Assembly: GCF_014696065.1 (NCBI RefSeq)
Contig: NZ_JACJPL010000008.1
Location: 1 to 60,206, forward strand
Origin: Leptolyngbya sp. FACHB-261
GTDB taxonomy: Bacteria; Cyanobacteriota; Cyanobacteriia; FACHB-261
Length of the DNA: 60,206 bases
Direction: 5' to 3'
Made by a program: the position numbers and the translations under genes. The notes under the pieces were generated by a model, which worked only from the letters and a program-made list of their open reading frames with translations, was not told the DNA's origin and ran no database searches. Positions within the stretch are counted from its first letter, which is position 1; the number at the start of each line of letters is the position of its first letter. Shown here piece by piece: positions 1 to 60,206 of this stretch.

Positions 1-1
1 G

Positions 2-106
2 TGGTTTGTGCTGAAGAATTGGATGCGACAGCGATTGGATGAGTTTGAGAACTTTCGAGATTGTGTGGATGCTGCGTTCAAGCAATGTCCTAACGTATGC
101 GCGTAG
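2..106 (+). pseudogene. Transposase C-terminal fragment (IS630-like), cut by window edge
   Basis: An open frame enters from the left edge and encodes 34 residues before TAG. It reads WFVLKNWMRQ, then a segment with ENFRDCVDAAF, then CPNVCA. The aromatic/LKNW start and acidic amphipathic helix resemble the last helix of DDE transposases of the IS630 type common in cyanobacteria. The family assignment is from memory of such C-termini, so it is tentative. It lies 29 bp upstream of a decayed ABC gene, consistent with an insertion at this locus. The rest of the gene lies outside the window, so it may be intact there. Confidence 0.45.
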
Positions 107-135
107 AGCTATACCATTTGTAAGAGGAAAGGAGT

Positions 136-829
136 ATGGCAACTACTGCAAAGCATGACTGTGACCGTCTCATCACTGTTGAACAGGTTCATAAGTATTT
201 CCCTTTACCGGACGGCAAAGGCAAATTCACCGTTTTAAGTGACGTTAGTTTAGCTGTAAACGCAGGCGAAGTTGTTGCTTTATTGGGGCGCACTGGTAGT
301 GGTAAAAGTACGCTATTGCAGGTTATGGCTGGCTTGATCTATCCCAGCGAGGGGCGAGTTTTCAGCAATGACAAGCCGCTGTACGGGGCCAACGATGATA
401 GAACGGCTGCAACTGGCCGTCGATGACCTGCTCCCTATTCTCGACGCAGCTGTACTCTTAGATTTTGCCGAAGTTTCTCAGGGTGATGTCAGACTGACAG
501 AGATTGGACAAGATTTTGCTACAACAATGATTCTTCGGAGTAAAGATCTATTCCGACAACAGGGACTAAAACAAGTTCCTGTTTTACGCAGCATCGTCCA
601 AACCCTCCGAGAGAAGCGTAGTGGTTCCATGCGCTCAGACTTCTTCATAGACTTGTGAACTGAACATTTCCCTCACACAGAAGCAGAGCGTCAGTTTGCT
701 ACAGCAGTAGATTGGGGACGCTATGCAGAGTTATTTGAATATGACGCCAATGAAGAGCGACTTTATCTGCCAGAATCAAACTCGGATTTAGAAAGTTCTG
801 CATCATCTAGAACTCCTACAAACGGCTAA
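136..829 (+). pseudogene. Decayed nitrate/sulfonate-type ABC transporter ATPase
   Basis: Residues 1-80 from ATG 136 (Shine-Dalgarno AAAGGAG) form the start of an ABC ATPase, with Walker A GRTGSGKST. The frame then jumps at about 385. From there frame +2 encodes the C-terminal AAA-associated domain of nitrate/sulfonate/bicarbonate-type ATPases (VDDLLPILDAAVLLDFAEV, later LREKRSGSMRSDFF). A TGA at 656-658 interrupts that frame, but similarity resumes after it (FPHTEAERQFATAVDWGRYA) to TAA 827-829. The ABC signature, Walker B and H-loop are all missing, so the middle of the gene is deleted. Three lesions (internal deletion, frame change, in-frame stop) make it non-functional. NrtD/CmpD/SsuB-like origin is inferred from the C-terminal domain. 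Confidence 0.85.
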
Positions 830-1230
830 CCAGTTAATTAATGGAGTGGCCCACTGAGGGTTTATTAGTAGGGAAAGGCTATTCGTAAGGCTATTGGGGG
901 TGGCTCATCTCAGGCTTTATGCCGCTGAGTTATTGACGAAACGGTACTTCTAGCCCCTTTTTAGGGGTTCTGTCCTTCAGTCCGCCTGCCTCAACCCAGC
1001 ATTTGTCATAAAGTAAAGTCGGAGCGGACGCAACTATTTGCAGGCCGGACTCAGATGGCCTTGTTTGATCTCTGTGCTGTCGAGCCTCTTGCACAGGTGA
1101 TCTTCGGGAGATTGTTAAAATCTGTAAAGTTTGTGGTACTTTCGTAACGGAAGGTTGCAACCTTGGCGCTCAGGCGCTCTCGGCTGCATGCTTTTGCCGG
1201 TTGTAAATCTCGAACAGTTTGGTCTGCGCT
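830..1230. other. Intergenic region upstream of ocp
   Basis: No convincing gene. A short stem (AGCCCC/GGGGTT, T-rich loop) lies at about 952-968. The region should hold the ocp promoter, but I cannot place one with confidence. A 76-codon open frame on the minus strand (930-1160) shows no family resemblance and was not called. Confidence 0.5.
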
Positions 1231-2190
1231 ATGGCAATTACGATTGACTCAGCTCGTGGTATTTTTCCACAAACCCTATCTGCTGATGCAGTACCAGCCA
1301 CAATCGCAAGATTTAAGCAACTTAGCGCCGAAGACCAACTGGCATGGACTTGGTTTGCTTATATCGAGATGGGTAAGACCATCACGGTCGCCGCTCCAGG
1401 CGCTGCCAGTATGCAGTTTGCAGAAGGGGTCTTAAATCAAATTCGGCAAATGACTCCCTCTGAGCAAACCCAGGCTATGTGCGACCTGGCAAATAACGCT
1501 GATACGCCGCTTTGCCGTACCTATGCGACTTGGTCTGCAAATATCAAGCTAGGGTTCTGGTATCAACTTGGGCAGTGGATGGACAAGGGCCTTGTTGCTC
1601 CGATTCCAGCAGGCTATCAGCTTTCTGCTAACGCCTCGGCAGTACTGCAAGCGGTTAGAGAACTGGACCAGGGACAACAAATTACCGTCCTACGCAGTTC
1701 TGTGGTTGATATGGGGTTTGATCCAGGCAAGTTGGGCGACTATACCAAAGTCACCGAACCCGTTGTCGCTCCCAAGGACCTAGCCCAACGAACTCAGGTC
1801 GCCATCGAAGGGGTTACTGAGCCAACGGTGTTGAGCTACATGAACAACATGAATGCCAACGACTTTGGGGCTCTGATTGACCTATTTGCGCCTGATGCTG
1901 CCCTACAACCTCCTTTCCAAAGACCAATCGTCGGTAGAGATGCGATTCTTCAATTCTTCAATGAAGAATGCCAAAACCTCAATTTGATTCCGGAGCGAGG
2001 CGTTTCTGAACCCACAGAAGACGGCTACACCCAGGTGAAAGTCACGGGCAAAGTTCAAACTCCGTGGTTTGGTGCTGCTGTGGGCATGAATATGGCTTGG
2101 CGCTTCCTGCTCAATCCTCAAGGCAAGATTTTCTTTGTCGCAATTGATTTGTTGGCCTCTCCGAAAGAACTGTTGAATTTGATTCGATAG
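1231..2190 (+). CDS. ocp: Orange carotenoid protein (OCP1-like)
   Basis: 319-residue two-domain photoprotective carotenoid protein. Blue-green light converts it to a red form that binds phycobilisomes and dissipates energy as heat. The helical N-terminal carotenoid domain starts MAITIDSARGIFP, and the C-terminal NTF2-like domain begins near residue 195. Residues known to bind carotenoid or hold the domains together are present: Y44, W110, R155 (partner E246), Y203 and W290 (Y201 and W288 in the Synechocystis numbering). The start is ATG 1231. An in-frame TTG at 1219 would add four residues, but the homologous N-terminus begins at the ATG. The adjacent frp gene supports an OCP1 type that needs FRP to recover. 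A strong inverted repeat follows the stop. Confidence 0.97.
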   Translation: MAITIDSARGIFPQTLSADAVPATIARFKQLSAEDQLAWTWFAYIEMGKTITVAAPGAASMQFAEGVLNQIRQMTPSEQTQAMCDLANNADTPLCRTYATWSANIKLGFWYQLGQWMDKGLVAPIPAGYQLSANASAVLQAVRELDQGQQITVLRSSVVDMGFDPGKLGDYTKVTEPVVAPKDLAQRTQVAIEGVTEPTVLSYMNNMNANDFGALIDLFAPDAALQPPFQRPIVGRDAILQFFNEECQNLNLIPERGVSEPTEDGYTQVKVTGKVQTPWFGAAVGMNMAWRFLLNPQGKIFFVAIDLLASPKELLNLIR

Positions 2191-2227
2191 AAAAGCGCTC
2201 GGTGTAGGTCCGTCCAAATGATGGTGC

Positions 2228-2252
2228 GAGCGCTCTCTAGCCAAGAGCGCTC
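2228..2252 (+). terminator. Inverted repeat between ocp and frp
   Basis: GAGCGCTCT and AGAGCGCTC form a perfect 9-bp stem with a 7-nt loop. The left arm also pairs with AGCGCTCG near 2194, allowing an alternative fold. A TTTT lies a few bases later, but there is no long U-tract. It could end or attenuate ocp transcription before frp. Confidence 0.4.
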
Positions 2253-2316
2253 CGCTGTTTTGACGTCAGTGGTGTAGATCGATAAGATAGGCAGCCGCGT
2301 AGAGTTTAAGTTGATG

Positions 2317-2643
2317 ATGCAAGTCAGTGAAGTTGAGTGGTCTAAGACTGAGAAGGAGGTAGCTCAAGCCGCCTTTGCAAAAGCCTATGAGCGGGAAATT
2401 GACGCTGTAGCCAAAGAAGTTCGCGAAAGAGCCAGTGCAATTAGCCACTCTAATGATATGTGGCAATTACACGATTTCTTAAGTGCAAGAAGACACGAAA
2501 TAGATGGCAAGTACGACTACAAATATTCCGCTCTTATCTTCGTCTTTGCCAGATTGGTTAAAGAGGGCTGGCTGCATCTTGATGAGCTAGAGGGACTGGG
2601 AACAGACAAGCTAACCAAGGTAGCAGCTCTTACCCGCATGTGA
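2317..2643 (+). CDS. frp: Fluorescence recovery protein (FRP)
   Basis: 108-residue all-helical dimeric protein that binds the activated OCP C-terminal domain and speeds its return to the orange form. The core WQLHDFLSARRHEIDGKYD matches the conserved FRP block. It carries W49, H52, D53 and R59, equivalent to the Synechocystis residues W50, H53, D54 and R60 implicated in OCP binding or dimerisation. ATG at 2314 and 2317 and TTG at 2311 are in frame. 2317 gives the length closest to the functional Synechocystis protein. It is 126 bp downstream of ocp on the same strand, with a hairpin between, so it may be co-transcribed at reduced level or have its own promoter. Confidence 0.95.
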   Translation: MQVSEVEWSKTEKEVAQAAFAKAYEREIDAVAKEVRERASAISHSNDMWQLHDFLSARRHEIDGKYDYKYSALIFVFARLVKEGWLHLDELEGLGTDKLTKVAALTRM

Positions 2644-2792
2644 GAGGTGGCCAGCCTGAGACTGACTCGACATAGACCTGACATAAATAGTAGGTAGATA
2701 TCTAACGCCAGCAGAGGCAGAGCCGCTACTCACTCTACTAGTTCTGAAGCTGATTTTAGGAACTGTAAAAGTTTTTTGCTTCATCCTGAGTT

Positions 2793-3314
2793 TTACGGCT
2801 CGCTGCTTTCGTTAGAATCTGCAGAATCCGCTTCGAACAACATTTCTATAGTACTTGGCCGAAAACCGCAAGATTCATACAACCGTCGAGCGGGTTCATT
2901 GACAACAGAAACATCTAGTCGGATTTGTTTAATACCCATTTGACCCAAACGTTTAATCGCTAGCAAAAGCAGTTCACGCCCAATTCCCTGATTCCGGTAT
3001 TCGGGCTCAACCCATAGCTCGTGAATCAAGCCGAACTCTTGCAGACGATAAATTGGGATTTCACGCTCAATTGCCGCTACTAGAAATGCGACTAATGCGA
3101 CCGGCTGCCCCGGCTCAGATACCTCATTCTCCGCCACCAAAAATACACTTCGCTCATCCGCCACCCGCTTGCCCAGCCATCGCTCATAGCGTTGTTCAGG
3201 GTGTGGAGGAAAACTGTATCTAACAGGGTCCCAAACCTCGTGCAAAGCGCAGGTTTTAGCCACCATTGCCTGAACCGAAGGAATATCAGCCAAAGTCGCA
3301 GAACGGATCAACAT
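2793..3314 (-). CDS. GNAT-family N-acetyltransferase
   Basis: 173 residues spanning a complete GNAT fold, expected to transfer an acetyl group from acetyl-CoA to an amine. The N-terminus MLIRSATLADIPSVQAMV is the usual beta1-alpha1. Motif A is at about residues 105-125 with HELWVEPEYRNQGIGREL, containing the R-x-x-G-I-G pyrophosphate loop. Motif B ends NEPARRLYESCGF. The substrate cannot be predicted. The last dozen residues are an acidic, low-complexity tail (DSADSNESSEP). It stands alone on the minus strand, transcribed towards frp, with no obvious Shine-Dalgarno before ATG 3314. Confidence 0.9.
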   Translation of the reverse strand: MLIRSATLADIPSVQAMVAKTCALHEVWDPVRYSFPPHPEQRYERWLGKRVADERSVFLVAENEVSEPGQPVALVAFLVAAIEREIPIYRLQEFGLIHELWVEPEYRNQGIGRELLLLAIKRLGQMGIKQIRLDVSVVNEPARRLYESCGFRPSTIEMLFEADSADSNESSEP

Positions 3315-3697
3315 AGAGGAGGAGGGGCGGTGGAACTGAACGGAGCGGACCTGCTAGAAGGTTGAGTTCTAGCATCCCTTGGGTCGCTGCCATTGACAGC
3401 GACAAGACGACGGGGCAGAGATTCTCAAGCTAAAGAACTCACCTAGGGATAGGTACCTACTTCGCTCAGTTAATCGAAGCGGTAGAACTTTAGCATGTCT
3501 CCATACACTTGGTTGGGTCTATACAAAAGACGGACTGAAACATCTACCAAGCCAAATTTCAAGCCAAATTTGCACCTCCCAAGCTTGTAGGTCGGCTGGC
3601 GCTAGCTTGCCGTGGTGAGCGTGGCTACAGCATTACGGCATAATAATACGCGGAGTTTGCCTGCAAAATCGGGGGCTCGATGGTATCTCTTTCAACC
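3315..3697. other. Intergenic, divergent promoters expected
   Basis: This gap lies between the divergent acetyltransferase and the potD-like gene. No coding similarity, RNA or strong repeat was recognised. Confidence 0.4.
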
Positions 3698-4810
3698 ATG
3701 AAACGGCGACAGTTTGTCCAGCGCTCCAGCTATTTCTTGTTGGGGCTGGGGCTATCTGCTTGTAGCTTTGCAGATGGCTCTTCAAAGGGAGCAAAATCAA
3801 GCACTGCCGAACGTGAACCAAGTTCAGCTACCGCCAGCGGTACGCTCAACATTTATACCTATACCAGTTACGTCAATCCCAAGATTCAAGAGAAATTCAC
3901 TCAGAATACAGGTATCCAAGTTATAGCCGATACTTACGACTCCAATGAAACCATGCTGGCCAAAATCCAGGCCAGAGGCGGGGCAGGCTACAGCATCCTG
4001 AGCCCAAGCGATTACATGGTGACCCAGATGGTCGAGTTGGGGTTGTTGGAGCCTCTGGACAAAAGCTTGCTCCAAGGGTTGAATCAACTGGCTGAACCCT
4101 TTCAGAACCCAGCCTATGACCCCAACAATGCCCATAGCTTGCCCATGACCTGGGGAACAACAGGGATTGCTTACAATTCCAAACTTCTGCCGAAAGCTCC
4201 GACCGATTGGACATCACTCTGGGAACTCAAAGAGGAGATCAAAGGCCGCCTGACTCTAGCCGATGATGTTAGAGAAGTCATGGGCATGACCCTACACTCT
4301 TTGGGGTATTCGTACAACTCCACTGATAAATCGCAGATCGAAGAAGCCTATGAAAAACTGCGGGAACTCAAGCCTACTATTGCCAGTTTCAACAGCGATG
4401 GTTGGCGACCTCAAATGCTCTCAGGCGATGTGGTTGTCTCTATGGCTTATTCAGGCGATGGGCTGGCGATCGGGGATGAGAACCCTGACATTAAATATGT
4501 GATTCCGGCTGGTGGTACCTCGCTCTGGACTGATACTATTGCCATTCCTAAAGCGGCCCCCAACAAGGCAGCAGCTTATGCCTGGGTCAATGCACTTTTA
4601 CAACCTGAGAATGCAGCTGAGATCAGCAGTGCCAACAACTTTTCTACGCCGAACAAAGCAGCTATCGCTTTGGTTCCCGAAAAGTTGAAGAATAATCCCA
4701 ACTGGCAACCCTCCGAGCAAATTTTGGCTAAGTGCGAGCGGATTCAACCGGTTGATGAGCCAACGCAAGCTCTGCTTGATGACTATTGGACTCGTTTGAA
4801 GAGTATCTAA
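3698..4810 (+). CDS. potD: PotD-like polyamine ABC transporter substrate-binding lipoprotein
   Basis: 370 residues from ATG 3698. The N-terminus MKRRQFVQRSSYFLLG then LGLSAC has a twin-arginine-like start and a lipobox (LSAC, Cys about residue 23), so a Tat-exported, lipid-anchored periplasmic protein is likely. The body follows the spermidine/putrescine-binding family: LNIYTYTSYVNPKIQEKF, GYSILSPSDYMV, LPMTWGTTGIAYN, and a C-terminal WTDTIAIPKAAPNKAAAYAWVN. It would deliver polyamine (or a related cation) to an ABC permease. No potABC genes are nearby, so it is an orphan here. An upstream in-frame ATG at 3680 would place six residues before the signal. Confidence 0.88.
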   Translation: MKRRQFVQRSSYFLLGLGLSACSFADGSSKGAKSSTAEREPSSATASGTLNIYTYTSYVNPKIQEKFTQNTGIQVIADTYDSNETMLAKIQARGGAGYSILSPSDYMVTQMVELGLLEPLDKSLLQGLNQLAEPFQNPAYDPNNAHSLPMTWGTTGIAYNSKLLPKAPTDWTSLWELKEEIKGRLTLADDVREVMGMTLHSLGYSYNSTDKSQIEEAYEKLRELKPTIASFNSDGWRPQMLSGDVVVSMAYSGDGLAIGDENPDIKYVIPAGGTSLWTDTIAIPKAAPNKAAAYAWVNALLQPENAAEISSANNFSTPNKAAIALVPEKLKNNPNWQPSEQILAKCERIQPVDEPTQALLDDYWTRLKSI

Positions 4811-4814
4811 CTGG

Positions 4815-4847
4815 CTTCGATGGCATCACTAGATGTTGCCATCGAAG
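4815..4847. terminator. Hairpin between convergent potD and kinase genes
   Basis: CTTCGATGGCA and TGCCATCGAAG form a perfect 11-bp stem with an 11-nt loop. It starts five bases after the potD stop and lies downstream of the convergent kinase. There is no U-tract on either side. A bidirectional transcription or processing end is plausible from position. Confidence 0.5.
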
Positions 4848-4889
4848 ACCCTGCTGTCGCTTTTGCAGAACTGCCGTTAAAACTTGCCC

Positions 4890-7748
4890 TTAAACCCATC
4901 CTTGCTGAGGTAGTTCCACAGTGAAAGTCGTTTGACCTGCTTGGCTCTCCACACCGATCTCTCCGCCCAAGCGCTCGACCAGTTTTTGAATGAGTGCTAA
5001 CCCTAGTCCAGTGCCTTTTTGTCCCCAGGGATCAGCACCGGGAATGCGGTAGAACTTTTCGAAAATACGAGTCAATTCTGTCGCTGAAATTTCGGCCTGG
5101 TTGTGAATGACAAAAATGATTGCTTGTCGTTCTGGGATGTGCCCTACCTTCAAGGCAATTTCTCCTCCTGAAGCCGTGTACTTACAGGCATTATTTAGCA
5201 GTTCTGCTAGAACCCGCTCTAGAGCAGCAGCATTTGAAATCAAGGGAGGTAGGTCGGCAGAAAGTTCAACGTCAAGAGTTTGCTGTCGGTCTTTAACCCG
5301 CAGCAGAAACGGCTCAATAATCTTGGGCAGCCAGTCTTGTAGTTGCAACGTTTCTAGATGAACACAGTCCGCCCCGACCTCAAGCCGTTGCAAGTCTAGT
5401 AGATCGTTGATAAGCTCTGTTTCCCGAGCACACTCGTCGTGCAAAATCTTGAGATAGCGTTCACACCGCTCTTCGGATACAAACATCCTCAGCATGTGAA
5501 TAGCCATTTTCATGTTGGACAAGGGCGTTCGCAGTTCATGGGAAACCGTGCTTAAAAAGTCGTCTTTAAGATGATTGATTTCCTCCAAGGCAGCGACTTG
5601 CGCTTGAGAAGCTTGGTAGAGACGAGCCTGGCGAATTGCAATGGCACATTGATTGGCCACCTGCTGAATTAAGCGGATTTCTAACTCAGTGAAAACTGCG
5701 TTTAGCGGTTTAAATAACCATAGATCTCCTAAGATGCCTTGATCATCAAAAATGGGGCAAGCTAGTATAGCGGCATGGAGACGGCTAGAGCCAGCAACAA
5801 TGCCGCAAAATTGCAGGCACTGCCCCTGCAAAAGCTGAGAATAAATCTCCATAAAGTCAACTATTTGCAGCACCTGCCCTTGAGCAGAGGGCAAGCCTGA
5901 TAGGGCATATTCGTGGTAGACGGTTGAAGTGGCTAGGTCAAGGTCATATAAAGCCGTATTGCAGCAGCTAACCGCTAGTGCCAAAGCCAACTCTCGAACA
6001 GCTGTTTGTAAAATCTGCCCCTCATCAAGACCATCCCGGACTTTATCAGTGACTCGTTTTAGCGTCGCTTCGAATTCTAACGACTGTTGCAATTGAGCTG
6101 TGCGCTCTTGCACCTGTTGTTCAAGTTCAGTATTAAGCAACTGCACCCGTTGGTATAACTGCTGCAGCTTGGCCTCTGCCTGCTTGCGTTCAGTAATATC
6201 TTGACCAATGCCAATGCTCGTGCCATCTGACAGCAGCACATTCGCCCAAGAGGTATCTAAAATTCTTCCATCTCGCGTCCTGGTTCTAAAATCTTCCCAC
6301 TTTCCCTCTGCACTACGAATGCAATCTAAAACGCTCTGACGATACTGGGAATTGGGATAAAGCTCGACCATTAGATCACGGCACTGTATCTCTTCTGCGG
6401 GCCATCCAAGTGTGGTTTCGCAAGCGGGATTAGTCATTTTGACCCGACCCCTCTCATCAAAGAGGGCCACCATTACAGGGATTTTCTCAAAGATGGTCTG
6501 TAGAAGCTCCTGCTGCCGTCTTTGTTCTTCCTCTGCTTGCTTGCGCTCAGTGATGTCAAAAACTGCGCCATCAATCCAACACACGCTACCATCCTGGTTG
6601 AAAATGCCCTGACCCTTCTCATAGACCCAACGCACGCTGCCGTTGGCACGAATGATCCGATACTCGAGCATCCAAGGTTGTCGCTCGTCCAATCCTTGCT
6701 GAACGACTTGCGCAATCATTGCTAAATCTTCAGGGTGATCAATACTGGCGAAGGAGCGTTCCCGATTACCGATAAAGTCGGCAGCAGGATAACCTGTCAG
6801 CTCTTCAATGCCATCACTGACGTACTCCATCGTCCAAGCCAAGTCATAGGCACAGCGAAAAATTACGCCAGGGATGTTATGAACTAGCGATCTAAAATGC
6901 TCCTCACGCTGTTGGAGAGAGAGCTGCACCCGCTGGCGCTCAGCAATTTCGGCCCTTAGCTGTTCATTCAGAAGTGCTAGTTCCTGCGTCCGTTCTCTCA
7001 CTCGGCTTTCTAGTTCGTTATGAGTCTGTCGCAGCGACTCCTCAGCCTGCTTGTGCGCAGTTAACTCCGCTTGCAGCTCGGCCTTGCTCTGTTGTTCCTG
7101 CCTAACTCGCTCCCCATAATTGGCGAAAAAGTTGCCCAGTCTGGATTCACTTTGTACTAAAGCGTTTAGATGATTGCGGGCGCGTGGATCAGCTTCATAC
7201 GCCACTTCGGGATGGGCTTCTACCCATAGGTGACAGGTTTTTAAATAGGCAATGAAGGTGATTAAGTGTTGATAGTTCAAGGGTCCCAACAGCCGATGCA
7301 ACTCACCCCGACAGCGCTCGGTCTCTTGTCGTTCTAAAAAAATGAAAATGCTACAGGCAAGTAAGCTTGTTTCGAGCAGTGATCCTGGGGCTGGCCAATC
7401 TGTTAGGGCATCCATCTCGCCTGCTAGCACTTCGAGAAATTGCTGAATGTCTGTTGCCGTCGGACCAGGAGATTGGAGTAGGGCTAACACCTCCTGGGCC
7501 TTCATGCCCAAGAGGCTCAAGGTACAGCTGTGACAGACCAAGCAGTAGGGAGTCGCACAGTAGCGCGCTAGATAGGCAGCGAGCTTCTCCTTAAACAGGG
7601 CAGGCAGAGGATTGTCCAAGTAGGCAGAGACTGTTTGCTGCCAGAGGTTCTCCAGCACTTGTGGGTGCTGCTGGGCCGGGGCGAAAAAAGGGGGGACAAA
7701 GCCGAACCGAGCTTGGATTTCTGCCTGAATCTGTTGACTGGTTGGCAT
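4890..7748 (-). CDS. AhpD-like/PAS/PAS/GAF sensor histidine kinase
   Basis: 952 residues, no membrane segment seen. Order: residues 1-175 an AhpD/carboxymuconolactone-decarboxylase-like helical domain with C69-LV-C72-H-S-C75; a coiled coil 205-285; PAS 286-402 ending in a PAC-like FDITERKQAE; PAS 410-522 (GIGQDITERKQAE); coiled coil; GAF about 560-705; HisKA with phospho-acceptor H737 (VSHELRTPL); HATPase with N-box NNACKYT at 852 and GTGLGLAL near 912. It should autophosphorylate and pass phosphate to a response regulator, but none is adjacent. The dicysteine N-terminal domain suggests thiol redox or peroxide input (inference). Residues from about 550 onward closely resemble the kinase at 23920-25728, so the two share a transmitter with different input modules. 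The ATG at 7748 is the first in frame. Confidence 0.9.
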   Translation of the reverse strand: MPTSQQIQAEIQARFGFVPPFFAPAQQHPQVLENLWQQTVSAYLDNPLPALFKEKLAAYLARYCATPYCLVCHSCTLSLLGMKAQEVLALLQSPGPTATDIQQFLEVLAGEMDALTDWPAPGSLLETSLLACSIFIFLERQETERCRGELHRLLGPLNYQHLITFIAYLKTCHLWVEAHPEVAYEADPRARNHLNALVQSESRLGNFFANYGERVRQEQQSKAELQAELTAHKQAEESLRQTHNELESRVRERTQELALLNEQLRAEIAERQRVQLSLQQREEHFRSLVHNIPGVIFRCAYDLAWTMEYVSDGIEELTGYPAADFIGNRERSFASIDHPEDLAMIAQVVQQGLDERQPWMLEYRIIRANGSVRWVYEKGQGIFNQDGSVCWIDGAVFDITERKQAEEEQRRQQELLQTIFEKIPVMVALFDERGRVKMTNPACETTLGWPAEEIQCRDLMVELYPNSQYRQSVLDCIRSAEGKWEDFRTRTRDGRILDTSWANVLLSDGTSIGIGQDITERKQAEAKLQQLYQRVQLLNTELEQQVQERTAQLQQSLEFEATLKRVTDKVRDGLDEGQILQTAVRELALALAVSCCNTALYDLDLATSTVYHEYALSGLPSAQGQVLQIVDFMEIYSQLLQGQCLQFCGIVAGSSRLHAAILACPIFDDQGILGDLWLFKPLNAVFTELEIRLIQQVANQCAIAIRQARLYQASQAQVAALEEINHLKDDFLSTVSHELRTPLSNMKMAIHMLRMFVSEERCERYLKILHDECARETELINDLLDLQRLEVGADCVHLETLQLQDWLPKIIEPFLLRVKDRQQTLDVELSADLPPLISNAAALERVLAELLNNACKYTASGGEIALKVGHIPERQAIIFVIHNQAEISATELTRIFEKFYRIPGADPWGQKGTGLGLALIQKLVERLGGEIGVESQAGQTTFTVELPQQGWV

Positions 7749-8384
7749 GGATCAGCGGAGTGGCGGGTTGCGAGAGACGTGAGGGGCAAAAACAGGCCGT
7801 CCTCTAGGCTTCAGGGCAAAGGGAGCGCAAGGCATGGCTAGCCCACTGTCCCTCACCCTAAGCTGTCTCGCCTCTATCGTATAGGGCCATCGTTTCGGCT
7901 CGATCTCCACAAGGCTTAAGAGCCAGTTGACAGAAGCACGGACAGGTCAGCGGCTTCTCCCGAACAGGCTGAATTGGCATTCCAACTGGCTTCATGTCTT
8001 GGCTTAGCTGCTAAACCTGCCAAGCCCACAACCTGCTAAACCACCTGCACGCGCCTCAGCTTGAACTCATCTCATCAAGCCGGTAGCATCTGGTAGCCTT
8101 CCGTAAACAAAAGCTATCAGTGAACCAGCAACTTAATCCTAAATTTAGTGGCTGCAGTTGCTCAAAGATTTACACCTTAAGAGCGTTCTTTTGAAGTGTC
8201 GGTACATAGCAGAAAAAGACTTTCTCTCCAATTGCTGTTTTCTGCAACTGCTCTAACGGTTTCCTGAACCTCGGGTGTCTAAATTCCACATTAAAGCTGG
8301 CGTAAAAAGTACGTGTGTTATCAGGCTGGTTCCTTTAACTTAAGGTCATCGCCTCACAAAGCATCTACACCAAGGAACACAGCA
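7749..8384. other. Long intergenic region
   Basis: It separates divergent genes and should hold both promoters. No gene, RNA or repeat was recognised. An open frame extends upstream of the RTX-like gene to 8313 but has no protein-like features before ATG 8385. Confidence 0.4.
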
Positions 8385-8990
8385 ATGACTGAGTATTACT
8401 ACGGCACCGATGGCAGCGACTATCTAAACTGGCTCAGCCCTGAAAATCTTGTTGCTTACGGTAATAGTGGAGATGACACGTTGTATGGGGACGCGGGTAA
8501 TGACAGTCTTTACGGAGGCTATGGTAATGACTCCTTAAACGGCTGGCATGGGGATGATGCTCTTTATGGGAGCTATGGCAACGACTCTTTAGACGGCGGA
8601 AGCGGCAACGACACACTAGATGGCTTCTCCGGCTACTACAATCAAGAAATTGATACTTTAACGGGTGGCAGCGGATCTGACACCTTTGTCGTCGGACGCT
8701 TTGACGGTATATGCTATTTGGGTGGCTCTAATGGGGCTGGGGTAGATTCATCCTATGCTCTGATCACTGATTGGGACTTAACTGCTGATTATATTCAGGC
8801 TTATGGTGACGCCAGTAATTACTATTTTAGTTATGGTTACTGGATGGGTAGTTCAGCTCAAGATACAGGGCTTTATACTCAAAGTGGAGATTTAATTGCG
8901 GTTATCCAAGATTCAACAGATGTTTCCTTTACTCGTGATTTCAGGTTTGTGGGCAACAGCACTTTCGAAACCAACTGCCTCCCTTGCTGA
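8385..8990 (+). CDS. RTX-type calcium-binding repeat protein
   Basis: 201 residues from ATG 8385 (AAGGA upstream). Residues 25-90 hold tandem nonapeptides of the GGxGxDxLx type (for example GDAGNDSLYGGYGNDSLNG and GGSGNDTLDG). These fold into a calcium-filled beta-roll in secreted hemolysin-type proteins. GGSGSDTFVVG continues the pattern, followed by a Tyr/Ser/Asp-rich beta region and a short terminus with two Cys (CLPC). Such proteins usually leave by type I secretion using a C-terminal signal, and no TolC/HlyB/HlyD genes are in the window. No enzymatic domain is visible. It may be an extracellular adhesin or sheath component (inference). Confidence 0.82.
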   Translation: MTEYYYGTDGSDYLNWLSPENLVAYGNSGDDTLYGDAGNDSLYGGYGNDSLNGWHGDDALYGSYGNDSLDGGSGNDTLDGFSGYYNQEIDTLTGGSGSDTFVVGRFDGICYLGGSNGAGVDSSYALITDWDLTADYIQAYGDASNYYFSYGYWMGSSAQDTGLYTQSGDLIAVIQDSTDVSFTRDFRFVGNSTFETNCLPC

Positions 8991-9053
8991 ATTACTCCTA
9001 TGTAGAAATTTGTTGAGGTCTTACTGACCAACAACAGATACCAGACTCACTAA

Positions 9054-9086
9054 GAAGCCTCCCTTCATAACTGAAAGGAGGCTCTT
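9054..9086 (+). terminator. Probable terminator after the RTX-like gene
   Basis: AAGCCTCCCTTC and GAAAGGAGGCTCTT form a stem with one mismatch and a loop of about 6 nt, followed by TCTTA. It is 64 bp after the stop codon. Confidence 0.5.
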
Positions 9087-9218
9087 ATGAATTACCTACT
9101 TAATTACTAACCCAAGCTTGAAAAGCAGAATTAAAATTTGCTTTAGCAGTCTGCTAGTCTTTCAGGATCTTAAAAACTACGTGGCTGCGATCAGCCGAGG
9201 TCAGACATTGGAAGCCGC

Positions 9219-9680
9219 TTAGGCTTGCTGAATCAGGCCGGTGTAGTAGCCATTGGCCTCGGGGCTAGCAGAAGCAGTCAGCAGATGGTCACGCACTTGA
9301 GCAGGGATTGCAGCCGTTTCAAAGCGATCCCGCAACTGTTGGGGAATCTCTGCGGTTTCGAAGCGTTCACGCAGTTTGGTAGGAATTGCAGATTGCAGAT
9401 TACGAACGCCGTACTGAGCGTCAGAAGGACTGATGACATTGGCAGAAGCGGTTAAGAGGCGGTCCCGCAACTGTTGGGGAATCTCTGCTGTCAACATGTG
9501 GTCCCGAACTTGAGCTGGAATTTCTGCGGTCAGCAAGTGATTGCGCACTTGGGTAGGAACTGCAGCAGTCTCAAAGCGCTCGCGGACCTTCTCGGAAATG
9601 CCATTAGCTTGAGCGAAGGAGGCGAAGCCAAGAGTTAAGAAGAGGGAAGCTACAGCAGCATTGCGAAGGGCGATTTTCAT
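9219..9680 (-). CDS. Secreted 13-residue-repeat protein of unknown function
   Basis: 153 residues. ATG 9680 is preceded by GAGGTAA. The N-terminus is a classic signal peptide, probably cleaved after SFAQA (residue 25). The mature part is built from 13-residue repeats in exact register, starting at residues 32, 45, 58 and 71, and again at 103, 116 and 129 after a spacer (NVISPSDAQYGVRNLQSAIP). The unit is [VL]RD[RH][LF][LE]TAEIPQQ, an amphipathic helix closed by an Ile-Pro turn. There are no cysteines and no catalytic signature. A helical-solenoid or filament-like extracellular protein is possible, but I do not recognise the family. It is monocistronic and convergent with the RTX-like gene. 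Confidence 0.75.
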   Translation of the reverse strand: MKIALRNAAVASLFLTLGFASFAQANGISEKVRERFETAAVPTQVRNHLLTAEIPAQVRDHMLTAEIPQQLRDRLLTASANVISPSDAQYGVRNLQSAIPTKLRERFETAEIPQQLRDRFETAAIPAQVRDHLLTASASPEANGYYTGLIQQA

Positions 9681-10290
9681 TTTCTTTACCTCAGACTGTT
9701 TGGGCTCGAACTCTCGATGTCTTTAATGTAGCCCCTAACAGTTTGAGTGTCAACAGTCTAGGTAGAAGAATTTCGAGGCGTGGCGAGGAGCAGATCTAGG
9801 GGTAGCTGTAGAAGATGCTTAGAGGGGCTTGGGGGCAATGCAGAGAGGCCACCGGTGCTCCCCCCAGACTTGATAAAGCGATCCTCTAGGGTGAGCCAGC
9901 GGGCTGAGCGAGCAGCCCAAATAAAGATCTAGCTGAGTATGGTCTGCTGGTGGCTCAGATTGCTCCGCTACTTGGCCTCCGGTACTAACAATTCAGACAG
10001 CTAAAGCGGTGAGTATCAAGATGAGGCCTGCTAGAAACCAGAAGCTGAGTCAAAGAGGCTAACTTCAGATGAGAAGCTAACCCAACCTGTGAATGCAGCA
10101 ATAGCATGAGCGATAGGGATATTTGATCGATGACTAAATACAGACTAAATACGATTGGTCAAAAGAGAATTCACTAAAAATGCAAGCAAAGCACGGTCAA
10201 GGAGCTTTATCAATAGACTCGCTCTGAGCAAACCGGATCTTGCCGTCTAGTAATGGGGTAAAATCGTCAAAAACATTAGGTTTTGTCTCA
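9681..10290. other. Intergenic region
   Basis: Divergent promoter region between the repeat protein and the methyltransferase. No feature was recognised. An in-frame TTG at 10240 precedes the chosen methyltransferase start. Confidence 0.35.
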
Positions 10291-11277
10291 ATGGGTTTGT
10301 TTTTCTGGACGCTTGGACTTTTCCTTGTCCTGCTCGTACTGGGCGTCGCGTTTTATCTAATCACGGCTCGCCGTTATCAGTCATCTAATTCTGTAGCCAA
10401 TTCCTATGACGAATGGACTGAAGACGGTATTTTGGAGTTTTACTGGGGGGATCATATTCACTTAGGTCATTATGGTTCACCGCCCCAACAGAAGGATTTT
10501 CTAGCTGCGAAATCTGACTTTGTGCATGAAATGGTGCGTTGGGGTGGCTTAGATCAATTACCCCCCGGCACTACGGTCTTAGATGTTGGTTGTGGTATTG
10601 GGGGCAGCAGCCGCATCTTGGCACGGGATTATAGATTTGCAGTCACCGGTATCACCATCAGTCCCCAGCAGGTTAAACGCGCTCAAGAGTTAACTTCTAA
10701 GGAACTTAACGCGCAGTTTTTGGTGGATGATGCTATGTCACTTTCGTTTCCAGATGCGAGTTTTGATGTAGTTTGGTCGATTGAAGCTGGACCCCACATG
10801 CCAGATAAAGCCATTTTCGCTAGAGAGTTAATGAGAGTGCTAAAACCGGGTGGCGTGTTGGTTGTGGCTGATTGGAATCAGAGGGACGACCGCCAAAATC
10901 CGCTCAATTTCTGGGAGAGACCGGTCATGCAGCAGCTCCTCGATCAGTGGTCCCATCCTGCATTCTCAAGCATCGAAGGCTTTTCCGAGCTTTTAGAAGC
11001 AACAGGGTTTGTTGAGGGAAGAGTGGTAACAGCAGACTGGACGGAACAAACCCTTCCTTCTTGGCTAGATTCTATCTGGCAGGGAGTAGCTCGCCCAGAG
11101 GGATTGGTGCGATTTGGTCCATCTGGTTTGGTTAAATCTCTGCGCGAAGTACCGACCCTTCTGCTGATGCGGCTAGCCTTTGGCACAGGTCTTTGCCGAT
11201 TCGGAATGTTCCGTGCCTTACGGGCTAACTCGCTGGCACAAACAACAGAAAAAGTTTCAACCAAAGCTGAAGTCTGA
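10291..11277 (+). CDS. MPBQ/MSBQ methyltransferase (tocopherol/plastoquinone)
   Basis: 328 residues from ATG 10291. It transfers a methyl group from SAM to 2-methyl-6-phytyl- and 2-methyl-6-solanesyl-benzoquinol, in vitamin E and plastoquinone synthesis. A hydrophobic N-terminal anchor (about residues 2-24) precedes YQSSNSVANSYDEWTEDG and YWGDHIHLGHYG. The SAM-binding loop is VLDVGCGIGGSSRILA, followed by the quinol-methyltransferase blocks SIEAGPHMPDK and VADWNQRDDRQ. The close match along the whole length to Synechocystis Sll0418 is recalled, not computed. An in-frame TTG at 10240 would add 17 residues before the anchor. ATG 10291 gives the N-terminus that aligns best. It is membrane-associated and monocistronic. 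Confidence 0.93.
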   Translation: MGLFFWTLGLFLVLLVLGVAFYLITARRYQSSNSVANSYDEWTEDGILEFYWGDHIHLGHYGSPPQQKDFLAAKSDFVHEMVRWGGLDQLPPGTTVLDVGCGIGGSSRILARDYRFAVTGITISPQQVKRAQELTSKELNAQFLVDDAMSLSFPDASFDVVWSIEAGPHMPDKAIFARELMRVLKPGGVLVVADWNQRDDRQNPLNFWERPVMQQLLDQWSHPAFSSIEGFSELLEATGFVEGRVVTADWTEQTLPSWLDSIWQGVARPEGLVRFGPSGLVKSLREVPTLLLMRLAFGTGLCRFGMFRALRANSLAQTTEKVSTKAEV

Positions 11278-11502
11278 TAGGGCAAGGATTAGCTCTAATC
11301 TATTTAAGAGATGTCTCCTGTCTACCGTCCTTGGCATAAAACGACATAAGCATGAAATTTGTTGTGCTATGGTCAAGCCCGTGAATGTCAAACCTTAAAG
11401 AGAAACCTATGCCCCAGTTATCGAGTTTCTGGTCAACGGTGAGCGCACTCGCTAGAAAGGTCTTCAGGACGTGAAGAACGGGAACCTGTAAGGAACGAAC
11501 GA

Positions 11503-11542
11503 AAGCTCAAGATTGCCTGCAGTGCGGGCAATCTCTGAGCTT
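11503..11542 (+). other. Nested hairpin, possible structured RNA or element end
   Basis: AAGCTC plus AGATTGCC on the left pair with GGCAATCT plus GAGCTT on the right: 8-bp and 6-7-bp perfect stems separated by a small bulge, with a loop of about 9 nt. It lies in the middle of a gap 350 bp upstream of dps, with no U-tract. Confidence 0.4.
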
Positions 11543-11768
11543 CATAGACCACAGCTTCACCTGTAAGGCTCTTCTAAAGAGCGTAAGAAACATTTGCCCG
11601 CTAAGTAATCTATCTTAATGCAGCATCAAGATAATATTTTGTTTTTGTTGATGGCTAGATTGAGCGAGCTATTCAGCAGGCACTCGCATTGTGTGGGCAC
11701 AATATTTTCCTTGATCTAGCATAGGTAGCGAATAGAAAAAGGATCGCAAACTGCGTTTCAAGGTTCTT

Positions 11769-11794
11769 TATCATTACGCATTATCATTTTGCAT
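11769..11794 (+). promoter_or_regulatory. Tandem Fur/PerR-like operator candidate upstream of dps
   Basis: Two adjacent 13-mers, TATCATTACGCAT and TATCATTTTGCAT, lie about 100 bp before the dps start. The opposite strand reads AATGATAATGCGTAATGATAA, containing the AATGATAAT core of the Fur consensus. Control of a Dps by an iron- or peroxide-sensing Fur-family repressor is known in bacteria. The assignment here is by pattern only. Confidence 0.4.
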
Positions 11795-11895
11795 TTTTGT
11801 GGTTTTATAGCTGTGATCCTCCATAACCACAAATAATTTTGCTATGATTCCAGGGTAAACGGAAGAAAGTCCCACTCTGGAGGAGAGATAAGCAA

Positions 11896-12399
11896 ATGCA
11901 AACGAATATAGCTGCGCAGATGCGAGCGATGCCAATCAATATAGGCATTGATGAGCAGGACCGCCAGCAAATAGCTGAGGGACTTTCAAAGCTTCTAGCA
12001 GACACTTACACGCTTTACCTGAAAACTCACAACTTCCACTGGAATGTAACAGGGCCGATGTTTCAGACATTGCACCTGATGTTTGAACAGCAATACAACG
12101 AGCTAGCTCTGGCTGTTGACCTAATAGCTGAACGCATTCGGGCCCTAGGCTTTCCTGCCCCTGGGACATATAAGGAATTTGCACAGTTGTCCTCTATCAA
12201 GGAAGAGGAAGGCGTGCCAACAGCCGAGGAGATGATTCGGTTGCTGGTGGAAGGACAGGAAGCAGTAGTACGGACAGCCCGTTCAATATTTCCCGTAGTA
12301 GATAAGGCTAATGACGAGCCAACCGCAGACTTGCTAACTCAACGCATGCAGGTCCATGAGAAGACCGCCTGGATGCTGAGAAGCTTGCTTGCACAATAA
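11896..12399 (+). CDS. dps: Dps-family ferritin-like protein
   Basis: 167 residues. Dps dodecamers oxidise Fe(II) with hydrogen peroxide and store iron, protecting DNA and photosystems. The ferroxidase ligands occur with canonical spacing: H48 ([11 protein letters not shown]), H60, D75 and E79 ([13 protein letters not shown]). The tail [17 protein letters not shown] is the usual last helix. The N-terminus lacks a Lys/Arg-rich tail, so direct DNA binding is uncertain. The start has a strong Shine-Dalgarno (GGAGGAGA). A tandem Fur-like site lies about 100 bp upstream. Transcription seems monocistronic. Confidence 0.93.
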
Positions 12400-12471
12400 G
12401 CAGCGCTCTACGCGTGTAGATTACGCGTGTAGATATCGTGGCTTCAGCGGCATCATCTAGCCAAGAGACAG

Positions 12472-12571
12472 ACTGTGTGAAAACTGGCGGGTAAGATTGG
12501 AGCGCTACATGCAGTATCTGTTGATTAACAAATAGCCTGTGTGTAGCGCCGATTTTCAGTTTTTACACAGT
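12472..12571. mobile_element. 100-bp MITE-like element with near-perfect terminal inverted repeats
   Basis: Left end ACTGTGTGAAAACTG (12472-12486) and right end CAGTTTTTACACAGT (12557-12571) are inverted copies with 14 of 15 bases matching. A second internal pair, GCGCTACA (12502-12509) and TGTAGCGC (12542-12549), is perfect. It has no coding capacity. Termini beginning ACTGTGT recall some IS256-like ends, but no target duplication was evident, so the family is uncertain. Just upstream, a 13-bp tandem repeat (TACGCGTGTAGAT twice) lies at about 12408-12434. Confidence 0.55.
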
Positions 12572-12750
12572 TTGTAAGAGTAGGGGAGTTTTAGTCACTG
12601 GTTTGGGGGGCGTCAGGGCAACGGTATTTGAGATGCTCTGAAACAGTGGAGACTGGTCAAGAAGACTCTTGAGATTACTTGAGAGTAATGGCAAAGTCCA
12701 AGCAGGCATTGGACTTTTGCTGAAAGCTATTTACAACGATTGGGGGAAGT

Positions 12751-13746
12751 ATGACTACATTTAAGGTCATGACCTGGAACGTAGAAAACCTATACCGCTT
12801 CGGCAACGCCTTTGGTCCTAAAACACAAGAGAAGTATACTGAAAAGCTGAAGAGCTTAGCCAAGGTAATTTTGGCTCTTGATCCTGATGTGCTAGCTCTC
12901 CAAGAGATCGGGGATTTAAAGGCCCTTGATGAACTCCTTGCGTTGCTTCAGGGGCGTTATCCACATACCCACATCTCTGCTTCCCCAGATCCTCGTGGAA
13001 TTCGGGTTGGCTTTCTTGCCAAATTGGCTATTGAGGAACATGAGGAAATTGCGGCGTTTCCTGAAGGTAGTTTACTCAAAGTGCGGGGTCAAGATACTGA
13101 AGAGAGCATAACTGAAATTACTCGCATGGGTCGAGGTGCTCTCCGCATTCTTGTCAGGCCTAAGCAAGATATGGCAATTCACTTGATTAATGCACACTTG
13201 AAATCAAAGCTACTCACCTTTCCGCCAAAAGCGAATCAACCGAGGTTTGCCCCTAGCGATGAAAACGAGCGTGCCCGAGTGGCTGGTTTAGCGCTTTTGA
13301 GACGGACGGCAGAGGCGGTTGCATTGCGGGTTAAAGCAAATGAGTTACTAGAGAACAATGCTAAGCAGGGGCTTATTATTCTAGGTGACCTGAATGATGT
13401 ACCCTCTGCTGCTACTACTCAGATCTTGCAAGGTCCGAATGGCAGCGAGATTGGCACCGCTGGATTCAAACACCGAGATAAGGGGGATGATACTAGGTTG
13501 TTTAACTTAGCTTCTCTGATTCCTCAAGAGAGGAGATACTCGCGGGTTTACCAAACCAACAAAGAGCTAATCGATCATATTTTTGTCAGCCAGGAGCTAT
13601 TGCCTGGACAGCCTCGCCAGTTACCTAAAGTCGACAGCCATGTCGATATTGGCGCCACTCTCCCCTCCATCAGCGATGACCCAAATCAGCGGCGGGGAGA
13701 ACCGGGTTCGGATCACGCCCCGATTACAGCAATTTTTAATCTGTAA
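12751..13746 (+). CDS. Endonuclease/exonuclease/phosphatase (EEP) family protein
   Basis: 331 residues of the Mg-dependent EEP (DNase I/AP endonuclease/inositol phosphatase) fold. Family motifs in order: MTWNVENLY (Asn), ALQEIGD with the metal ligand E52, LINAHLKSK (His), ILGDLNDVPSA (Asp/Asn) and the terminal GSDHAPITA catalytic His. There is no signal peptide or membrane segment, so it is probably cytoplasmic. The substrate, nucleic acid or phosphoester, cannot be decided. GGGGGAAG precedes ATG 12751. It is monocistronic, 180 bp downstream of the MITE-like element. Confidence 0.88.
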   Translation: MTTFKVMTWNVENLYRFGNAFGPKTQEKYTEKLKSLAKVILALDPDVLALQEIGDLKALDELLALLQGRYPHTHISASPDPRGIRVGFLAKLAIEEHEEIAAFPEGSLLKVRGQDTEESITEITRMGRGALRILVRPKQDMAIHLINAHLKSKLLTFPPKANQPRFAPSDENERARVAGLALLRRTAEAVALRVKANELLENNAKQGLIILGDLNDVPSAATTQILQGPNGSEIGTAGFKHRDKGDDTRLFNLASLIPQERRYSRVYQTNKELIDHIFVSQELLPGQPRQLPKVDSHVDIGATLPSISDDPNQRRGEPGSDHAPITAIFNL

Positions 13747-14197
13747 CCAACGGGAGTTAACCTAGTAGCTCAATCTCGACAGGGCTTTGCTGGTTAGACA
13801 TTCCTGCCTGGTAAAATCTGCAACAAGTTGCTAGGAGCTAGTGCCTCCAATCTCTGGGTTAGCTTTGCTCCTGGCTTCTGCCTATGAAAAGCTCTGATTG
13901 GGTTGCTTAACATGACAGACTTAACATTCAACTTTTTCCAGCATTGGTATCCGTCGTAAGCTAGTGGTGTGGAAGCCGCGCTTCTCAGAGCAATATTGTG
14001 TCTTCCTCGATTAGTGTCCCCTTGCCTGAAATCAAGTTTGTGTACTGCCTTATTTGATAGAGATCAAATAGAGAGCAAGCAATTGGAAGCAGATAATTCT
14101 TTGCTTAGGAGAATTTTAACTGGCGTTTTTAAGATGGTGTTGGCAGATCTTCTGGCTGTCCTTTAGAATCCATTTAATCCATCATAGAAATAATTGC
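13747..14197. other. Intergenic region
   Basis: No gene, RNA or repeat was recognised. A 65-codon open frame at 13969-14166 lacks a ribosome site and protein-like composition. Confidence 0.35.
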
Positions 14198-14947
14198 ATG
14201 AACCGCTTACAAGGAAAACGAGCCTTAATCACGGGCGGAACGTCAGGTATTGGGCTTGAAACGGCCAAGCAATTTCTAGCTGAGGGTGCACGTGTTGCGG
14301 TAACGGGGCAAAATCCGGACACCTTAGCGAAGGCACAGGAGGAATTAGGCAAAGAAGTGATTGTGATCAAGAGTGATGCGGGTGATATTGGTGCCCAAAA
14401 GCTCTTGGCAGAAGAAGTCACACGAGCCTTTGACAAACTTGATGTGGTATTTCTCAATGCTGGGGTTGGTCTCTTCAATCCTATAGAAGCCTGGGATGAA
14501 GCAGCTTTTGACAAACAGATTGCCATCAATTTCAAAGGCCCATACTTTCTGATTCAAAGTCTGCTGCCTGGACTTGCTAACCCCGCCTCGATTGTCCTGA
14601 ACACATCGATCAATGCCCATATCGGCATGCCCAACTCTAGCGTCTATGGTGCCAGTAAGGCGGCTATGCTTTCGCTGGCAAGAACTCTATCTGGCGAACT
14701 GGTAGGCCGAGGAATTCGGGTCAATGCCGTCAGTCCTGGGCCTATCTCAACGCCGATTTATGGAAAGCTGAACATCCCGGCGGAAGTAGCGCAGAAGATG
14801 GCAGAGGGAATCCAAGAGCAGGTCCCTCTGAAACGATTTGGCAACCCGGTGGAGATAGCAAAGGCAGTTGTGTTTTTGGCCTCCGATGAATCCTCGTTCA
14901 TGCTGGGTAGTGAGGTGATCATTGACGGCGGCATGAGCACGCTGTAG
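14198..14947 (+). CDS. Short-chain dehydrogenase/reductase (SDR)
   Basis: 249-residue classical SDR, NAD(P)H-dependent. The cofactor loop is GGTSGIG (13-19), with NAG at 87-89. Catalytic Ser137, Tyr150 and Lys154 (YGASK) are present, followed by the PGPISTPIYG loop and a typical C-terminus GSEVIIDGGMSTL. The substrate is unknown. A relic of its 3' end is repeated at 16139-16220 as part of the tandem duplication that follows the gene. Confidence 0.92.
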   Translation: MNRLQGKRALITGGTSGIGLETAKQFLAEGARVAVTGQNPDTLAKAQEELGKEVIVIKSDAGDIGAQKLLAEEVTRAFDKLDVVFLNAGVGLFNPIEAWDEAAFDKQIAINFKGPYFLIQSLLPGLANPASIVLNTSINAHIGMPNSSVYGASKAAMLSLARTLSGELVGRGIRVNAVSPGPISTPIYGKLNIPAEVAQKMAEGIQEQVPLKRFGNPVEIAKAVVFLASDESSFMLGSEVIIDGGMSTL

Positions 14948-15011
14948 CGCTCTACAGTATGGAATGGGGCCAAACTTGTTGTTAGGGGGTAAGGGGCTTA
15001 GAAGCTGTCCT

Positions 15012-16061
15012 CTAATCTACGAGGTTAAGCACTACTAGGCTCATGAAGAAGGAGTACCACAGTAAGCCAAACACGGCAATACCACCATTGACGCTGGCAA
15101 CAAGTTTGGCAACCCGCACATTGCGTGAGTTAACTAGCAGGGCGATGGATAAACCTGTAACAGCCAAAGCAGCTGCAATAAGGCTGAAGCTGGCACCGCC
15201 ACTAGAGTAAATACGAGAGTAAATTAACAAGCTGAGGAGGGCAAAGCTGCTGCCCGTTACACTACTCAGACAAACCAGGACTTTATTGGGTTGGTTCACC
15301 CATCGCTCAACGGCTAAGGCCGTAAACAGCCCCGCTGTGATCGGTATACTGGCCCCAAACAAGGACACTATAGGAAGCATGCCTAAACTTGACCCATGCC
15401 GCCCGATAAAGCGCGCAGCAGACAACATTATAGAGGGCATAAACAGCATGGATGCTGTATAGAGAAGACCAAATACGCCGACACCTGCACTGATCGCCGT
15501 AAAGGTTTTGAGTCGCTGCCCTGTGTGTAACCAGATGAAAGTAGTGGCGATAAGGCCAGCAGCAATGGCTACATTTGAGGTTAATTGCATCCAACCACCA
15601 TCACCAAACTGCGCAACGAAATACTGCTGTCGCAGCGCTTGCAAATCCTGGTTGCTTAAACCCAGGCTGTCCTCAATTGTGAGGTTGGGTAACGCGCCTG
15701 ATACGTAGTCATAGCTAATGCTACAGGCTACTGGCCGACCGTCATAGGTTGCCTGACATTTCACCACAGAATCGAATTGTTTTCTAACCTCATCTTTATA
15801 AGTGATCGTCATTTCTAGGGGTTGATCGCGCAGCGTGAATTGGCAGCGGTCTATTGTCCCTTGCTTATTGCAGGCGAGTTGGTGCCCGGAGATGCGCAGA
15901 CGATTTTGATACTCTTGTGGATTCGGCAAGATACTAACGCTGGCAGGTCCACCATCGAGCTGGTATGGCGACATCGAAACTATCAGCCAGCCTACAGAGC
16001 ATAGAGTCACCAGTAGCAAGCCGATGGCAAATCTTGAGGCAAATAGCAGCGCTCTGCGCAT
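15012..16061 (-). CDS. Membrane protein of unknown function, full-length copy
   Basis: 349 residues. An N-terminal membrane segment (residues 8-30, FAIGLLLVTLCSVGWLIVSM) leads to a soluble domain of about 135 residues with paired Cys (LACNKQG, DRCQF, VKCQA, ACSIS), likely outside the cytoplasm. At least five hydrophobic segments follow from about residue 160. The segment QDSLGLSNQDLQALRQQYF-like (EDSLGLSNQDLQALR here) just before the second membrane helix is conserved in both copies. I do not recognise the family. Its start is ATG 16061. It is convergent with the SDR gene, the 3' end of which was duplicated together with it. Confidence 0.7.
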   Translation of the reverse strand: MRRALLFASRFAIGLLLVTLCSVGWLIVSMSPYQLDGGPASVSILPNPQEYQNRLRISGHQLACNKQGTIDRCQFTLRDQPLEMTITYKDEVRKQFDSVVKCQATYDGRPVACSISYDYVSGALPNLTIEDSLGLSNQDLQALRQQYFVAQFGDGGWMQLTSNVAIAAGLIATTFIWLHTGQRLKTFTAISAGVGVFGLLYTASMLFMPSIMLSAARFIGRHGSSLGMLPIVSLFGASIPITAGLFTALAVERWVNQPNKVLVCLSSVTGSSFALLSLLIYSRIYSSGGASFSLIAAALAVTGLSIALLVNSRNVRVAKLVASVNGGIAVFGLLWYSFFMSLVVLNLVD

Positions 16062-16138
16062 GGTCTAGGCTCCAGTTACTAACTCTGCTTCACCGATGCC
16101 AGTTTGACTCAATCTGTTCCCGACCGGCCAAATCAATA

Positions 16139-16220
16139 ATGTGTTTTTGGTTTCCGATGAATCCTCGTCTGAATCCTCGTTCATGTTGGGTAGTGAGGTG
16201 ATCATTGACGGCGGCATGAG
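16139..16220 (+). pseudogene. Duplicated 3' relic of the SDR gene
   Basis: It matches the last 75 bp or so of the SDR gene (14869-14947), including the codons for IIDGG and the stop. It has an extra 12 bp in the SSDE-SSF region. It lacks a start and the rest of the gene. Confidence 0.85.
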
Positions 16221-16294
16221 CAGGCTGTAGTGCTCTGCTGTAATGGAATGGAATGGGGCCAAACTTGTTGGTTAAGGGGCCTAGAAGCTGTCCT

Positions 16295-16969
16295 CTAATC
16301 TATGAGGTTAAGCCCCAGCAGGCTCATGAAGAAGGAACCCCACAGTAAGCCAAACACGAAAATACCGCCATTGACGCTGGCAACAAGTTTGGTAACCTGC
16401 ACGTTGCGCGAGTTAATGAGTTGCTGACCTGTGTACAACCAAATGAACATAGTGGTGATAAGGCCAGCAATGATGGCTATGGTTGAGGTTAATTGCATCC
16501 ATCGATCATCATTGAACTGCGCGAAGAAATACTGCTGTCGCAGCGCTTGCAAATCCTGGTTGCTTAAACCCAAACTGTCTTGAATCGAGAGATTGGGTAA
16601 CGTGCCTGAAGCGAAATCGTAGCTCACTCCGCAGTTTACTGGCCGACCGGCATAGGTTGCCTGGCATTTCACGTCAGAAGCAAATTGTTTTCTAACTTCA
16701 TTTTCGTAAATGACTGTCATCTTTAGAGGCTGGTCGCGTAATGTGAATTGACAGTGGTCCGTTACCCCTTGCTCAGTACAAGCGAATTGATGCCCAGGGA
16801 TGCGCAGATGATTTTGATGATCTTGTGGATCCTGGAAAATACTAACGCTGGCAATTCCACCATCGATCTGGTTTGGCGACATCGAAACCATCAGCCAGCC
16901 CACAGAGCATAGAGTTACTAATAGCAAGCCGATGGCAAATCTTGAGGCAAATAGCAGCGCTCTGCGCAT
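16295..16969 (-). CDS. Membrane protein of unknown function, internally deleted copy
   Basis: 224 residues from ATG 16969. It is the paralogue of the 15012-16061 gene. The N-terminal membrane segment, Cys-containing soluble domain and first following helix are retained. The protein then jumps in frame from TGQQL to INSRNVQVTKLVASVNGG, so about 125 residues with roughly three to four membrane helices are lost. The reading frame survives with no stops, and many changes are conservative, suggesting the shortened copy may still be expressed. A longer open frame upstream (to 17044) would read through duplicated spacer and is not preferred. Confidence 0.6.
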   Translation of the reverse strand: MRRALLFASRFAIGLLLVTLCSVGWLMVSMSPNQIDGGIASVSIFQDPQDHQNHLRIPGHQFACTEQGVTDHCQFTLRDQPLKMTVIYENEVRKQFASDVKCQATYAGRPVNCGVSYDFASGTLPNLSIQDSLGLSNQDLQALRQQYFFAQFNDDRWMQLTSTIAIIAGLITTMFIWLYTGQQLINSRNVQVTKLVASVNGGIFVFGLLWGSFFMSLLGLNLID

Positions 16970-17046
16970 GGTCCAGGCTCCAGTCACTAACTCTGCTTCA
17001 CCGATGCCAGTTTGACTCAATCTGTTCCCGACCGGCCAAATCAATA

Positions 17047-17465
17047 CGTAGATTGCTCACGTCCAGCGGTTAATACTGCTGATTTTGTGAAGGTTGTGTA
17101 TTCCTGGTTTGGCTTGAGAGGATCGAATTCAATTGGATTTAGTCTCTCGTGCCCAGAGCCTAGCGATATCTAAACTTCTACTGAGTTGTCTGCTAGGTTG
17201 CCCTGTAGATTTTCAGTTGCGTTGCCAGTTGCATTGCCAAATGCATTACCAGATACATGGTCGGTTGTATTGAAAGCACTTGAACTTTCAAGCATCCCTC
17301 TGTATTATGCACCTACTCCATTATTCCGGTCGAATAACCGGAGTTTTGGAAATGTCCTTGGCTGCATGGGTCAAGGAATGGCTTGGATTAAGCAGGGATT
17401 AGGCAGTTAGTTGAACAGGCACAAGGATAGACCAAAGTATTAGGAACCCTCGAGAAAGAGAACTC
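17047..17465. other. Leader/intergenic region upstream of metQ
   Basis: Contains a short perfect inverted repeat (TCCGGT 17325-17330, ACCGGA 17337-17342) about 125 bp before metQ, overlapped by TTATTC/GAATAA. It could be an operator or leader hairpin. I saw no convincing SAM-riboswitch core. A 74-codon open frame covering this stretch looks non-coding. Confidence 0.35.
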
Positions 17466-18305
17466 ATGAAGAGGTTTGTTTACGCACTTGTAGCATTTCT
17501 GACATTTATTACTGTGGTTGTTTCTGGCTGTGGAGCCAGCCAAACTGCTGCACCTTCCGGGTCAACAGGAGCGGGGCAAAGTCTTGCGATCAAAGTGGGT
17601 GCCTCACCCGTTCCACACGCTGAAATTCTAAATTTCGTCAAGGATAATCTGGCAACTCAAGCTGGCTTAGATCTGCAAATCGTCGAATTTACCGACTATG
17701 TTCAGCCCAATTTGGCCTTAAAAGATGCTCAGATCGATGCCAACTTTTTCCAACATGTGCCCTATATGGAAGATTTTGGCAAAGAGCGAGGCATCGATAT
17801 GGTTGCCGTTACTAAGGTGCATATCGAGCCCTTAGGAATCTACTCCAGAAAGGTTAAGTCTCTGACTGAGGTGCCGGAGAAGGGCCTTACGGCTATTCCC
17901 AATGATGCTACTAATGCGGGTCGAGCCTTGCTGCTTTTGGCCAACAATAATCTCCTGCAACTGAAGCAGGGCGTAGGGGTTGCAGCAACTGTGCAGGACA
18001 TCACAGGTAACTCTAAAGATCTGGAGATTAAGGAACTCGAAGCGGCCCAGTTGCCACGGGCTCTCGATGATGTTTCGATTGCTGTGATTAATGGCAACTA
18101 TGCGTTGGAATCTGACCTGAAGCCCAGCCAAGATGCCTTGGCTTTAGAGTCGGCCAAAGATAACCCCTACGCCAATGTTTTAGCCGTGCTGCGAGGCCGG
18201 GAGAATGATCCTCCAGTGCAAACTTTAGCCAAGCTGCTGAACTCACCTGAGGTCAAACAATTTATTGATGATAAGTATCAAGGGGCAGTGATTCCTGCGT
18301 TCTGA
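17466..18305 (+). CDS. metQ: Methionine ABC transporter substrate-binding lipoprotein MetQ (NlpA family)
   Basis: 279 residues. The lipoprotein signal has the lipobox VSGC (Cys22). The NlpA-fold body has the family hallmarks VGASPVPHAEIL, IVEFTDYVQPNLAL, IDANFFQHVPYM, YSRKVKSL and AVINGNYAL. It should bind D/L-methionine in the periplasm and deliver it to MetNI. It is the first gene of a tight metQNI set, 34 bp before metN. Related NlpA proteins can bind other compounds, so the ligand is by family inference. Confidence 0.93.
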   Translation: MKRFVYALVAFLTFITVVVSGCGASQTAAPSGSTGAGQSLAIKVGASPVPHAEILNFVKDNLATQAGLDLQIVEFTDYVQPNLALKDAQIDANFFQHVPYMEDFGKERGIDMVAVTKVHIEPLGIYSRKVKSLTEVPEKGLTAIPNDATNAGRALLLLANNNLLQLKQGVGVAATVQDITGNSKDLEIKELEAAQLPRALDDVSIAVINGNYALESDLKPSQDALALESAKDNPYANVLAVLRGRENDPPVQTLAKLLNSPEVKQFIDDKYQGAVIPAF

Positions 18306-18339
18306 TTTCTGTATTCTGATCGACTGAAGCAGGAGGCCC

Positions 18340-19317
18340 GTGATCACAATTCAGGATCTGCGCAAAGTGTATGGTCAGGGCGGTCTGGAGTTAGTGGCTC
18401 TGGATGGGGTTAGCCTTGATGTCCAGCCAGGTGAGGTTTTCGGCGTTCTGGGTCAGAGTGGCGCGGGCAAAAGTACGCTGATCCGTTGCGTTAACTTACT
18501 GGAGCGGCCTACCTCGGGCTCAATTCGGGTAGATGGGCAGGAGCTGACTCAGTTGTCTGGGCCTGAATTGCGACGAGCCCGTCAGCAGATTGGCATGATC
18601 TTTCAGCATTTCAATCTGCTGAGTTCGCGGACCGTAGCGGACAATGTAGCCTTTCCGCTGGAGGTGATTGGTTATAGCCGCCGCAAGCGCCGAGCCAGGG
18701 TGGAGGAACTGCTGGCTCTGGTTGGTTTGGAGGGCAAAGCGCAGGTCTATCCGGCGCAACTCTCGGGCGGACAGAAGCAGCGCGTTGGCATTGCGCGGGC
18801 GCTGGCGTCTGAACCAAAGGTGCTGTTGTCGGATGAGGCCACTTCGGCTCTAGATCCGCAAACCACGCGCTCGATTCTTGAGCTATTACGCGATCTCAAT
18901 CGGCGCTTGGGGCTGACGATCCTGCTGATCACCCACGAGATGAGTGTGGTGAAGCAGATTTGCGACAGTGTGGCGGTGTTGGAGGCGGGGCGCATCGTTG
19001 AGCAGGGGCCGGTCAAGGAATTGGTGGCTCAGCCGGATTCGCTGCTGGCTCAAGAATTCTTCCCCCACCTGAATGGTCATGTACCCCAGGCCGGTGCAAT
19101 CGTGGCCACGATTACCTTTGTTGGCGAGGCTGCAACCCAGCCGTTTATCTCTACACTGGTGCGGCGCTTTGACTTGGAGGTGAATATCCTCAGCGGCAGC
19201 ATTGAAGCGGTGAGCACTCAGCGCATTGGTCAGTTGCAAGTAGAGCTTGCCGGGGCGCAGTTGCAACCGGCTCTGGCCTATTTACAAGATCTCGGCTTGC
19301 GCGTGAAGGTGCAGTGA
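18340..19317 (+). CDS. metN: Methionine ABC transporter ATPase MetN with NIL domain
   Basis: 325 residues. GTG start at 18340, with AGGAGG only three bases upstream. It powers methionine uptake. Walker A GQSGAGKST, Q-loop GMIFQHFNLL, signature LSGGQKQRVGIARAL, Walker B KVLLSDEATSALD and H-loop LLITHEM are all intact. From about residue 248 the NIL (ferredoxin-like) domain follows (IVATITFVGEAATQP to LRVKVQ). In MetN this domain senses cytoplasmic methionine and blocks transport (trans-inhibition). The stop overlaps the metI start (TGATG). Confidence 0.95.
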   Translation: MITIQDLRKVYGQGGLELVALDGVSLDVQPGEVFGVLGQSGAGKSTLIRCVNLLERPTSGSIRVDGQELTQLSGPELRRARQQIGMIFQHFNLLSSRTVADNVAFPLEVIGYSRRKRRARVEELLALVGLEGKAQVYPAQLSGGQKQRVGIARALASEPKVLLSDEATSALDPQTTRSILELLRDLNRRLGLTILLITHEMSVVKQICDSVAVLEAGRIVEQGPVKELVAQPDSLLAQEFFPHLNGHVPQAGAIVATITFVGEAATQPFISTLVRRFDLEVNILSGSIEAVSTQRIGQLQVELAGAQLQPALAYLQDLGLRVKVQ

Positions 19318-19973
19318 TGGAAGGACTGGTCTTATTGCAAAATTTGTGGGCGGCGACGCTGGAGAGCCTCTACATGGTGGGCGTCTCTACCTTGTTTACG
19401 ATCTTGCTGGGCTTGCCCTTGGGGCTAGTCTTGGTGGCGACCCGACGGGGGAATATTCTGGCGGCACCAGGGTTCAATCAGCTGTTGGGCTCGGTGGTCA
19501 ATGTTGGTCGCTCGTTGCCATTCATTATTTTGCTGGTGGCTTTGATTCCACTGACGCGGCTGGTGGTGGGCACTTCGATTGGTAGTACCGCAGCGCTAGT
19601 GCCCTTGACGATTGCAGCGATTCCCTTTTTCGCTCGCATTGCCGAAACTGCGCTGCTGGAAGTGGATCGGGGCTTGGTGGAGGCGGCTCAGGCGATGGGC
19701 TGCGATTACTGGCAGATTATCCTCAAGGTGCTGATTCCAGAGGCTTTGCCCTCACTGGTGTTGGGCATCACGATCACCGTGATTAGTTTGTTGAACTACT
19801 CGGCGATGGCCGGTGCGGTTGGTGGGGGTGGGTTGGGCGATTTGGCTATTCGCTACGGCTACCAGCGCTTCCAAACAGAGGTGATGCTAGCAACGGTGCT
19901 GGTGCTGATCGTGCTGGTGCAACTGGTGCAGGTGTTGGGGGAGTTTATCGCTAAGCAGTTGCGAAGACGCTAA
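19317..19973 (+). CDS. metI: Methionine ABC transporter permease MetI
   Basis: 218 residues from ATG 19317, which overlaps the metN stop. An in-frame GTG at 19314 is the alternative. About five membrane helices are seen, beginning SLYMVGVSTLFTILLGLPLG. The permease EAA loop is present (EAAQAMGCDYWQIILKVLIPEA), and it is the contact site for MetN. The tail is NYSAMAGAVGGGGLGDLAIRYGYQRF, typical of MetI. It completes the metQNI operon. Confidence 0.95.
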   Translation: MEGLVLLQNLWAATLESLYMVGVSTLFTILLGLPLGLVLVATRRGNILAAPGFNQLLGSVVNVGRSLPFIILLVALIPLTRLVVGTSIGSTAALVPLTIAAIPFFARIAETALLEVDRGLVEAAQAMGCDYWQIILKVLIPEALPSLVLGITITVISLLNYSAMAGAVGGGGLGDLAIRYGYQRFQTEVMLATVLVLIVLVQLVQVLGEFIAKQLRRR

Positions 19974-20017
19974 GCGCCTACATTCAAGCCCAGTAACAAG
20001 CCCAGTAACAAGTCCAC

Positions 20018-20671
20018 TCAAGCTCTCAGCTCCTGAGCGGAGTCAAGACGGCTGCGATGTTCTAGGAACCAAGCGTACAGGTCTGGGTTGTTGTAGGTTT
20101 GGGTCCAGGAATTGTGGCCAGCTTCGGGGTAGATGGTGAACTTGACATTGCCGCCGCAGGCTTCCAGGGCTTTGACCATGAGTTCGGTTTCGCTGAGCGG
20201 CACGATCCGGTCGCGGGCGCCATGAAAGGCCCAGACTGGTAAATCCTTAAGCTCGCAAGCTTGTTTGGGGTTGCCGCCACCACAGATGGGTGCGATGGCA
20301 GCAAAGCGTTGCGGTTGGGCAGCGGCCAAATACCAAGTGCCGTAGCCACCCATGCTCAGGCCAGTTAGATAGATCCGGGATGGATCAACGCGATAGGTCT
20401 GGGTGACTTGGTCGAGCAGGGTGCTCAGGAGCGACACTTGCCAATGTTGACCCTGGGGACATTGGGGCGAGACGGTGATGAAGGGGAAATTGGCCTGTTC
20501 TTCAACCAGCTTGGCAATGCCGTGCTGTTTCACTCGGTTTAGATCTGAGCCACGCTCACCAGCACCATGCAGAAACAGGATGAGCGGCCACGATTGTTCT
20601 TCATAGCGCTGGGGCAAGAAGAGCAGGTAGGGATAAGCAGCTTGGGTAATGGGCTGCTGCATCGATTGCAT
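20018..20671 (-). CDS. Alpha/beta-hydrolase, phospholipase/carboxylesterase-like
   Basis: 217 residues with a full alpha/beta-hydrolase core: oxyanion block LILFLHGAGERGSD, nucleophile elbow LTGLSMGGYGTW, acid in GARDRIVPLSE, and catalytic His in EAGHNSW. The spacing fits the prolyl-oligopeptidase/dienelactone-hydrolase-like esterases often annotated as phospholipase or PHB depolymerase-like. No signal peptide is seen, so it is cytoplasmic. The substrate is unknown. Starts at ATG 20671 or 20662 are both possible. It is convergent with metI, and the spacer has a short direct repeat (AGCCCAGTAACA twice). Confidence 0.88.
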   Translation of the reverse strand: MQSMQQPITQAAYPYLLFLPQRYEEQSWPLILFLHGAGERGSDLNRVKQHGIAKLVEEQANFPFITVSPQCPQGQHWQVSLLSTLLDQVTQTYRVDPSRIYLTGLSMGGYGTWYLAAAQPQRFAAIAPICGGGNPKQACELKDLPVWAFHGARDRIVPLSETELMVKALEACGGNVKFTIYPEAGHNSWTQTYNNPDLYAWFLEHRSRLDSAQELRA

Positions 20672-21246
20672 GGCTTTTAAGGGTAGTTAAGGCTGGTTTA
20701 GTGAGTGATTTTAAGTGGTTTTTGAGGAGTTGTTTTGCTCAAAGCTTTTGGTTAAAGAAGGTGATTAAGGAATGCGCGGATCTTCTTCAGCCTCAACTTG
20801 AGCAATCATCCAAGGGGTTGGTAGGTTTTCAAAGGGTTGGTCTTGACTATGGCTGGTGCGGTAGTCTGCTTGGGTTCTGGGCAGTGACTTTAGCCAACCT
20901 CTGACTCTGTTGATTAAAACGTTTGCTCTCCACATGGCGTTTCTCCAGCTTTTATAAGGTCAAGTTATTTAGATAGATTCTAGTGAGCCTCGTTGGTTTT
21001 ATTTTCCACCTTCTACGAAAATGGAGCTCTGCTCTTTGGTACAGATTTGTGCTCGCGTGTCTGGAGCTTTTTATGTCCCAGGGTCAAGGTATTTTAAGTT
21101 GAAGGTCTAAGGCATTGTTGCTATGGGTAGCGAGCTAGATCTAGGCCTGGGGATGGGGTATTTGTGGGCACAAATGAGTTTACTGAAGGTTATTGCCTAT
21201 GCCTCGGTATGGCAAGGCAAAGATCTGTTTTAAGGAGAAATCAATC
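20672..21246. other. Intergenic region
   Basis: No gene, RNA or repeat was recognised in 575 bp. A 67-codon frame at 20701-20904 starts with GTG without a ribosome site and was not accepted. Confidence 0.35.
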
Positions 21247-21657
21247 ATGGCTCAAACTCAAAAACAGGGACGGCCAAACGACCAGCAGCCTGATGAATGG
21301 CAACAGGATTTGAACCCTAACCCACAAGCGGGTCAGAACACTGGGCTGGAGAGTTCATCCTCTGAAAAAGATTCTCCCAATGCGTTTGAAATCAAGGAAC
21401 TCCATCAATATCTGGAAGGCTATAACAGCGGCGACCTGAAGAAAATTCGGGTATTGCCTACCGGAACCCGTTTGCAGCAGGGTGCTAAATATCTGGACCT
21501 AAAGGATCCGGAACGCAAGGAGTTCACGGCAATGGGAAACATGGAAGCTGGGCCTGATAACTGGTATGTGCCCAAGTCCGAAATGGACTACCCGCTCTGG
21601 AACCGCTTGACCGGGGTGCAGGAGCCTGAACGCCTAGATGAGCCTTCGGAGACCTAA
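21247..21657 (+). CDS. Conserved hypothetical hydrophilic protein
   Basis: 136 residues from ATG 21247, preceded by AAGGAG at good spacing. Residues 1-50 are Gln/Asn/Ser/Pro-rich and probably disordered. The rest forms a compact conserved-looking domain: FEIKELHQYLEGY, KIRVLPTGTRLQQGAKYLDL, EFTAMGNMEAGPDNWYVPKSEMDYPLWNRL. There is no catalytic motif, signal peptide or membrane segment. I recall similar small proteins of unknown function in other bacteria but no name. The stop codon TAA lies within the first bases of the GC-rich repeat element that follows. Confidence 0.75.
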   Translation: MAQTQKQGRPNDQQPDEWQQDLNPNPQAGQNTGLESSSSEKDSPNAFEIKELHQYLEGYNSGDLKKIRVLPTGTRLQQGAKYLDLKDPERKEFTAMGNMEAGPDNWYVPKSEMDYPLWNRLTGVQEPERLDEPSET

Positions 21658-21899
21658 CCCCCCAACCCCCTTCTCTCTTACTTACACCCGGAGGGAAGGG
21701 GGAGGCAAGGAATTAAACCCATACAAGAGCTAAGTAAGTCAATAATAAAATCCGGCTCCCCAGGTTGGAGACCTAACCCCCCAGCCCCCTTCCCTGCGAG
21801 GGAAGGGGGAGGCAAGGCGGTAAAACCCATAAAAGCCGATAAGGCCAACCCCAAATCCGGCTCCCCTCTCCCCGCGGGAGAGGGGCTGGGGGTGAGGTC
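21648..21899 (+). repeat. Dispersed GC-rich double-hairpin repeat, two units
   Basis: Units start at 21648 and 21767 with GGAGACCTAACCCCCC. Each has a C-run/G-run hairpin (CCTTCCCT/AGGGAAGG), an AT-rich middle (AAGAGCTAAGTAAGTCAAT in unit 1) and a second hairpin (CTCCCCTCTCC/GGGAGAGGGG) ending GTGAGGTC. Unit 1 lacks the second hairpin. The same element occurs three times in the opposite orientation at 25897-26337. The gene's stop codon is inside the left end. Confidence 0.85.
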
Positions 21900-21901
21900 A
21901 A

Positions 21902-21936
21902 AGCCCCCAGTCGCAACTGACGCTGCACTGGGGGCT
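21902..21936. terminator. Hairpin between convergent genes
   Basis: AGCCCCCAGT and ACTGGGGGCT form a perfect 10-bp stem with a 15-nt loop, followed by ACTGTTTG. It lies between the hypothetical gene at 21247 and the convergent WGxxGxxG protein. Bidirectional terminator by position. Confidence 0.5.
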
Positions 21937-21979
21937 ACTGTTTGACTCAGGTGGTCAATGGGTGAGGCGTTTAGTAGTC

Positions 21980-22273
21980 TTAGTAGTCGCTGGAACCAGG
22001 GGTGCCGACAACCTCGGGGTCACGATAACGTGCGACTGTACCATCGTCCTGTTTTTCACTCTTGCGGCCTAGCAGGCCGAAAAGACCTAGCAGACCCAGC
22101 AGGCCCCAATCGCCATCGGCGTAGTTGCCATCAAAAACACCATCGGGAGTGGTGTCGACGTTAGAGGTGCCGGTGGTATTTGTTTGCGCAGAGGCAGGTA
22201 GAACGGTGGTCAGAGTCGCCAAGCTCAGCGCGACTGCACTGGCTCCGATAACCTTTGGTAAATTGAGTTTCAT
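21980..22273 (-). CDS. Small exported WGxxGxxG-type protein
   Basis: 97 residues. The signal peptide ends ASAQ (residue 30), then comes an Asn/Thr/Asp-rich linker with DGVFDGNYADGD. The segment W56-GLLGLLGLFGLLGRK is a Trp-Gly-led, Gly/Leu-rich hydrophobic stretch followed by basic residues. It matches the WGxxGxxG-CTERM pattern of small cyanobacterial and other bacterial surface proteins. Unlike the usual form, where the motif is at the extreme C-terminus, here 27 hydrophilic residues follow (ending TPGSSDY). Function unknown. Start ATG 22273 has AAGGATTT upstream. Confidence 0.75.
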   Translation of the reverse strand: MKLNLPKVIGASAVALSLATLTTVLPASAQTNTTGTSNVDTTPDGVFDGNYADGDWGLLGLLGLFGLLGRKSEKQDDGTVARYRDPEVVGTPGSSDY

Positions 22274-22377
22274 GGCTAAATCCTTAAATCCTTATTGATG
22301 GTTTGTATCTGGTCGTTATAGTCCTAGGTTAGTCACAATCAATAAGGCTAGAAATCACTCCTTAGCAATAACTCCAG

Positions 22378-23745
22378 CTATAACTCTAAGCTGGCATTCC
22401 GCTGCGCCGCAGCTTTAACTTGACGGGGTAGCCTCACTCGAAAGGTAGAGCCCTGGTTGACTTCACTGTTTACTGTGATGGCGCCGCCCATGAGCTTGAC
22501 TAGGGAACGAGTAATTGCTAACCCTAAGCCCGTCCCACCATACCGACGCGTGAAGGATTGATTGGCCTGGTGAAACTCTTGAAAAATGGATTCTATGTCG
22601 GTGGAAGCAATACCGATACCGGTGTCCTGAACCTCTAGTAAGAGGAAGTCGGGGATTGGCTCCTGGATAGCTACCCGAACTTCGCCAACTTCAGTGAACT
22701 TAATGGCGTTGGAAAGCAAGTTGACCAGCACTTGACGCAGGCGGTCTGGGTCGTTGACCACCCAAGGATCAGGGAGATCGGCCCTGATTTGCAAGTCCAG
22801 CTTTTGCTCTACAGCCAGGGGCCGTAGTTCGTCTATGGTTTCATGCACCAGCTCAGTGAGATTGAATCGCTCTGGTCGCAATTCCATACGGCCAGATTCG
22901 AGTCTGGAGATATCGAGAATATCGTCGATCAGTCGTAGCAGGTTTTTGCCATTGTTTAGGATTCGCTCTAGCATGTCTTGTTGCGGCGGCGCCAACTTTT
23001 GCTTAGGGCGGAGCAGCAGTTGCGCGAAGCCAAGAATGGCATTCATTGGCGTGCGCAGCTCGTGGGACATGGTGGCGAGGAACTGCGATTTCAGCCGGCT
23101 GACTTCCAACAGATGCATGTTCTGAGTTTGGATGCGGCGCAGCTGTTCTTCTTTTTGTCTGCGCGTGCTGATGTCGCGCACTAGCCAGCGCAGCACGACT
23201 GCTTCACTCTGTAGCCCAGGCATGGCCGCAACGGTGAGAGCAGCCTCAAAGGGGGATTGCTCTCGGGGTTGTAAGTGGACTTCCCATTCCTGGACGGGCC
23301 TGCCCTGTTGTAGCCACCACAGCTTGCTGCGAAAAACAGAGCGCATGGGTATATCAATAAACAGCGCTAGCGGTTTACCGACCAGGAAATGCTGTTCAAC
23401 ATTGAGCAGTTGAGAAGCTACGCGGTTGGCTTGTTGAATGACACCATTGCTGTCGGTGACGAGGTAGCCATCAGGCGCGAATTCGAACAATTCACGGTAG
23501 CGTTGCTCTTGAGTTTCAGCGGCGGCGCGGGCTGCTACCAACTGCTCATTCTGTATCCGCAATTCTTCTTCAGATACCCGTAATTCTTCTAGGGTTGAGT
23601 GAAGCTGATCGAGGGATTCCTTGACCAGATCGTTTTTTGAGTCAGGGGCTTCATCAATACACTGTTGCAGGACAGTTGCTCTGCGCAGCGCTTCTTCAAT
23701 TTGCTGTGTCAGAAGCCCCCCTACCATCCTGCGTGCTTGGTCCAC
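22378..23745 (-). CDS. PAS-domain sensor histidine kinase
   Basis: 455 residues, soluble. N-terminal coiled coil (residues 45-82, LEELRVSEEELRIQNEQL), PAS 83-195 (FEFAPDGYLVTD; HFLVGKPLALFI), HisKA with phospho-acceptor H228 (MSHELRTPMNAI), and HATPase with N346 (NLLSNAIKF), DTGIGI and GGTGLGLAI. The HisKA type is that of hybrid kinases, but no receiver domain is attached. The PAS resembles those in the kinase at 23920-25728 and the PAS-Crp protein at 37537-39027. The first start is GTG 23745. ATG 23727 (residue 7) is the alternative. Confidence 0.9.
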   Translation of the reverse strand: MDQARRMVGGLLTQQIEEALRRATVLQQCIDEAPDSKNDLVKESLDQLHSTLEELRVSEEELRIQNEQLVAARAAAETQEQRYRELFEFAPDGYLVTDSNGVIQQANRVASQLLNVEQHFLVGKPLALFIDIPMRSVFRSKLWWLQQGRPVQEWEVHLQPREQSPFEAALTVAAMPGLQSEAVVLRWLVRDISTRRQKEEQLRRIQTQNMHLLEVSRLKSQFLATMSHELRTPMNAILGFAQLLLRPKQKLAPPQQDMLERILNNGKNLLRLIDDILDISRLESGRMELRPERFNLTELVHETIDELRPLAVEQKLDLQIRADLPDPWVVNDPDRLRQVLVNLLSNAIKFTEVGEVRVAIQEPIPDFLLLEVQDTGIGIASTDIESIFQEFHQANQSFTRRYGGTGLGLAITRSLVKLMGGAITVNSEVNQGSTFRVRLPRQVKAAAQRNASLEL

Positions 23746-23919
23746 TTTTTCTGTTTACTTAAGTTGAGTCTAAAAGAAGGTGGTCAGACTAGAAGCCTAG
23801 AAAGGCCCTAAAAATTCTTCATCAGTATATCGAAAGATGTTAAGAGGTTGCGTGATGAGAATGACAGCATAGACTTTAAGATACTTTGCCATCTGGTCTG
23901 ACGCCTGATCTGCCTCCTA

Positions 23920-25728
23920 TCAGTCTTGAAAGCGACAGGGCCACTCTAGTGTAAAGGTTGTTCGATCTGAACTGCTTTCTACCCAAATTTTGCCACCTAG
24001 CTGCTCGGTTAATCTCTGCACCAGGGCTAAACCAAGGCCAGTACCACCGTACTTCCAGGGATCACTATTGGGAACCCGGTAAAAACGTTCGAATAGATGG
24101 GGCAATGACTGAGGTGGAATTTCTATACCCGTGTTACTGACGCTGAGTTGAACTGTATCAGTGTTGATACAAGCTGACAGGGTGATTTCTTCATCGGAAG
24201 GAGTATATTTGCAAGCATTAACTAATAACTCCTTGATAACCCGTCTTAGGTTAGATGCGTCGCAAACCAAAGTCGGCAAAGCAGCGGGTACGTCTAGAGT
24301 TAGACGCTGCTGTTGGGCTTGAGCTTGCGGCTGAAAAGATTGCAGAATTTCGGACAGCCAAGGTTGTAGTTGAATCGGTTCTAGCGAGGAGGAATCTGTA
24401 TTAATCCTGGGCTGCTGAAAGGTGAGCAGGTCCTCAATGAGTTCGACTTCCCGATTACATTCGTTCTCTAGGATTTGTAAATAGTGATTGAGTTTCTGAA
24501 TTGCTAAATTAGGGTCTGTTCTGGCTAGAGAATCAGTAGCCGAGGCTTGGAGCAATGGCTTTAGCTGATTGAAGCCAATCTTCAGCATATTAATAGCCAG
24601 CTTTATATTACTTAAAGGTGTGCGCAGCTCGTGGGAGATGGTGCTTAAAAACTCGTTTTTGAGTTGATCTAGCTGCTCTAGTTCTTGGGTTTGGGCTTGA
24701 GTTTGGGCTTGAGCGGCTTGATAAAAACGAGCTTGGCGAATGGCAATAGCGCACTGATTAGCAACCTGGCGAACTAAACGGACCTCTAGGTCAGAAAAGC
24801 TACTGTCTTTGAGCTTATATAGCCAAATATCGCCAATTACGCCGCTACCTAGAATAGGACAGGCCAATATAGCGGCCTGCGGCTGCGGGCTGGGCGGCTC
24901 TAAATGGCAGAACTGAAGCTCTTGACCTTGTAGGAGCTGGTTATAGATCTCGGGCCAGCTTGCCATTGGGGTTTCAGGGTTCTGGGGGAAGGTGGTGGAG
25001 AACTGGTGACTCAGCCGAGAGCGGCCATGTGGGTCGCGGCCATGTGGGTCATAGAAGTCATACAGGCTGATGGCGCAGTTGCTGGCATTGAGCACGAGCC
25101 CTAACTCTCGCACTGCGGTCTGCAAGATCTGTTGCTCGTCCAGGCTGTCTCGAACCTGGTCGGTGATCCGCTTCAAGGCGGCCTCGAAGTCGAGGGCTTG
25201 TTGCAGCTCGGTGCTGGCCTGCTCAGCCGTGGCAGTATTGCGTAGATAGAAATGTAGGGCTGAGATTTGGCCTGCCGAGTTCTGAACCGTGGTGACGCTC
25301 AGTTCGGCGACAAAAGCTGGCTGACTGTAGGGTTGCAACTGGAATTGCCACTGGCCGGATTCAGTATTGAGGTCTGTACGATTCAGCTCAGCTAGAAGTT
25401 GTCTAAACCGCCGACGTTCAGACAAGACAACAAGAACCGCTAGGGGTTTACCGATTAAATGCTTGAGCGGGCAGCCTAGCATTTGCGCTGCTTGTTGGTT
25501 GGCAGCCTGAATGATGCCTAGGTGGTTGGTGATTAAATAGCCTTCGTTGCCTGACTGAGAAAGCTCTCGGTATTGCCGATGCTCAGTAGCCATAGCTCGC
25601 TGTGACAGAAGCAGTAGTTTATTCTGCTGCTCTAACTGAGCCAGGACGATTTGCAATTTTTCTAACTGCAATCCTTCTGGCCGCAATTCTTCTGGATTGC
25701 CATCGGATTCTGCGAAGGCTTCTGTCAT
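23920..25728 (-). CDS. PAS-GAF sensor histidine kinase
   Basis: 602 residues. Coiled coil 15-50, PAS 51-168 (NEGYLITNHLGIIQAANQ; HLIGKPLAVLV), GAF about 185-340, coiled coil with a Gln-rich AQTQAQTQ segment, HisKA with H366 (ISHELRTPLSNIK), and HATPase with N504 (VNACKYT) and GGTGLGLALVQ. From residue 178 it matches the transmitter half of the 952-residue kinase at 4890-7748 almost block for block. The GAF region has a five-residue tandem duplication, DPHGRDPHGR. It lies 174 bp upstream of the kinase at 22378 on the same strand, so they may share a transcript. Confidence 0.9.
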   Translation of the reverse strand: MTEAFAESDGNPEELRPEGLQLEKLQIVLAQLEQQNKLLLLSQRAMATEHRQYRELSQSGNEGYLITNHLGIIQAANQQAAQMLGCPLKHLIGKPLAVLVVLSERRRFRQLLAELNRTDLNTESGQWQFQLQPYSQPAFVAELSVTTVQNSAGQISALHFYLRNTATAEQASTELQQALDFEAALKRITDQVRDSLDEQQILQTAVRELGLVLNASNCAISLYDFYDPHGRDPHGRSRLSHQFSTTFPQNPETPMASWPEIYNQLLQGQELQFCHLEPPSPQPQAAILACPILGSGVIGDIWLYKLKDSSFSDLEVRLVRQVANQCAIAIRQARFYQAAQAQTQAQTQELEQLDQLKNEFLSTISHELRTPLSNIKLAINMLKIGFNQLKPLLQASATDSLARTDPNLAIQKLNHYLQILENECNREVELIEDLLTFQQPRINTDSSSLEPIQLQPWLSEILQSFQPQAQAQQQRLTLDVPAALPTLVCDASNLRRVIKELLVNACKYTPSDEEITLSACINTDTVQLSVSNTGIEIPPQSLPHLFERFYRVPNSDPWKYGGTGLGLALVQRLTEQLGGKIWVESSSDRTTFTLEWPCRFQD

Positions 25729-25896
25729 GGGACTAAGCTAACAGCCTGAGCTTAGGGTTTGCAGAGTAGGCAAATTAGGCAAATCAGGGGATGGTGGTAT
25801 GTGGGTTCGGAACTAAAAAGCTTGGCAGGAACTCGCTAAAAGCTGGGAGAAAAGCGCTTACATTCTAGGAATGATAGGCGCAATTTGGTTGGAGGG

Positions 25897-26337
25897 ACCT
25901 CACCCCCAGCCCCTCTCCCGCGGGGAGAGGGGGGCCGGATTTTATTGTTGACTTAGTTGGCTCTTGTATGGGGTTTAATGACTCCGCCTTCCCTCTAGGT
26001 GTAAGTAAGAGAGAAGGGGGTCGGGGGGTTTCTGAGGACCTCACCCCCAGCCCCTCTCCCGCGGGGAGAGGGGAGCCGGATTTTATTGTTGACTTACTTA
26101 GCTCTTGTATGGGTTGTAGCGCTTTGCCTCCCCCTTCCCTCGCAGGGAAGGGGGTTGGGGGGTTAGGTCTCCGGGTTTGGGGGTTTGAGGACCTCACCCC
26201 CAGCCCCTCTCCTGCGAGGAGAGGGGAGCCGGATTTTGTTGTTGACTTACTTAGCTCTTGTATGGGTTGTAGCGCTTTGCCTCCCCCTTCCCTCGCAGGG
26301 AAGGGGGTTGGGGGGTTAGGTCTCCGTTTAGGTCTCC
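25897..26337 (-). repeat. Three tandem units of the GC-rich double-hairpin repeat
   Basis: Units start at 25897, 26038 and 26191 (141, 153 and 147 bp). Each reads ACCTCACCCCCAGCCCC on the plus strand, hairpin CCTCTCC(GCG)GGAGAGG, GAGCCGGATTTTATTGTTGAC, TTACTTAGCTCTTGTATGGG, a second hairpin and GGGGGGTTAGGTCTCC. This is the inverse orientation of the copies at 21648-21899. The right end directly abuts the stop codon of the minus-strand gene at 26338. Long open frames in this stretch are repeat artefacts. Confidence 0.88.
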
Positions 26338-26529
26338 TTATTCACCTCGCGGGCAGGTGCAGGCTTGGACGCGGGTGCCGTTGAAGATTTCCCAGCCGGG
26401 GTGGTCGGATTCGCCGTCCCAGCGGAAGCGACCGGGGATGTTGATGCCGCCGCTGGCAAGCTTGACGGCGACATGGCCAGCGAAATAGAAGCGCTCCCCG
26501 GTTCCGAGGGTGCCAAAGGTTGTCCACAT
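26338..26529 (-). CDS. Small hypothetical protein
   Basis: 63 residues from ATG 26529, with AGGAACTGAATT upstream as a plausible ribosome site. The sequence looks coding: mixed composition, FYFAGHVAVKLASGGINIPG, WDGESDHPGWEIFNGT and a C-terminal CTCPRGE with two Cys. No family recognised. Two other frames in the same stretch are also open, but their Pro/Arg- or Ser/Ala-rich translations look like shadows. Its stop codon directly abuts the GC-rich repeat cluster. Confidence 0.5.
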   Translation of the reverse strand: MWTTFGTLGTGERFYFAGHVAVKLASGGINIPGRFRWDGESDHPGWEIFNGTRVQACTCPRGE

Positions 26530-26918
26530 AATTCAGTTCCTATGTGCGTGTCGTACGTGCGTGGTTTTTGAGGGGTAGCAAGTTTGACCTCGCTACCCCG
26601 GTCCCATCGCGCGCCCTTGCACCTTTCGCCCTAGGGGGTGAGAACTGATGGCAGTGTTAAACTGCCCCTTAGCCTCTGGGCTGGTCTACTCAGCTTGGGG
26701 GTTAGCCTAGTAGGAGTGCAGTAATCACTTCCTACTAGGTGCTGGCCGATGAGATCGCTACTGAGATTACACAACTCTACGGTGTTTGGCAAGTAGCAGG
26801 TTATACGGTTGGATCGAGTGTTGGGGTTTGGGCTTGGGTAGGGGCTTGGCACTGCCAAGTCCCTACAGGTTCAAGTCCCTACAGGTTTCTGCTCCACAAT
26901 TGAGAGCCGACGGGCCAT
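26530..26918. other. Intergenic region with two inverted repeats
   Basis: GGGGTAGC/GCTACCCC (8-bp stem, about 26575-26600) and CCTAGTAGGA (26706-26715)/TCCTACTAGG (26730-26739, 10-bp stem). The second could end transcription of the gene at 26919-27389. CAAGTCCCTACAGGTT is directly repeated near 26860-26885. No gene seen. Confidence 0.45.
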
Positions 26919-27389
26919 CTATGTCGAGGGGGTATCGGACTGGGGTTTGCGATTTTTGCGGAAGCGACGGCCCAAGCGGTCAACGCTGGGGTTGAGGCCA
27001 AAGGCTTTGCTGTTGTCGCGGGCGGAACGGTAGGCGACGCGGGCGGCGGTGTAGGCTTCGGTGCCAGCGGCGATGTAGGTGTCTTCGATTAGGCTCTGGA
27101 GTTCGGCCAGGGCCTCCAAGACGGGGGACAGGGATTCGGTCAGTTCGAGATCGCGCTGCATTTCGGCAACGTCGAGGAAGCCGGGCATGAGTTGCTGGTT
27201 CTCGGTGGCAACTTCTACGGCGGTGCGCACGAAGGAGCGGGTTTTGTCGCCGATGCGGATCATGAGGCGGCGCTCCTGGGGAGTCAAGCTAACTCCAAAG
27301 GAGAAGTGGCTACGGAGTTCGGCAATCTCAGCGAGGACAGCTTCAAGTTTGGCAGGGGGAAATTCGGCGCTGACAGAGTTGGCGGGCAT
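26919..27389 (-). CDS. Conserved hypothetical helical protein
   Basis: 156 residues from ATG 27389 (GGAG ten bases upstream). Predicted mostly helical. Segments include PPAKLEAVLAEIAELRSHF, LTPQERRLMIRIGDKTRSFV and EDTYIAAGTEAYTAARVAYR, with a basic C-terminus (LGRRFRKNRK). I recall similar proteins of about 150 residues, without known function, in cyanobacteria and other bacteria. There is no signal, membrane segment or cysteine. An array of phased dyads starts about 200 bp upstream of its start. Confidence 0.7.
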   Translation of the reverse strand: MPANSVSAEFPPAKLEAVLAEIAELRSHFSFGVSLTPQERRLMIRIGDKTRSFVRTAVEVATENQQLMPGFLDVAEMQRDLELTESLSPVLEALAELQSLIEDTYIAAGTEAYTAARVAYRSARDNSKAFGLNPSVDRLGRRFRKNRKPQSDTPST

Positions 27390-27586
27390 GGTTTTAGATC
27401 TCCAAAGTATTAGAACCGTTGTTTGAGGCTTGAGTTTGAGCTTTGGACTTAGCTTCGAGGCTCTATTTTTGTATGCCCAAGTTTGAGACTGAAAAAACTT
27501 GTTGAGAATACGGAAAAAAGCAGCTATAGCTAAAAACGATCTGGGGGAATTACGGATGGCTGGGGTTGTCGCCTAGGTAAAACCAC

Positions 27587-27875
27587 GGTTTGAACCGAAT
27601 CGTTGTGGGTCGAAACCAAATGCGATTACGGTCTGAACCAAATGCAATTAGGGTTTGAACCGGGTTGTTGGGGGTTGAAACCAAATACGATTAGGGTTTG
27701 ACCTAGGCTGTTGGGGGTCGAAACCAAATGCCATTACGGTTTGAACCGGGTTGTTGGGGGTCGAAACCAAATATGATTAGGGTCTGAACCGGGTTGTTGA
27801 GGGTTGAAACCAAATACGATTAGGGTTTGAACCGGGTTGTTGGGGGTTGGAACCTAAATGGAGGGGGTTGAAACC
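27587..27875. repeat. Array of 14 phased GGTY-NN-AACC dyads (43-bp tandem repeat)
   Basis: Dyads start at 27587, 27608, 27630, 27652, 27673, 27695 (one base short), 27716, 27738, 27759, 27781, 27802, 27824, 27845 and 27866. Spacing alternates 21 and 22 bp, giving a 43-bp higher-order repeat: GGTTTGAACC half, then GGTTGAAACC or GGTCGAAACC half. Whole units are conserved, with no unique spacers, so it is not CRISPR. It sits in a non-coding gap between two minus-strand genes, upstream of the gene at 26919-27389. Confidence 0.9.
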
Positions 27876-27935
27876 AAAAAGTTATACCAACTCTCCAAAT
27901 GAGAGCTACAAATCAAAACCCCACTGCCTACGGCT

Positions 27936-27956
27936 CCTCCCCTTGGCAAGGGGAGG
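27936..27956. repeat. Short GC hairpin element
   Basis: CCTCCCCTT and AAGGGGAGG form a perfect 9-bp stem around GGC. It is part of a dispersed intergenic sequence (ACGGCTCCTCCCCTTGG… GGGAGGGG). A second fragment rich in G-runs follows at about 28019-28055. Confidence 0.5.
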
Positions 27957-28108
27957 TTGGGAGGGGTATGTGTAGCGATTAAAAAGTGAGTAGGTATTAG
28001 GCAATGAAGACCACACCCTTCAGTTCCCTCCAGAGTTGGGGGGTTAGGGGGGCGCTCGGACCAGGGGTGATGCGGTATCGTCGCAGCCCGCACCAGCAAA
28101 TCAGACCA

Positions 28109-29206
28109 CTAATCGGGAAGCTTGGGCAACTTGACAATAAAACTTGTGCCCTTACCCTCTGCGCTTTCAACTTCAATTGTCCCCTGATGCGCCTCAACAA
28201 TGCTTTTTGCTAAAAACAAGCCTAATCCCCATCCCGCCTGATCTTCAGCCGCGATGGTGCGACGAAATTGTTGGAATAAAATAGATTTATCTTCTGAAGA
28301 GATCGGCTTGCCTTCATTGTGAACAGTGAGGCTAATCTGGGTTTCAGTTGGCTGAAGCGTGAGGGTAATGGGTGTGTCAGGAGCGCCATACTTGATGGCG
28401 TTAGTGGCCAGATTTTCGATGACTCGCTGAATCTCTTTACGGCTGCAACTGATTTTGCTATCAGTCTCAGAGACGACGACAAAGCGCTCGCCATAAGTAA
28501 AGTTCAAATCTTCGGCTACATCTTGAACAAGGCTATCTAAACTACATTCTTCAAATTCTAACTTTAGGCTTTCCCCTGACCGCAGCCGACTGGCATCCAG
28601 TAGATTTTGGATCATCGAATTTAAACGATCGACTGCATTGAGCATCTTTGCCACGATGCTTGCATGAGTGTCTTTTTTTTCCAGCCGTCGCAGAGTCAGT
28701 TGGGATCCCATCTTTATGACGTTGAGTGGACCTCTGAGGTCGTGGGTCAGCGTCACCATAAATATTTCTTGAATATCTTGCAGCGTTTGGGAGAATTGAG
28801 TCGCCGCATCATTAACCGCTTGCTCAATAGAGTCGATAATAATGTCCCGTTCTCTGATTTCTAAAGGAGCTTCTTCCTCTAGCACTTGAAAGACAACTTG
28901 ACGGAGAATGTGGTATTCAAAAATGAGTTGGGTCATGGAGTAGTCAGCAAAACTCGCCCGCTCATGTCCATGTTTTTTGCCAATTCGAGTACTTTCTAGC
29001 TTATCGATTCTGATTCTGGCAGGTGTCCTTTCAATCTTGGTTGACAGTTCAGCCACCAATTGCTTCAGATACTCAGGCAGCGAATCTTGTAGGATCAAAG
29101 AGTCTTGATGGAGCGATGCCCCAACTTCAGTACGCGCCCGCTTTTCCCACAACTGCATGATTCTTTGAGCATTTTGCTGAAGGCATTCAGAGGCTAGGTT
29201 AGACAT
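28109..29206 (-). CDS. Sensor histidine kinase with RsbRD-like N-terminal domain
   Basis: 365 residues. Residues 1-145 are a helical domain of the kind found at the N-terminus of RsbRD/stressosome-type proteins (NAQRIMQLWEKRARTEV, ASFADYSMTQLIFEYHILRQVV). HisKA follows with H155 in THDLRGPLNVIK, then HATPase with N269 (ATNAIKYG) and GWGLGLFLAKSIVEAHQG. It should be a soluble kinase, with the stress-sensing role inferred from domain type. It lacks PAS and GAF. A relic of another kinase lies just upstream (29377-29520). A single-domain response regulator sits divergently about 1 kb away. Confidence 0.88.
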   Translation of the reverse strand: MSNLASECLQQNAQRIMQLWEKRARTEVGASLHQDSLILQDSLPEYLKQLVAELSTKIERTPARIRIDKLESTRIGKKHGHERASFADYSMTQLIFEYHILRQVVFQVLEEEAPLEIRERDIIIDSIEQAVNDAATQFSQTLQDIQEIFMVTLTHDLRGPLNVIKMGSQLTLRRLEKKDTHASIVAKMLNAVDRLNSMIQNLLDASRLRSGESLKLEFEECSLDSLVQDVAEDLNFTYGERFVVVSETDSKISCSRKEIQRVIENLATNAIKYGAPDTPITLTLQPTETQISLTVHNEGKPISSEDKSILFQQFRRTIAAEDQAGWGLGLFLAKSIVEAHQGTIEVESAEGKGTSFIVKLPKLPD

Positions 29207-29376
29207 TGTTAGACGTTGTTTTTGATTTGCTGCCTGAGTCGGAGTAGGGATGAATTACTAGAACTTAGATTTAAGTGGTGTCCCTATGCAATGTCTATCA
29301 ATAGATTAGGAATAGATTAGGAGAGGTTAAGCGGGGGTTTGATTGATGGAAGTGCAACTGCAAGTAGAGACTGATA

Positions 29377-29520
29377 TTAGTATGCTTTCAACGTGATTGT
29401 ACTGCCTAAACGTTTTATTGACTTTTGCACCAGCGCCAGCGCTAGACCGCTCCAAGGCCAGTTCCGGCCCCAAGTCCTAACCAAGTTCTGCGTTTTGCCC
29501 ACGCTTAAATAGAAGCTTGG
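29377..29520 (-). pseudogene. Relic of a histidine-kinase C-terminus
   Basis: The minus strand encodes GTGLG at about 29465-29451, then, in another frame, LALALVQKSIKRLG and a stop at 29377. FY-coding sequence lies upstream near 29515. Compared with the kinase at 23920-25728 (GGTGLGLALVQRLTEQLGG), the plus-strand DNA shares TGCACCAG and AAGGCCAGT, with short insertions. It is therefore a decayed copy of the HATPase G2 box, frame-shifted and without the rest of the kinase. Confidence 0.5.
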
Positions 29521-30208
29521 TACAGGACCAAATGGTGAAAGGTAGAGCAGAACGAAGGCTTCAAAAAAACTATAAATGCTTTAATAAACCCCCATGAATT
29601 AGGTTGCTCTTTTTTTGTATTCACACTGGCACTAGCCAGAGCTATTTGCCAGAGCATTTTGCCTGAGCTAGGGGTTGTGCCCAATCAAATCCCTGCAATT
29701 GAAAAAACATGAACGCGAAGCCGAAAGTTCACTTTGCTATAGTCTTGCTCACCTAGGCACTGTTGTTCTCAACTTGAATCCAGAATCTAAATCAAGAGTC
29801 TTGATCAAGAGTCTGAATCAAAAACTGGGAGTCCGTCAAGGCTCTAAAGTTTTTGACCTAGCTAGTAACCTAGTTTATAACCTAACTCATAATCTAATTC
29901 ATGGTCTGAAACTCTTAGCCTGTGTTTGGAGAAGAGCTATAATTCTAAACCTGTAATGTAAAGGGTGTTACAAAGTCATGAGCCTGCAATTTAGATAGAC
30001 CCAAAGATTGATTCTGCAAGTGCTGGCATCTGACTTAAGGTAGAAATAGGACGGAGATAGAAATTTAGAGTGAGCTGTAGAAGCTAAGGGTTGCCTTTAG
30101 ATACAGTAAGCAGATATACTTACGGGTTTGGGTGGCATCAGTAAAAGGATAGATGTCATGTTTAGATTTATGTGTGTAACTTAAGGGGTCTGTTGGAAAA
30201 GGTAACTT
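29521..30208. other. Intergenic region upstream of the response regulator
   Basis: No RNA or repeat family was recognised. A 93-codon frame at 29675-29956 (non-ATG start, no ribosome site) was not accepted, although it contains a short imprecise repeat (AAGAGTCTTGATCAAGAGTCTGAATCAA). Confidence 0.35.
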
Positions 30209-30676
30209 TTGCAGAGAAAAGACATAGTGCTTGGTTCAGTAATAAATGCTTCGGAAGCTGTCCATGAGCATCGTCTGATGGAAGGGCGGCCCCTCGTTTT
30301 GGTTGTAGACGACGATGAAGACTGCCGAGTATTAGCTCTTAAGATTCTAGAGCTGCTGGATTATTCCTATGTCAGTGCCTCTAGTGGTGAAAAGGTGGTG
30401 GAGCTGAGCCAGCTCTACCAGCCAAGTCTGGTTCTGCTAGATATTGCCCTACCGCATACTGATGGCATAGAGATTGTGCAGCGGCTCAAGACCGATCCAA
30501 CAACCGCAACCATTCCTGTAGTTGCCGTCACGGCAAGGGCGATGGTCGGAGACCGGGAGCGAGGACTATCCGCAGGTTTTGATAACTACCTGACCAAGCC
30601 CTACGGCCTGGATGAGCTAACTCAGATTGTGGAAGCCTACGCGGCCTGTTCCCTGTCCCGTTCGCTGTCCTATTGA
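30209..30676 (+). CDS. Single-domain response regulator (CheY-like)
   Basis: A complete receiver domain with no output domain: acidic pocket VVDDDEDC, phospho-acceptor Asp in LVLLDIALPHTDG, Thr in VAVTARAM and Lys in NYLTKPYG. It would act as a phosphorelay intermediate or protein-binding switch for one of the nearby kinases. The longest frame starts at TTG 30209 (155 residues). ATG 30278 (132 residues, MEGRPLVLVVDDDED) gives the minimal domain but has no ribosome site. It is the only receiver in the window, and it is encoded divergently from the kinase at 28109. Confidence 0.9.
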   Translation: MQRKDIVLGSVINASEAVHEHRLMEGRPLVLVVDDDEDCRVLALKILELLDYSYVSASSGEKVVELSQLYQPSLVLLDIALPHTDGIEIVQRLKTDPTTATIPVVAVTARAMVGDRERGLSAGFDNYLTKPYGLDELTQIVEAYAACSLSRSLSY

Positions 30677-30875
30677 ATGTTTTGCCTGTTGACTGTGCTG
30701 CTTGAGCGTTATTGGTAGCGATCCCAAGGCAGCAACATAAAGCAGGACAAGCACGGGTCATGCCTAAAGAACGCACAAGGCACGCACAAGGCACATACAA
30801 GCATTGCCCCATAACAGCAAAACTTTTAGCTGAACTTTTAGCCGAACTCTTAGCTGAATCGAGTGAGTCGAGCGA

Positions 30876-31787
30876 TTAGATAGAGTGCTTGATTATTAGG
30901 AGCACGCCCTCTCCCTGCCTTGCGCTTATGGTGAATCGTGTGCAGACAATTTCGCACTGCATGATTTCACCGCGCCGGTTGGTTGTCTTGCTCACTAATT
31001 TTTGAGACTGAGATTGAGCGTTGACCAAGCTATCTAGGGCTGCTTGCAATGGCTCGGTTGGCAGGTCAAGGTTGAGGCTTAGAAAAGCTTGTCCTTTCAC
31101 CTCTCGCTCATCTAGCCCCCACAGTTCTAGACACTGGGAGTTCCACTTCAAAACCTGAAGCTGGGAATCGAGCACGATTATGCCAAGCTGCAAGTTTAGC
31201 AGGATCGATTCCAGCAACTGACTCCGTTCGCTGAGGGTTTTGAAGCTACGGCTGAGCACTTCAGCGTACCGATTGAGTTGCTTGTTGCTATATTGCAGTT
31301 CTTCGTTTGTGCAGCGCAGTTCTGTGTTGTCGCAACGCAAGCTCTCGTAGCTCAGGCGTAAGTTATCGTTGCTCGTGTTCAGGGTCTGGTCGCTGATGTT
31401 TAAGCCATGGTTATCGAGGCTAAGCTGCTCATTTCTAGAGCGGAGGCTTTCGTTGGCGACCCTTAAGTTCTCATTATCTGAGTAAAGGTGGGTGGAGGTA
31501 GAGCCGTCGAGACCTTGAACGAGGGTTGTGGCTTCCTTGAGGGCTAAATCCTGTTGCTGTTGCCCATTTCGCAATTTTGCATTCTCCAAGAGCAGCGCTT
31601 GGATCTCCAAGCGCTGCTCTTGGTTCTCTAGAAGCAGTTCTTGATTCTCTAAAAGCAGTCTCTGCTTCTGCCCTTCCAGTTCTGCCAGCAGGACACTCAA
31701 CAGCTCGCCGATCTCCTGCTCCACCAACGGGTTGCCAAAACTGGTGTTAAAGGTGTCGTTGACATTGTCCCAAGGTTGAGCGTTCAC
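30876..31787 (-). CDS. Coiled-coil/PAS protein
   Basis: 303 residues, GTG start at 31787 with GGAGGG five bases upstream. Residues 25-75 are a long Leu/Glu/Asn coiled coil with near-perfect heptads (LLLENQE repeated). Residues 95-180 continue as Asn-Glu-Leu/Arg-Ser heptads. A PAS domain occupies 190-300 (LQLGIIVLDSQLQVLKWNSQ, CLELWGLDEREVKGQ). The PAS closely matches the second PAS of the CheR protein encoded 48 bp upstream, so it looks like a partial duplication of that gene's 3' part. There is no output domain. It is likely a signalling scaffold co-expressed with CheR (inference). Confidence 0.8.
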   Translation of the reverse strand: MNAQPWDNVNDTFNTSFGNPLVEQEIGELLSVLLAELEGQKQRLLLENQELLLENQEQRLEIQALLLENAKLRNGQQQQDLALKEATTLVQGLDGSTSTHLYSDNENLRVANESLRSRNEQLSLDNHGLNISDQTLNTSNDNLRLSYESLRCDNTELRCTNEELQYSNKQLNRYAEVLSRSFKTLSERSQLLESILLNLQLGIIVLDSQLQVLKWNSQCLELWGLDEREVKGQAFLSLNLDLPTEPLQAALDSLVNAQSQSQKLVSKTTNRRGEIMQCEIVCTRFTISARQGEGVLLIIKHSI

Positions 31788-31834
31788 GATTGCCCTCCTA
31801 TACGGGGTTGCGGTTAGAGTGACTTATAAGTGAC

Positions 31835-33691
31835 TTATAGTTGTTCTTGCTTCCACTCCTCCATCAGTAGAATAGCCCCCTGACGCTGTTTGCTGTTGAC
31901 TAGGGGAGTGCAAGTGATGCGGCACCGGATGCTTCGGCCCCGTCGATTAATTGCATCCAGGAACAATTCTTGGTACTCTGCCTCGCCACTCAACGCATTT
32001 TCAATGGTTGCTTGCAGGCGCTCGACGGGTAGGCCAATATCTAGGTCCAAGAAAAGTTGTCCCTCTACTTCGTCGCTGCGTAGGCCCCATAGCTCTTCAG
32101 CTTGATGATTCCAGATCGAGATGCTGGTATCGCGGTTGAGCACGACAATGCCGGTCCGCAACCCCGTCAAGATCGACTCTAAAAAGGCATTAGTATCGTT
32201 CAGTTCTTCAGTTCGTTCGCGCAATTCTTCGTTGATGGCCTGGAGTTCTTCGTTGGTCGATTGCAGTTCCTCATTCATGGTCTCCATCTCTTCGTTGGTA
32301 GACTGCAGTTCCTCATTGGTGGTTTCTAGTTCTTCGACCGTCGATTGCAGTTCCTCGTTGGTGGTTTCTAGTTCTTCATTGGTCGATTGCAGTTCTTCGG
32401 AAGCAGTTTCGAGTTCCTGGTTAGAGCGTTGCAGCTCAAGTCGCAAACGGTTGTAGCGAGTGACATCTGTGAAGCTGATGCTAGCGCCCAACGATTCACC
32501 ATCGGCATCAAGCAAGGGGGCAACCTGTACATCGAGAAATTGCAGTTCCTCTGCGCTGGTATTGTGTTCGATGTTGCGCAGATCAATGACTTTACCGCTG
32601 CGCATTGCCTCGTCAATGCGCGAGCGCAATTCTATCGGCTGATAGGACAGCGCTAGATCGTGAAAAGGACGGCCCACATCCCGCTGCTTGAGATCAAACA
32701 GGTGGCGTGCTTGTTCGTTAACTAGCACTAGTGTGCCTGCGGCATTCACCACAACCTGAGCCAGTGGCATGGCGTCAAAGCTGGCTTCTCGCATCCGAAT
32801 CTGTCGAGCTAAAGTGCTGCCCACGGTTTCATCCCCCGACTGCGCTAGAACTAGTAGCCGGTCTCGTAAATTTAACTTTGAACTCTTCAGAAAAACGCGA
32901 TGTTTCAAGTTCAAGGGCGTGAACAAGTTGGCATGGGCCAGCAACATTTCTGCTTTGCCTAAAAACAGAAAGCAATCGTCGTTGAGTGCAAAGTGAAACC
33001 GAGATAACACCCGCGATTGGGTCTCTGAGTTGAAATACATCAAGACGTTGCGGCAGATCAGCAGATCTAGATGGGAGATCGGCGCGTCTTGGATCAGATC
33101 GTGACGACCAAAAATCACACAACGGCGCAAGTCATTGCGAAAGGCATAGCGGCCACCTACGAACTCAAAGTATTTTCGGGTTAGCTCCTCAGGCAGAACT
33201 TGGAGGGCTTTGGCGCTGTAGGTAGCTTGGCGCGCCTCGGCCAGGGCTTCTTCGTCTAGATCGGTGGCGTAGATTTTTACCTGGTTGCGAAAAGCGTCTA
33301 TGCCCAAAGCTTCGGCTAGCACAATTGCCAGCGTGTAGGCTTCTTCGCCGGAGGCACAACCTGCACTCCAGGCGCGAATCTGTTGCCCCCCTGATTTGTT
33401 AGCCAGGATCTGAGGAATGACCTCCTGAGCCAAGTAGCTCCAGGCTTCAGCATCTCGAAACAGAGCCGTCACGTTAATCAGGATCGTGTTGAAGAGCTGG
33501 GTAAATTCGTCGGGATACACCTCTAGACGATCCAGATAATCTTCATAAGCTTCCATGCCCAACTCCTGCATCCGTCGGTTTACCCGACGCACGAGGCTAG
33601 AGCGCTTGTAGCCTGTGAAGTCAAAGCCACGACCACGCTTGATGTATTCCAAAAGGGAGTCGAGTCCCTGCTCGGCCTCAGCCTTGCTCAT
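31835..33691 (-). CDS. cheR: CheR-type methyltransferase fused to PAS-coil-PAS
   Basis: 618 residues from ATG 33691 (GGAG upstream). A longer frame to 33730 starts at a non-ATG codon. Residues 1-275 are a CheR protein-glutamate methyltransferase: N-terminal helical part, NVTALFRDAEAW, SAM loop AWSAGCASGEEAYT, IYATDLDEEAL, DLLICRNVLMYF. PAS1 is at 300-412. Residues 425-495 are a striking coiled coil of (E-L-Q-S-T-N-E)-type heptads. PAS2 is at 503-615. Such CheR-PAS proteins usually pair with CheB in large sensor fusions. Here cheB is a separate gene at 36093-37151, with two unknown genes between. No chemoreceptor is encoded in the window. Confidence 0.92.
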   Translation of the reverse strand: MSKAEAEQGLDSLLEYIKRGRGFDFTGYKRSSLVRRVNRRMQELGMEAYEDYLDRLEVYPDEFTQLFNTILINVTALFRDAEAWSYLAQEVIPQILANKSGGQQIRAWSAGCASGEEAYTLAIVLAEALGIDAFRNQVKIYATDLDEEALAEARQATYSAKALQVLPEELTRKYFEFVGGRYAFRNDLRRCVIFGRHDLIQDAPISHLDLLICRNVLMYFNSETQSRVLSRFHFALNDDCFLFLGKAEMLLAHANLFTPLNLKHRVFLKSSKLNLRDRLLVLAQSGDETVGSTLARQIRMREASFDAMPLAQVVVNAAGTLVLVNEQARHLFDLKQRDVGRPFHDLALSYQPIELRSRIDEAMRSGKVIDLRNIEHNTSAEELQFLDVQVAPLLDADGESLGASISFTDVTRYNRLRLELQRSNQELETASEELQSTNEELETTNEELQSTVEELETTNEELQSTNEEMETMNEELQSTNEELQAINEELRERTEELNDTNAFLESILTGLRTGIVVLNRDTSISIWNHQAEELWGLRSDEVEGQLFLDLDIGLPVERLQATIENALSGEAEYQELFLDAINRRGRSIRCRITCTPLVNSKQRQGAILLMEEWKQEQL

Positions 33692-33938
33692 TTCAATCTC
33701 CAGTTCCCCACTGAGACACAAGTGCCCCAAATACCTGTACCGAAATCAAAGACAAAACAAACCTGCCTTGATGGTCGTAATAGCTGAAATGCACTGCTAA
33801 ACACTGCTAAGCATTGTTAAAAGTGACTTAAAGTTCAGTAGAAAGTCTAGTAGACCAAACAGACTCCCCTAACCCTCCAAATACTGAACTTTGCGTAGAG
33901 CTACCGGGCGAGTGTAGTCTACGACATCTTTACAATAT

Positions 33939-34058
33939 ATGGGTTCAAGAGACGACCTAAAAGATGGTCCAAAGGCTGGCCTAAAAGCCGGTCCAGGAGC
34001 TGGTCCAGGATTTGGTCCAAGAGCTGGTCTTAAGAGGCGGCCCAAAATGTCGCCTTAA
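33939..34058 (+). CDS. Possible 39-residue Gly-Pro tetrapeptide-repeat peptide
   Basis: The frame ATG 33939 to TAA 34056-34058 encodes MGSRDDLKDGPK followed by repeated xGPx/xGLK units and a basic end. It is produced by a 12-bp tandem repeat (consensus GCTGGTCCAAAA), so the open frame follows from the repeat. There is no clear ribosome site. Either a small repetitive peptide or simply non-coding repeat DNA upstream of the gene at 34253. Confidence 0.25.
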   Translation: MGSRDDLKDGPKAGLKAGPGAGPGFGPRAGLKRRPKMSP

Positions 34059-34070
34059 AGACGGCTTCAA
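33939..34070 (+). repeat. 12-bp tandem repeat array (11 units)
   Basis: Eleven 12-bp units run in exact register from 33939 (ATGGGTTCAAGA, GATGGTCCAAAG, GCTGGCCTAAAA, GCCGGTCCAGGA and so on) to 34070. It lies in the 560-bp gap between the divergent cheR and the gene at 34253. Looser AAGCGATGAGGTCTC-like repeats continue to about 34140. Confidence 0.85.
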
Positions 34071-34252
34071 GCCAGGGTCAAGTGATGAGGTGTCAAGCGA
34101 TGAAGGTCTTAAGCGGTGAGGTCTCAAGCGAGCAGGTCACTACAGCTACCATCCCCTAAAGCCTAGCCCATCGCTATAGGTGCCAATTTTGCCTGCTGGC
34201 TAAGCTGATTGGGTAACGTCTCGATCCTGTGACCAAGGAGGCCGAGAAGACC

Positions 34253-34765
34253 ATGTCCGCTCAGCAAGGCCCAGAGCCCAAAAACCCAGAGCCCAAAAAC
34301 CCAGAGCCCAAAAACCCAGAGCCCGAAACCTCAAAGCCCGAAACTCCAGAACGCCCAACCTCAAAGGACCAGATCCCAAAGATCAGGACCCCTGACCACC
34401 AAATTTCAAAGAAAAACGCCGAGGCCGCTGTTGAGCACGCAGCATTGGCTCAGAAGCAGGGGCTGGTTCTCAAGAAGACAGGCCAGATCATTCAGGCTCA
34501 CGGGGGCCACAGTGAAGAAGCAGGCAAGGAAATTGAGGCCCACGGCAAAGCTTCTATAGAGCATGCTGAGGCTTCGCTGGCTGAGGCAGCGACGGCTTTG
34601 GAGGAAGGCTCAACCCAGGCATTTGTCAATGCTGCGATTGAGCATGTGCTGGCGAATAAAGAGCATATAGAAGCAGCAAAGAAGTACGCTGAAGCGACCC
34701 AAGAGCACCTAGAAGAAACGCGCCGAGCTATAGAGCTATCAAAGAAGTTTCTGAAGCAGGAATAA
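34253..34765 (+). CDS. Ala/Glu/His-rich helical protein with Pro-rich N-terminus
   Basis: 170 residues from ATG 34253, with AAGGAGG about eleven bases upstream. An in-frame GTG at 34229 is the alternative. Residues 5-60 are low complexity, with NPEPK repeated from a 12-bp DNA repeat. The rest is an antiparallel-helix candidate with regularly placed His and Glu: AAVEHAALAQKQG, QAHGGHSEEAGKEIEAHGKASIEHAEASL, AAIEHVLANKEHIEAAKKY. This His-spaced helical pattern recalls small metal-binding SmbP-like four-helix bundles, but that is a resemblance only. There is no signal peptide, so it is probably cytoplasmic. Confidence 0.65.
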   Translation: MSAQQGPEPKNPEPKNPEPKNPEPETSKPETPERPTSKDQIPKIRTPDHQISKKNAEAAVEHAALAQKQGLVLKKTGQIIQAHGGHSEEAGKEIEAHGKASIEHAEASLAEAATALEEGSTQAFVNAAIEHVLANKEHIEAAKKYAEATQEHLEETRRAIELSKKFLKQE

Positions 34766-35090
34766 ATGCGGCTGGCCCCCCTAGCCCCCCAATTCTGGGG
34801 GGGACCGGAGTAGGCCCCCCTAACCCCCAATTCTGGGGGGACCGGAGCAGGCGTTGGAGTTGGTGTAGGCCCCCCTAGCCCCCCAATTCTGGGGGGAACC
34901 GGAGCAAGTGTTGGAGCTGGAGTAGGTGGAGCCTCTCTGGTTCCTTGCCTCTGGGGCTAGTTCTAAGCTGAATAAAAGTCAAAGTCCCCCAGAATTGGGG
35001 GATTTAGGGGGCCAATCCGATCTGGGAGATCTAAAGGGCCAATCCGAATTGCAAGATCCAGGGGGCCAATCCGAATCAGGAGCAAGCGCA
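34766..35090. repeat. Palindromic C-run/G-run repeats and 27-bp tandem repeat
   Basis: The palindrome CCCCCAATTCTGGGGG occurs three times (about 34785, 34825, 34880) in a CCCCCCTA…GGGACCGGAG context, and once inverted (CCCCCAGAATTGGGGG, about 34985). The inverted copy leads into a 27-bp tandem repeat ending GGGGGCCAATCCGA, three units to about 35078. A plus-strand frame here (34926-35129) gives 9-residue repeats (GDLGGQSDL) but looks like a by-product. Confidence 0.8.
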
Positions 35091-35093
35091 GGT

Positions 35094-35744
35094 TTACGGC
35101 CCAATACTTTCGTGAAGCGAGCTAAGTAGATTCAGACACTCTTCTTGGCTCAAGGTTCTCGACTCGAACATTTCCGTCAAGACTTGGCCTACAGAGTTGC
35201 ATACCTGAGCGTGATCGACAAAAGTACAAGCCAGCCAGGTTGCCTCTCCAAGAGTTGGTCGCATTGGCAATATCCAGTGATCGACCATTGGCTTCCAGCC
35301 TTGTAGAGTATTTGCCATGTAGATAACGTGGCCCCTGTAGTTAAAGGCAACCCGCTCATTGTCAGCCCCGACCTTAATAACGCCTTGGCCTTGAGATTGG
35401 TTTGCTGGTTCTTGGTATGACGCTGCTGAGCGGCTAGTTTGAGGCGGTAGGTCCTGATCAATCTGATGGAGCTGTGTGCGGCTCGCCTGGACGCGCTGCC
35501 GCAGTTTTTGGGAGCGTATCCGCAGTTCTTCCGCTTCTCTAGTAACTTGCAGTGCCTGGTTGGAGAGTTCTGCACTGCGTTGGCAGCAATGGGCTGCCAG
35601 TTTTTGGGGCGACTTGATCTGTTGGCATAATTTAGCTGCTCTAGCCCGTAAAGCCGCTGCTGTAGACCGCTGTTGGCTAAAATCTTTGCTTGGCACAATT
35701 CCGCTCTCGATCACAATATCTGCTGCTGGACAAGCTGAGCTCAC
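35094..35744 (-). CDS. Hypothetical protein, coiled coil plus C-terminal domain
   Basis: 216 residues, GTG start at 35744 without a clear ribosome site. Residues 20-95 form a helical, heptad-rich region with several Cys (KLCQQIK, AAHCCQRSAEL). Residues 95-120 are a Gln/Ser linker. Residues 120-216 look like a globular alpha/beta domain (IKVGADNERVAFNYRGHVIYMANTL, PTLGEATWLACTFVDHAQVC, LSQEECLNLLSSLHESIGP). I do not recognise it. Its place between cheR and cheB suggests, but does not show, a signalling role. Confidence 0.65.
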   Translation of the reverse strand: MSSACPAADIVIESGIVPSKDFSQQRSTAAALRARAAKLCQQIKSPQKLAAHCCQRSAELSNQALQVTREAEELRIRSQKLRQRVQASRTQLHQIDQDLPPQTSRSAASYQEPANQSQGQGVIKVGADNERVAFNYRGHVIYMANTLQGWKPMVDHWILPMRPTLGEATWLACTFVDHAQVCNSVGQVLTEMFESRTLSQEECLNLLSSLHESIGP

Positions 35745-36092
35745 AAGGTAGACACAGGTTCTCTCAACCAGAGGCTTGTTCCTTGCCGTTTAACCCCACT
35801 ATCAACTCCTTTTAAGGTGTTTGAGCTTTGTATGGCTCTAAATACCTGAGCCTATTTTAGCTATGAATAATCAAGCCCTGTAAAGAAATTATTAAGATTT
35901 TTGACACTAAATATCTTGCTCCTCTAATGAACCTAGACACCTATCTTCATCAGATATGCGCCTAGGTCCATTAGTGTTGAGCGTTACAAAAGTATGAACA
36001 GGCGCAAGCCTGGCTCTTTGTAGCTTGCTACTGATAGCTACTCAGGGCTTACTACTTATATTTGCTACTCAGGGCTTGCTGCTTGGGGCTTG
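35745..36092. other. Intergenic region downstream of cheB
   Basis: GCTACTCAGGGCTT occurs three times at 36037, 36064 and 36092, about 27-28 bp apart. The last copy includes the final cheB codons. An inverted pair, TTAGCTATGAATAATC and nearby sequence around 35858, is weak. No gene. Confidence 0.45.
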
Positions 36093-37151
36093 CTACTCAG
36101 GGCTTGTCCTGGTTTCCCCCATCACTTCAGCAAACTTGCTGATCGGGCTTTGGCCATCGCCCTGGTCATTAATCAGCACTCGTCGGATCACCTCGGCTCG
36201 CTCCTTGGCATCCTGAGACTGCTCTTGAAAGGTTATTGCACTGATGCCGTGGTTGCGCTTTCTGGCTCGCTCGGCCAGCCGCTCCGTTAGCGCTGCTTTC
36301 TCTTCTAGCGCCCGCAGAGCCTGCCAGAGGGCATCTTCTAGAGCGTCAGTCTGCTCCGAGAGCAATGTCTGGCTTGAGTAAGCATGACCCACCCGGCAGC
36401 GAAAGCGCAGCAGCATACCATCCTGCAATTCCCACAGGGCACCGCCGCACTCTGGACAAGCGAAGCCCGAAGGCGTCCCCGCTCGCTCCTGCTGGTGTAG
36501 GGTTTCTGGTTGCAGCTCTACTAGATCAGCTTCAATATCTAGCTGCTCATCTGTTTCGTCATCCATCCTTTTTCCTCCTTGCACTGGAGTTCTGGCCAAC
36601 TCTACAAGGGCCGGTGCAATCTTTGACAGAGGTAGGACCTGGTCAACATCAACATGTTCAATGGCACTGCGCGGCATGCTGGGAAACAGCGCATCGGCAG
36701 GGTCTTGAACTATCGCTATGCCCCCCTTGAGCTTGACGGTTTGTAGTCCTGCGGTGCCGTCATCGAGCATGCCAGAAAGAACTACACCCACTACCCGAGG
36801 GCCATAAACTCTAGCGGCTGAACGAAACAGTGGGTCTATAGAGGGCCGATATGTGTTCTCTTTGGGGCCTCTCACGATGTGAATGAAGCCCTGTTTAACT
36901 AACAGATGTTGGTCAGGCGGCGCGATGTAGATCTGCCCTCGCTCAAAGACCTGGCCGTCTACCGGGTGTCTAGCCGGTAGAGAGCCATGACGCTTGAGGA
37001 TTTTGGGCAAAACGCTCGTGCCTGAAGCAGAGATATGTAGGACGATAAAAATGCTAGCTGGCAAGTCTTCAGGCAAATTGCTCACCAGCTGGATCAACGC
37101 TTCGACTCCACCGGCAGAAGCGCCAATCACGATAATGTCATGTCCAATCAT
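36093..37151 (-). CDS. cheB: CheB-type protein-glutamate methylesterase with Cys/His-rich C-terminus
   Basis: 352 residues. It removes methyl groups from (or deamidates) receptor glutamates. The catalytic triad matches CheB: S12 in GASAGGVEAL, H39 in VLHIS and D131 in LSGMLDDGTAG. There is no N-terminal receiver, so activity is not controlled by direct phosphorylation. After residue 200 an acidic linker leads to a zinc-ribbon-like FACPECGG…FRCRVGHAYS, then a coiled coil. This layout is known in CheB-like proteins outside chemotaxis operons. ATG 37151 has AAGGCGGG upstream. The CheR partner is at 31835-33691 on the same strand. Confidence 0.92.
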   Translation of the reverse strand: MIGHDIIVIGASAGGVEALIQLVSNLPEDLPASIFIVLHISASGTSVLPKILKRHGSLPARHPVDGQVFERGQIYIAPPDQHLLVKQGFIHIVRGPKENTYRPSIDPLFRSAARVYGPRVVGVVLSGMLDDGTAGLQTVKLKGGIAIVQDPADALFPSMPRSAIEHVDVDQVLPLSKIAPALVELARTPVQGGKRMDDETDEQLDIEADLVELQPETLHQQERAGTPSGFACPECGGALWELQDGMLLRFRCRVGHAYSSQTLLSEQTDALEDALWQALRALEEKAALTERLAERARKRNHGISAITFQEQSQDAKERAEVIRRVLINDQGDGQSPISKFAEVMGETRTSPE

Positions 37152-37536
37152 TGGCCCGCCTTTTGCTGGCGCTGAAACTGATAGGGTCTGAACTCGTATC
37201 GAGGTTTTGTAGTCAAATTCGCTCCGGGACTCCTACCCATCTCCGTAGGAACTCAAATCTGACTTGCCTTCCCCACCGGGGAGAGATTGGGGGAGGAGGC
37301 GGTTTAAAATCGCTAGGCTCACCTAGCCCAGTAAAACCAGAGAATCCTGTTTGCCAGCCTCGTTTGCCAGTCTCAACCAAATAATGATTTAAAACGGCTG
37401 TCAAAAGGCTCCATCAAAGGTCTCAATTTCCGCGTGGAAACTGTCTGAAGCCTGGTGATTGTGCTCCCGGTTGACGCTGGGCTGGCGTCAACTGGGACCT
37501 TGTGAATCTAATTGATGAGTTTGCTAGATGAGTTGG
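37152..37536. other. Intergenic region
   Basis: Contains a fragment of a GC-rich hairpin element near 37265-37305 (CTTCCCCACCGGGGAG…GGGGGAGG) and TTTGCCAG repeated near 37355. No gene recognised. Confidence 0.4.
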
Positions 37537-39027
37537 CTAAAAGCTGGTGCCGTCCTGCAATCCAGCTTTTAGAGTGATATGGCGGTCGGGACCGACATCA
37601 ATTTTGCCTTGCTTTTGCAACTGCCTGAGCAGGCGAGTAACCGTGACGCGAGTGGTGGAGCAAGCGCTGGCAAGGTCTTCATGGGTGAGCCGGACGCTCA
37701 AGCGCACTCCCTGCTCTACGGGGCGCCCAAATTCTTTGCCAAAGAGTTGCAACAGCCGACAGAGACGGTCGGGAACATGCCGATAGCCCACGATTGCGAG
37801 CAAAGTCTCCGCCTGGTGCAGCCGTTGAGTCACCTGAGGAAAAAGCATTTGAACCAAATCGGGCGAGGTTGCCAGCTCGGCTATAGGAATGGCGACCAGC
37901 TCAACTGTGTCTGAGAGCGCAACGGCTTGATAAACCGACAGTGTCGTTAAGATGGGGCCAAATAGCGTGGATGAGCCGGCCAGACCGATTAAAATCTCCT
38001 CGCCGTTGTCACTGAGCGTGCTGAGCTTGACCACGCCCCGCTGCACTTGCCAAATTGAATGCAAGTTGAGCGGCACCAACTCACCGCGCATGTAGGTCTG
38101 CGCAGGGCGCTCCTGTTTGGGCGTGCTGTCTGGGGCTGTTTCTGGAGGAGTGGAGCTGCTGCTGATCTCGCGGATCAGCCAGCGCAGACCCACTAAGCTG
38201 TGGCTTGCATTGCGGATGGCGACGACCTTGATCGCGGCTCGGACGGGTTGGCGGTCGCGCGGTTGCAGCTCAAATTGCCACTCCTGTTGACTCCAGTCGC
38301 TCTTTGCTAACTGGCTCAACTTGGTCCGAAAAGCTGGGCGATGCACTTCGGCAATGTAAATAGTTAAGGGCTTGCCGACCAGGAACTTTTGTAAGACGCC
38401 AACCTGTCGTGCTGCTGCCGCATTGGCCTGCTCGATGTTGCCGCGCGTATCAGTGATGAAATAGCCGTCTGGCGCGTAGTCAAACAGTTCTTGATAACGC
38501 TGACGCTCCAGTTCAATGGCCTGACGGGTTGCGGCTAGTTCCTCGTTTTGTTGGCATAAGGTTTCGACTGCCACGGTCAGCTCTTCGGAGGCAATGCCAA
38601 GCCCTCTAAAAACATCTGGCAAGACTTCCTGCTGCTGCATACCCGTTTGGTCGGACTCCTCGAACAGCTTGGCCAAACGGCTCTGCATTAACTCAATATG
38701 TTGCAGAAACGGAGGCAAAGAGGTTTTGGAGGCCTCATCTATGGCCAAACTTGCCAAGGCAAGTTTGGCCATAGATGAATCTTCTTGAGTTTCGTCAGTT
38801 TCAGCCCCGTATATATCTAGATCTGGGTGTAGATTGGCGAAAACCTCTGCAAACGGTCTACCCGCTTGTAGTTGCTCAACCAATTCCAGGAGTTGATCCG
38901 CGACAGCCGCAGGGACCTGAATCGTTTGTAGAGAGTCTGACTTCTGTTGAAGTTGAAGTCGCAGATTCGAGCGACCATTGGCTGTGTTGCCTGACACCAC
39001 TGGTAAACCTCCGCAGTTGTGGACCAT
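37537..39027 (-). CDS. PAS-Crp/Fnr fusion transcription regulator
   Basis: 496 residues. Residues 1-175 are mostly helical with a coiled coil. PAS is at 178-292 (FDYAPDGYFITDTRGNIEQAN; FLVGKPLTIYI). A cyclic-nucleotide-binding-like beta-roll follows at about 313-395 (YMRGELVPL, IWQVQRGVVKLSTLSDNGEEILIGLAG), and then a Crp-type winged helix at 415-490 with the recognition helix THEDLASACSTTRVTVTRLLRQL. It should bind DNA and respond to a PAS ligand or redox cue. cAMP-contact residues are not obvious. The PAS is a paralogue of those in the kinases at 22378 and 23920. Residues 84-98 (SSMAKLALASLAIDE) are encoded by a 42-bp palindrome. Confidence 0.9.
   Translation of the reverse strand: MVHNCGGLPVVSGNTANGRSNLRLQLQQKSDSLQTIQVPAAVADQLLELVEQLQAGRPFAEVFANLHPDLDIYGAETDETQEDSSMAKLALASLAIDEASKTSLPPFLQHIELMQSRLAKLFEESDQTGMQQQEVLPDVFRGLGIASEELTVAVETLCQQNEELAATRQAIELERQRYQELFDYAPDGYFITDTRGNIEQANAAAARQVGVLQKFLVGKPLTIYIAEVHRPAFRTKLSQLAKSDWSQQEWQFELQPRDRQPVRAAIKVVAIRNASHSLVGLRWLIREISSSSTPPETAPDSTPKQERPAQTYMRGELVPLNLHSIWQVQRGVVKLSTLSDNGEEILIGLAGSSTLFGPILTTLSVYQAVALSDTVELVAIPIAELATSPDLVQMLFPQVTQRLHQAETLLAIVGYRHVPDRLCRLLQLFGKEFGRPVEQGVRLSVRLTHEDLASACSTTRVTVTRLLRQLQKQGKIDVGPDRHITLKAGLQDGTSF
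38736..38777. repeat. 42-bp palindrome inside the PAS-Crp gene
   Basis: The 20-bp arm at 38736-38755 (CATCTATGGCCAAACTTGCC) is the exact reverse complement of 38758-38777, with only AA between. It is translated in frame as part of a low-complexity linker. This is the longest perfect inverted repeat seen in the window. Confidence 0.95.
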
Positions 39028-39547
39028 TCTCTGTTGAGATTTTCGGGCTGAACTCTAGTGGAAGTCTGATTAGAATCTGAGGAATGGCTGCTAACAACAG
39101 CTTTGAAGCCAAATAGCTTTGCGTGGCCTCTCCCTAAGGTTAACTATACTCAAACCTGTTTAATCTTTTGATCCAAAAGAGAGACAAGTTTTATTAACAG
39201 CAGGCCTGATTTTGTTACTTGCCCAGTTCTCTAGCCAAATATTCTGGGTAACAGTTGTTATTCAGAGGCTCCAATATCTGAAATGTCTTTAAGAAGCGGC
39301 ATTCGTTGGCTTGCAAAGACATCGCTGACTGAAGCAGATATTTTGGCCTTGCCATCAGTTTCTGTATCTTTAATGACTAGTAGCGACCTCAAACTCATAA
39401 GGTTGGTTCACTATGAGCCAGATATGAGCCAGATTGGATACTCAAGCTTGCTTAAAGATACCTAGATCAAAATAAATTTTGGTTAGGCGCATTCCTATAT
39501 GTAGCTAAGCAATTCGCTGAGCATTAATAAAATCGGCCTTAATTGTT
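39028..39547. other. Intergenic region
   Basis: CTTTTG-ATC-CAAAAG, a 15-bp dyad, lies near 39166. A 60-codon frame at 39283-39465 was not accepted. No other feature seen. Confidence 0.35.
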
Positions 39548-41416
39548 TTAACGGTCGAAACGAGGCTGCGAGTCGGTACTTGGCTCCGGTCCTGGTGCCG
39601 GTTGCTCCTCGGCTGTTCGCGGTTCTGGCTCAAAGGCTGGCTCTGGCTGGGCTGGTTCCGATTGCAGCTGGTTGTTCCATTGGTCAATTGCAGTTTGAGC
39701 CTCGTTGCTCAGGTTGCTGCGTCGAACTCGCCGCGCCGTACCAATCGCCTGTCTCAGCTCACCCTGCTCTGCCAGATCGTAAGCTTCGGTCAAAATGCTC
39801 TGCTCCTCAGCCTCCCTGAGCTTGGCCTGGGCTCCATCGATCAAGGCTTGCGCGTCATAATAAAGCGCTCGGCCTCGCCCGATCCGCTCGGCTGCGGCAA
39901 TTCCCTCGCTCAAGGCCCCGGCCTCGATCAGCTCGGTTGCCCGCTCCAAGACGGGCCGATCTTCAATCAGCTCGATGCCGTTGCGCCAATCAGCAATCAA
40001 GCCGCGAGCCTTGTCATGCAGCGCCCGGTCTTCCTCAATCTGCTGAGCAGCAAGAATTGCCGCTTCCAGCGCCGGGATGGTGCCTGCCCGTGCTATCTCG
40101 CGAGCCTGATCCAGAATCGGCTGGTCTTCAAACCGCTCAATATCTTTACGCCACTGGGCCACAAAGGTCTGGGCTCGGACCCGGTAGGGCCGTCCAGGTT
40201 GTACAGCTGAGGCTGAGGCAATCGCTGCGCGCAAAGTTGCAGTATTCGGGAAGGTCGATAGCAAACGGCCCAGATCGAGCAAGGTGAGATCGGGCAGTTC
40301 GGCTTTCCAGGTCGCTAGTTGAGTCTGAGCGCGCTTGTGCAAAGGCCGATCTGGGGCAATCTGTCGAGCTTCGGCGCGTGCCAGCAGATGCCCAAAGAAG
40401 GTATTGGACCAAGCCCAACGCTGTGCCCGAGCTAATACGGCGAAATCTTCGGCCTCGGCCTGGTTAGACAAACCCTTGGGCACCAGCTCGGCCAGTTCCA
40501 CAGCGCCAGCAGCATCTTTTGCGTCTAGACGCTCTTGGGCCAGGGTCAATAACTGACGCCCCCAAATACTGATATCCGACTGTGCCGACTTACGCACGAT
40601 CCGGTCTGGGCCAATCGTCTGGGCAATCTCAATTGCCTTCAGCAGTTGCTCGGGTGTGCCTTCTTCTGCCAGTTCGCGGGCCTCTTCCAGACGCTCGGCA
40701 GCACCCCGCTCTTCTTTAATTTGGGCCAGGAGCTTGTCGAGCTTCTGCTGCCGCGAGATACCGCCAGGCGCACCGACCAGCAGACGAACTTGGGCCTCTG
40801 CCTCGTCCCACTGCTGATTGCGTAGAGCGATCTGAACTCTCTGGTCGATTGCCCCAGCCCACTGCTCGCCCTGCTGCCAGAGAGCTTTGGCCTCGTCAGC
40901 AGAAGCCCGCACTTCTACGCTGCTAGGGATGCGATCCACTAGGCCAATCGCGCCCTTGAGATCGCCTTGTTCTGCCTTCTCGTCGGCTAGTTCCAACAAA
41001 CGCCTAGACCAGCGCTCCAGAGATTGGCTTGCTTCTGCTTTCAGAGGCGAGCTGCTGGGAACCTGCTTGGCAAGGTCAATGGCCTTAATCAGTTGAGCCG
41101 CGCTGCCATCTTGAGCCAGCAAACGCGCGCAATAGATTCGTTGCGAGTCCGCCGCACCACTATCTAGGCTCTTGCAATCCGGAGTCTGCGGTACCTGAAT
41201 AATGGCCTGAAAGGCGCTGAGCCCAACCAGAGCTGCGACCAAAAGGCCAGCGCTGGTACCAAGCGTCCAGTAAAAACTGAGCAAGTTTTGGGACGTCCGC
41301 GGGGACGAGCCAGAATCTGAGGGTGCTTTTGAGGAAGCTTTTCCTTGGTTGATACTCATGACACAAAAATGATCAGCGGCAGAGTACCCACCCACTTGCC
41401 TGTTTTGCTTCACCAT
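39548..41416 (-). CDS. Single-pass membrane protein with helical-hairpin (TPR-like) repeats
   Basis: 622 residues. After a Ser-rich cytoplasmic start there is one membrane segment (about residues 50-72, TLGTSAGLLVAALVGLSAF). The remaining 500 residues are about ten helical-hairpin repeats of Ala/Glu/Gln composition, each with a motif like A-I-x-x-A-x-x-I and ending in W (QSLERWSRRLLELA, DISIWGRQLLTLA, RGLIADWRNGIELI). The C-terminal 40 residues are Pro/Glu-rich. Similar cyanobacterial proteins are often annotated as chromosome segregation ATPase-like, but no ATPase motif is present. Function unknown. Starts at ATG 41416 or 41359 (MSINQGK) are both possible. Confidence 0.75.
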   Translation of the reverse strand: MVKQNRQVGGYSAADHFCVMSINQGKASSKAPSDSGSSPRTSQNLLSFYWTLGTSAGLLVAALVGLSAFQAIIQVPQTPDCKSLDSGAADSQRIYCARLLAQDGSAAQLIKAIDLAKQVPSSSPLKAEASQSLERWSRRLLELADEKAEQGDLKGAIGLVDRIPSSVEVRASADEAKALWQQGEQWAGAIDQRVQIALRNQQWDEAEAQVRLLVGAPGGISRQQKLDKLLAQIKEERGAAERLEEARELAEEGTPEQLLKAIEIAQTIGPDRIVRKSAQSDISIWGRQLLTLAQERLDAKDAAGAVELAELVPKGLSNQAEAEDFAVLARAQRWAWSNTFFGHLLARAEARQIAPDRPLHKRAQTQLATWKAELPDLTLLDLGRLLSTFPNTATLRAAIASASAVQPGRPYRVRAQTFVAQWRKDIERFEDQPILDQAREIARAGTIPALEAAILAAQQIEEDRALHDKARGLIADWRNGIELIEDRPVLERATELIEAGALSEGIAAAERIGRGRALYYDAQALIDGAQAKLREAEEQSILTEAYDLAEQGELRQAIGTARRVRRSNLSNEAQTAIDQWNNQLQSEPAQPEPAFEPEPRTAEEQPAPGPEPSTDSQPRFDR

Positions 41417-41545
41417 CGAAGCGAGGCTTCTAAGAAAGGTTACAGCATTTTTGTGATTTGAGCCTACCCATCGTGAAGATGAGCAGGCGTGAAGAGAGAC
41501 CTGGCAATTGAAATCGCGGCTAGATAAGGCAAAGTCCGCCTGGTT

Positions 41546-42148
41546 CTAAACGACGCCGGACTGGGGTGGCAGGAGCTGGACGCCGACATCGCTGGGTTTG
41601 AGCACGCGGCCCAGGGGTCTGCCTTTGCGCAGTTCCCAGTGCAGGTGAGGTCCGCTGGAGCGTCCGCTCGATCCGACCAAACCTAAAAGTTGCCCTTGCT
41701 GGACGGCTTGGCCGACGCGGACCGGCAATCCTGGCAATAAATGTAGATAGCGGCCAAATAGGCCATTGGCATACTGAACGACAACGTAGTTGCCACCTCG
41801 GCCACCACAACCCGAAGCCAAGCTGCCATAGGCGGGGCAGGAGTCATTTAGCTTGACTACTTGGCCAGTGGCACCAGCCTGGACTGGCGTGCCTGCCTGG
41901 ACAGCAATATCAACGCCCTTGTGTCTGCCACCTCGGGCTCCCACACCGTCGCCGACGATGCCAACGCAGGGCTGAAGGAAAGCTTTGTACTCAGATCTGA
42001 GGTATTCCGATTGGAAATTAGAGGACTCAATGACCGCAGGCAGTACCAGCTTACTCTCGGGCTGAGGCAGTTCAGGCGCGGGATGTAAAATCCGAGAGGT
42101 TAGCAAGACCAGGAAGAAGGTCACAAAGAAACGCGCTAAATTCACCAA
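41546..42148 (-). CDS. M23-family metallopeptidase (LytM-like)
   Basis: 200 residues. A signal peptide or membrane anchor occupies residues 5-20 (ARFFVTFFLVLLTS). The peptidase M23 core has H-x-x-x-D (GRHKGVDIA) and the HxH zinc motif (GPHLHWEL). Both zinc-site elements are present, so endopeptidase activity on peptidoglycan cross-bridges is expected. GRYLHLLPGLPVRVGQAVQQGQ is the family's beta-strand block. It lies downstream of no other peptidase gene, but within a run of envelope-type genes (39.5-47.6 kb). Confidence 0.9.
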   Translation of the reverse strand: MVNLARFFVTFFLVLLTSRILHPAPELPQPESKLVLPAVIESSNFQSEYLRSEYKAFLQPCVGIVGDGVGARGGRHKGVDIAVQAGTPVQAGATGQVVKLNDSCPAYGSLASGCGGRGGNYVVVQYANGLFGRYLHLLPGLPVRVGQAVQQGQLLGLVGSSGRSSGPHLHWELRKGRPLGRVLKPSDVGVQLLPPQSGVV

Positions 42149-42475
42149 AATTGGGGACGCTCGTAGCTCGGTAAGGTGCTAGGGCAGCATACCCCTTCTT
42201 GTGACCACGACAACAAGTAGATAGTTTAGGTCTACGGCGTCTACCGAAAGACATAAAGTATGCAGTAGTCCAGCTACTGAAAACAGGTGAAAGGCGCAAA
42301 CAGGCATGGCAACTAACTCTCAGGCTTCGGCTGGAAATGGCTGAGAGTGCTCCTAACGCCTGCTTAAGCAGGAAAAGTTGTCACAAAACTATACAGCGCA
42401 ACATAGCGCCGCTAGGTTCTATTTCCTATGACATAGACCGGAACTAGAGCCAGATTTGAGCCGAGCGCAGACCGC
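42149..42475. other. Intergenic region
   Basis: No RNA or strong repeat recognised between two minus-strand genes. Probably holds the M23 gene promoter. Confidence 0.3.
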
Positions 42476-42763
42476 TCAAGCCACCAGAGTTGCGATGGAA
42501 CGTGCAGGAGTACGGTTGAGGGTAAGGTCAGCCTGTGCCTTCACCCAGACCTCACGGAAGCTGTAGGTAAGCGCCAGATCACAGCCCTGAGAATCTAGCC
42601 AGTCGCAGACTGTAGCAGCCATTGCTTCTGTGATTGCTTCTATCGGCATGCCAGCCGTTCCAAACGCATAGGACTGGGAGAAAAACAGAGACTCAAGAAC
42701 GAAGCTCCGGCCTAGCTCAAATGCTAAAAACTCTTCACCAATACGGTAAGTCTGAACTTCCAT
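42476..42763 (-). CDS. Small hypothetical protein
   Basis: 95 residues from ATG 42763. Compact, mixed composition that looks coding: YRIGEEFLAFELGRSFVLESLFFSQSYAF, then a helix IEAITEAMAATVCDWLDSQGCDLAL and a strand YSFREVWVKAQADLTLN. There is no signal or known motif. Family not recognised. Confidence 0.55.
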   Translation of the reverse strand: MEVQTYRIGEEFLAFELGRSFVLESLFFSQSYAFGTAGMPIEAITEAMAATVCDWLDSQGCDLALTYSFREVWVKAQADLTLNRTPARSIATLVA

Positions 42764-43013
42764 TGCCTGAACCCCCCATCAACCTGGTCTGCCCGAACGG
42801 ATGCACCTGGCCTAACCTGATCACAGCGGAGGTGCTTGTCCCCAAACTTCTACCGTTTGGTGGATACTACGGATGATTCTGTCCCAAGTACCATCGGCGT
42901 TGACGTGCATCTACACCCTAGGAGGCGCTGTCTCTGGCTAACCTGCGGCTGAACTCTTAATTGCTGACTAGAACTGCTGATTGGTGCAATTCGCGTAACT
43001 TCAGGTAGCACTC

Positions 43014-44180
43014 ATGGAAATTCTTGGCTTTGTTCATCCCCGGCGAACCCGTGAGCAGCTCTATATCGGCGAGGCCAACGTAGGCGAGACTGGCGCCTCT
43101 AAGGCGGAGGCAACCTCAAAGCCCGCTAACTCAGGACGGCATCACCTGTCGCGACCTGCGACAACAGGGGGGTTAACGCTTCTGCTCACCCTCCTCTCTG
43201 GTCTAGGTACTAGTGCTATAGCGGCAACCAACCTCTGGGATTCAGGATCGGAGGTGGAGCAAATTCAAAGAGCCCTCAAGCTACCGGTGACTGGTGGTTT
43301 TGGCCCCAAAACGCAACAGGCAGTTAAGCGATTTCAGCGCAGCCGGGGGCTAACCCCCGATGGCATTGTCGGCGCTCAAACTAGGCGGCTCTTGCTGGGC
43401 ACGCCAGCGACCAGCAGACGGCGCAACACCAATGCCAACACCAATGCCAGTAACAGCAGCCGCAACGTCTCTAGTAGCGCCCGCAATACTGAGGCAAGAA
43501 GCGAAGCCAATACCAGCAGCAATCCCTGTCCCCACGGCACGTCAGCAACGCAGAAGTTGCTGAGTGCTCAAGGTTTCTATGGCGGCGCGGTTGATGGGGT
43601 CTGTGGTCCCAGAACTCAAGCTGCGATAGTGGCAGCTCAACGCAGCTATGGCCTGTCTCAGGATGGCGTTGCTGGTAACCGGACGATTCGAGCCTTGCGA
43701 GGAGGCAGCTCAAGTCAAGACTCTACTGTCGCTAGCACACCCAGCGAAGAAACCAGAGCCAATGCAAGTGCCGACGTTAGCTCCGATGAGGTCATTAGAC
43801 TGCAACGCCTGCTGCAATCCCGAAACTTTTACGAGGGGCCTATTGATGGTATCTACGGGCCCAGTACCGAAGCCGCTGTGTTTGCAGCCCAGCGCTACTA
43901 TGGGCTGACTGTAGATGGCGTTGCTGGTTCGCAAACTCTGGCAGCTCTGGAATCAACTACCGTCGCCGCTAGCAATCGCGTAGTCGATGACTTTGTTCCC
44001 AGTTCTGTTGATGTTGAGGAGTTGCAGGGTCTACTGGCAGAGCGGGGGTTTTATGTAGGCCTGCTTGATGGCGTCTACGGTCCGACAACGCGGGATGCCG
44101 TGGCGAGGGCTCAACGTTACTACGGCCTGCCCGAAGATGGGGTTGCAGGACCGCAGACGATAGCAGCGTTGCGTCCATAG
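43014..44180 (+). CDS. Exported protein with four peptidoglycan-binding domains
   Basis: 388 residues. An N-terminal extension (MEILGFVHPRRTREQ) typical of cyanobacterial cell-wall proteins precedes a hydrophobic segment at about 52-70 (GLTLLLTLLSGLGTSAIA). Four PG_binding_1 repeats follow (about 78-128, 172-228, 258-312, 332-387), each with the hallmarks F-Y-x-G-x-x-D-G-x-x-G-P-x-T and Y-G-L-x-x-D-G-V-A-G. An Asn/Ser/Arg linker separates repeats one and two. No catalytic domain is attached, so it may be a wall-anchoring or hydrolase-targeting protein. It is encoded divergently from the M23 peptidase region. Confidence 0.9.
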   Translation: MEILGFVHPRRTREQLYIGEANVGETGASKAEATSKPANSGRHHLSRPATTGGLTLLLTLLSGLGTSAIAATNLWDSGSEVEQIQRALKLPVTGGFGPKTQQAVKRFQRSRGLTPDGIVGAQTRRLLLGTPATSRRRNTNANTNASNSSRNVSSSARNTEARSEANTSSNPCPHGTSATQKLLSAQGFYGGAVDGVCGPRTQAAIVAAQRSYGLSQDGVAGNRTIRALRGGSSSQDSTVASTPSEETRANASADVSSDEVIRLQRLLQSRNFYEGPIDGIYGPSTEAAVFAAQRYYGLTVDGVAGSQTLAALESTTVAASNRVVDDFVPSSVDVEELQGLLAERGFYVGLLDGVYGPTTRDAVARAQRYYGLPEDGVAGPQTIAALRP

Positions 44181-44613
44181 GTGGCTCACATAGCCTAAAT
44201 CCAGCTTGACCAATGGATTGACCAAGAGTGTGGGGCGATTAGAGCTGGGGGATTGGTTCTGTGCAGACAGAACCAACCCTTGATCGCAATCAGCTATGTA
44301 GCCCCTAAACAAAGCAGCATAAAGTGGCTACATCAATGCTGGCTATTCGTCGGTTGGTATTGGCTGCAACTAAGTTGCGCCCTTGTCACACTCTTACGCT
44401 GCCCAAGCTGCTTAAAACTCCTGCTTAGAACTCAGAGTAACTCTGTCGCTAGATCATTTCGTACAGCCAGCGCTTGAAATTAAACTAGCCAATGTTGTTT
44501 TGGCAGTCGAAAACTCTTGGAACCTATAGAGACGGCCTTGCTGCTATCGCCGCCACTACTGCTGCCTGCATCGCCTAAAATCAGTGCTATACGAACTAGG
44601 GTGAGCTGAGGCT
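44181..44613. other. Intergenic region
   Basis: No RNA, repeat or protein fragment recognised. Probably holds the promoter of the ATP-grasp ligase gene. Confidence 0.3.
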
Positions 44614-46206
44614 ATGCAAACACTGCATTTCTCCTCTTCCGAACAGGCGGAGCAATTTCGTCAGCTTCAGGCCCGATTACGAGACAGTTGGTTAGAGATT
44701 GATCAGTTTGACCGGAGTGACTACGACATTTTGGTCGTGCCTTCTCTTAGTTTGGACCAGCGAGAACTGACCAAGATTCAGGGCGTTCATTACTACGAGG
44801 AGCGACTGCTATTTTCGCTCATTCGCTTGCGCAATCCGCGAGCTCGGCTGGTTTATGTCTCCTCGCAACCGCTGCATCCTAGTATCGTTGATTACTATTT
44901 GCATTTGCTACCGGGTATTCCTTTCTCTCATGCCCGTGAGCGCTTGCTGCTGCTGTCACCTTATGATGCTTCTGATAAGCCTTTAACTCAGAAGATTTTG
45001 GAGCGTCCTCGCCTGATCGAGCGGATGCGTCAGGCTATTCGGCCCCAAAAGTCCTACATGATCTGTTTTAATTCAACGGCCTTAGAGCGCGATCTATCAG
45101 TGCAGTTAGATATTCCGCTGTTTGCTGTTGATCCAGATCTCCTTTACTGGGGTACCAAAGGTGGGAGCCGTCAGATTTTTGCGGAGTGTGATGTGCCCCA
45201 TCCCGATGGCAGCGGCACGGTTTGGAATGGCCAAGATTTAGCCGTTGCGTCGGCAGATCTCTGGGAGCGTCAGCCCTCTTTGAAGCGGATGGTAGTCAAA
45301 CTCAATGAGGGCTTTTCTGGTGAGGGAAATGCTCTATTGGATCTCAAGCCACTGCAATCAATTAACCCTCAATCTCATACAGAGCGAGCGGCTATTCTTC
45401 ACCAGCGCTTTGAGAATTTGAGTTTTCAAGCCAAGAATGAAAACTGGACCAATTTCTCCAACCGTATTCCTGAAATTGGCGCAATTGTTGAAGCCTTTGT
45501 TGAAGGAGAACAGAAGCGATCTCCCAGTGTTCAAGGCCGAATTGCACCCAGTGGGGAAGTTGAAATTGTCTCGACCCACGATCAGATTTTAGGGGGTCCT
45601 GATGGTCAAGTCTTTCTCGGTTGTACATTTCCTGCTGATGAGGCTTATCGCCTTCAATTGCAAGAAATAGGGCTGCGCATTGGTAAGAACTTAGCGGCTA
45701 AAGGGGCATTAGAGCGCTTCGCTGTCGATTTTTTGGCGATTCCTGAAGGCGATCGTTGGGATTTACAAGCAATTGAAATCAACTTGCGCAAAGGGGGGAC
45801 TACTCACCCACTGATGACGCTGCAGTTTCTGACTAATGGCCGTTATGATCTCTCAACTGGTCTGTTTTACAGCCAGCAGGGTCGCCCGAAGTACTACATG
45901 GCTTCAGACAATTTGCAGAAAGAGCGTTATCGGGGGCTACTGCCAGATGACTTGATGGATATTATGGCCCATCACCAGCTTCATTTTGATCGCTGTACTG
46001 AGACCGGTACTGTCTTTCACTTAATGGGTTGTCTGTCAGAGTTCGGTAAGCTAGGGCTCACCTGCATCGGTAATTCACCGCAACAGGCCGAAGATATTTA
46101 TAACCAGGTTGTGAATGCTTTGGATCAGGAAACCCAGGCTGCTGTTCAGCAAGCTGCTGATTCCTCATCACCGGGTATCCCAATCAGCTGGCGTAAGCAG
46201 GGCTAG
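44614..46206 (+). CDS. ATP-grasp ligase, PGM1-related peptide ligase
   Basis: 530 residues. A pre-ATP-grasp domain (residues 1-150, YDILVVPSLSLDQRELTKIQGVHYYEERLLF) is followed by an ATP-grasp fold with the ATP-binding MVVKLNEGFSGEGNALL, the motif RFAVDFLAIPEGDRWDLQAIEINLRKGGTTHP (metal ligands near EIN), and a C-terminal domain from about 430. The layout matches proteins annotated as PGM1-related after the pheganomycin peptide ligase, which forms peptide bonds using ATP. Such homologues are widespread in cyanobacteria, with unknown substrate. No peptide precursor gene is recognisable next to it. The serine hydrolase downstream is on the same strand, 274 bp away. Confidence 0.85.
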   Translation: MQTLHFSSSEQAEQFRQLQARLRDSWLEIDQFDRSDYDILVVPSLSLDQRELTKIQGVHYYEERLLFSLIRLRNPRARLVYVSSQPLHPSIVDYYLHLLPGIPFSHARERLLLLSPYDASDKPLTQKILERPRLIERMRQAIRPQKSYMICFNSTALERDLSVQLDIPLFAVDPDLLYWGTKGGSRQIFAECDVPHPDGSGTVWNGQDLAVASADLWERQPSLKRMVVKLNEGFSGEGNALLDLKPLQSINPQSHTERAAILHQRFENLSFQAKNENWTNFSNRIPEIGAIVEAFVEGEQKRSPSVQGRIAPSGEVEIVSTHDQILGGPDGQVFLGCTFPADEAYRLQLQEIGLRIGKNLAAKGALERFAVDFLAIPEGDRWDLQAIEINLRKGGTTHPLMTLQFLTNGRYDLSTGLFYSQQGRPKYYMASDNLQKERYRGLLPDDLMDIMAHHQLHFDRCTETGTVFHLMGCLSEFGKLGLTCIGNSPQQAEDIYNQVVNALDQETQAAVQQAADSSSPGIPISWRKQG

Positions 46207-46480
46207 CTTTGCTTGCACCCCTAGCCCCAAAATAAACTCCAAAACAAACCTCCAAATAAGCCCAACTCAGCCCAGAGGTAGACCGCCTTTGGGCAATTTA
46301 CCGGGTGCCCAGCCCTACTCCTAGAAACAGGAAGGGGGCAGCAGTTGGCACATTAATTGGCACAGACATTGGCATAGTCACGAAAGCTGGTCAACGGCTG
46401 CTTCTAGTTTTGGCCTGTAGCTGTAACTTTGCTTATGGCTTCAGTGGCCTTTATCCTGAGTTGGTGAGGTGTGGGTGGGT

Positions 46481-47632
46481 ATGGTGCGCAATCAGGTTTG
46501 GCAGGCTCTGGTGGTCGGGTTCAGTTTGGTCTTAAGCGCTGAGTCATTGCAGGCTTCTCGCGTGCTGGCTCAAGTTGCTCCTGCAATATCTGTAGAAGCA
46601 GGAAGACAGAGTTCAGACCAAACGGCCGCTCAGGCACGTTGGGATCGAGCAATGCAGTTGGCCAGCCAGGCTAGACAACTCCAGCAAACTACCCGTCCCT
46701 TTGTTCAAACCTGGCAACAGGAGCGCTCGTTATGGCAACAAGCACTTGCCTCATTGAGTGAGATTGAACGGACTTCTGAGTTAGCCGCACCAGCTTTGCA
46801 AAAAGCCCAGGAATATCAAGCTTACCTAGATCAGGTCACTCAACAATTAGAGACTGCACAGGCAAACTTCTTGCCGACAATTGTGCGTCGCAGTGGCCTG
46901 TCTGCTCAAACCATGATTACGATTTGCACGCTTTCAAGGGAGTGCCGTCGGTTGCGGGGTGACACTCCCCCAGCTAGTCCAGCCAGTTTGATCAAAGTGC
47001 CTGTAGCTGTGGCCTTGATGCACAAAGTTACGACTGAAAATATTGATCTCGATAGCCTCATCTATGTCAACCCAGGCAACTTTACAGAAGATGCTGCGGC
47101 CATTCGAGTGGGGCGACGTTATTCTTTACGAACGCTACTCGTGCAAATGATTGCGCGGAGCAGTAACATCGCGACTAATCAGTTGATTGACTACCTAGGA
47201 CAGGATTATATTAATCAAGTTCTACAAGAGCGCGGCTACCGTGTCACCCGCGTGAATCATAAGCTTACCGGAGCTAGCACAGTACCAATTAATCCTGGCT
47301 ACACCGTCAATCAAATCACCAGTGATGAACTCACGGAAATGATGGTTCAAATCTACAACCGGGAACATGCTGGCGATGATGTGATCGTTGACGCGCTCAG
47401 CCGTCAGTACGATCAGTGGTTGGGAATTGCTGCTTTACGAGGCTCTACCGCGCGTTGGCTGGGCGAAAAAACGGGACAAAACTCTAAAGCTCTAGGAACA
47501 ACGCTGGCTTTGGAGCTAAATGGTGAGCGTTACATCATTACCGTGATTGATAATCGCGGGGCTAGGGACCAAAACATTCGTCGCTGCATCGCGCAGATTT
47601 CAGACTACATTAGTCGCATGACGGAGTTCTAG
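46481..47632 (+). CDS. Serine hydrolase, class A beta-lactamase/penicillin-binding fold
   Basis: 383 residues from ATG 46481. A GTG at 46469 would add four residues. A signal peptide ends near ASRVLAQ (residue 31). Residues 45-130 are a helical, Gln-rich coiled-coil region not found in simple beta-lactamases. The catalytic domain has S169-L-I-K172 (SxxK), SSN in IARSSNIATNQ and KTG in GEKTGQN, the three active-site motifs of the family. It may be a wall-modifying DD-peptidase/esterase or a beta-lactamase. The E166 motif of class A lactamases is not obvious, so peptidoglycan-related activity is at least as likely. Confidence 0.85.
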   Translation: MVRNQVWQALVVGFSLVLSAESLQASRVLAQVAPAISVEAGRQSSDQTAAQARWDRAMQLASQARQLQQTTRPFVQTWQQERSLWQQALASLSEIERTSELAAPALQKAQEYQAYLDQVTQQLETAQANFLPTIVRRSGLSAQTMITICTLSRECRRLRGDTPPASPASLIKVPVAVALMHKVTTENIDLDSLIYVNPGNFTEDAAAIRVGRRYSLRTLLVQMIARSSNIATNQLIDYLGQDYINQVLQERGYRVTRVNHKLTGASTVPINPGYTVNQITSDELTEMMVQIYNREHAGDDVIVDALSRQYDQWLGIAALRGSTARWLGEKTGQNSKALGTTLALELNGERYIITVIDNRGARDQNIRRCIAQISDYISRMTEF

Positions 47633-47665
47633 CATTCCTTTGAGCCCCGCATCAAGACTTGAGGC

Positions 47666-47761
47666 TCAGCCACCCGCGGCAAAGGTGAGCATGACAATGA
47701 TTGACAGCAAAAGACCGGGGCTCAACAGCATAATTAGAGTAAAGAGTTCACTGTTTTCCAT
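47666..47761 (-). CDS. 31-residue single-helix membrane peptide
   Basis: ATG 47761 to TGA 47666. AAAAGGAT lies at ideal spacing upstream of the start. The peptide begins MENSELFTLIMLL and ends IIVMLTFAAGG: one continuous hydrophobic helix with an acidic N-terminus. Its size and form are like small subunits of cyanobacterial photosynthetic or NDH complexes, but it does not match PsbX, Psb30, PsaM, PetN or PetM as I recall them. It is convergent with the serine hydrolase gene. Confidence 0.6.
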   Translation of the reverse strand: MENSELFTLIMLLSPGLLLSIIVMLTFAAGG

Positions 47762-48195
47762 CGTTTTATCCTTTTAAAGCTAAAGTAACTGTTAAGAGCC
47801 TCGACTGATTCTCAACCCTGCTCGACGCAATCATAACAGACCTATTTTGAGGTTGCTAGGCGCTACATTGGCTAGTGGGCAACCCTCGACTGACGGCAGA
47901 TTTTAAACGCGCACAGCATGAACTGTGGGTTTTCTAGGGATCAGTTGATTGTCTAGCCGTTCATCTTTAGAAAGGTTTAAGTTACTGGGGGTTAAATAAT
48001 TTTTAGACTACTGCTTAAGCGAGGTTGGAATTGCAGGAAATAAACCGCTCAATTGGAGAGTTTTTACGCAACTTCGCCCTATTTTCGACGCCTATTCGCT
48101 TTGCCTTTGCTGATAGTTTCTAGTGGCTGCGATTAAAGGGCTGCATTATTTCAGGTAAACTAATGTAAAGCATTCTCAGTGAGCGGACTCCAGCT
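47762..48195. other. Intergenic region
   Basis: Divergent promoter region between the small membrane peptide and get3d. No RNA or repeat recognised. Confidence 0.3.
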
Positions 48196-49377
48196 ATGCG
48201 GCTGATTCTAATGACCGGCAAGGGTGGTGTGGGCAAGACCTCTGTGGCAGCCGCCACAGGTCTGCGCTGTGCTGAACTGGGGTACCGCACTCTGGTTTTA
48301 AGCACTGACCCTGCTCACTCTCTAGCAGATAGCTTCGATACTGAACTTAGCCACGACCCCCGCGAGGTCCGACCCAATCTGTGGGGGGCAGAATTGGATG
48401 CCCTAATGGAGTTGGAGAGCAACTGGGGTTCGGTCAAGCGCTACATCACCGAGGTCCTTCAAGCGCGCGGCCTTGACGGAGTGCAAGCTCAAGAATTAGC
48501 CATTCTGCCGGGGATGGACGAAATTTTCGGCTTGGTACGAGTGAAGCGCCACTACGACGAGAATGAATTTGACGTTCTGATTATCGACTCGGCACCAACG
48601 GGTACAGCCCTGCGCTTGCTGAGTTTGCCAGAGGTTTCAGGCTGGTACATGCGCCGCTTCTTTTATCCAATGCGGGGTATGGCCAAGATGTTTACGCCAG
48701 TGTTTAACCCCCTGTTCAAACAGGTGACTGGCTTCTCACTACCGCAGGGCGAGGTGATTGATGCGCCCTACGAGTTCTATGAGCAGATTGAAGCTCTGGA
48801 GCGCATTCTTACAGACAACACCTATACAACTGTTCGTCTGGTAACCAATCCTGAAAAGATGGTGATTAAGGAGTCGCTGCGGGCTCACGCCTATCTGAGC
48901 CTATATAACGTGGCGACGGATTTAGTGATTGCCAATCGAATTTTGCCTGACACGGTTCAGGATCCCTATTTTGAGCGCTGGAAAACGGCACAGCAACACT
49001 ACCGCCAGGAAATCCACGACAACTTCAGCCCTTTGCCGGTCAAAGAAGTACCCCTCTACTCGGAAGAGATGTGCGGCTTTGCAGCCCTTGAGCGTCTGAA
49101 AGATACGCTGTTTGAGGGTACAGAGGACCCCACCCAGGTTTACTACAAAGAGACAACACTCAATGTGGTCACTGAAAACGGTCAGTACCGCTTAGACCTC
49201 TACTTGCCAGGAATTCCTAAGGACCAGATTGAACTCAGCAAAACTGGAGACGAACTGAACATTCGCATTGGCAATCACCGCCGTAATCTAGTTCTGCCCC
49301 AGACTTTGGCAGCTTTGCAACCAGCCGGGGCAAAGATGGAGAACGACTACCTCAAGATCAGCTTCGCAGCTGCCTAG
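48196..49377 (+). CDS. get3d: Get3d-like ArsA/TRC40 ATPase with alpha-crystallin domain
   Basis: 393 residues. The deviant Walker A GKGGVGKT (residues 8-15), DPAHS switch I and [14 protein letters not shown] switch II are those of the ArsA/Get3 family. There is no CxxC zinc motif. From about residue 310 an Hsp20/alpha-crystallin-like domain follows ([38 protein letters not shown]), the distinctive feature of Get3d. That variant is conserved in phototrophs and is structurally distinct from tail-anchor Get3. Client proteins are not known with certainty. Monocistronic. Confidence 0.92.
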
Positions 49378-49588
49378 GTTTCGGATATGGTGATGGGTTA
49401 AGGGCAACTATTGCAGCAAGCCTAACCGTTTGTATGCAGGGGAAGAGAGTTCTGTAGAGCATTTTTGGAAAGCATCCGGTTAGTGATCTGCTCAGAGGGG
49501 AAAGGCTCTCTATGACGGTGGCTGAGCGGTTCAGCCCAAACACCTCAAGCCACGAGTAAGCATCACCACTGAATGAAGGGAGCTCCAA

Positions 49589-50134
49589 ATGTCTAACAAC
49601 GAAATGCTCAACAGAACCATCAGTTCGGTCCGCCTGATGCGTCCTATTTCTATCCGGGGTGCTGGTTCTTGGAGCGCTATTCCTACCTCTGGTGTGAACA
49701 CCGTTCCACAAAACACACCAGTTACTGCTGAGGAAGTGCGCCGCAGAGTTGTCGTTGCCGCCAAGATGTATCTCGAAGATGATGAGACTTTTGGACGCAA
49801 CGAAACCGGCACTTTTGAGATGAAGGCAGATCGAGTGATCGGTAGCCGCCAGCCCCAAGGCGTGATGACGATGATCAGAAGTATTGGTGGAGAATTGCGG
49901 GTTGAATTGGAAATGACTGCCATCGCTTTGACTGATGGACAAATCAGCTTGCATGGTGATGTCAAGTTGTACGAAGGCACTTCTGAGCAAACCAATGACT
50001 TAGACGGCCAAACTTCGTTCGACTTGTTTGTGCCTATCAATGACTTTGTGTCTCACTCAGTCAGAGTTGCAAATACAGATGAGGGTGGAGATTTCTCTGA
50101 TATTACCCTTGCTGTGTCCAATTTCCCGGCTTAA
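49589..50134 (+). CDS. Hypothetical protein
   Basis: 181 residues from ATG 49589 (GGGAG upstream). The N-terminus is Ser/Asn/Arg-rich (SSVRLMRPISIRGAGSWSAIP). Residues 45-180 look like an all-beta domain: VVVAAKMYLEDDETFGRNETGTFEMKADRVI, LRVELEMTAIALTDGQISLHGDVKLYEG, DLFVPINDFVSHSVRV. It has no signal peptide or known motif. A strong terminator follows, so it is monocistronic and probably well expressed. Confidence 0.75.
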   Translation: MSNNEMLNRTISSVRLMRPISIRGAGSWSAIPTSGVNTVPQNTPVTAEEVRRRVVVAAKMYLEDDETFGRNETGTFEMKADRVIGSRQPQGVMTMIRSIGGELRVELEMTAIALTDGQISLHGDVKLYEGTSEQTNDLDGQTSFDLFVPINDFVSHSVRVANTDEGGDFSDITLAVSNFPA

Positions 50135-50178
50135 ACAAACAGCCTACTTAAAACAGTGATTGCGACCTAGTATCTCTT

Positions 50179-50210
50179 CCCCTCTACGCATTGTAGAGGG
50201 GATTTTTTGC
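50179..50210 (+). terminator. Rho-independent terminator
   Basis: CCCCTCTAC and GTAGAGGGG form a perfect 9-bp stem with a 5-nt loop, followed by ATTTTTTG. It is 45 bp after the stop of the hypothetical gene. This is the best canonical terminator in the window. Confidence 0.9.
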
Positions 50211-50276
50211 TTTGCTACCAGATTACGAGAGACTGGTTAGAGGAAACTCAAACTAGAGCTGCAAGGGGGAAAACCT

Positions 50277-50972
50277 ATGGACCTGAAGGGGCGATATCTA
50301 CAAATTCACCAGCGTTTTTCAGCTCTTAAAGACTTTGAACTGGAAAGTTTAGCTCAATCGCGTGAGCTATTTAATTTAGATGCTAATCCGGTCACTCCTC
50401 GCAGCTTCGAAGTTTGGACAAGCTTGGCTGGTCTGCCATTACCTCAGCCTTTAACCAGCAGATTTCAGAGAATTGTGTCCAACGTGGAGGCAATTCTGCC
50501 AGCTGGAACACGATTTTACAAAGTTCCCCCAGCTAACTATCACTGGGAGCTATTTATCATCAAGCGCCCAAATGAAATAGTGGCTGCTGACCAGCTTCTA
50601 CAGGTGGCAAAGTTGCTCCAGTCTGGGTTGCGCCAGCAGCCTTCTTTTACGCTCTCTTACCAAGGCTTTCTGATTACGGTTGACGGCACAGTTATCGTAT
50701 CGGGGTATGGCGAATTTGACTCACTGCGTCAACAACTGCGTCAACAAATTCCCTTTGCATCAAAACGGCAATCTGAGCTGGGGCATATTTCACTGGGCCG
50801 TATTCTCGATCCAGTGGGTCAGAGCTGCTTTATACAACTGAAGCAGTTGGTTGAAGAATCACAAAACCAGTTTTATGGTGAATTTAAGATTGATCAGGTA
50901 AAGTACGTTCATGAACGGCAGTGGTACATGGAAGCATGGGAACTAGTCGCCGAATTGCGACTTCAAGATTGA
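50277..50972 (+). CDS. Hypothetical protein, possible 2H-phosphoesterase-like fold
   Basis: 231 residues from ATG 50277 (AAGGGGGAAAA upstream). YHWELFIIKRP and ELGHISLGRILDP resemble the two His-containing strands of the LigT/2'-5' RNA ligase (2H) superfamily. The second has a proper HxS. The first (HWE) is degenerate, so catalysis is doubtful. The segment FLITVDGTVIVSGYGEFDSLRQQLRQQIPF between them fits the fold. No signal peptide. The call is weak. Confidence 0.45.
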   Translation: MDLKGRYLQIHQRFSALKDFELESLAQSRELFNLDANPVTPRSFEVWTSLAGLPLPQPLTSRFQRIVSNVEAILPAGTRFYKVPPANYHWELFIIKRPNEIVAADQLLQVAKLLQSGLRQQPSFTLSYQGFLITVDGTVIVSGYGEFDSLRQQLRQQIPFASKRQSELGHISLGRILDPVGQSCFIQLKQLVEESQNQFYGEFKIDQVKYVHERQWYMEAWELVAELRLQD

Positions 50973-51020
50973 CTTGCCCTATTAATTTGAGATGCCTGAA
51001 TTTCTGCATTTATCCCCCGT

Positions 51021-52538
51021 TTACCCTCCCATTTGCCGAACTAGAACGCTTTCTGATTTTTGAAGGCTTTGATGCCGTAGCAGTTCCTGGGCCAAGGCAA
51101 AGGCTTGAATCCGTAGCTCAGGAACTGCCGTCGTTTCCCAAAGATTGCCTTTTCGCAGTGGCCCCAAGGTAAACAACAGGCGAGAGGCGTTACCATTAGC
51201 ATCAATTAAAGCCCCATTTGTTGCTACATCGAGGCCTAACCCCAAAGCATCGGAACGCAACAGGCCTTGCTGACACAGGCTAGTAATCAGTGGATGATGA
51301 AACTTGCGGTAGTCACACTCAGGACCGGTGCAGTTGATCACTCGGCTCGCCCACAGCCGTATTTGCTCCCGAGTATGGCGCTTGTGAAGCACAACTTCTA
51401 CTCTCTCACAATCTTCCTGATAGCTCTGAATCCGGCCTGCGTGAAAAACTAGCTGGCCTGAGCGCAGCAGATCATTGATCTGCTTGGCAACTTGTGGAGC
51501 AATGCGATGACGATGAACTTCCCAATAGGGCCGTAGATGGCGGAGAAATCGTCGTCGCTCAACTTGAGATAAAGATTGCCAGAGTTCTTGAGTTAGGGGA
51601 CGCAGGGTGTCGATCACGGCCCGCCAATCGTGTCCCTGCATAGCTGCACCTCGCACTTCTTGACGAACTTTTTGCATTAAAGCGCTAATCGTATACGGGA
51701 AAGTAGCATCTAAGAAGCTGGGATAAGGTTCCGTCGGTCGGTGAGACTGGGGCAGCAGGCCATGGCGTGAGACTACCTGAATTAAGCCTTGGTGTCCCTG
51801 CTCCTTGAGGGAAATTGCTAAATCAATTGCGGTCAGCCCTGAACCAATCAATAAGACTGGTTCAGTAGAGTTCAACCCGGTCAAGGCATCAGCAGACCAA
51901 GCAGACCTTCGATAACGCCGACTTTTGTAGAAGGAAGGGTCCCCAACGCGTGGATCGCTAGGAGGAAAATTCCCTAGGGCCAAAACAATTTTGTCTACCT
52001 GTAGGGTCTGATTATTTCTGAGGTATAGGGTTGCTCCCCCCATTGCTGCCGATGGCCCTTTAACGGTTGTGGGATGGATCGCAATGGCCTCGTTTGTAAG
52101 CCGTTCTAATTGCACATGGTTTGACGCAGATGCTTCAGCCTCTCCCAAAATCTCCTCAATGTAATCCCCATAAAGTTTACGAGGTACAAAGGCCTCTGGT
52201 CCTGCGCTCCAGCCTGGATTGAGCTCATCTGTACAGCCTTCTTTTTGGAGTCTTTGCAGCCAATTCAGAAAGTGATCAGGATGATCTGGAAAAGCGCTGA
52301 TCTTGCCGGCTGGAACATTGAGTAAGTGAGCCGAACAGCGAGTTTTGTACGCCACTCCTCGACCTAGCTGAGTCTGCCGCTCAATCAGCTTGATGTTTAG
52401 AGGACGGGTTGCTCTATGCAGCAGATGAGCTGCAACCATGCAGCCGCTGAAGCCGCCACCAATAATAGCGATAGTCGTAGGAGTATCTTTCAACATAAAG
52501 CTCAGCCTGCGATTTTGTAGAGCAATTTGATCGCTCAC
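51021..52538 (-). CDS. FAD/NAD(P)-binding protein
   Basis: 505 residues. The first dinucleotide-binding Rossmann motif is IAIIGGGFSGCMVAAHLL, with the start of the fold near residue 22, then IKLIERQTQLGRGVAYKT. A second motif, VLLIGSGLTAIDLAISL, lies at about 222-238. VINCTGPECDY and a late ALGLGLDVATNGALID are typical of this FAD/NAD(P)-binding family (PF13454-like). It is likely a flavin-dependent oxidoreductase of unknown substrate. Start ATG 52538 or 52496 (MLKDTPTTIAIIGGG, closer to the fold). Divergent from the carbonic anhydrase gene, with a 300-bp promoter region between. Confidence 0.88.
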   Translation of the reverse strand: MSDQIALQNRRLSFMLKDTPTTIAIIGGGFSGCMVAAHLLHRATRPLNIKLIERQTQLGRGVAYKTRCSAHLLNVPAGKISAFPDHPDHFLNWLQRLQKEGCTDELNPGWSAGPEAFVPRKLYGDYIEEILGEAEASASNHVQLERLTNEAIAIHPTTVKGPSAAMGGATLYLRNNQTLQVDKIVLALGNFPPSDPRVGDPSFYKSRRYRRSAWSADALTGLNSTEPVLLIGSGLTAIDLAISLKEQGHQGLIQVVSRHGLLPQSHRPTEPYPSFLDATFPYTISALMQKVRQEVRGAAMQGHDWRAVIDTLRPLTQELWQSLSQVERRRFLRHLRPYWEVHRHRIAPQVAKQINDLLRSGQLVFHAGRIQSYQEDCERVEVVLHKRHTREQIRLWASRVINCTGPECDYRKFHHPLITSLCQQGLLRSDALGLGLDVATNGALIDANGNASRLLFTLGPLRKGNLWETTAVPELRIQAFALAQELLRHQSLQKSESVLVRQMGG

Positions 52539-52838
52539 TAAATTAATAGGTACGCTAGCAGTTTCTATGCAGAGCTTTTTGCAGTAATTTTTACTTTTGA
52601 GCTGCCTAAATTGCTACTTTTGCCTCCGCATTTATTAACTCTCCATAAACGGATAGTAAGGGGACATTGCCCAGACTTGAGGCTCCTGCCCTGAAACAAG
52701 CTTGCTTTACAAGAATTGCTGTGCAACAATCTTGTCTTGATAGATTAGTACGGTATTCCGACCGATTTATCGCAGATATCTCTAAGGACCTGCTTTAGAG
52801 CACTATCGCTCACTCTCAAAAGCGCTGGAGACCAAAAC

Positions 52839-53426
52839 ATGGGCAAGACTCTAGAGGAAGTTTTAACTGCTAACGCTGCTTATGCTGAGAACTTTGGGAA
52901 TAAAGCGGATCTACCCATGTCCCCTGGTCGCCGGTTTACAATTCTGACTTGTATGGATGCACGTCTCGATCCCGCGAAGCTAGCAGGGCTGGCTGAAGGA
53001 GATGCGCATGTGATCCGTAATGCGGGTGGTCGTGCCAGTGATGACGCAATCCGTTCCTTAGTCATCTCTTACAAATTATTAGGAACTCGTGAATGGTTTG
53101 TCATTCACCACACCAATTGTGGAATGGAAACCTTCTCTGATGAAACTATTCGCAGACTGTTGGCCAGTAGTTTAGAGACTGCTGTGCTGGGCGAGCAGGG
53201 TTGGCACGATCAAGGGGAAGGGCCTGGTTCGATTGAGGGTGAGTTTGTAGATTGGTTGACTATCCAAGACCCCAGGCAAAGTGTCTATACAGATGTTCAA
53301 CGCATTCGTTCGCACCCCTTAGTACCTGAAACTATTTCTATTTACGGCTATCTCTATGATGTTCGGACGGGTCAACTAATTGAAGTGCCAGAAGCGACAG
53401 CAATTGGCAAAGTATTGCGGGGCTAA
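52839..53426 (+). CDS. Beta-class carbonic anhydrase
   Basis: 195 residues. It interconverts CO2 and bicarbonate. The zinc site is complete: C38 with the D40/R42 dyad ([10 protein letters not shown]), H91 and C94 (HHTNCGM). [15 protein letters not shown] is the conserved active-site segment. The short length and the motif layout match the small cytoplasmic type II beta-CAs, not the carboxysomal CcaA. GGAG is upstream of ATG 52839. The sulfurtransferase gene follows 49 bp later on the same strand, so the two probably form a transcript. Confidence 0.93.
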
Positions 53427-53475
53427 TTTTTCTGCAATTCGGATAGCTGAGTTTCCTTCTAATCAGGAGTAACTG

Positions 53476-54360
53476 ATGACTACTCTACCGACCGTAGACT
53501 CACTAGTCAGCACAGCCTGGCTGAATGACCATCTCCATGAGTCACAGATCCGGATTTTAGATGTGCGCGGTTACACCGGTCATGCCCCTGATGCCAGTGG
53601 AGCTTGGGTTAGTTCCTACCGAGACAGGCGAGAAGAGTATCAGGCAGCTCATCTGCCAGGAGCAATATTTGTTGACTGGACACGAGACATCACCGACGCG
53701 AGTGATCCTGTACCCGTTCAAGTTGCAACCGAAGAGCAGTTTGCCGCCTGGGCCTCTAGATTAGGAATTAGCAATGAGACACATGTGGTTATCTATGACC
53801 AACAGGGGCATTTGTTTGCTACTCGTCTCTGGTGGGTTTTCCTATACTATGGTCACGATCGAGTTTCTATCTTGGATGGGGGTTGGCAACAGTGGATTGC
53901 TGAGGGTCACCTGACTACGACCGAGGTACCTACAGTCGACCCAGTAACGTTCGTACCTCAGGTTCGCCCTGAACTGCGTAAAACAGTAGATGAAGTAGCT
54001 CAAATCAGTCAGACGAAAACTGCTCTCCTGATTGATGGACGCTCAGTTGAACAATACCGAGGCGACATTCCTTTAAGCGGGCGAGGGGGCCATATTCCAG
54101 GAGCCGTGAACTTACCTTCGTCGAAGTTTTGGAATCCGGAGACCGGCATTTGGAAGCAGCCCAAGGAACTAGCTGCTCTTCTTGAAGATGTTGGTGCAAC
54201 AGAAGATCAGCCTGTCGTTGCCTACTGCAATGGTGGCGTTACTGCGACCACAGTTCTCTTCGCTCTCCACCGCGCTGGTTACACTAATTGGTCCAACTAC
54301 GATGGCTCTTGGAATGAGTGGGGACGACGTAGCGACTTGCCGGTGAGACCAGCCCCCTAG
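53476..54360 (+). CDS. Thiosulfate/3-mercaptopyruvate sulfurtransferase (rhodanese)
   Basis: 294 residues with two rhodanese domains. The first (about 5-140) lacks the Cys and is structural (ILDVRGYTGHAPDASG, HLPGAIFVDWTRD). The second carries the catalytic Cys loop AYCNGGVTATT near residue 250, with LLIDGRSVEQYRG and GHIPGAVNLPS. It transfers sulfane sulfur from thiosulfate or mercaptopyruvate to a thiol or cyanide. The G-G-V loop favours a thiosulfate-type enzyme over a definite assignment. CAGGAG precedes ATG 53476. Confidence 0.93.
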   Translation: MTTLPTVDSLVSTAWLNDHLHESQIRILDVRGYTGHAPDASGAWVSSYRDRREEYQAAHLPGAIFVDWTRDITDASDPVPVQVATEEQFAAWASRLGISNETHVVIYDQQGHLFATRLWWVFLYYGHDRVSILDGGWQQWIAEGHLTTTEVPTVDPVTFVPQVRPELRKTVDEVAQISQTKTALLIDGRSVEQYRGDIPLSGRGGHIPGAVNLPSSKFWNPETGIWKQPKELAALLEDVGATEDQPVVAYCNGGVTATTVLFALHRAGYTNWSNYDGSWNEWGRRSDLPVRPAP

Positions 54361-54892
54361 AGGTGAGTAGTAGTCATTCTGCGGCCTGAGAATTGGCTAT
54401 TGCACCTCGAATGAAATAACGGGACTTAACAAAACCACTGCTTCAAGCTTAAAGTTTAGGCCTAAAGCGGTGGTTAACTTCTGTAGCTTAATTTCCGCAG
54501 GTCAAAGTGTAGAAACTTAACCACTTCATCGAATCAAACATTTTTTCTCCTTAGAAAAGGGCATGATTGAGTTGCAGCTGATGTCCTCAACACAACTGCC
54601 AAGGTTCTAGAGAGCCATCAGGTCAGGAGAATTTGCTCTCCATCGATCTCTTCCTCTTCTATTAAAAACTTTATTTTTGTGATTGGACTGTCACTTCTCA
54701 CTGAGATACCTGCATACCAGGTGCATTAGCTATTATTGGTCACGTTTGGCTGTCTAAAAATTAGTAGCGTAGTACACAAACCAACTAAATCAAACTTCAC
54801 TCTGTCAGGATTCTGGCTTCTGCCAACAGGCTGATATCTTCCTTTCAGGAAATGCTTACATTAAGCAGTGATAGTGCACTTGAGGCAGCAGT
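54361..54892. other. Intergenic region
   Basis: No gene, RNA or clear repeat recognised in 532 bp. CTTAAAGTTTAGGCCTAAAG near 54445 contains a small dyad. Probably holds the promoter of the next gene pair. Confidence 0.3.
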
Positions 54893-55609
54893 GTGACTCA
54901 GGACCAGTCCAAGTTTGGCGAGCAGGCGATTAACAAAATAGCGGAAATCGCACTTGCAAGCCAACTGGAAGAGGCAAAACAATTAGAAGTTCGTGTCAAG
55001 ACAGATCTTAGCAAACTGGCCCGTGGAGAAATAGATTCTATTGCTATTAATATTTATAGCTTGCTCATAGAGCAAGAGTTTTATGTAGAAGAATTAAATT
55101 TGCAAATTGGGCGTGTCACGGTCAAGCCCTTCAGTGCTGTTTTAGGGAAGATTAAGCTAGTTCACCCCTCTCAAGGAACACTGCGCCTATTGATCTCTGA
55201 GGGTAACCTAACTCGTTTCCTTAACTCTCAACCTTTCCTTGAATCCCTACACCAACAACAAAGTATTCGGATCGAGGAAATAAAATGTTCCTTGCTGGCT
55301 GACAGCAGAATCGTTTTTAATACTGTGATTGCAGACGAAGTAGCTAACACTAAGGCCATCGCTTTCACAGCCGATCCTTACCTTGAAGCCAACGGGCAAG
55401 AAGTTGCTCTGCGCAACCTACGGTATCTGGAAGGCAAAGAACCTCCACCAGAGTTAGTGAAAGCTCTGCTCACAAGAATAAGCGAACTTTTAAGTCTGCG
55501 TAATTTTGCCCGTCAGGGAATGTCATTACAAATTCAGCAGCTTGATGTAGTCACAGGCAGTTTAACTTTACAAGCAGCAGCCTACATTGAGCAGTTTCCC
55601 TCCTCATAA
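54893..55609 (+). CDS. DUF2993 (LmeA-like) phospholipid-binding-type protein
   Basis: 238 residues, GTG start at 54893. It shows the DUF2993 pattern seen in cyanobacteria: GEQAINKIAEIALASQLEEAKQLEVRVKTD, ARGEIDSIAINIYSLL, PFSAVLGKIKLVHPSQGTLRLLISEGNLTRFLNS, and a late GSLTLQAAAYIEQFPS. The family contains lipid-binding envelope proteins such as mycobacterial LmeA, but no signal peptide is visible here, so it may be cytosolic or thylakoid-associated. Paired with the glycosyltransferase 33 bp downstream. Confidence 0.75.
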   Translation: MTQDQSKFGEQAINKIAEIALASQLEEAKQLEVRVKTDLSKLARGEIDSIAINIYSLLIEQEFYVEELNLQIGRVTVKPFSAVLGKIKLVHPSQGTLRLLISEGNLTRFLNSQPFLESLHQQQSIRIEEIKCSLLADSRIVFNTVIADEVANTKAIAFTADPYLEANGQEVALRNLRYLEGKEPPPELVKALLTRISELLSLRNFARQGMSLQIQQLDVVTGSLTLQAAAYIEQFPSS

Positions 55610-55642
55610 AAAAGCGTATTCGAATTTACTAAAGCCTGATCC

Positions 55643-56929
55643 ATGACTCACTTTGGCATCATTTGTCCACCCTTTCCTGGTCACCTAAATCCCCTAGCAG
55701 CACTAGGACGAGAATTGAAATCGCGTGGTCACCGCGTTACTTGCTTACAAATCGGCGATCTAGAGCTCAAAGTTTGGTCAGAAGGTCTCAGTTTCTATCC
55801 AATTGGTAGCTCTAGCTATCAACCAGGCTCGCTGGCAGAGACTTTTAAGCAAATTGGCAAACTGAGTGGTCTAGAGGCACTGCATTATTCTGTCAGCTTC
55901 TGCCAGAAAGTGGCTCAGATCATTTGTGAGGACGCACCTAGTGCCATTGAAGCAACTGGAATTGAGTTTCTGCTAGTCGATCAGCTTGAACCAGCAGGCG
56001 AAACCGTTGCTGAATTGCTTGGCATTCCATTCATTTCTATCTGCTGTGCTCAGGTCATTCACCGCACAGCAGATATTCCTCCTTTCTTTACACCTTGGAG
56101 CTATCAGAACAGCGGGTGGGCACACCTTCGTAACCGAGTTGCTTATTACTTGTTAGACCGGGGATGCCAGCCTATCTTGCAAGTAATTAACCAGTATCGC
56201 CAGCAGTGGAAATTACCCGCTTGCCGACATCTCTACGTCCCTTCTAGAGCATTGGCTCAGATTAGCCAGCAGCCTGCTGCATTTGATTTTCCCTGCGCTG
56301 AGCTACCTCAACAATTTCATTATGTTGGTCCGTTGCGGAACCCGTCACCGCAAATAGTTTCATTTCCCTTCGAGCAGTTAACCGGTCAACCTCTAATTTA
56401 CGCCTCTCTAGGTAGTGTGCAGAATACCAAGCACAATCTCTTTCGCGATATTGCAGCAGCTTGCCAGGGCCTAGATGCCCAGCTAGTCATCACGCATGGC
56501 CGCAGCATGGACACAGAAGGTATAGAGCAACTTCCTGGTTCTCCCTTGGTGGTGGAGTATGCCCCCCAGTTAGAGGTAATTTCCAAGGCTGGCCTAACCA
56601 TCACCCATGGTGGGCTGAATACTGTTCTCGACTCTCTCACCTATGGCGTTCCCCTGGTAGCTATCCCAATCACCTACGAACAACCAGGAACCGGAGCGCG
56701 TATTCGTTGGACAGGAACTGGTGAGGTGCTACCTGTCTCAGCCTTGAGCATTCCCAGGTTGCAAGCCGCTATCCAACGAGTACTCACAGGGGACTCTTAC
56801 TTGAGGAGTGCAAAGAGGCTTAAGCAAGAAATTCATGAGGCTGGTGGTGTTAATCAGGCAGCTAACATCGTTGAACAGGTTCTTAATGCTCAGGATTCAG
56901 CTGTTTTACCGTTAACTTCTGGTGTGTGA
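55643..56929 (+). CDS. GT1-family glycosyltransferase (CrtX/UGT-like)
   Basis: 428 residues with the GT-B fold. N-terminal acceptor domain: IICPPFPGHLNPLAALGRELKSRGH. C-terminal donor domain: IYASLGSVQN, VEYAPQLEVISKAGLTITHGGLNTVLDSLTYGVPLVAIP, and GTGARIRWTGTGEVL. These match UDP-sugar transferases of the macrolide/zeaxanthin glucosyltransferase type. The acceptor may be a carotenoid, sterol or another lipid. Nothing nearby identifies it, although the DUF2993 neighbour (possible lipid binding) would fit a lipid acceptor (inference). Confidence 0.88.
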   Translation: MTHFGIICPPFPGHLNPLAALGRELKSRGHRVTCLQIGDLELKVWSEGLSFYPIGSSSYQPGSLAETFKQIGKLSGLEALHYSVSFCQKVAQIICEDAPSAIEATGIEFLLVDQLEPAGETVAELLGIPFISICCAQVIHRTADIPPFFTPWSYQNSGWAHLRNRVAYYLLDRGCQPILQVINQYRQQWKLPACRHLYVPSRALAQISQQPAAFDFPCAELPQQFHYVGPLRNPSPQIVSFPFEQLTGQPLIYASLGSVQNTKHNLFRDIAAACQGLDAQLVITHGRSMDTEGIEQLPGSPLVVEYAPQLEVISKAGLTITHGGLNTVLDSLTYGVPLVAIPITYEQPGTGARIRWTGTGEVLPVSALSIPRLQAAIQRVLTGDSYLRSAKRLKQEIHEAGGVNQAANIVEQVLNAQDSAVLPLTSGV

Positions 56930-57701
56930 CTTTGTAGTAACAAAGCTGTATCTGAGAAAATCTCTTACTGAATCAAACTGTAGTTGCTGCCTGCAACTTG
57001 ACTTCCTCTTTAACTCAGCGCTTTAAACTGATGGTGGTTCTCTCCTAACTTCACGGGAGATAAAGCCTTAATTGGATATTCAAAATCAGCCACGGAATAT
57101 AGCTCATTTCGCGTAACTGTGCCCAAAGGCGCGATTAGCTCATGTATACCCTCAGCTGTCCTCCCCCTCACCCTGACAACCTATTCGAAGCCTCTAGAAG
57201 CCCAGAGCAGGGGGCTGTAGAACTAGTCCAATTTCAGTCCAGCCCTAGGAGTCAGCTTCTGGATCTCCCTTCCTCAGAAGGTTTCAGTCGAAGGTAAACT
57301 GCGGGTCCCGCAATAGGTCAAAGCATTTCAGGCATAGAGAGCCTCGGAGAAGAGAGTGTACACAAACAATAAAGTTCTCGACTGAAGAATAAAGTTCTCC
57401 GCACTGTCACTTCCCTTGAAACCCAGCTCTTAGGGCTCTGACGCAATAATAGAGCCCTAAGCTCCTTTGTAAGCATGTAAACCCTGCCGCAAAGTCATAA
57501 ACTAACTGGCACACAGCCTTCCGCTTAAATAATAACAATAGAATCTTTGAACGGAAATGAAGTCTCCGAAGCAACTTACTGCCTAAGAAGTATCTTATCC
57601 TTTTGCTTGGATTCTCCAAGGCACAAAAAAGCTGAGCCAAATCCTTGTCTCATTTAAAGATACTCCTTCTTAAGGCGAGTCTCAGGTCGAGAAAATTCAT
57701 C
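56930..57701. other. Gene-poor region
   Basis: About 770 bp without a convincing gene. An 11-bp perfect inverted repeat, CTTAGGGCTCT (57429-57439)/AGAGCCCTAAG (57451-57461), lies in it. A plus-strand frame near 57040-57210 reads FSPNFTGDKALIGYSK between stops and may be a coding relic, but no family was recognised. A 77-codon minus frame at 57407-57640 was not accepted. Confidence 0.4.
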
Positions 57702-58010
57702 TCATAAAGAGAAAAAACTGATAGGGAATTTGTCTTCTTTCCCCTCGCTGCCTTTGCTTATTGGAGTGCTTGAGGAGTGAGTCACAGGGTTCCGGGACTT
57801 TTCCATCATCACCACAGGAAAAGCATAGAACTCAAGAGGGTGAGGATAGGCTTTAGTGAGCCAGCCGAAGAAGCTTTTGACGGATGTTAGAGCTCGATTG
57901 ACTGAGCTTAGATGACTGAGCTTAGAGCTAGACCTTGCGTTTCGGACTTCTGCTTGAACTGAACGAATTGATCAGAGGTAATGCCTTTCCAAGCCCAGCC
58001 AGTCCAGTCT
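57702..58010 (-). pseudogene. Relic of a tyrosine recombinase (integrase) N-terminal domain
   Basis: Minus-strand sequence encodes DWTGWAWKGITSDQFVQFKQ, then LALSSV. A 14-bp tandem duplication (TGACTGAGCTTAGA at 57899-57912 and 57913-57926 on the plus strand) then shifts the frame. With one copy removed the protein reads on as LSSVNRALTSVKSFFGWLTKAYPHP, the classic core-binding (SAM-like) domain of tyrosine recombinases. The frame ends at TGA 57702-57704 with no catalytic domain. Two TAG codons also precede it. A truncated, dead integrase is inferred from the motif. Confidence 0.6.
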
Positions 58011-58310
58011 AAAAAGTGCTACTACTCACATTGGTAAGCCTTGAGGCAAATTAGGTGCCAGAGAGCGAGCAGAAAGGGACTCCTGTCCTCAAGTGCCGTA
58101 AGTCTAAAGACGCCCTTTCCAAAGCAGCTTCCCTTCGCAAAATTGAAACTGAAATCAATTGTGTTCTAAAAACTTCTGGAATTTGAGCTTTAAATAGATT
58201 AAGAGAGATATTCAAACCTGCATATGGGTTGCGGCACGAGGAGACTCTGACCTGTCAGAGCGTTTTAGAGCAGAGAACTTTCAGGCCAGGCTTACCTCAG
58301 TGGCTAGCTT
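58011..58310. other. Intergenic region
   Basis: The minus-strand frame of the integrase relic continues open through about 58011-58155 (RLTALEDRSPFLLALWHLICLKAY), upstream of two TAG codons. It could be more of the relic, but no motif was recognised. Confidence 0.3.
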
Positions 58311-58748
58311 TCAGTGAGAAAGGGACACTGCTCCAGTGCCGTTCGTTGCGGCTCCATTGGCGGAGGGTTTGTTCCCGTCTTCAAGCTGATTCAGATTAAC
58401 CGCCGGTGCTTGTTGTTTAGCTCGCTTGTAGCCACTTGGTGGTTTTCCACCCGCTAGCTCGTACTCTTTGCTGTCTTTGCCATACATTGCTACAACTGCA
58501 CTCAAGACGCGCGATGATAAATTGGATACCGCAGCTTCGGATTCAGCAAGCTCAATGCGAGTACGATCAACTTCCGAAAGGGCAAGATTATGAGCTTGTA
58601 AGCGGTCGCCTGCGGTGGCAATTAGGGCGATATAGTTTTGTAGAGTCAGTCCATTACCTAAGTTCAGGTCTAAGCGGATTGATTGTAAGCCGCTCAAGCG
58701 AGCTTGTGCTTTTTCCAGGGTAGTAGAACGCCGTTTCCGATAAGTCAT
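58311..58748 (-). CDS. Conserved hypothetical protein, accessory-DNA type
   Basis: 145 residues from ATG 58748. Basic start (MTYRKRRSTTLEKAQARLSG), then a helical hairpin (LTLQNYIALIATAGDRLQAHNLALSEVDRTRIELAESEAAV). AMYGKDSKEYELAGGKPPSGYKR is a block I recall in small cyanobacterial proteins of unknown function. The C-terminal 40 residues are Asn/Gly/Ala-rich. No catalytic motif, signal or membrane segment. A 21-bp repeat array lies about 165 bp upstream of its start. Confidence 0.65.
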   Translation of the reverse strand: MTYRKRRSTTLEKAQARLSGLQSIRLDLNLGNGLTLQNYIALIATAGDRLQAHNLALSEVDRTRIELAESEAAVSNLSSRVLSAVVAMYGKDSKEYELAGGKPPSGYKRAKQQAPAVNLNQLEDGNKPSANGAATNGTGAVSLSH

Positions 58749-58913
58749 AGAGGCGGTAACTTCGATGTCAGAAGTAGAGTGGAACTGATAATAGAGTTAC
58801 TCTAAACCTGTGATCTTGATAGCGAGATCCGTAGAACTCTGGAATTGAGTCGGGTGTAGAATCGGCGCTTGAGCCTGGTCTATGTAGATTCCTCTAATTT
58901 AGGAACTCCAATG

Positions 58914-59144
58914 TCGCTTCAGAGGTCTCGGCAGTCGTTTTGAAGACCTCAAGTGTCGCTTCAGAAGTCTCATTAGCGGCTTAGCAGGTCCGAAAAGCCG
59001 TTTCAGAGGACTCAACGATCACTTCGGAGATCTCAACAGTCGCTTCAGATGCCTCAAATATCAGTTTAGAAGTCTCGGCTGTCGCTTTGCAGAGCTGAAC
59101 TGTCATTCACCAAACCTCAGCAGTCGGTTTGTAGGTCTAGGGAG
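58914..59144. repeat. 21-bp-period tandem array (11 units)
   Basis: Units begin at 58914 and every 21 bp after it to 59124 with no slippage. The core is TCGCTTCAGAGGTCTC followed by five variable bases. Unit similarity is moderate (for example TCGTTTTGAAGACCTC, CGGCTTAGCAGGTCCG, TCAGTTTAGAAGTCTC), so the exact period has outlived base identity. The minus strand encodes degenerate heptads (consensus TVETSEA) in frame 59106-58981, then a TAA, then more heptads to 58896. Upstream of the gene at 58311. Confidence 0.88.
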
Positions 59145-59189
59145 AGGTTAGTGAGGAGCAGAGACTCGCAGACCATTTGAACTGGGAAG

Positions 59190-59381
59190 CTAGCCTTGAA
59201 TTGATTGGTAATTGATTTGGTCAAACTCCTGCGGATTCAAGCGATTTCGTAGAGCAATCACCTATCGGTTTCCCTGAATCCAGTTACTCAAGGTTGTCTG
59301 GGGCGTGAGCAGAATTTCGCGGGCGATTCCAACAGCTACTTTTTTCATTGCCTTAATAAGGCAAACACCATGCTGCTGTGA
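59190..59381 (-). pseudogene. Possible HTH-protein relic
   Basis: A minus-strand frame reads KVAVGIAREILLTPQTTLSNWIQGNR, then TAG (59262-59264), then VIALRNRLNPQEFDQINYQ to a stop at 59190. TTLSNWIQGNR looks like a helix-turn-helix recognition segment. The continuity across a single stop suggests a disabled small DNA-binding gene. ATG 59348 or an upstream start; a hairpin (TTGCCTT/AAGGCAA) overlaps the start. Family not recognised. Confidence 0.3.
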
Positions 59382-59438
59382 TTAGGCTCTTGTAAGGTGT
59401 CTCACCTCAAGACGCAAGATCCAATCCTTGGTCTATTG

Positions 59439-59453
59439 GTGATACACCAAGTC
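59439..59453. promoter_or_regulatory. Dyad operator candidate upstream of the HTH gene
   Basis: TTGGTG-ATA-CACCAA is a perfect 6-bp dyad, about 80 bp before the HTH gene start. CTTGG occurs repeatedly around it. Autoregulation by the downstream protein is possible. Confidence 0.3.
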
Positions 59454-59531
59454 TCTTGGCGGGATAGCAGATTTGCTATCCAGACCACATTTCTCTTAAA
59501 GTAAAAACGATTTGTCTCACCCCAAGATACC

Positions 59532-59891
59532 TTGTCCAATTTAGAGTCCCACTTTAATACAGAAAGTCTCGAGCTGCTTGATGTTGAGGCCATTCAAAAG
59601 ATTCTCGGCCGCTCCCGCGCATCTATATATCGTTATGCGAATACCGCCTCGGATGCTTTGAACCCACCTTTCGATCCTCAGCGGCTCAACCCCGAATGGC
59701 GTACTAGTGCGGATGAGCCCTTGCGTTTTCACCCAAATGAGGTGGCTCGCTTTGCCCGTGATGTCCTAGGCGTTGCCCAAGTCACTATCAAGGTGAGTGA
59801 ATCCCCTCAAACAGCCACTCTCGTTACTCTCCAAGCCATTCTTGCCGAGCTTCAACATATTCGGGAGCTTCTAGAAAAAAAGTCTCAGTAA
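59532..59891 (+). CDS. Small helix-turn-helix protein of plasmid/mobile-element type
   Basis: 119 residues with TTG start at 59532. No ATG precedes the HTH, and ribosome-site support is weak. LLDVEAIQKILGRSRASIYRYANTAS is an excisionase/MerR-like helix-turn-helix. LNPPFDPQRLNPEWR and FHPNEVARFARDVLGV follow, a combination I recall from small regulators on cyanobacterial plasmids and mobile DNA. A C-terminal coiled coil (LQAILAELQHIRELLEKKS) suggests dimerisation. GTCTC motifs flank it on both sides. Likely an element regulator or segregation/copy-control factor (inference). Confidence 0.65.
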   Translation: MSNLESHFNTESLELLDVEAIQKILGRSRASIYRYANTASDALNPPFDPQRLNPEWRTSADEPLRFHPNEVARFARDVLGVAQVTIKVSESPQTATLVTLQAILAELQHIRELLEKKSQ

Positions 59892-59941
59892 AAGATCTCC
59901 AGTCTCACTTTTAGTCTCGCCTAGAGATAACGTGTCTCTTG

Positions 59942-60151
59942 ATGAGAAAAAAACAAGATCTGGACCGGTACATACAACCGGTACATACAAAGAGAAATCA
60001 AAGCCTGAACAGCAAGCCTCAATTACAGAAAGCTAGGCAACCTAGTAGCGAGACTGCCGGAGATAAACCTTTTCCTACTTGCGTCCGAATGACAAGTACG
60101 GATAACCGAACATTTGCTATAGGGGAAGCAACACCTTGCGCGATTGGGTGA
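59942..60151 (+). CDS. Possible small basic protein
   Basis: 69 residues from ATG 59942. The N-terminus is Lys/Arg/Gln-rich (MRKKQDLDRYIQPVHTKRNQ) and the end is unremarkable. The start region holds a 13-bp direct repeat (CCGGTACATACAA twice, about 59967-59992). No family, and ribosome-site support is weak (TCTTG only). It could be a short gene following the HTH gene or a chance frame. Confidence 0.25.
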   Translation: MRKKQDLDRYIQPVHTKRNQSLNSKPQLQKARQPSSETAGDKPFPTCVRMTSTDNRTFAIGEATPCAIG

Positions 60152-60206
60152 GGGGTTGGTAGATTAGCAAAGCGGCGGTGAGGAAAGCGCAACCCGCTTC
60201 CCCCCC

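Follow-up and report, generated by a model that had tools for sequence, protein, structure and literature searches.

A small all-helical protein gene and an adjacent array of two-turn-spaced dyad sites: a putative two-part element in Leptolyngbya sp. FACHB-261 with counterparts in other phyla

Sequence comparison shows that, in several bacterial phyla (at least four), a gene encoding a small helical protein is linked to a neighbouring array of short, helically phased sites. The window analysed here (60,206 nucleotides of Leptolyngbya sp. FACHB-261, the entire contig C8) carries one such locus. It is probably a two-part element, composed of the gene and an array of putative binding sites for the encoded protein. 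Comparison between loci further shows that the site sequences shift from one locus to the next, while the spacing of two DNA turns and, often, the dyad symmetry are kept.

The array in the window spans positions 27587-27875, without an assigned strand, and holds 14 sites, which start at 27587, 27608, 27630, 27652, 27673, 27695, 27716, 27738, 27759, 27781, 27802, 27824, 27845 and 27866. The spacings between them (21, 22, 22, 21, 22, 21, 22, 21, 22, 21, 22, 21 and 21 bp) and their location agree exactly with the first-pass annotation of this DNA. The same annotation described all 14 as palindromic GGTYNNAACC sites, which holds for 13. The sixth (GGTTTGACCT, 27695-27704, no strand assigned) is degenerate and breaks the pattern, though in register with the others, and the several sites of the form GGTC..AACC are imperfect dyads. 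Two conserved linker types alternate along the array, so that the repeating unit is 43 bp long: GGTYGAAACC, a 12-bp linker (AAATRYGATTAG), GGTYTGAACC and an 11-bp linker (GGGTTGTTGGG). TRF reports 5.2 copies of this compound tandem repeat with 85% match. When the two half-unit types are compared, the dyads agree in seven of eight columns and the linkers in one of 11. The flanks thus do differ more than the dyads between half-units, as had been proposed, yet they are not simply variable, being of two conserved types. The units are also more palindromic than column-permuted ones (z = 2.5, p = 0.033).

Such a density of sites is far from the chance expectation of 1.8 GGTYNNAACC sites on one strand of 60.2 kb: 13 lie within 289 bp, and a single one elsewhere in the window. 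A search of the 6.95-Mb genome for pairs at 21/22-bp spacing, as the first-pass annotation had recommended, retrieved this array and only one further place, C26:76263-76315, while the backwards control pattern gave no such pair in the same genome. The second place falls in an orphan array (C26:76070-76370, equivalent to L016:6070-6370) with the same 43-bp period and degenerate GGTTNGAACC dyads, which has no adjoining family gene and precedes a NACHT ATPase gene by 139 bp. Single sites were no commoner in the genome than the control pattern (298 vs. 534), and a genome-wide regulon was therefore rejected. Two other repeats were seen in the window. A 153-bp tandem repeat with 2.9 copies and CCTCCCCCTTCCCTCGCAGGGAAGGGGG-type palindromes is found at 25895-26314, and similar sequence occurs at 27937-27964 and on C26. 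Repeats of 21, 42 and 84 bp at 32221-32416 lie within a CheR-PAS open reading frame (31835-33730) and represent a coding heptad repeat, unlike the non-coding array.

The proposed cognate protein, 156 amino acids long, is encoded on the minus strand at 26919-27389. The array lies upstream of its gene, separated from the gene start by 197 bp (27390-27586, minus strand), in which no promoter-like match was found. The partner gene was recognized through a GTDB scan for three phased sites, which led to a Capnocytophaga locus with 18 bp between the array and a homolog of ORF 26919-27389 (E-value 8e-10). The protein falls into no Pfam, NCBIfam or PADLOC family, no consistent Pfam match was found among 79 members (the window protein and 78 homologs), and PHROGs gave weak or single-member matches only. 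The AlphaFold2 model is confident (pLDDT 91.8) and all-helical, with one 52-residue helix and a basic C-terminal tail. Neither the PDB nor the viral BFVD contains a matching fold, which does not in itself make the fold new, and the model shows no recognizable DNA-binding fold; a profile search with the family against PDB sequences had no match either. No catalytic motif was seen in the protein.

The family is multi-copy and spans several phyla. At least nine copies are present in the Leptolyngbya sp. FACHB-261 genome, and the nine paralogs are scattered across the cyanobacterial part of the protein tree. Homologs were detected in 77 of 388 genomes from the class of the window organism, in 20 of 247 Bacteroidota (the phylum of Capnocytophaga), in eight of 198 Spirochaetota (the phylum of Treponema) and in three of 194 genomes of the verrucomicrobial set (Verrucomicrobiota). 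Only one of 72,556 plasmids, from a gammaproteobacterial Thiodictyon, carries a member, and the phage records searched contain none. No description of the family turned up in the open-access papers covered by the search, and its novelty is therefore provisional.

The association with arrays holds well beyond this genome. Among 86 unique homologous loci, 59 have a TRF array of the 21/22-bp type at most 700 bp from the gene, and five have one further off. Of the 27 loci without a TRF array, some are located where a contig ends, and several have a weak 21-bp periodicity. Close to the genes, the position-lag autocorrelation peaks at 21, 42, 63, 84 and 105, as well as at 22, 43 and 64, while the far flanks show only the multiples of three expected from codons. 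Of 168 near flanks, 82 had their best period at 21 or 22, compared with 25 of 148 control stretches. The loci from Spirochaetota and Verrucomicrobiota were fetched later and had no part in framing the hypothesis, and an array accompanies 11 of these 13. In the window genome, seven of the nine paralogs have a clear array. The unit sequence near family genes differs from locus to locus, with a period of 21/22 bp or multiples thereof.

Could such arrays be passive satellites, which arise by tandem duplication, have no function and merely hitchhike with the gene? Some of their behavior fits. Units are homogenized within an array, and two near-identical loci (L112 and L114) differ in copy number, with 11 vs. 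16 units. We nevertheless regard this as scarcely credible, because one protein family is linked to arrays with unrelated unit sequences across phyla, the two-turn period is constant, and dyads covary and are conserved between species. Arrays with only 49-66% identity between adjacent units keep one register through 10-25 units, although the region finder itself favors an unbroken register. The first-pass annotation regarded randomized dyads in related strains as the mark of a mere satellite repeat. The opposite was observed, not for the C8 array itself but for three homologs with proteins 79-80% identical, where GAAGCYRGCYTC is kept and the linkers have changed, which points to constraint on the dyad. 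At a greater distance, in homologs with 55% identity, the two arms changed in a paired manner (TCTCCGGAGA vs. ACTCCGGAGT). Coding heptad repeats were likewise rejected as a general cause, because open frames were found in 24 of 51 arrays compared with 26.8 in the permuted null, that is without excess, and ten arrays have periods of 22, 43 or 44.

What the arrays conserve points back to the two-part element and to protein binding at dyads. Across 54 arrays, units were more palindromic than column-permuted ones (median z 1.24, Stouffer 11; 27% individually at p < 0.05), a measure that leans upward because the axis was picked on the same data, with the permuted null maximized likewise. Covariation across the dyad axis, in a test which preserves column composition and has its own slid-axis control, reached a Stouffer value of 5.1, compared with -0.1 for slid axes. 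A weak core, approximately GYTYnRARC, is common to the motifs of the various loci (3.64 vs. 2.68 ± 0.06 bits), and protein similarity correlates with motif similarity (Mantel r 0.28, p 0.0005), to which shared base composition may contribute. The picture is not uniform. Over all arrays, dyad-centred columns are conserved only marginally more than linker columns (0.62 vs. 0.57, p 0.09), with dyads clearly better conserved in several arrays (L079, L118, L164 and L134). The array shared by L112 and L114 is very homogeneous and not palindromic.

These patterns suggest that the protein would bind to double-stranded DNA, with one dimer per dyad. With a repeat of 21-22 bp, all dimers would be placed on one face of the helix and may bind cooperatively, potentially forming a nucleoprotein filament or a bridge at their own locus. 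Judged from sequence, a landing platform for a cooperative DNA-binding protein, as the first-pass annotation suggested, is the best-supported reading. The examples offered with it find no support. For a partition protein, a recurring ParA-type partner is missing from the neighborhoods of the loci. A replication iteron set has against it that no Rep family match was found and that the paralogs are on large contigs, with several copies per genome.

The remaining example, a repressor array, leads to the question whether the protein could repress or activate its own gene or a neighbor from these sites. In the window genome most arrays are indeed upstream of the gene, and the orphan array on C26 lies just ahead of the NACHT ATPase gene, at 139 bp. 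An autoregulatory operator array is improbable all the same, since 44 of 59 arrays, about three quarters, are downstream of the gene, the arrays have 10-25 sites, and no neighboring gene is conserved. The upstream position is found in two cyanobacterial sub-clades, which include the window protein and its nearest relatives, and the side of the array follows the protein tree (five changes, compared with 13.7 when shuffled).

For the two-part element we suggest, with low confidence, a local and structural function instead of the control of a regulon: anchoring, a centromere-like or barrier complex, or a reservoir of the protein. This suggestion is based on the lack of a recurring partner gene (the largest neighbor cluster covers five of 86 loci) and of motif enrichment elsewhere in the genome. 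Taken further, the loci may form a hitherto unrecognized multi-phylum class in which a small helical protein reads only its own adjacent array of phased dyads, with sites diverging by paralog; we propose this tentatively, as a possibility that falls somewhat short of being probable. If true, nature would have supplied a simple collection of orthogonal pairs of protein and array, with a possible connection to conflict systems. This connection is suggested by three of the 13 NACHT ATPase genes of the genome, of which two (C10:66995 and C28:56902) have a family gene at a distance of about 3 kb or less and the third (C26:76898) adjoins the orphan array, a proximity that was noticed post hoc. Several STAND-type ATPases are also among the cyanobacterial neighbors of family genes. 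With up to nine pairs per genome and different sites in each, these loci offer a natural series for studying how protein and site specificity co-evolve.

The main rival to binding on DNA is an RNA-level system resembling TIGR-Tas. In that case, a transcript of the array would be processed to small RNAs to which the protein binds, similar to TIGR-Tas guide RNAs, which are 36 nt long, or the repeat RNA antitoxin of type III toxin-antitoxin systems. TIGR arrays alternate 8-12-nt repeats with 9-12-nt spacers over 5-15 units, and are found up- or downstream of a small Nop protein gene, with repeats that vary by locus (PMC12045711). The C8 array likewise alternates 10-nt repeats with 11-12-nt linkers, and palindromic stem-loop arrays occur among TIGR systems too. 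Furthermore, the arrays of the family are enriched in CTGA (box D) on the antisense strand (122 vs. 51 ± 11 expected) and not on the gene strand. A symmetric dyad alone would not predict this asymmetry, and it keeps the TIGR-like rival alive.

Several observations speak against it. Linkers are repeated together with the dyads, and in L112 and L114 the identity is 94-95% over the whole unit. Box C (RTGATGA) is enriched on neither strand. Neither the Pfam search of the 79 members, Nop included, nor the Foldseek and profile matches to the PDB brought up a Nop protein. Non-complementary cells of the dyad arms, read on the gene-sense strand, were G-T in 172 cases and A-C in 157, so that there is no wobble preference; the absence of a G-U bias is what one would expect of double-stranded DNA, in contrast to RNA. 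Finally, helix geometry accounts better for a spacing of 21/22 bp that is the same in every phylum. On balance, we consider an RNA-level system unlikely, and retain the protein bound to DNA dyads as the preferred reading.

Phased sites also occur elsewhere without this protein family. The GTDB scan yielded 49 stretches of 21/22-bp GGTTNNAACC repeats, and a general class of such arrays was rejected, as they have no common partner gene and two are Rep3 iterons. The family is present in five of the 33 genomes bearing these stretches, and many of the 21-bp matches in other genomes are within open frames and may be coding. One Odoribacteraceae genome, Cd354_bin70, has six 21-bp ATGGTTNNAACCAT-like dyad arrays (L025, L026, L033, L052, L059 and L063) in the absence of the family, some of them in open frames and thus potentially coding. 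In Pasteurellaceae, 22-bp GGTTAAAACC arrays (L044:2687-2763 and L054:843-897) lie by a Rep3 initiator gene and are probably plasmid iterons.

How do the family loci compare with known systems? With TIGR-Tas they share a long array of short repeats with short spacers, locus-specific repeats, and an adjoining gene for a small helical protein, with the array on either side. In TIGR-Tas, however, the spacers vary and serve as guides, whereas the linkers here are repeated, with two types in the C8 array; the repeats carry box C/D there, whereas the sites here tend to dyads. The TIGR-Tas protein has a Nop domain, of which Pfam and the PDB fold and profile searches detected none in the family, although a remote Nop fold is possible. 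Many TIGR-Tas loci are viral or from CPR bacteria, in contrast to a family found in bacterial genomes. TIGR-type arrays, which the first-pass annotation had not considered, are the closer comparison than CRISPR, which it rightly dismissed because the spacers are repeated; in CRISPR-Cas they are unique, and cas genes adjoin the array. Among the second-set neighbors (48), there was one Cas1 and one Cas4 match, and the commonest families in the cyanobacterial neighborhoods include no cas family. In type III toxin-antitoxin systems such as ToxIN and CptIN, too, an array of tandem repeats adjoins the gene of a similarly sized protein, but their toxin is an endoribonuclease and their repeats act as RNA (PMC8860590). 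The protein here is all-helical, without a ToxN-like or other toxin match in Pfam or PADLOC, and its arrays are on either side of the gene with 10-25 units.

The likeness to partition and replication sites is a more general one. In ParR/parC, a small DNA-binding protein acts on an adjacent, helically phased repeat array, and the loci described here resemble it in having such an array next to a small-protein gene, with binding being the inferred part. It is nonetheless highly improbable that the locus itself serves a plasmid or an integrated element in partition or replication, as a parC-like site or an iteron would. No ParA, ParM or TubZ-like partner recurs, there is no motor gene, the family has no ParR-type match, up to nine paralogs per genome reside on large contigs of the chromosome, and a plasmid location is, as given above, the exception. 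The two Rep3 iteron arrays, which were found by pattern and could be cited in favor of a replication site, resemble the family loci in lying beside the gene thought to read them. Yet Rep3 is a well-known winged-helix protein, matched by the neighbor in L044 at 9e-35 and not by the window protein, and the family loci are not origins of small replicons.

The general principle, a repeated site read by its cognate protein, is already established for partition and iteron systems. Provisionally, the novelty lies in the type of locus: a protein family, an array linked to it, and a site that changes by paralog. A family so far without name, fold or function is thereby connected to an array geometry that points to helix-phased cooperative binding, and a kind of repeat array is added that is neither CRISPR, TIGR nor iteron.
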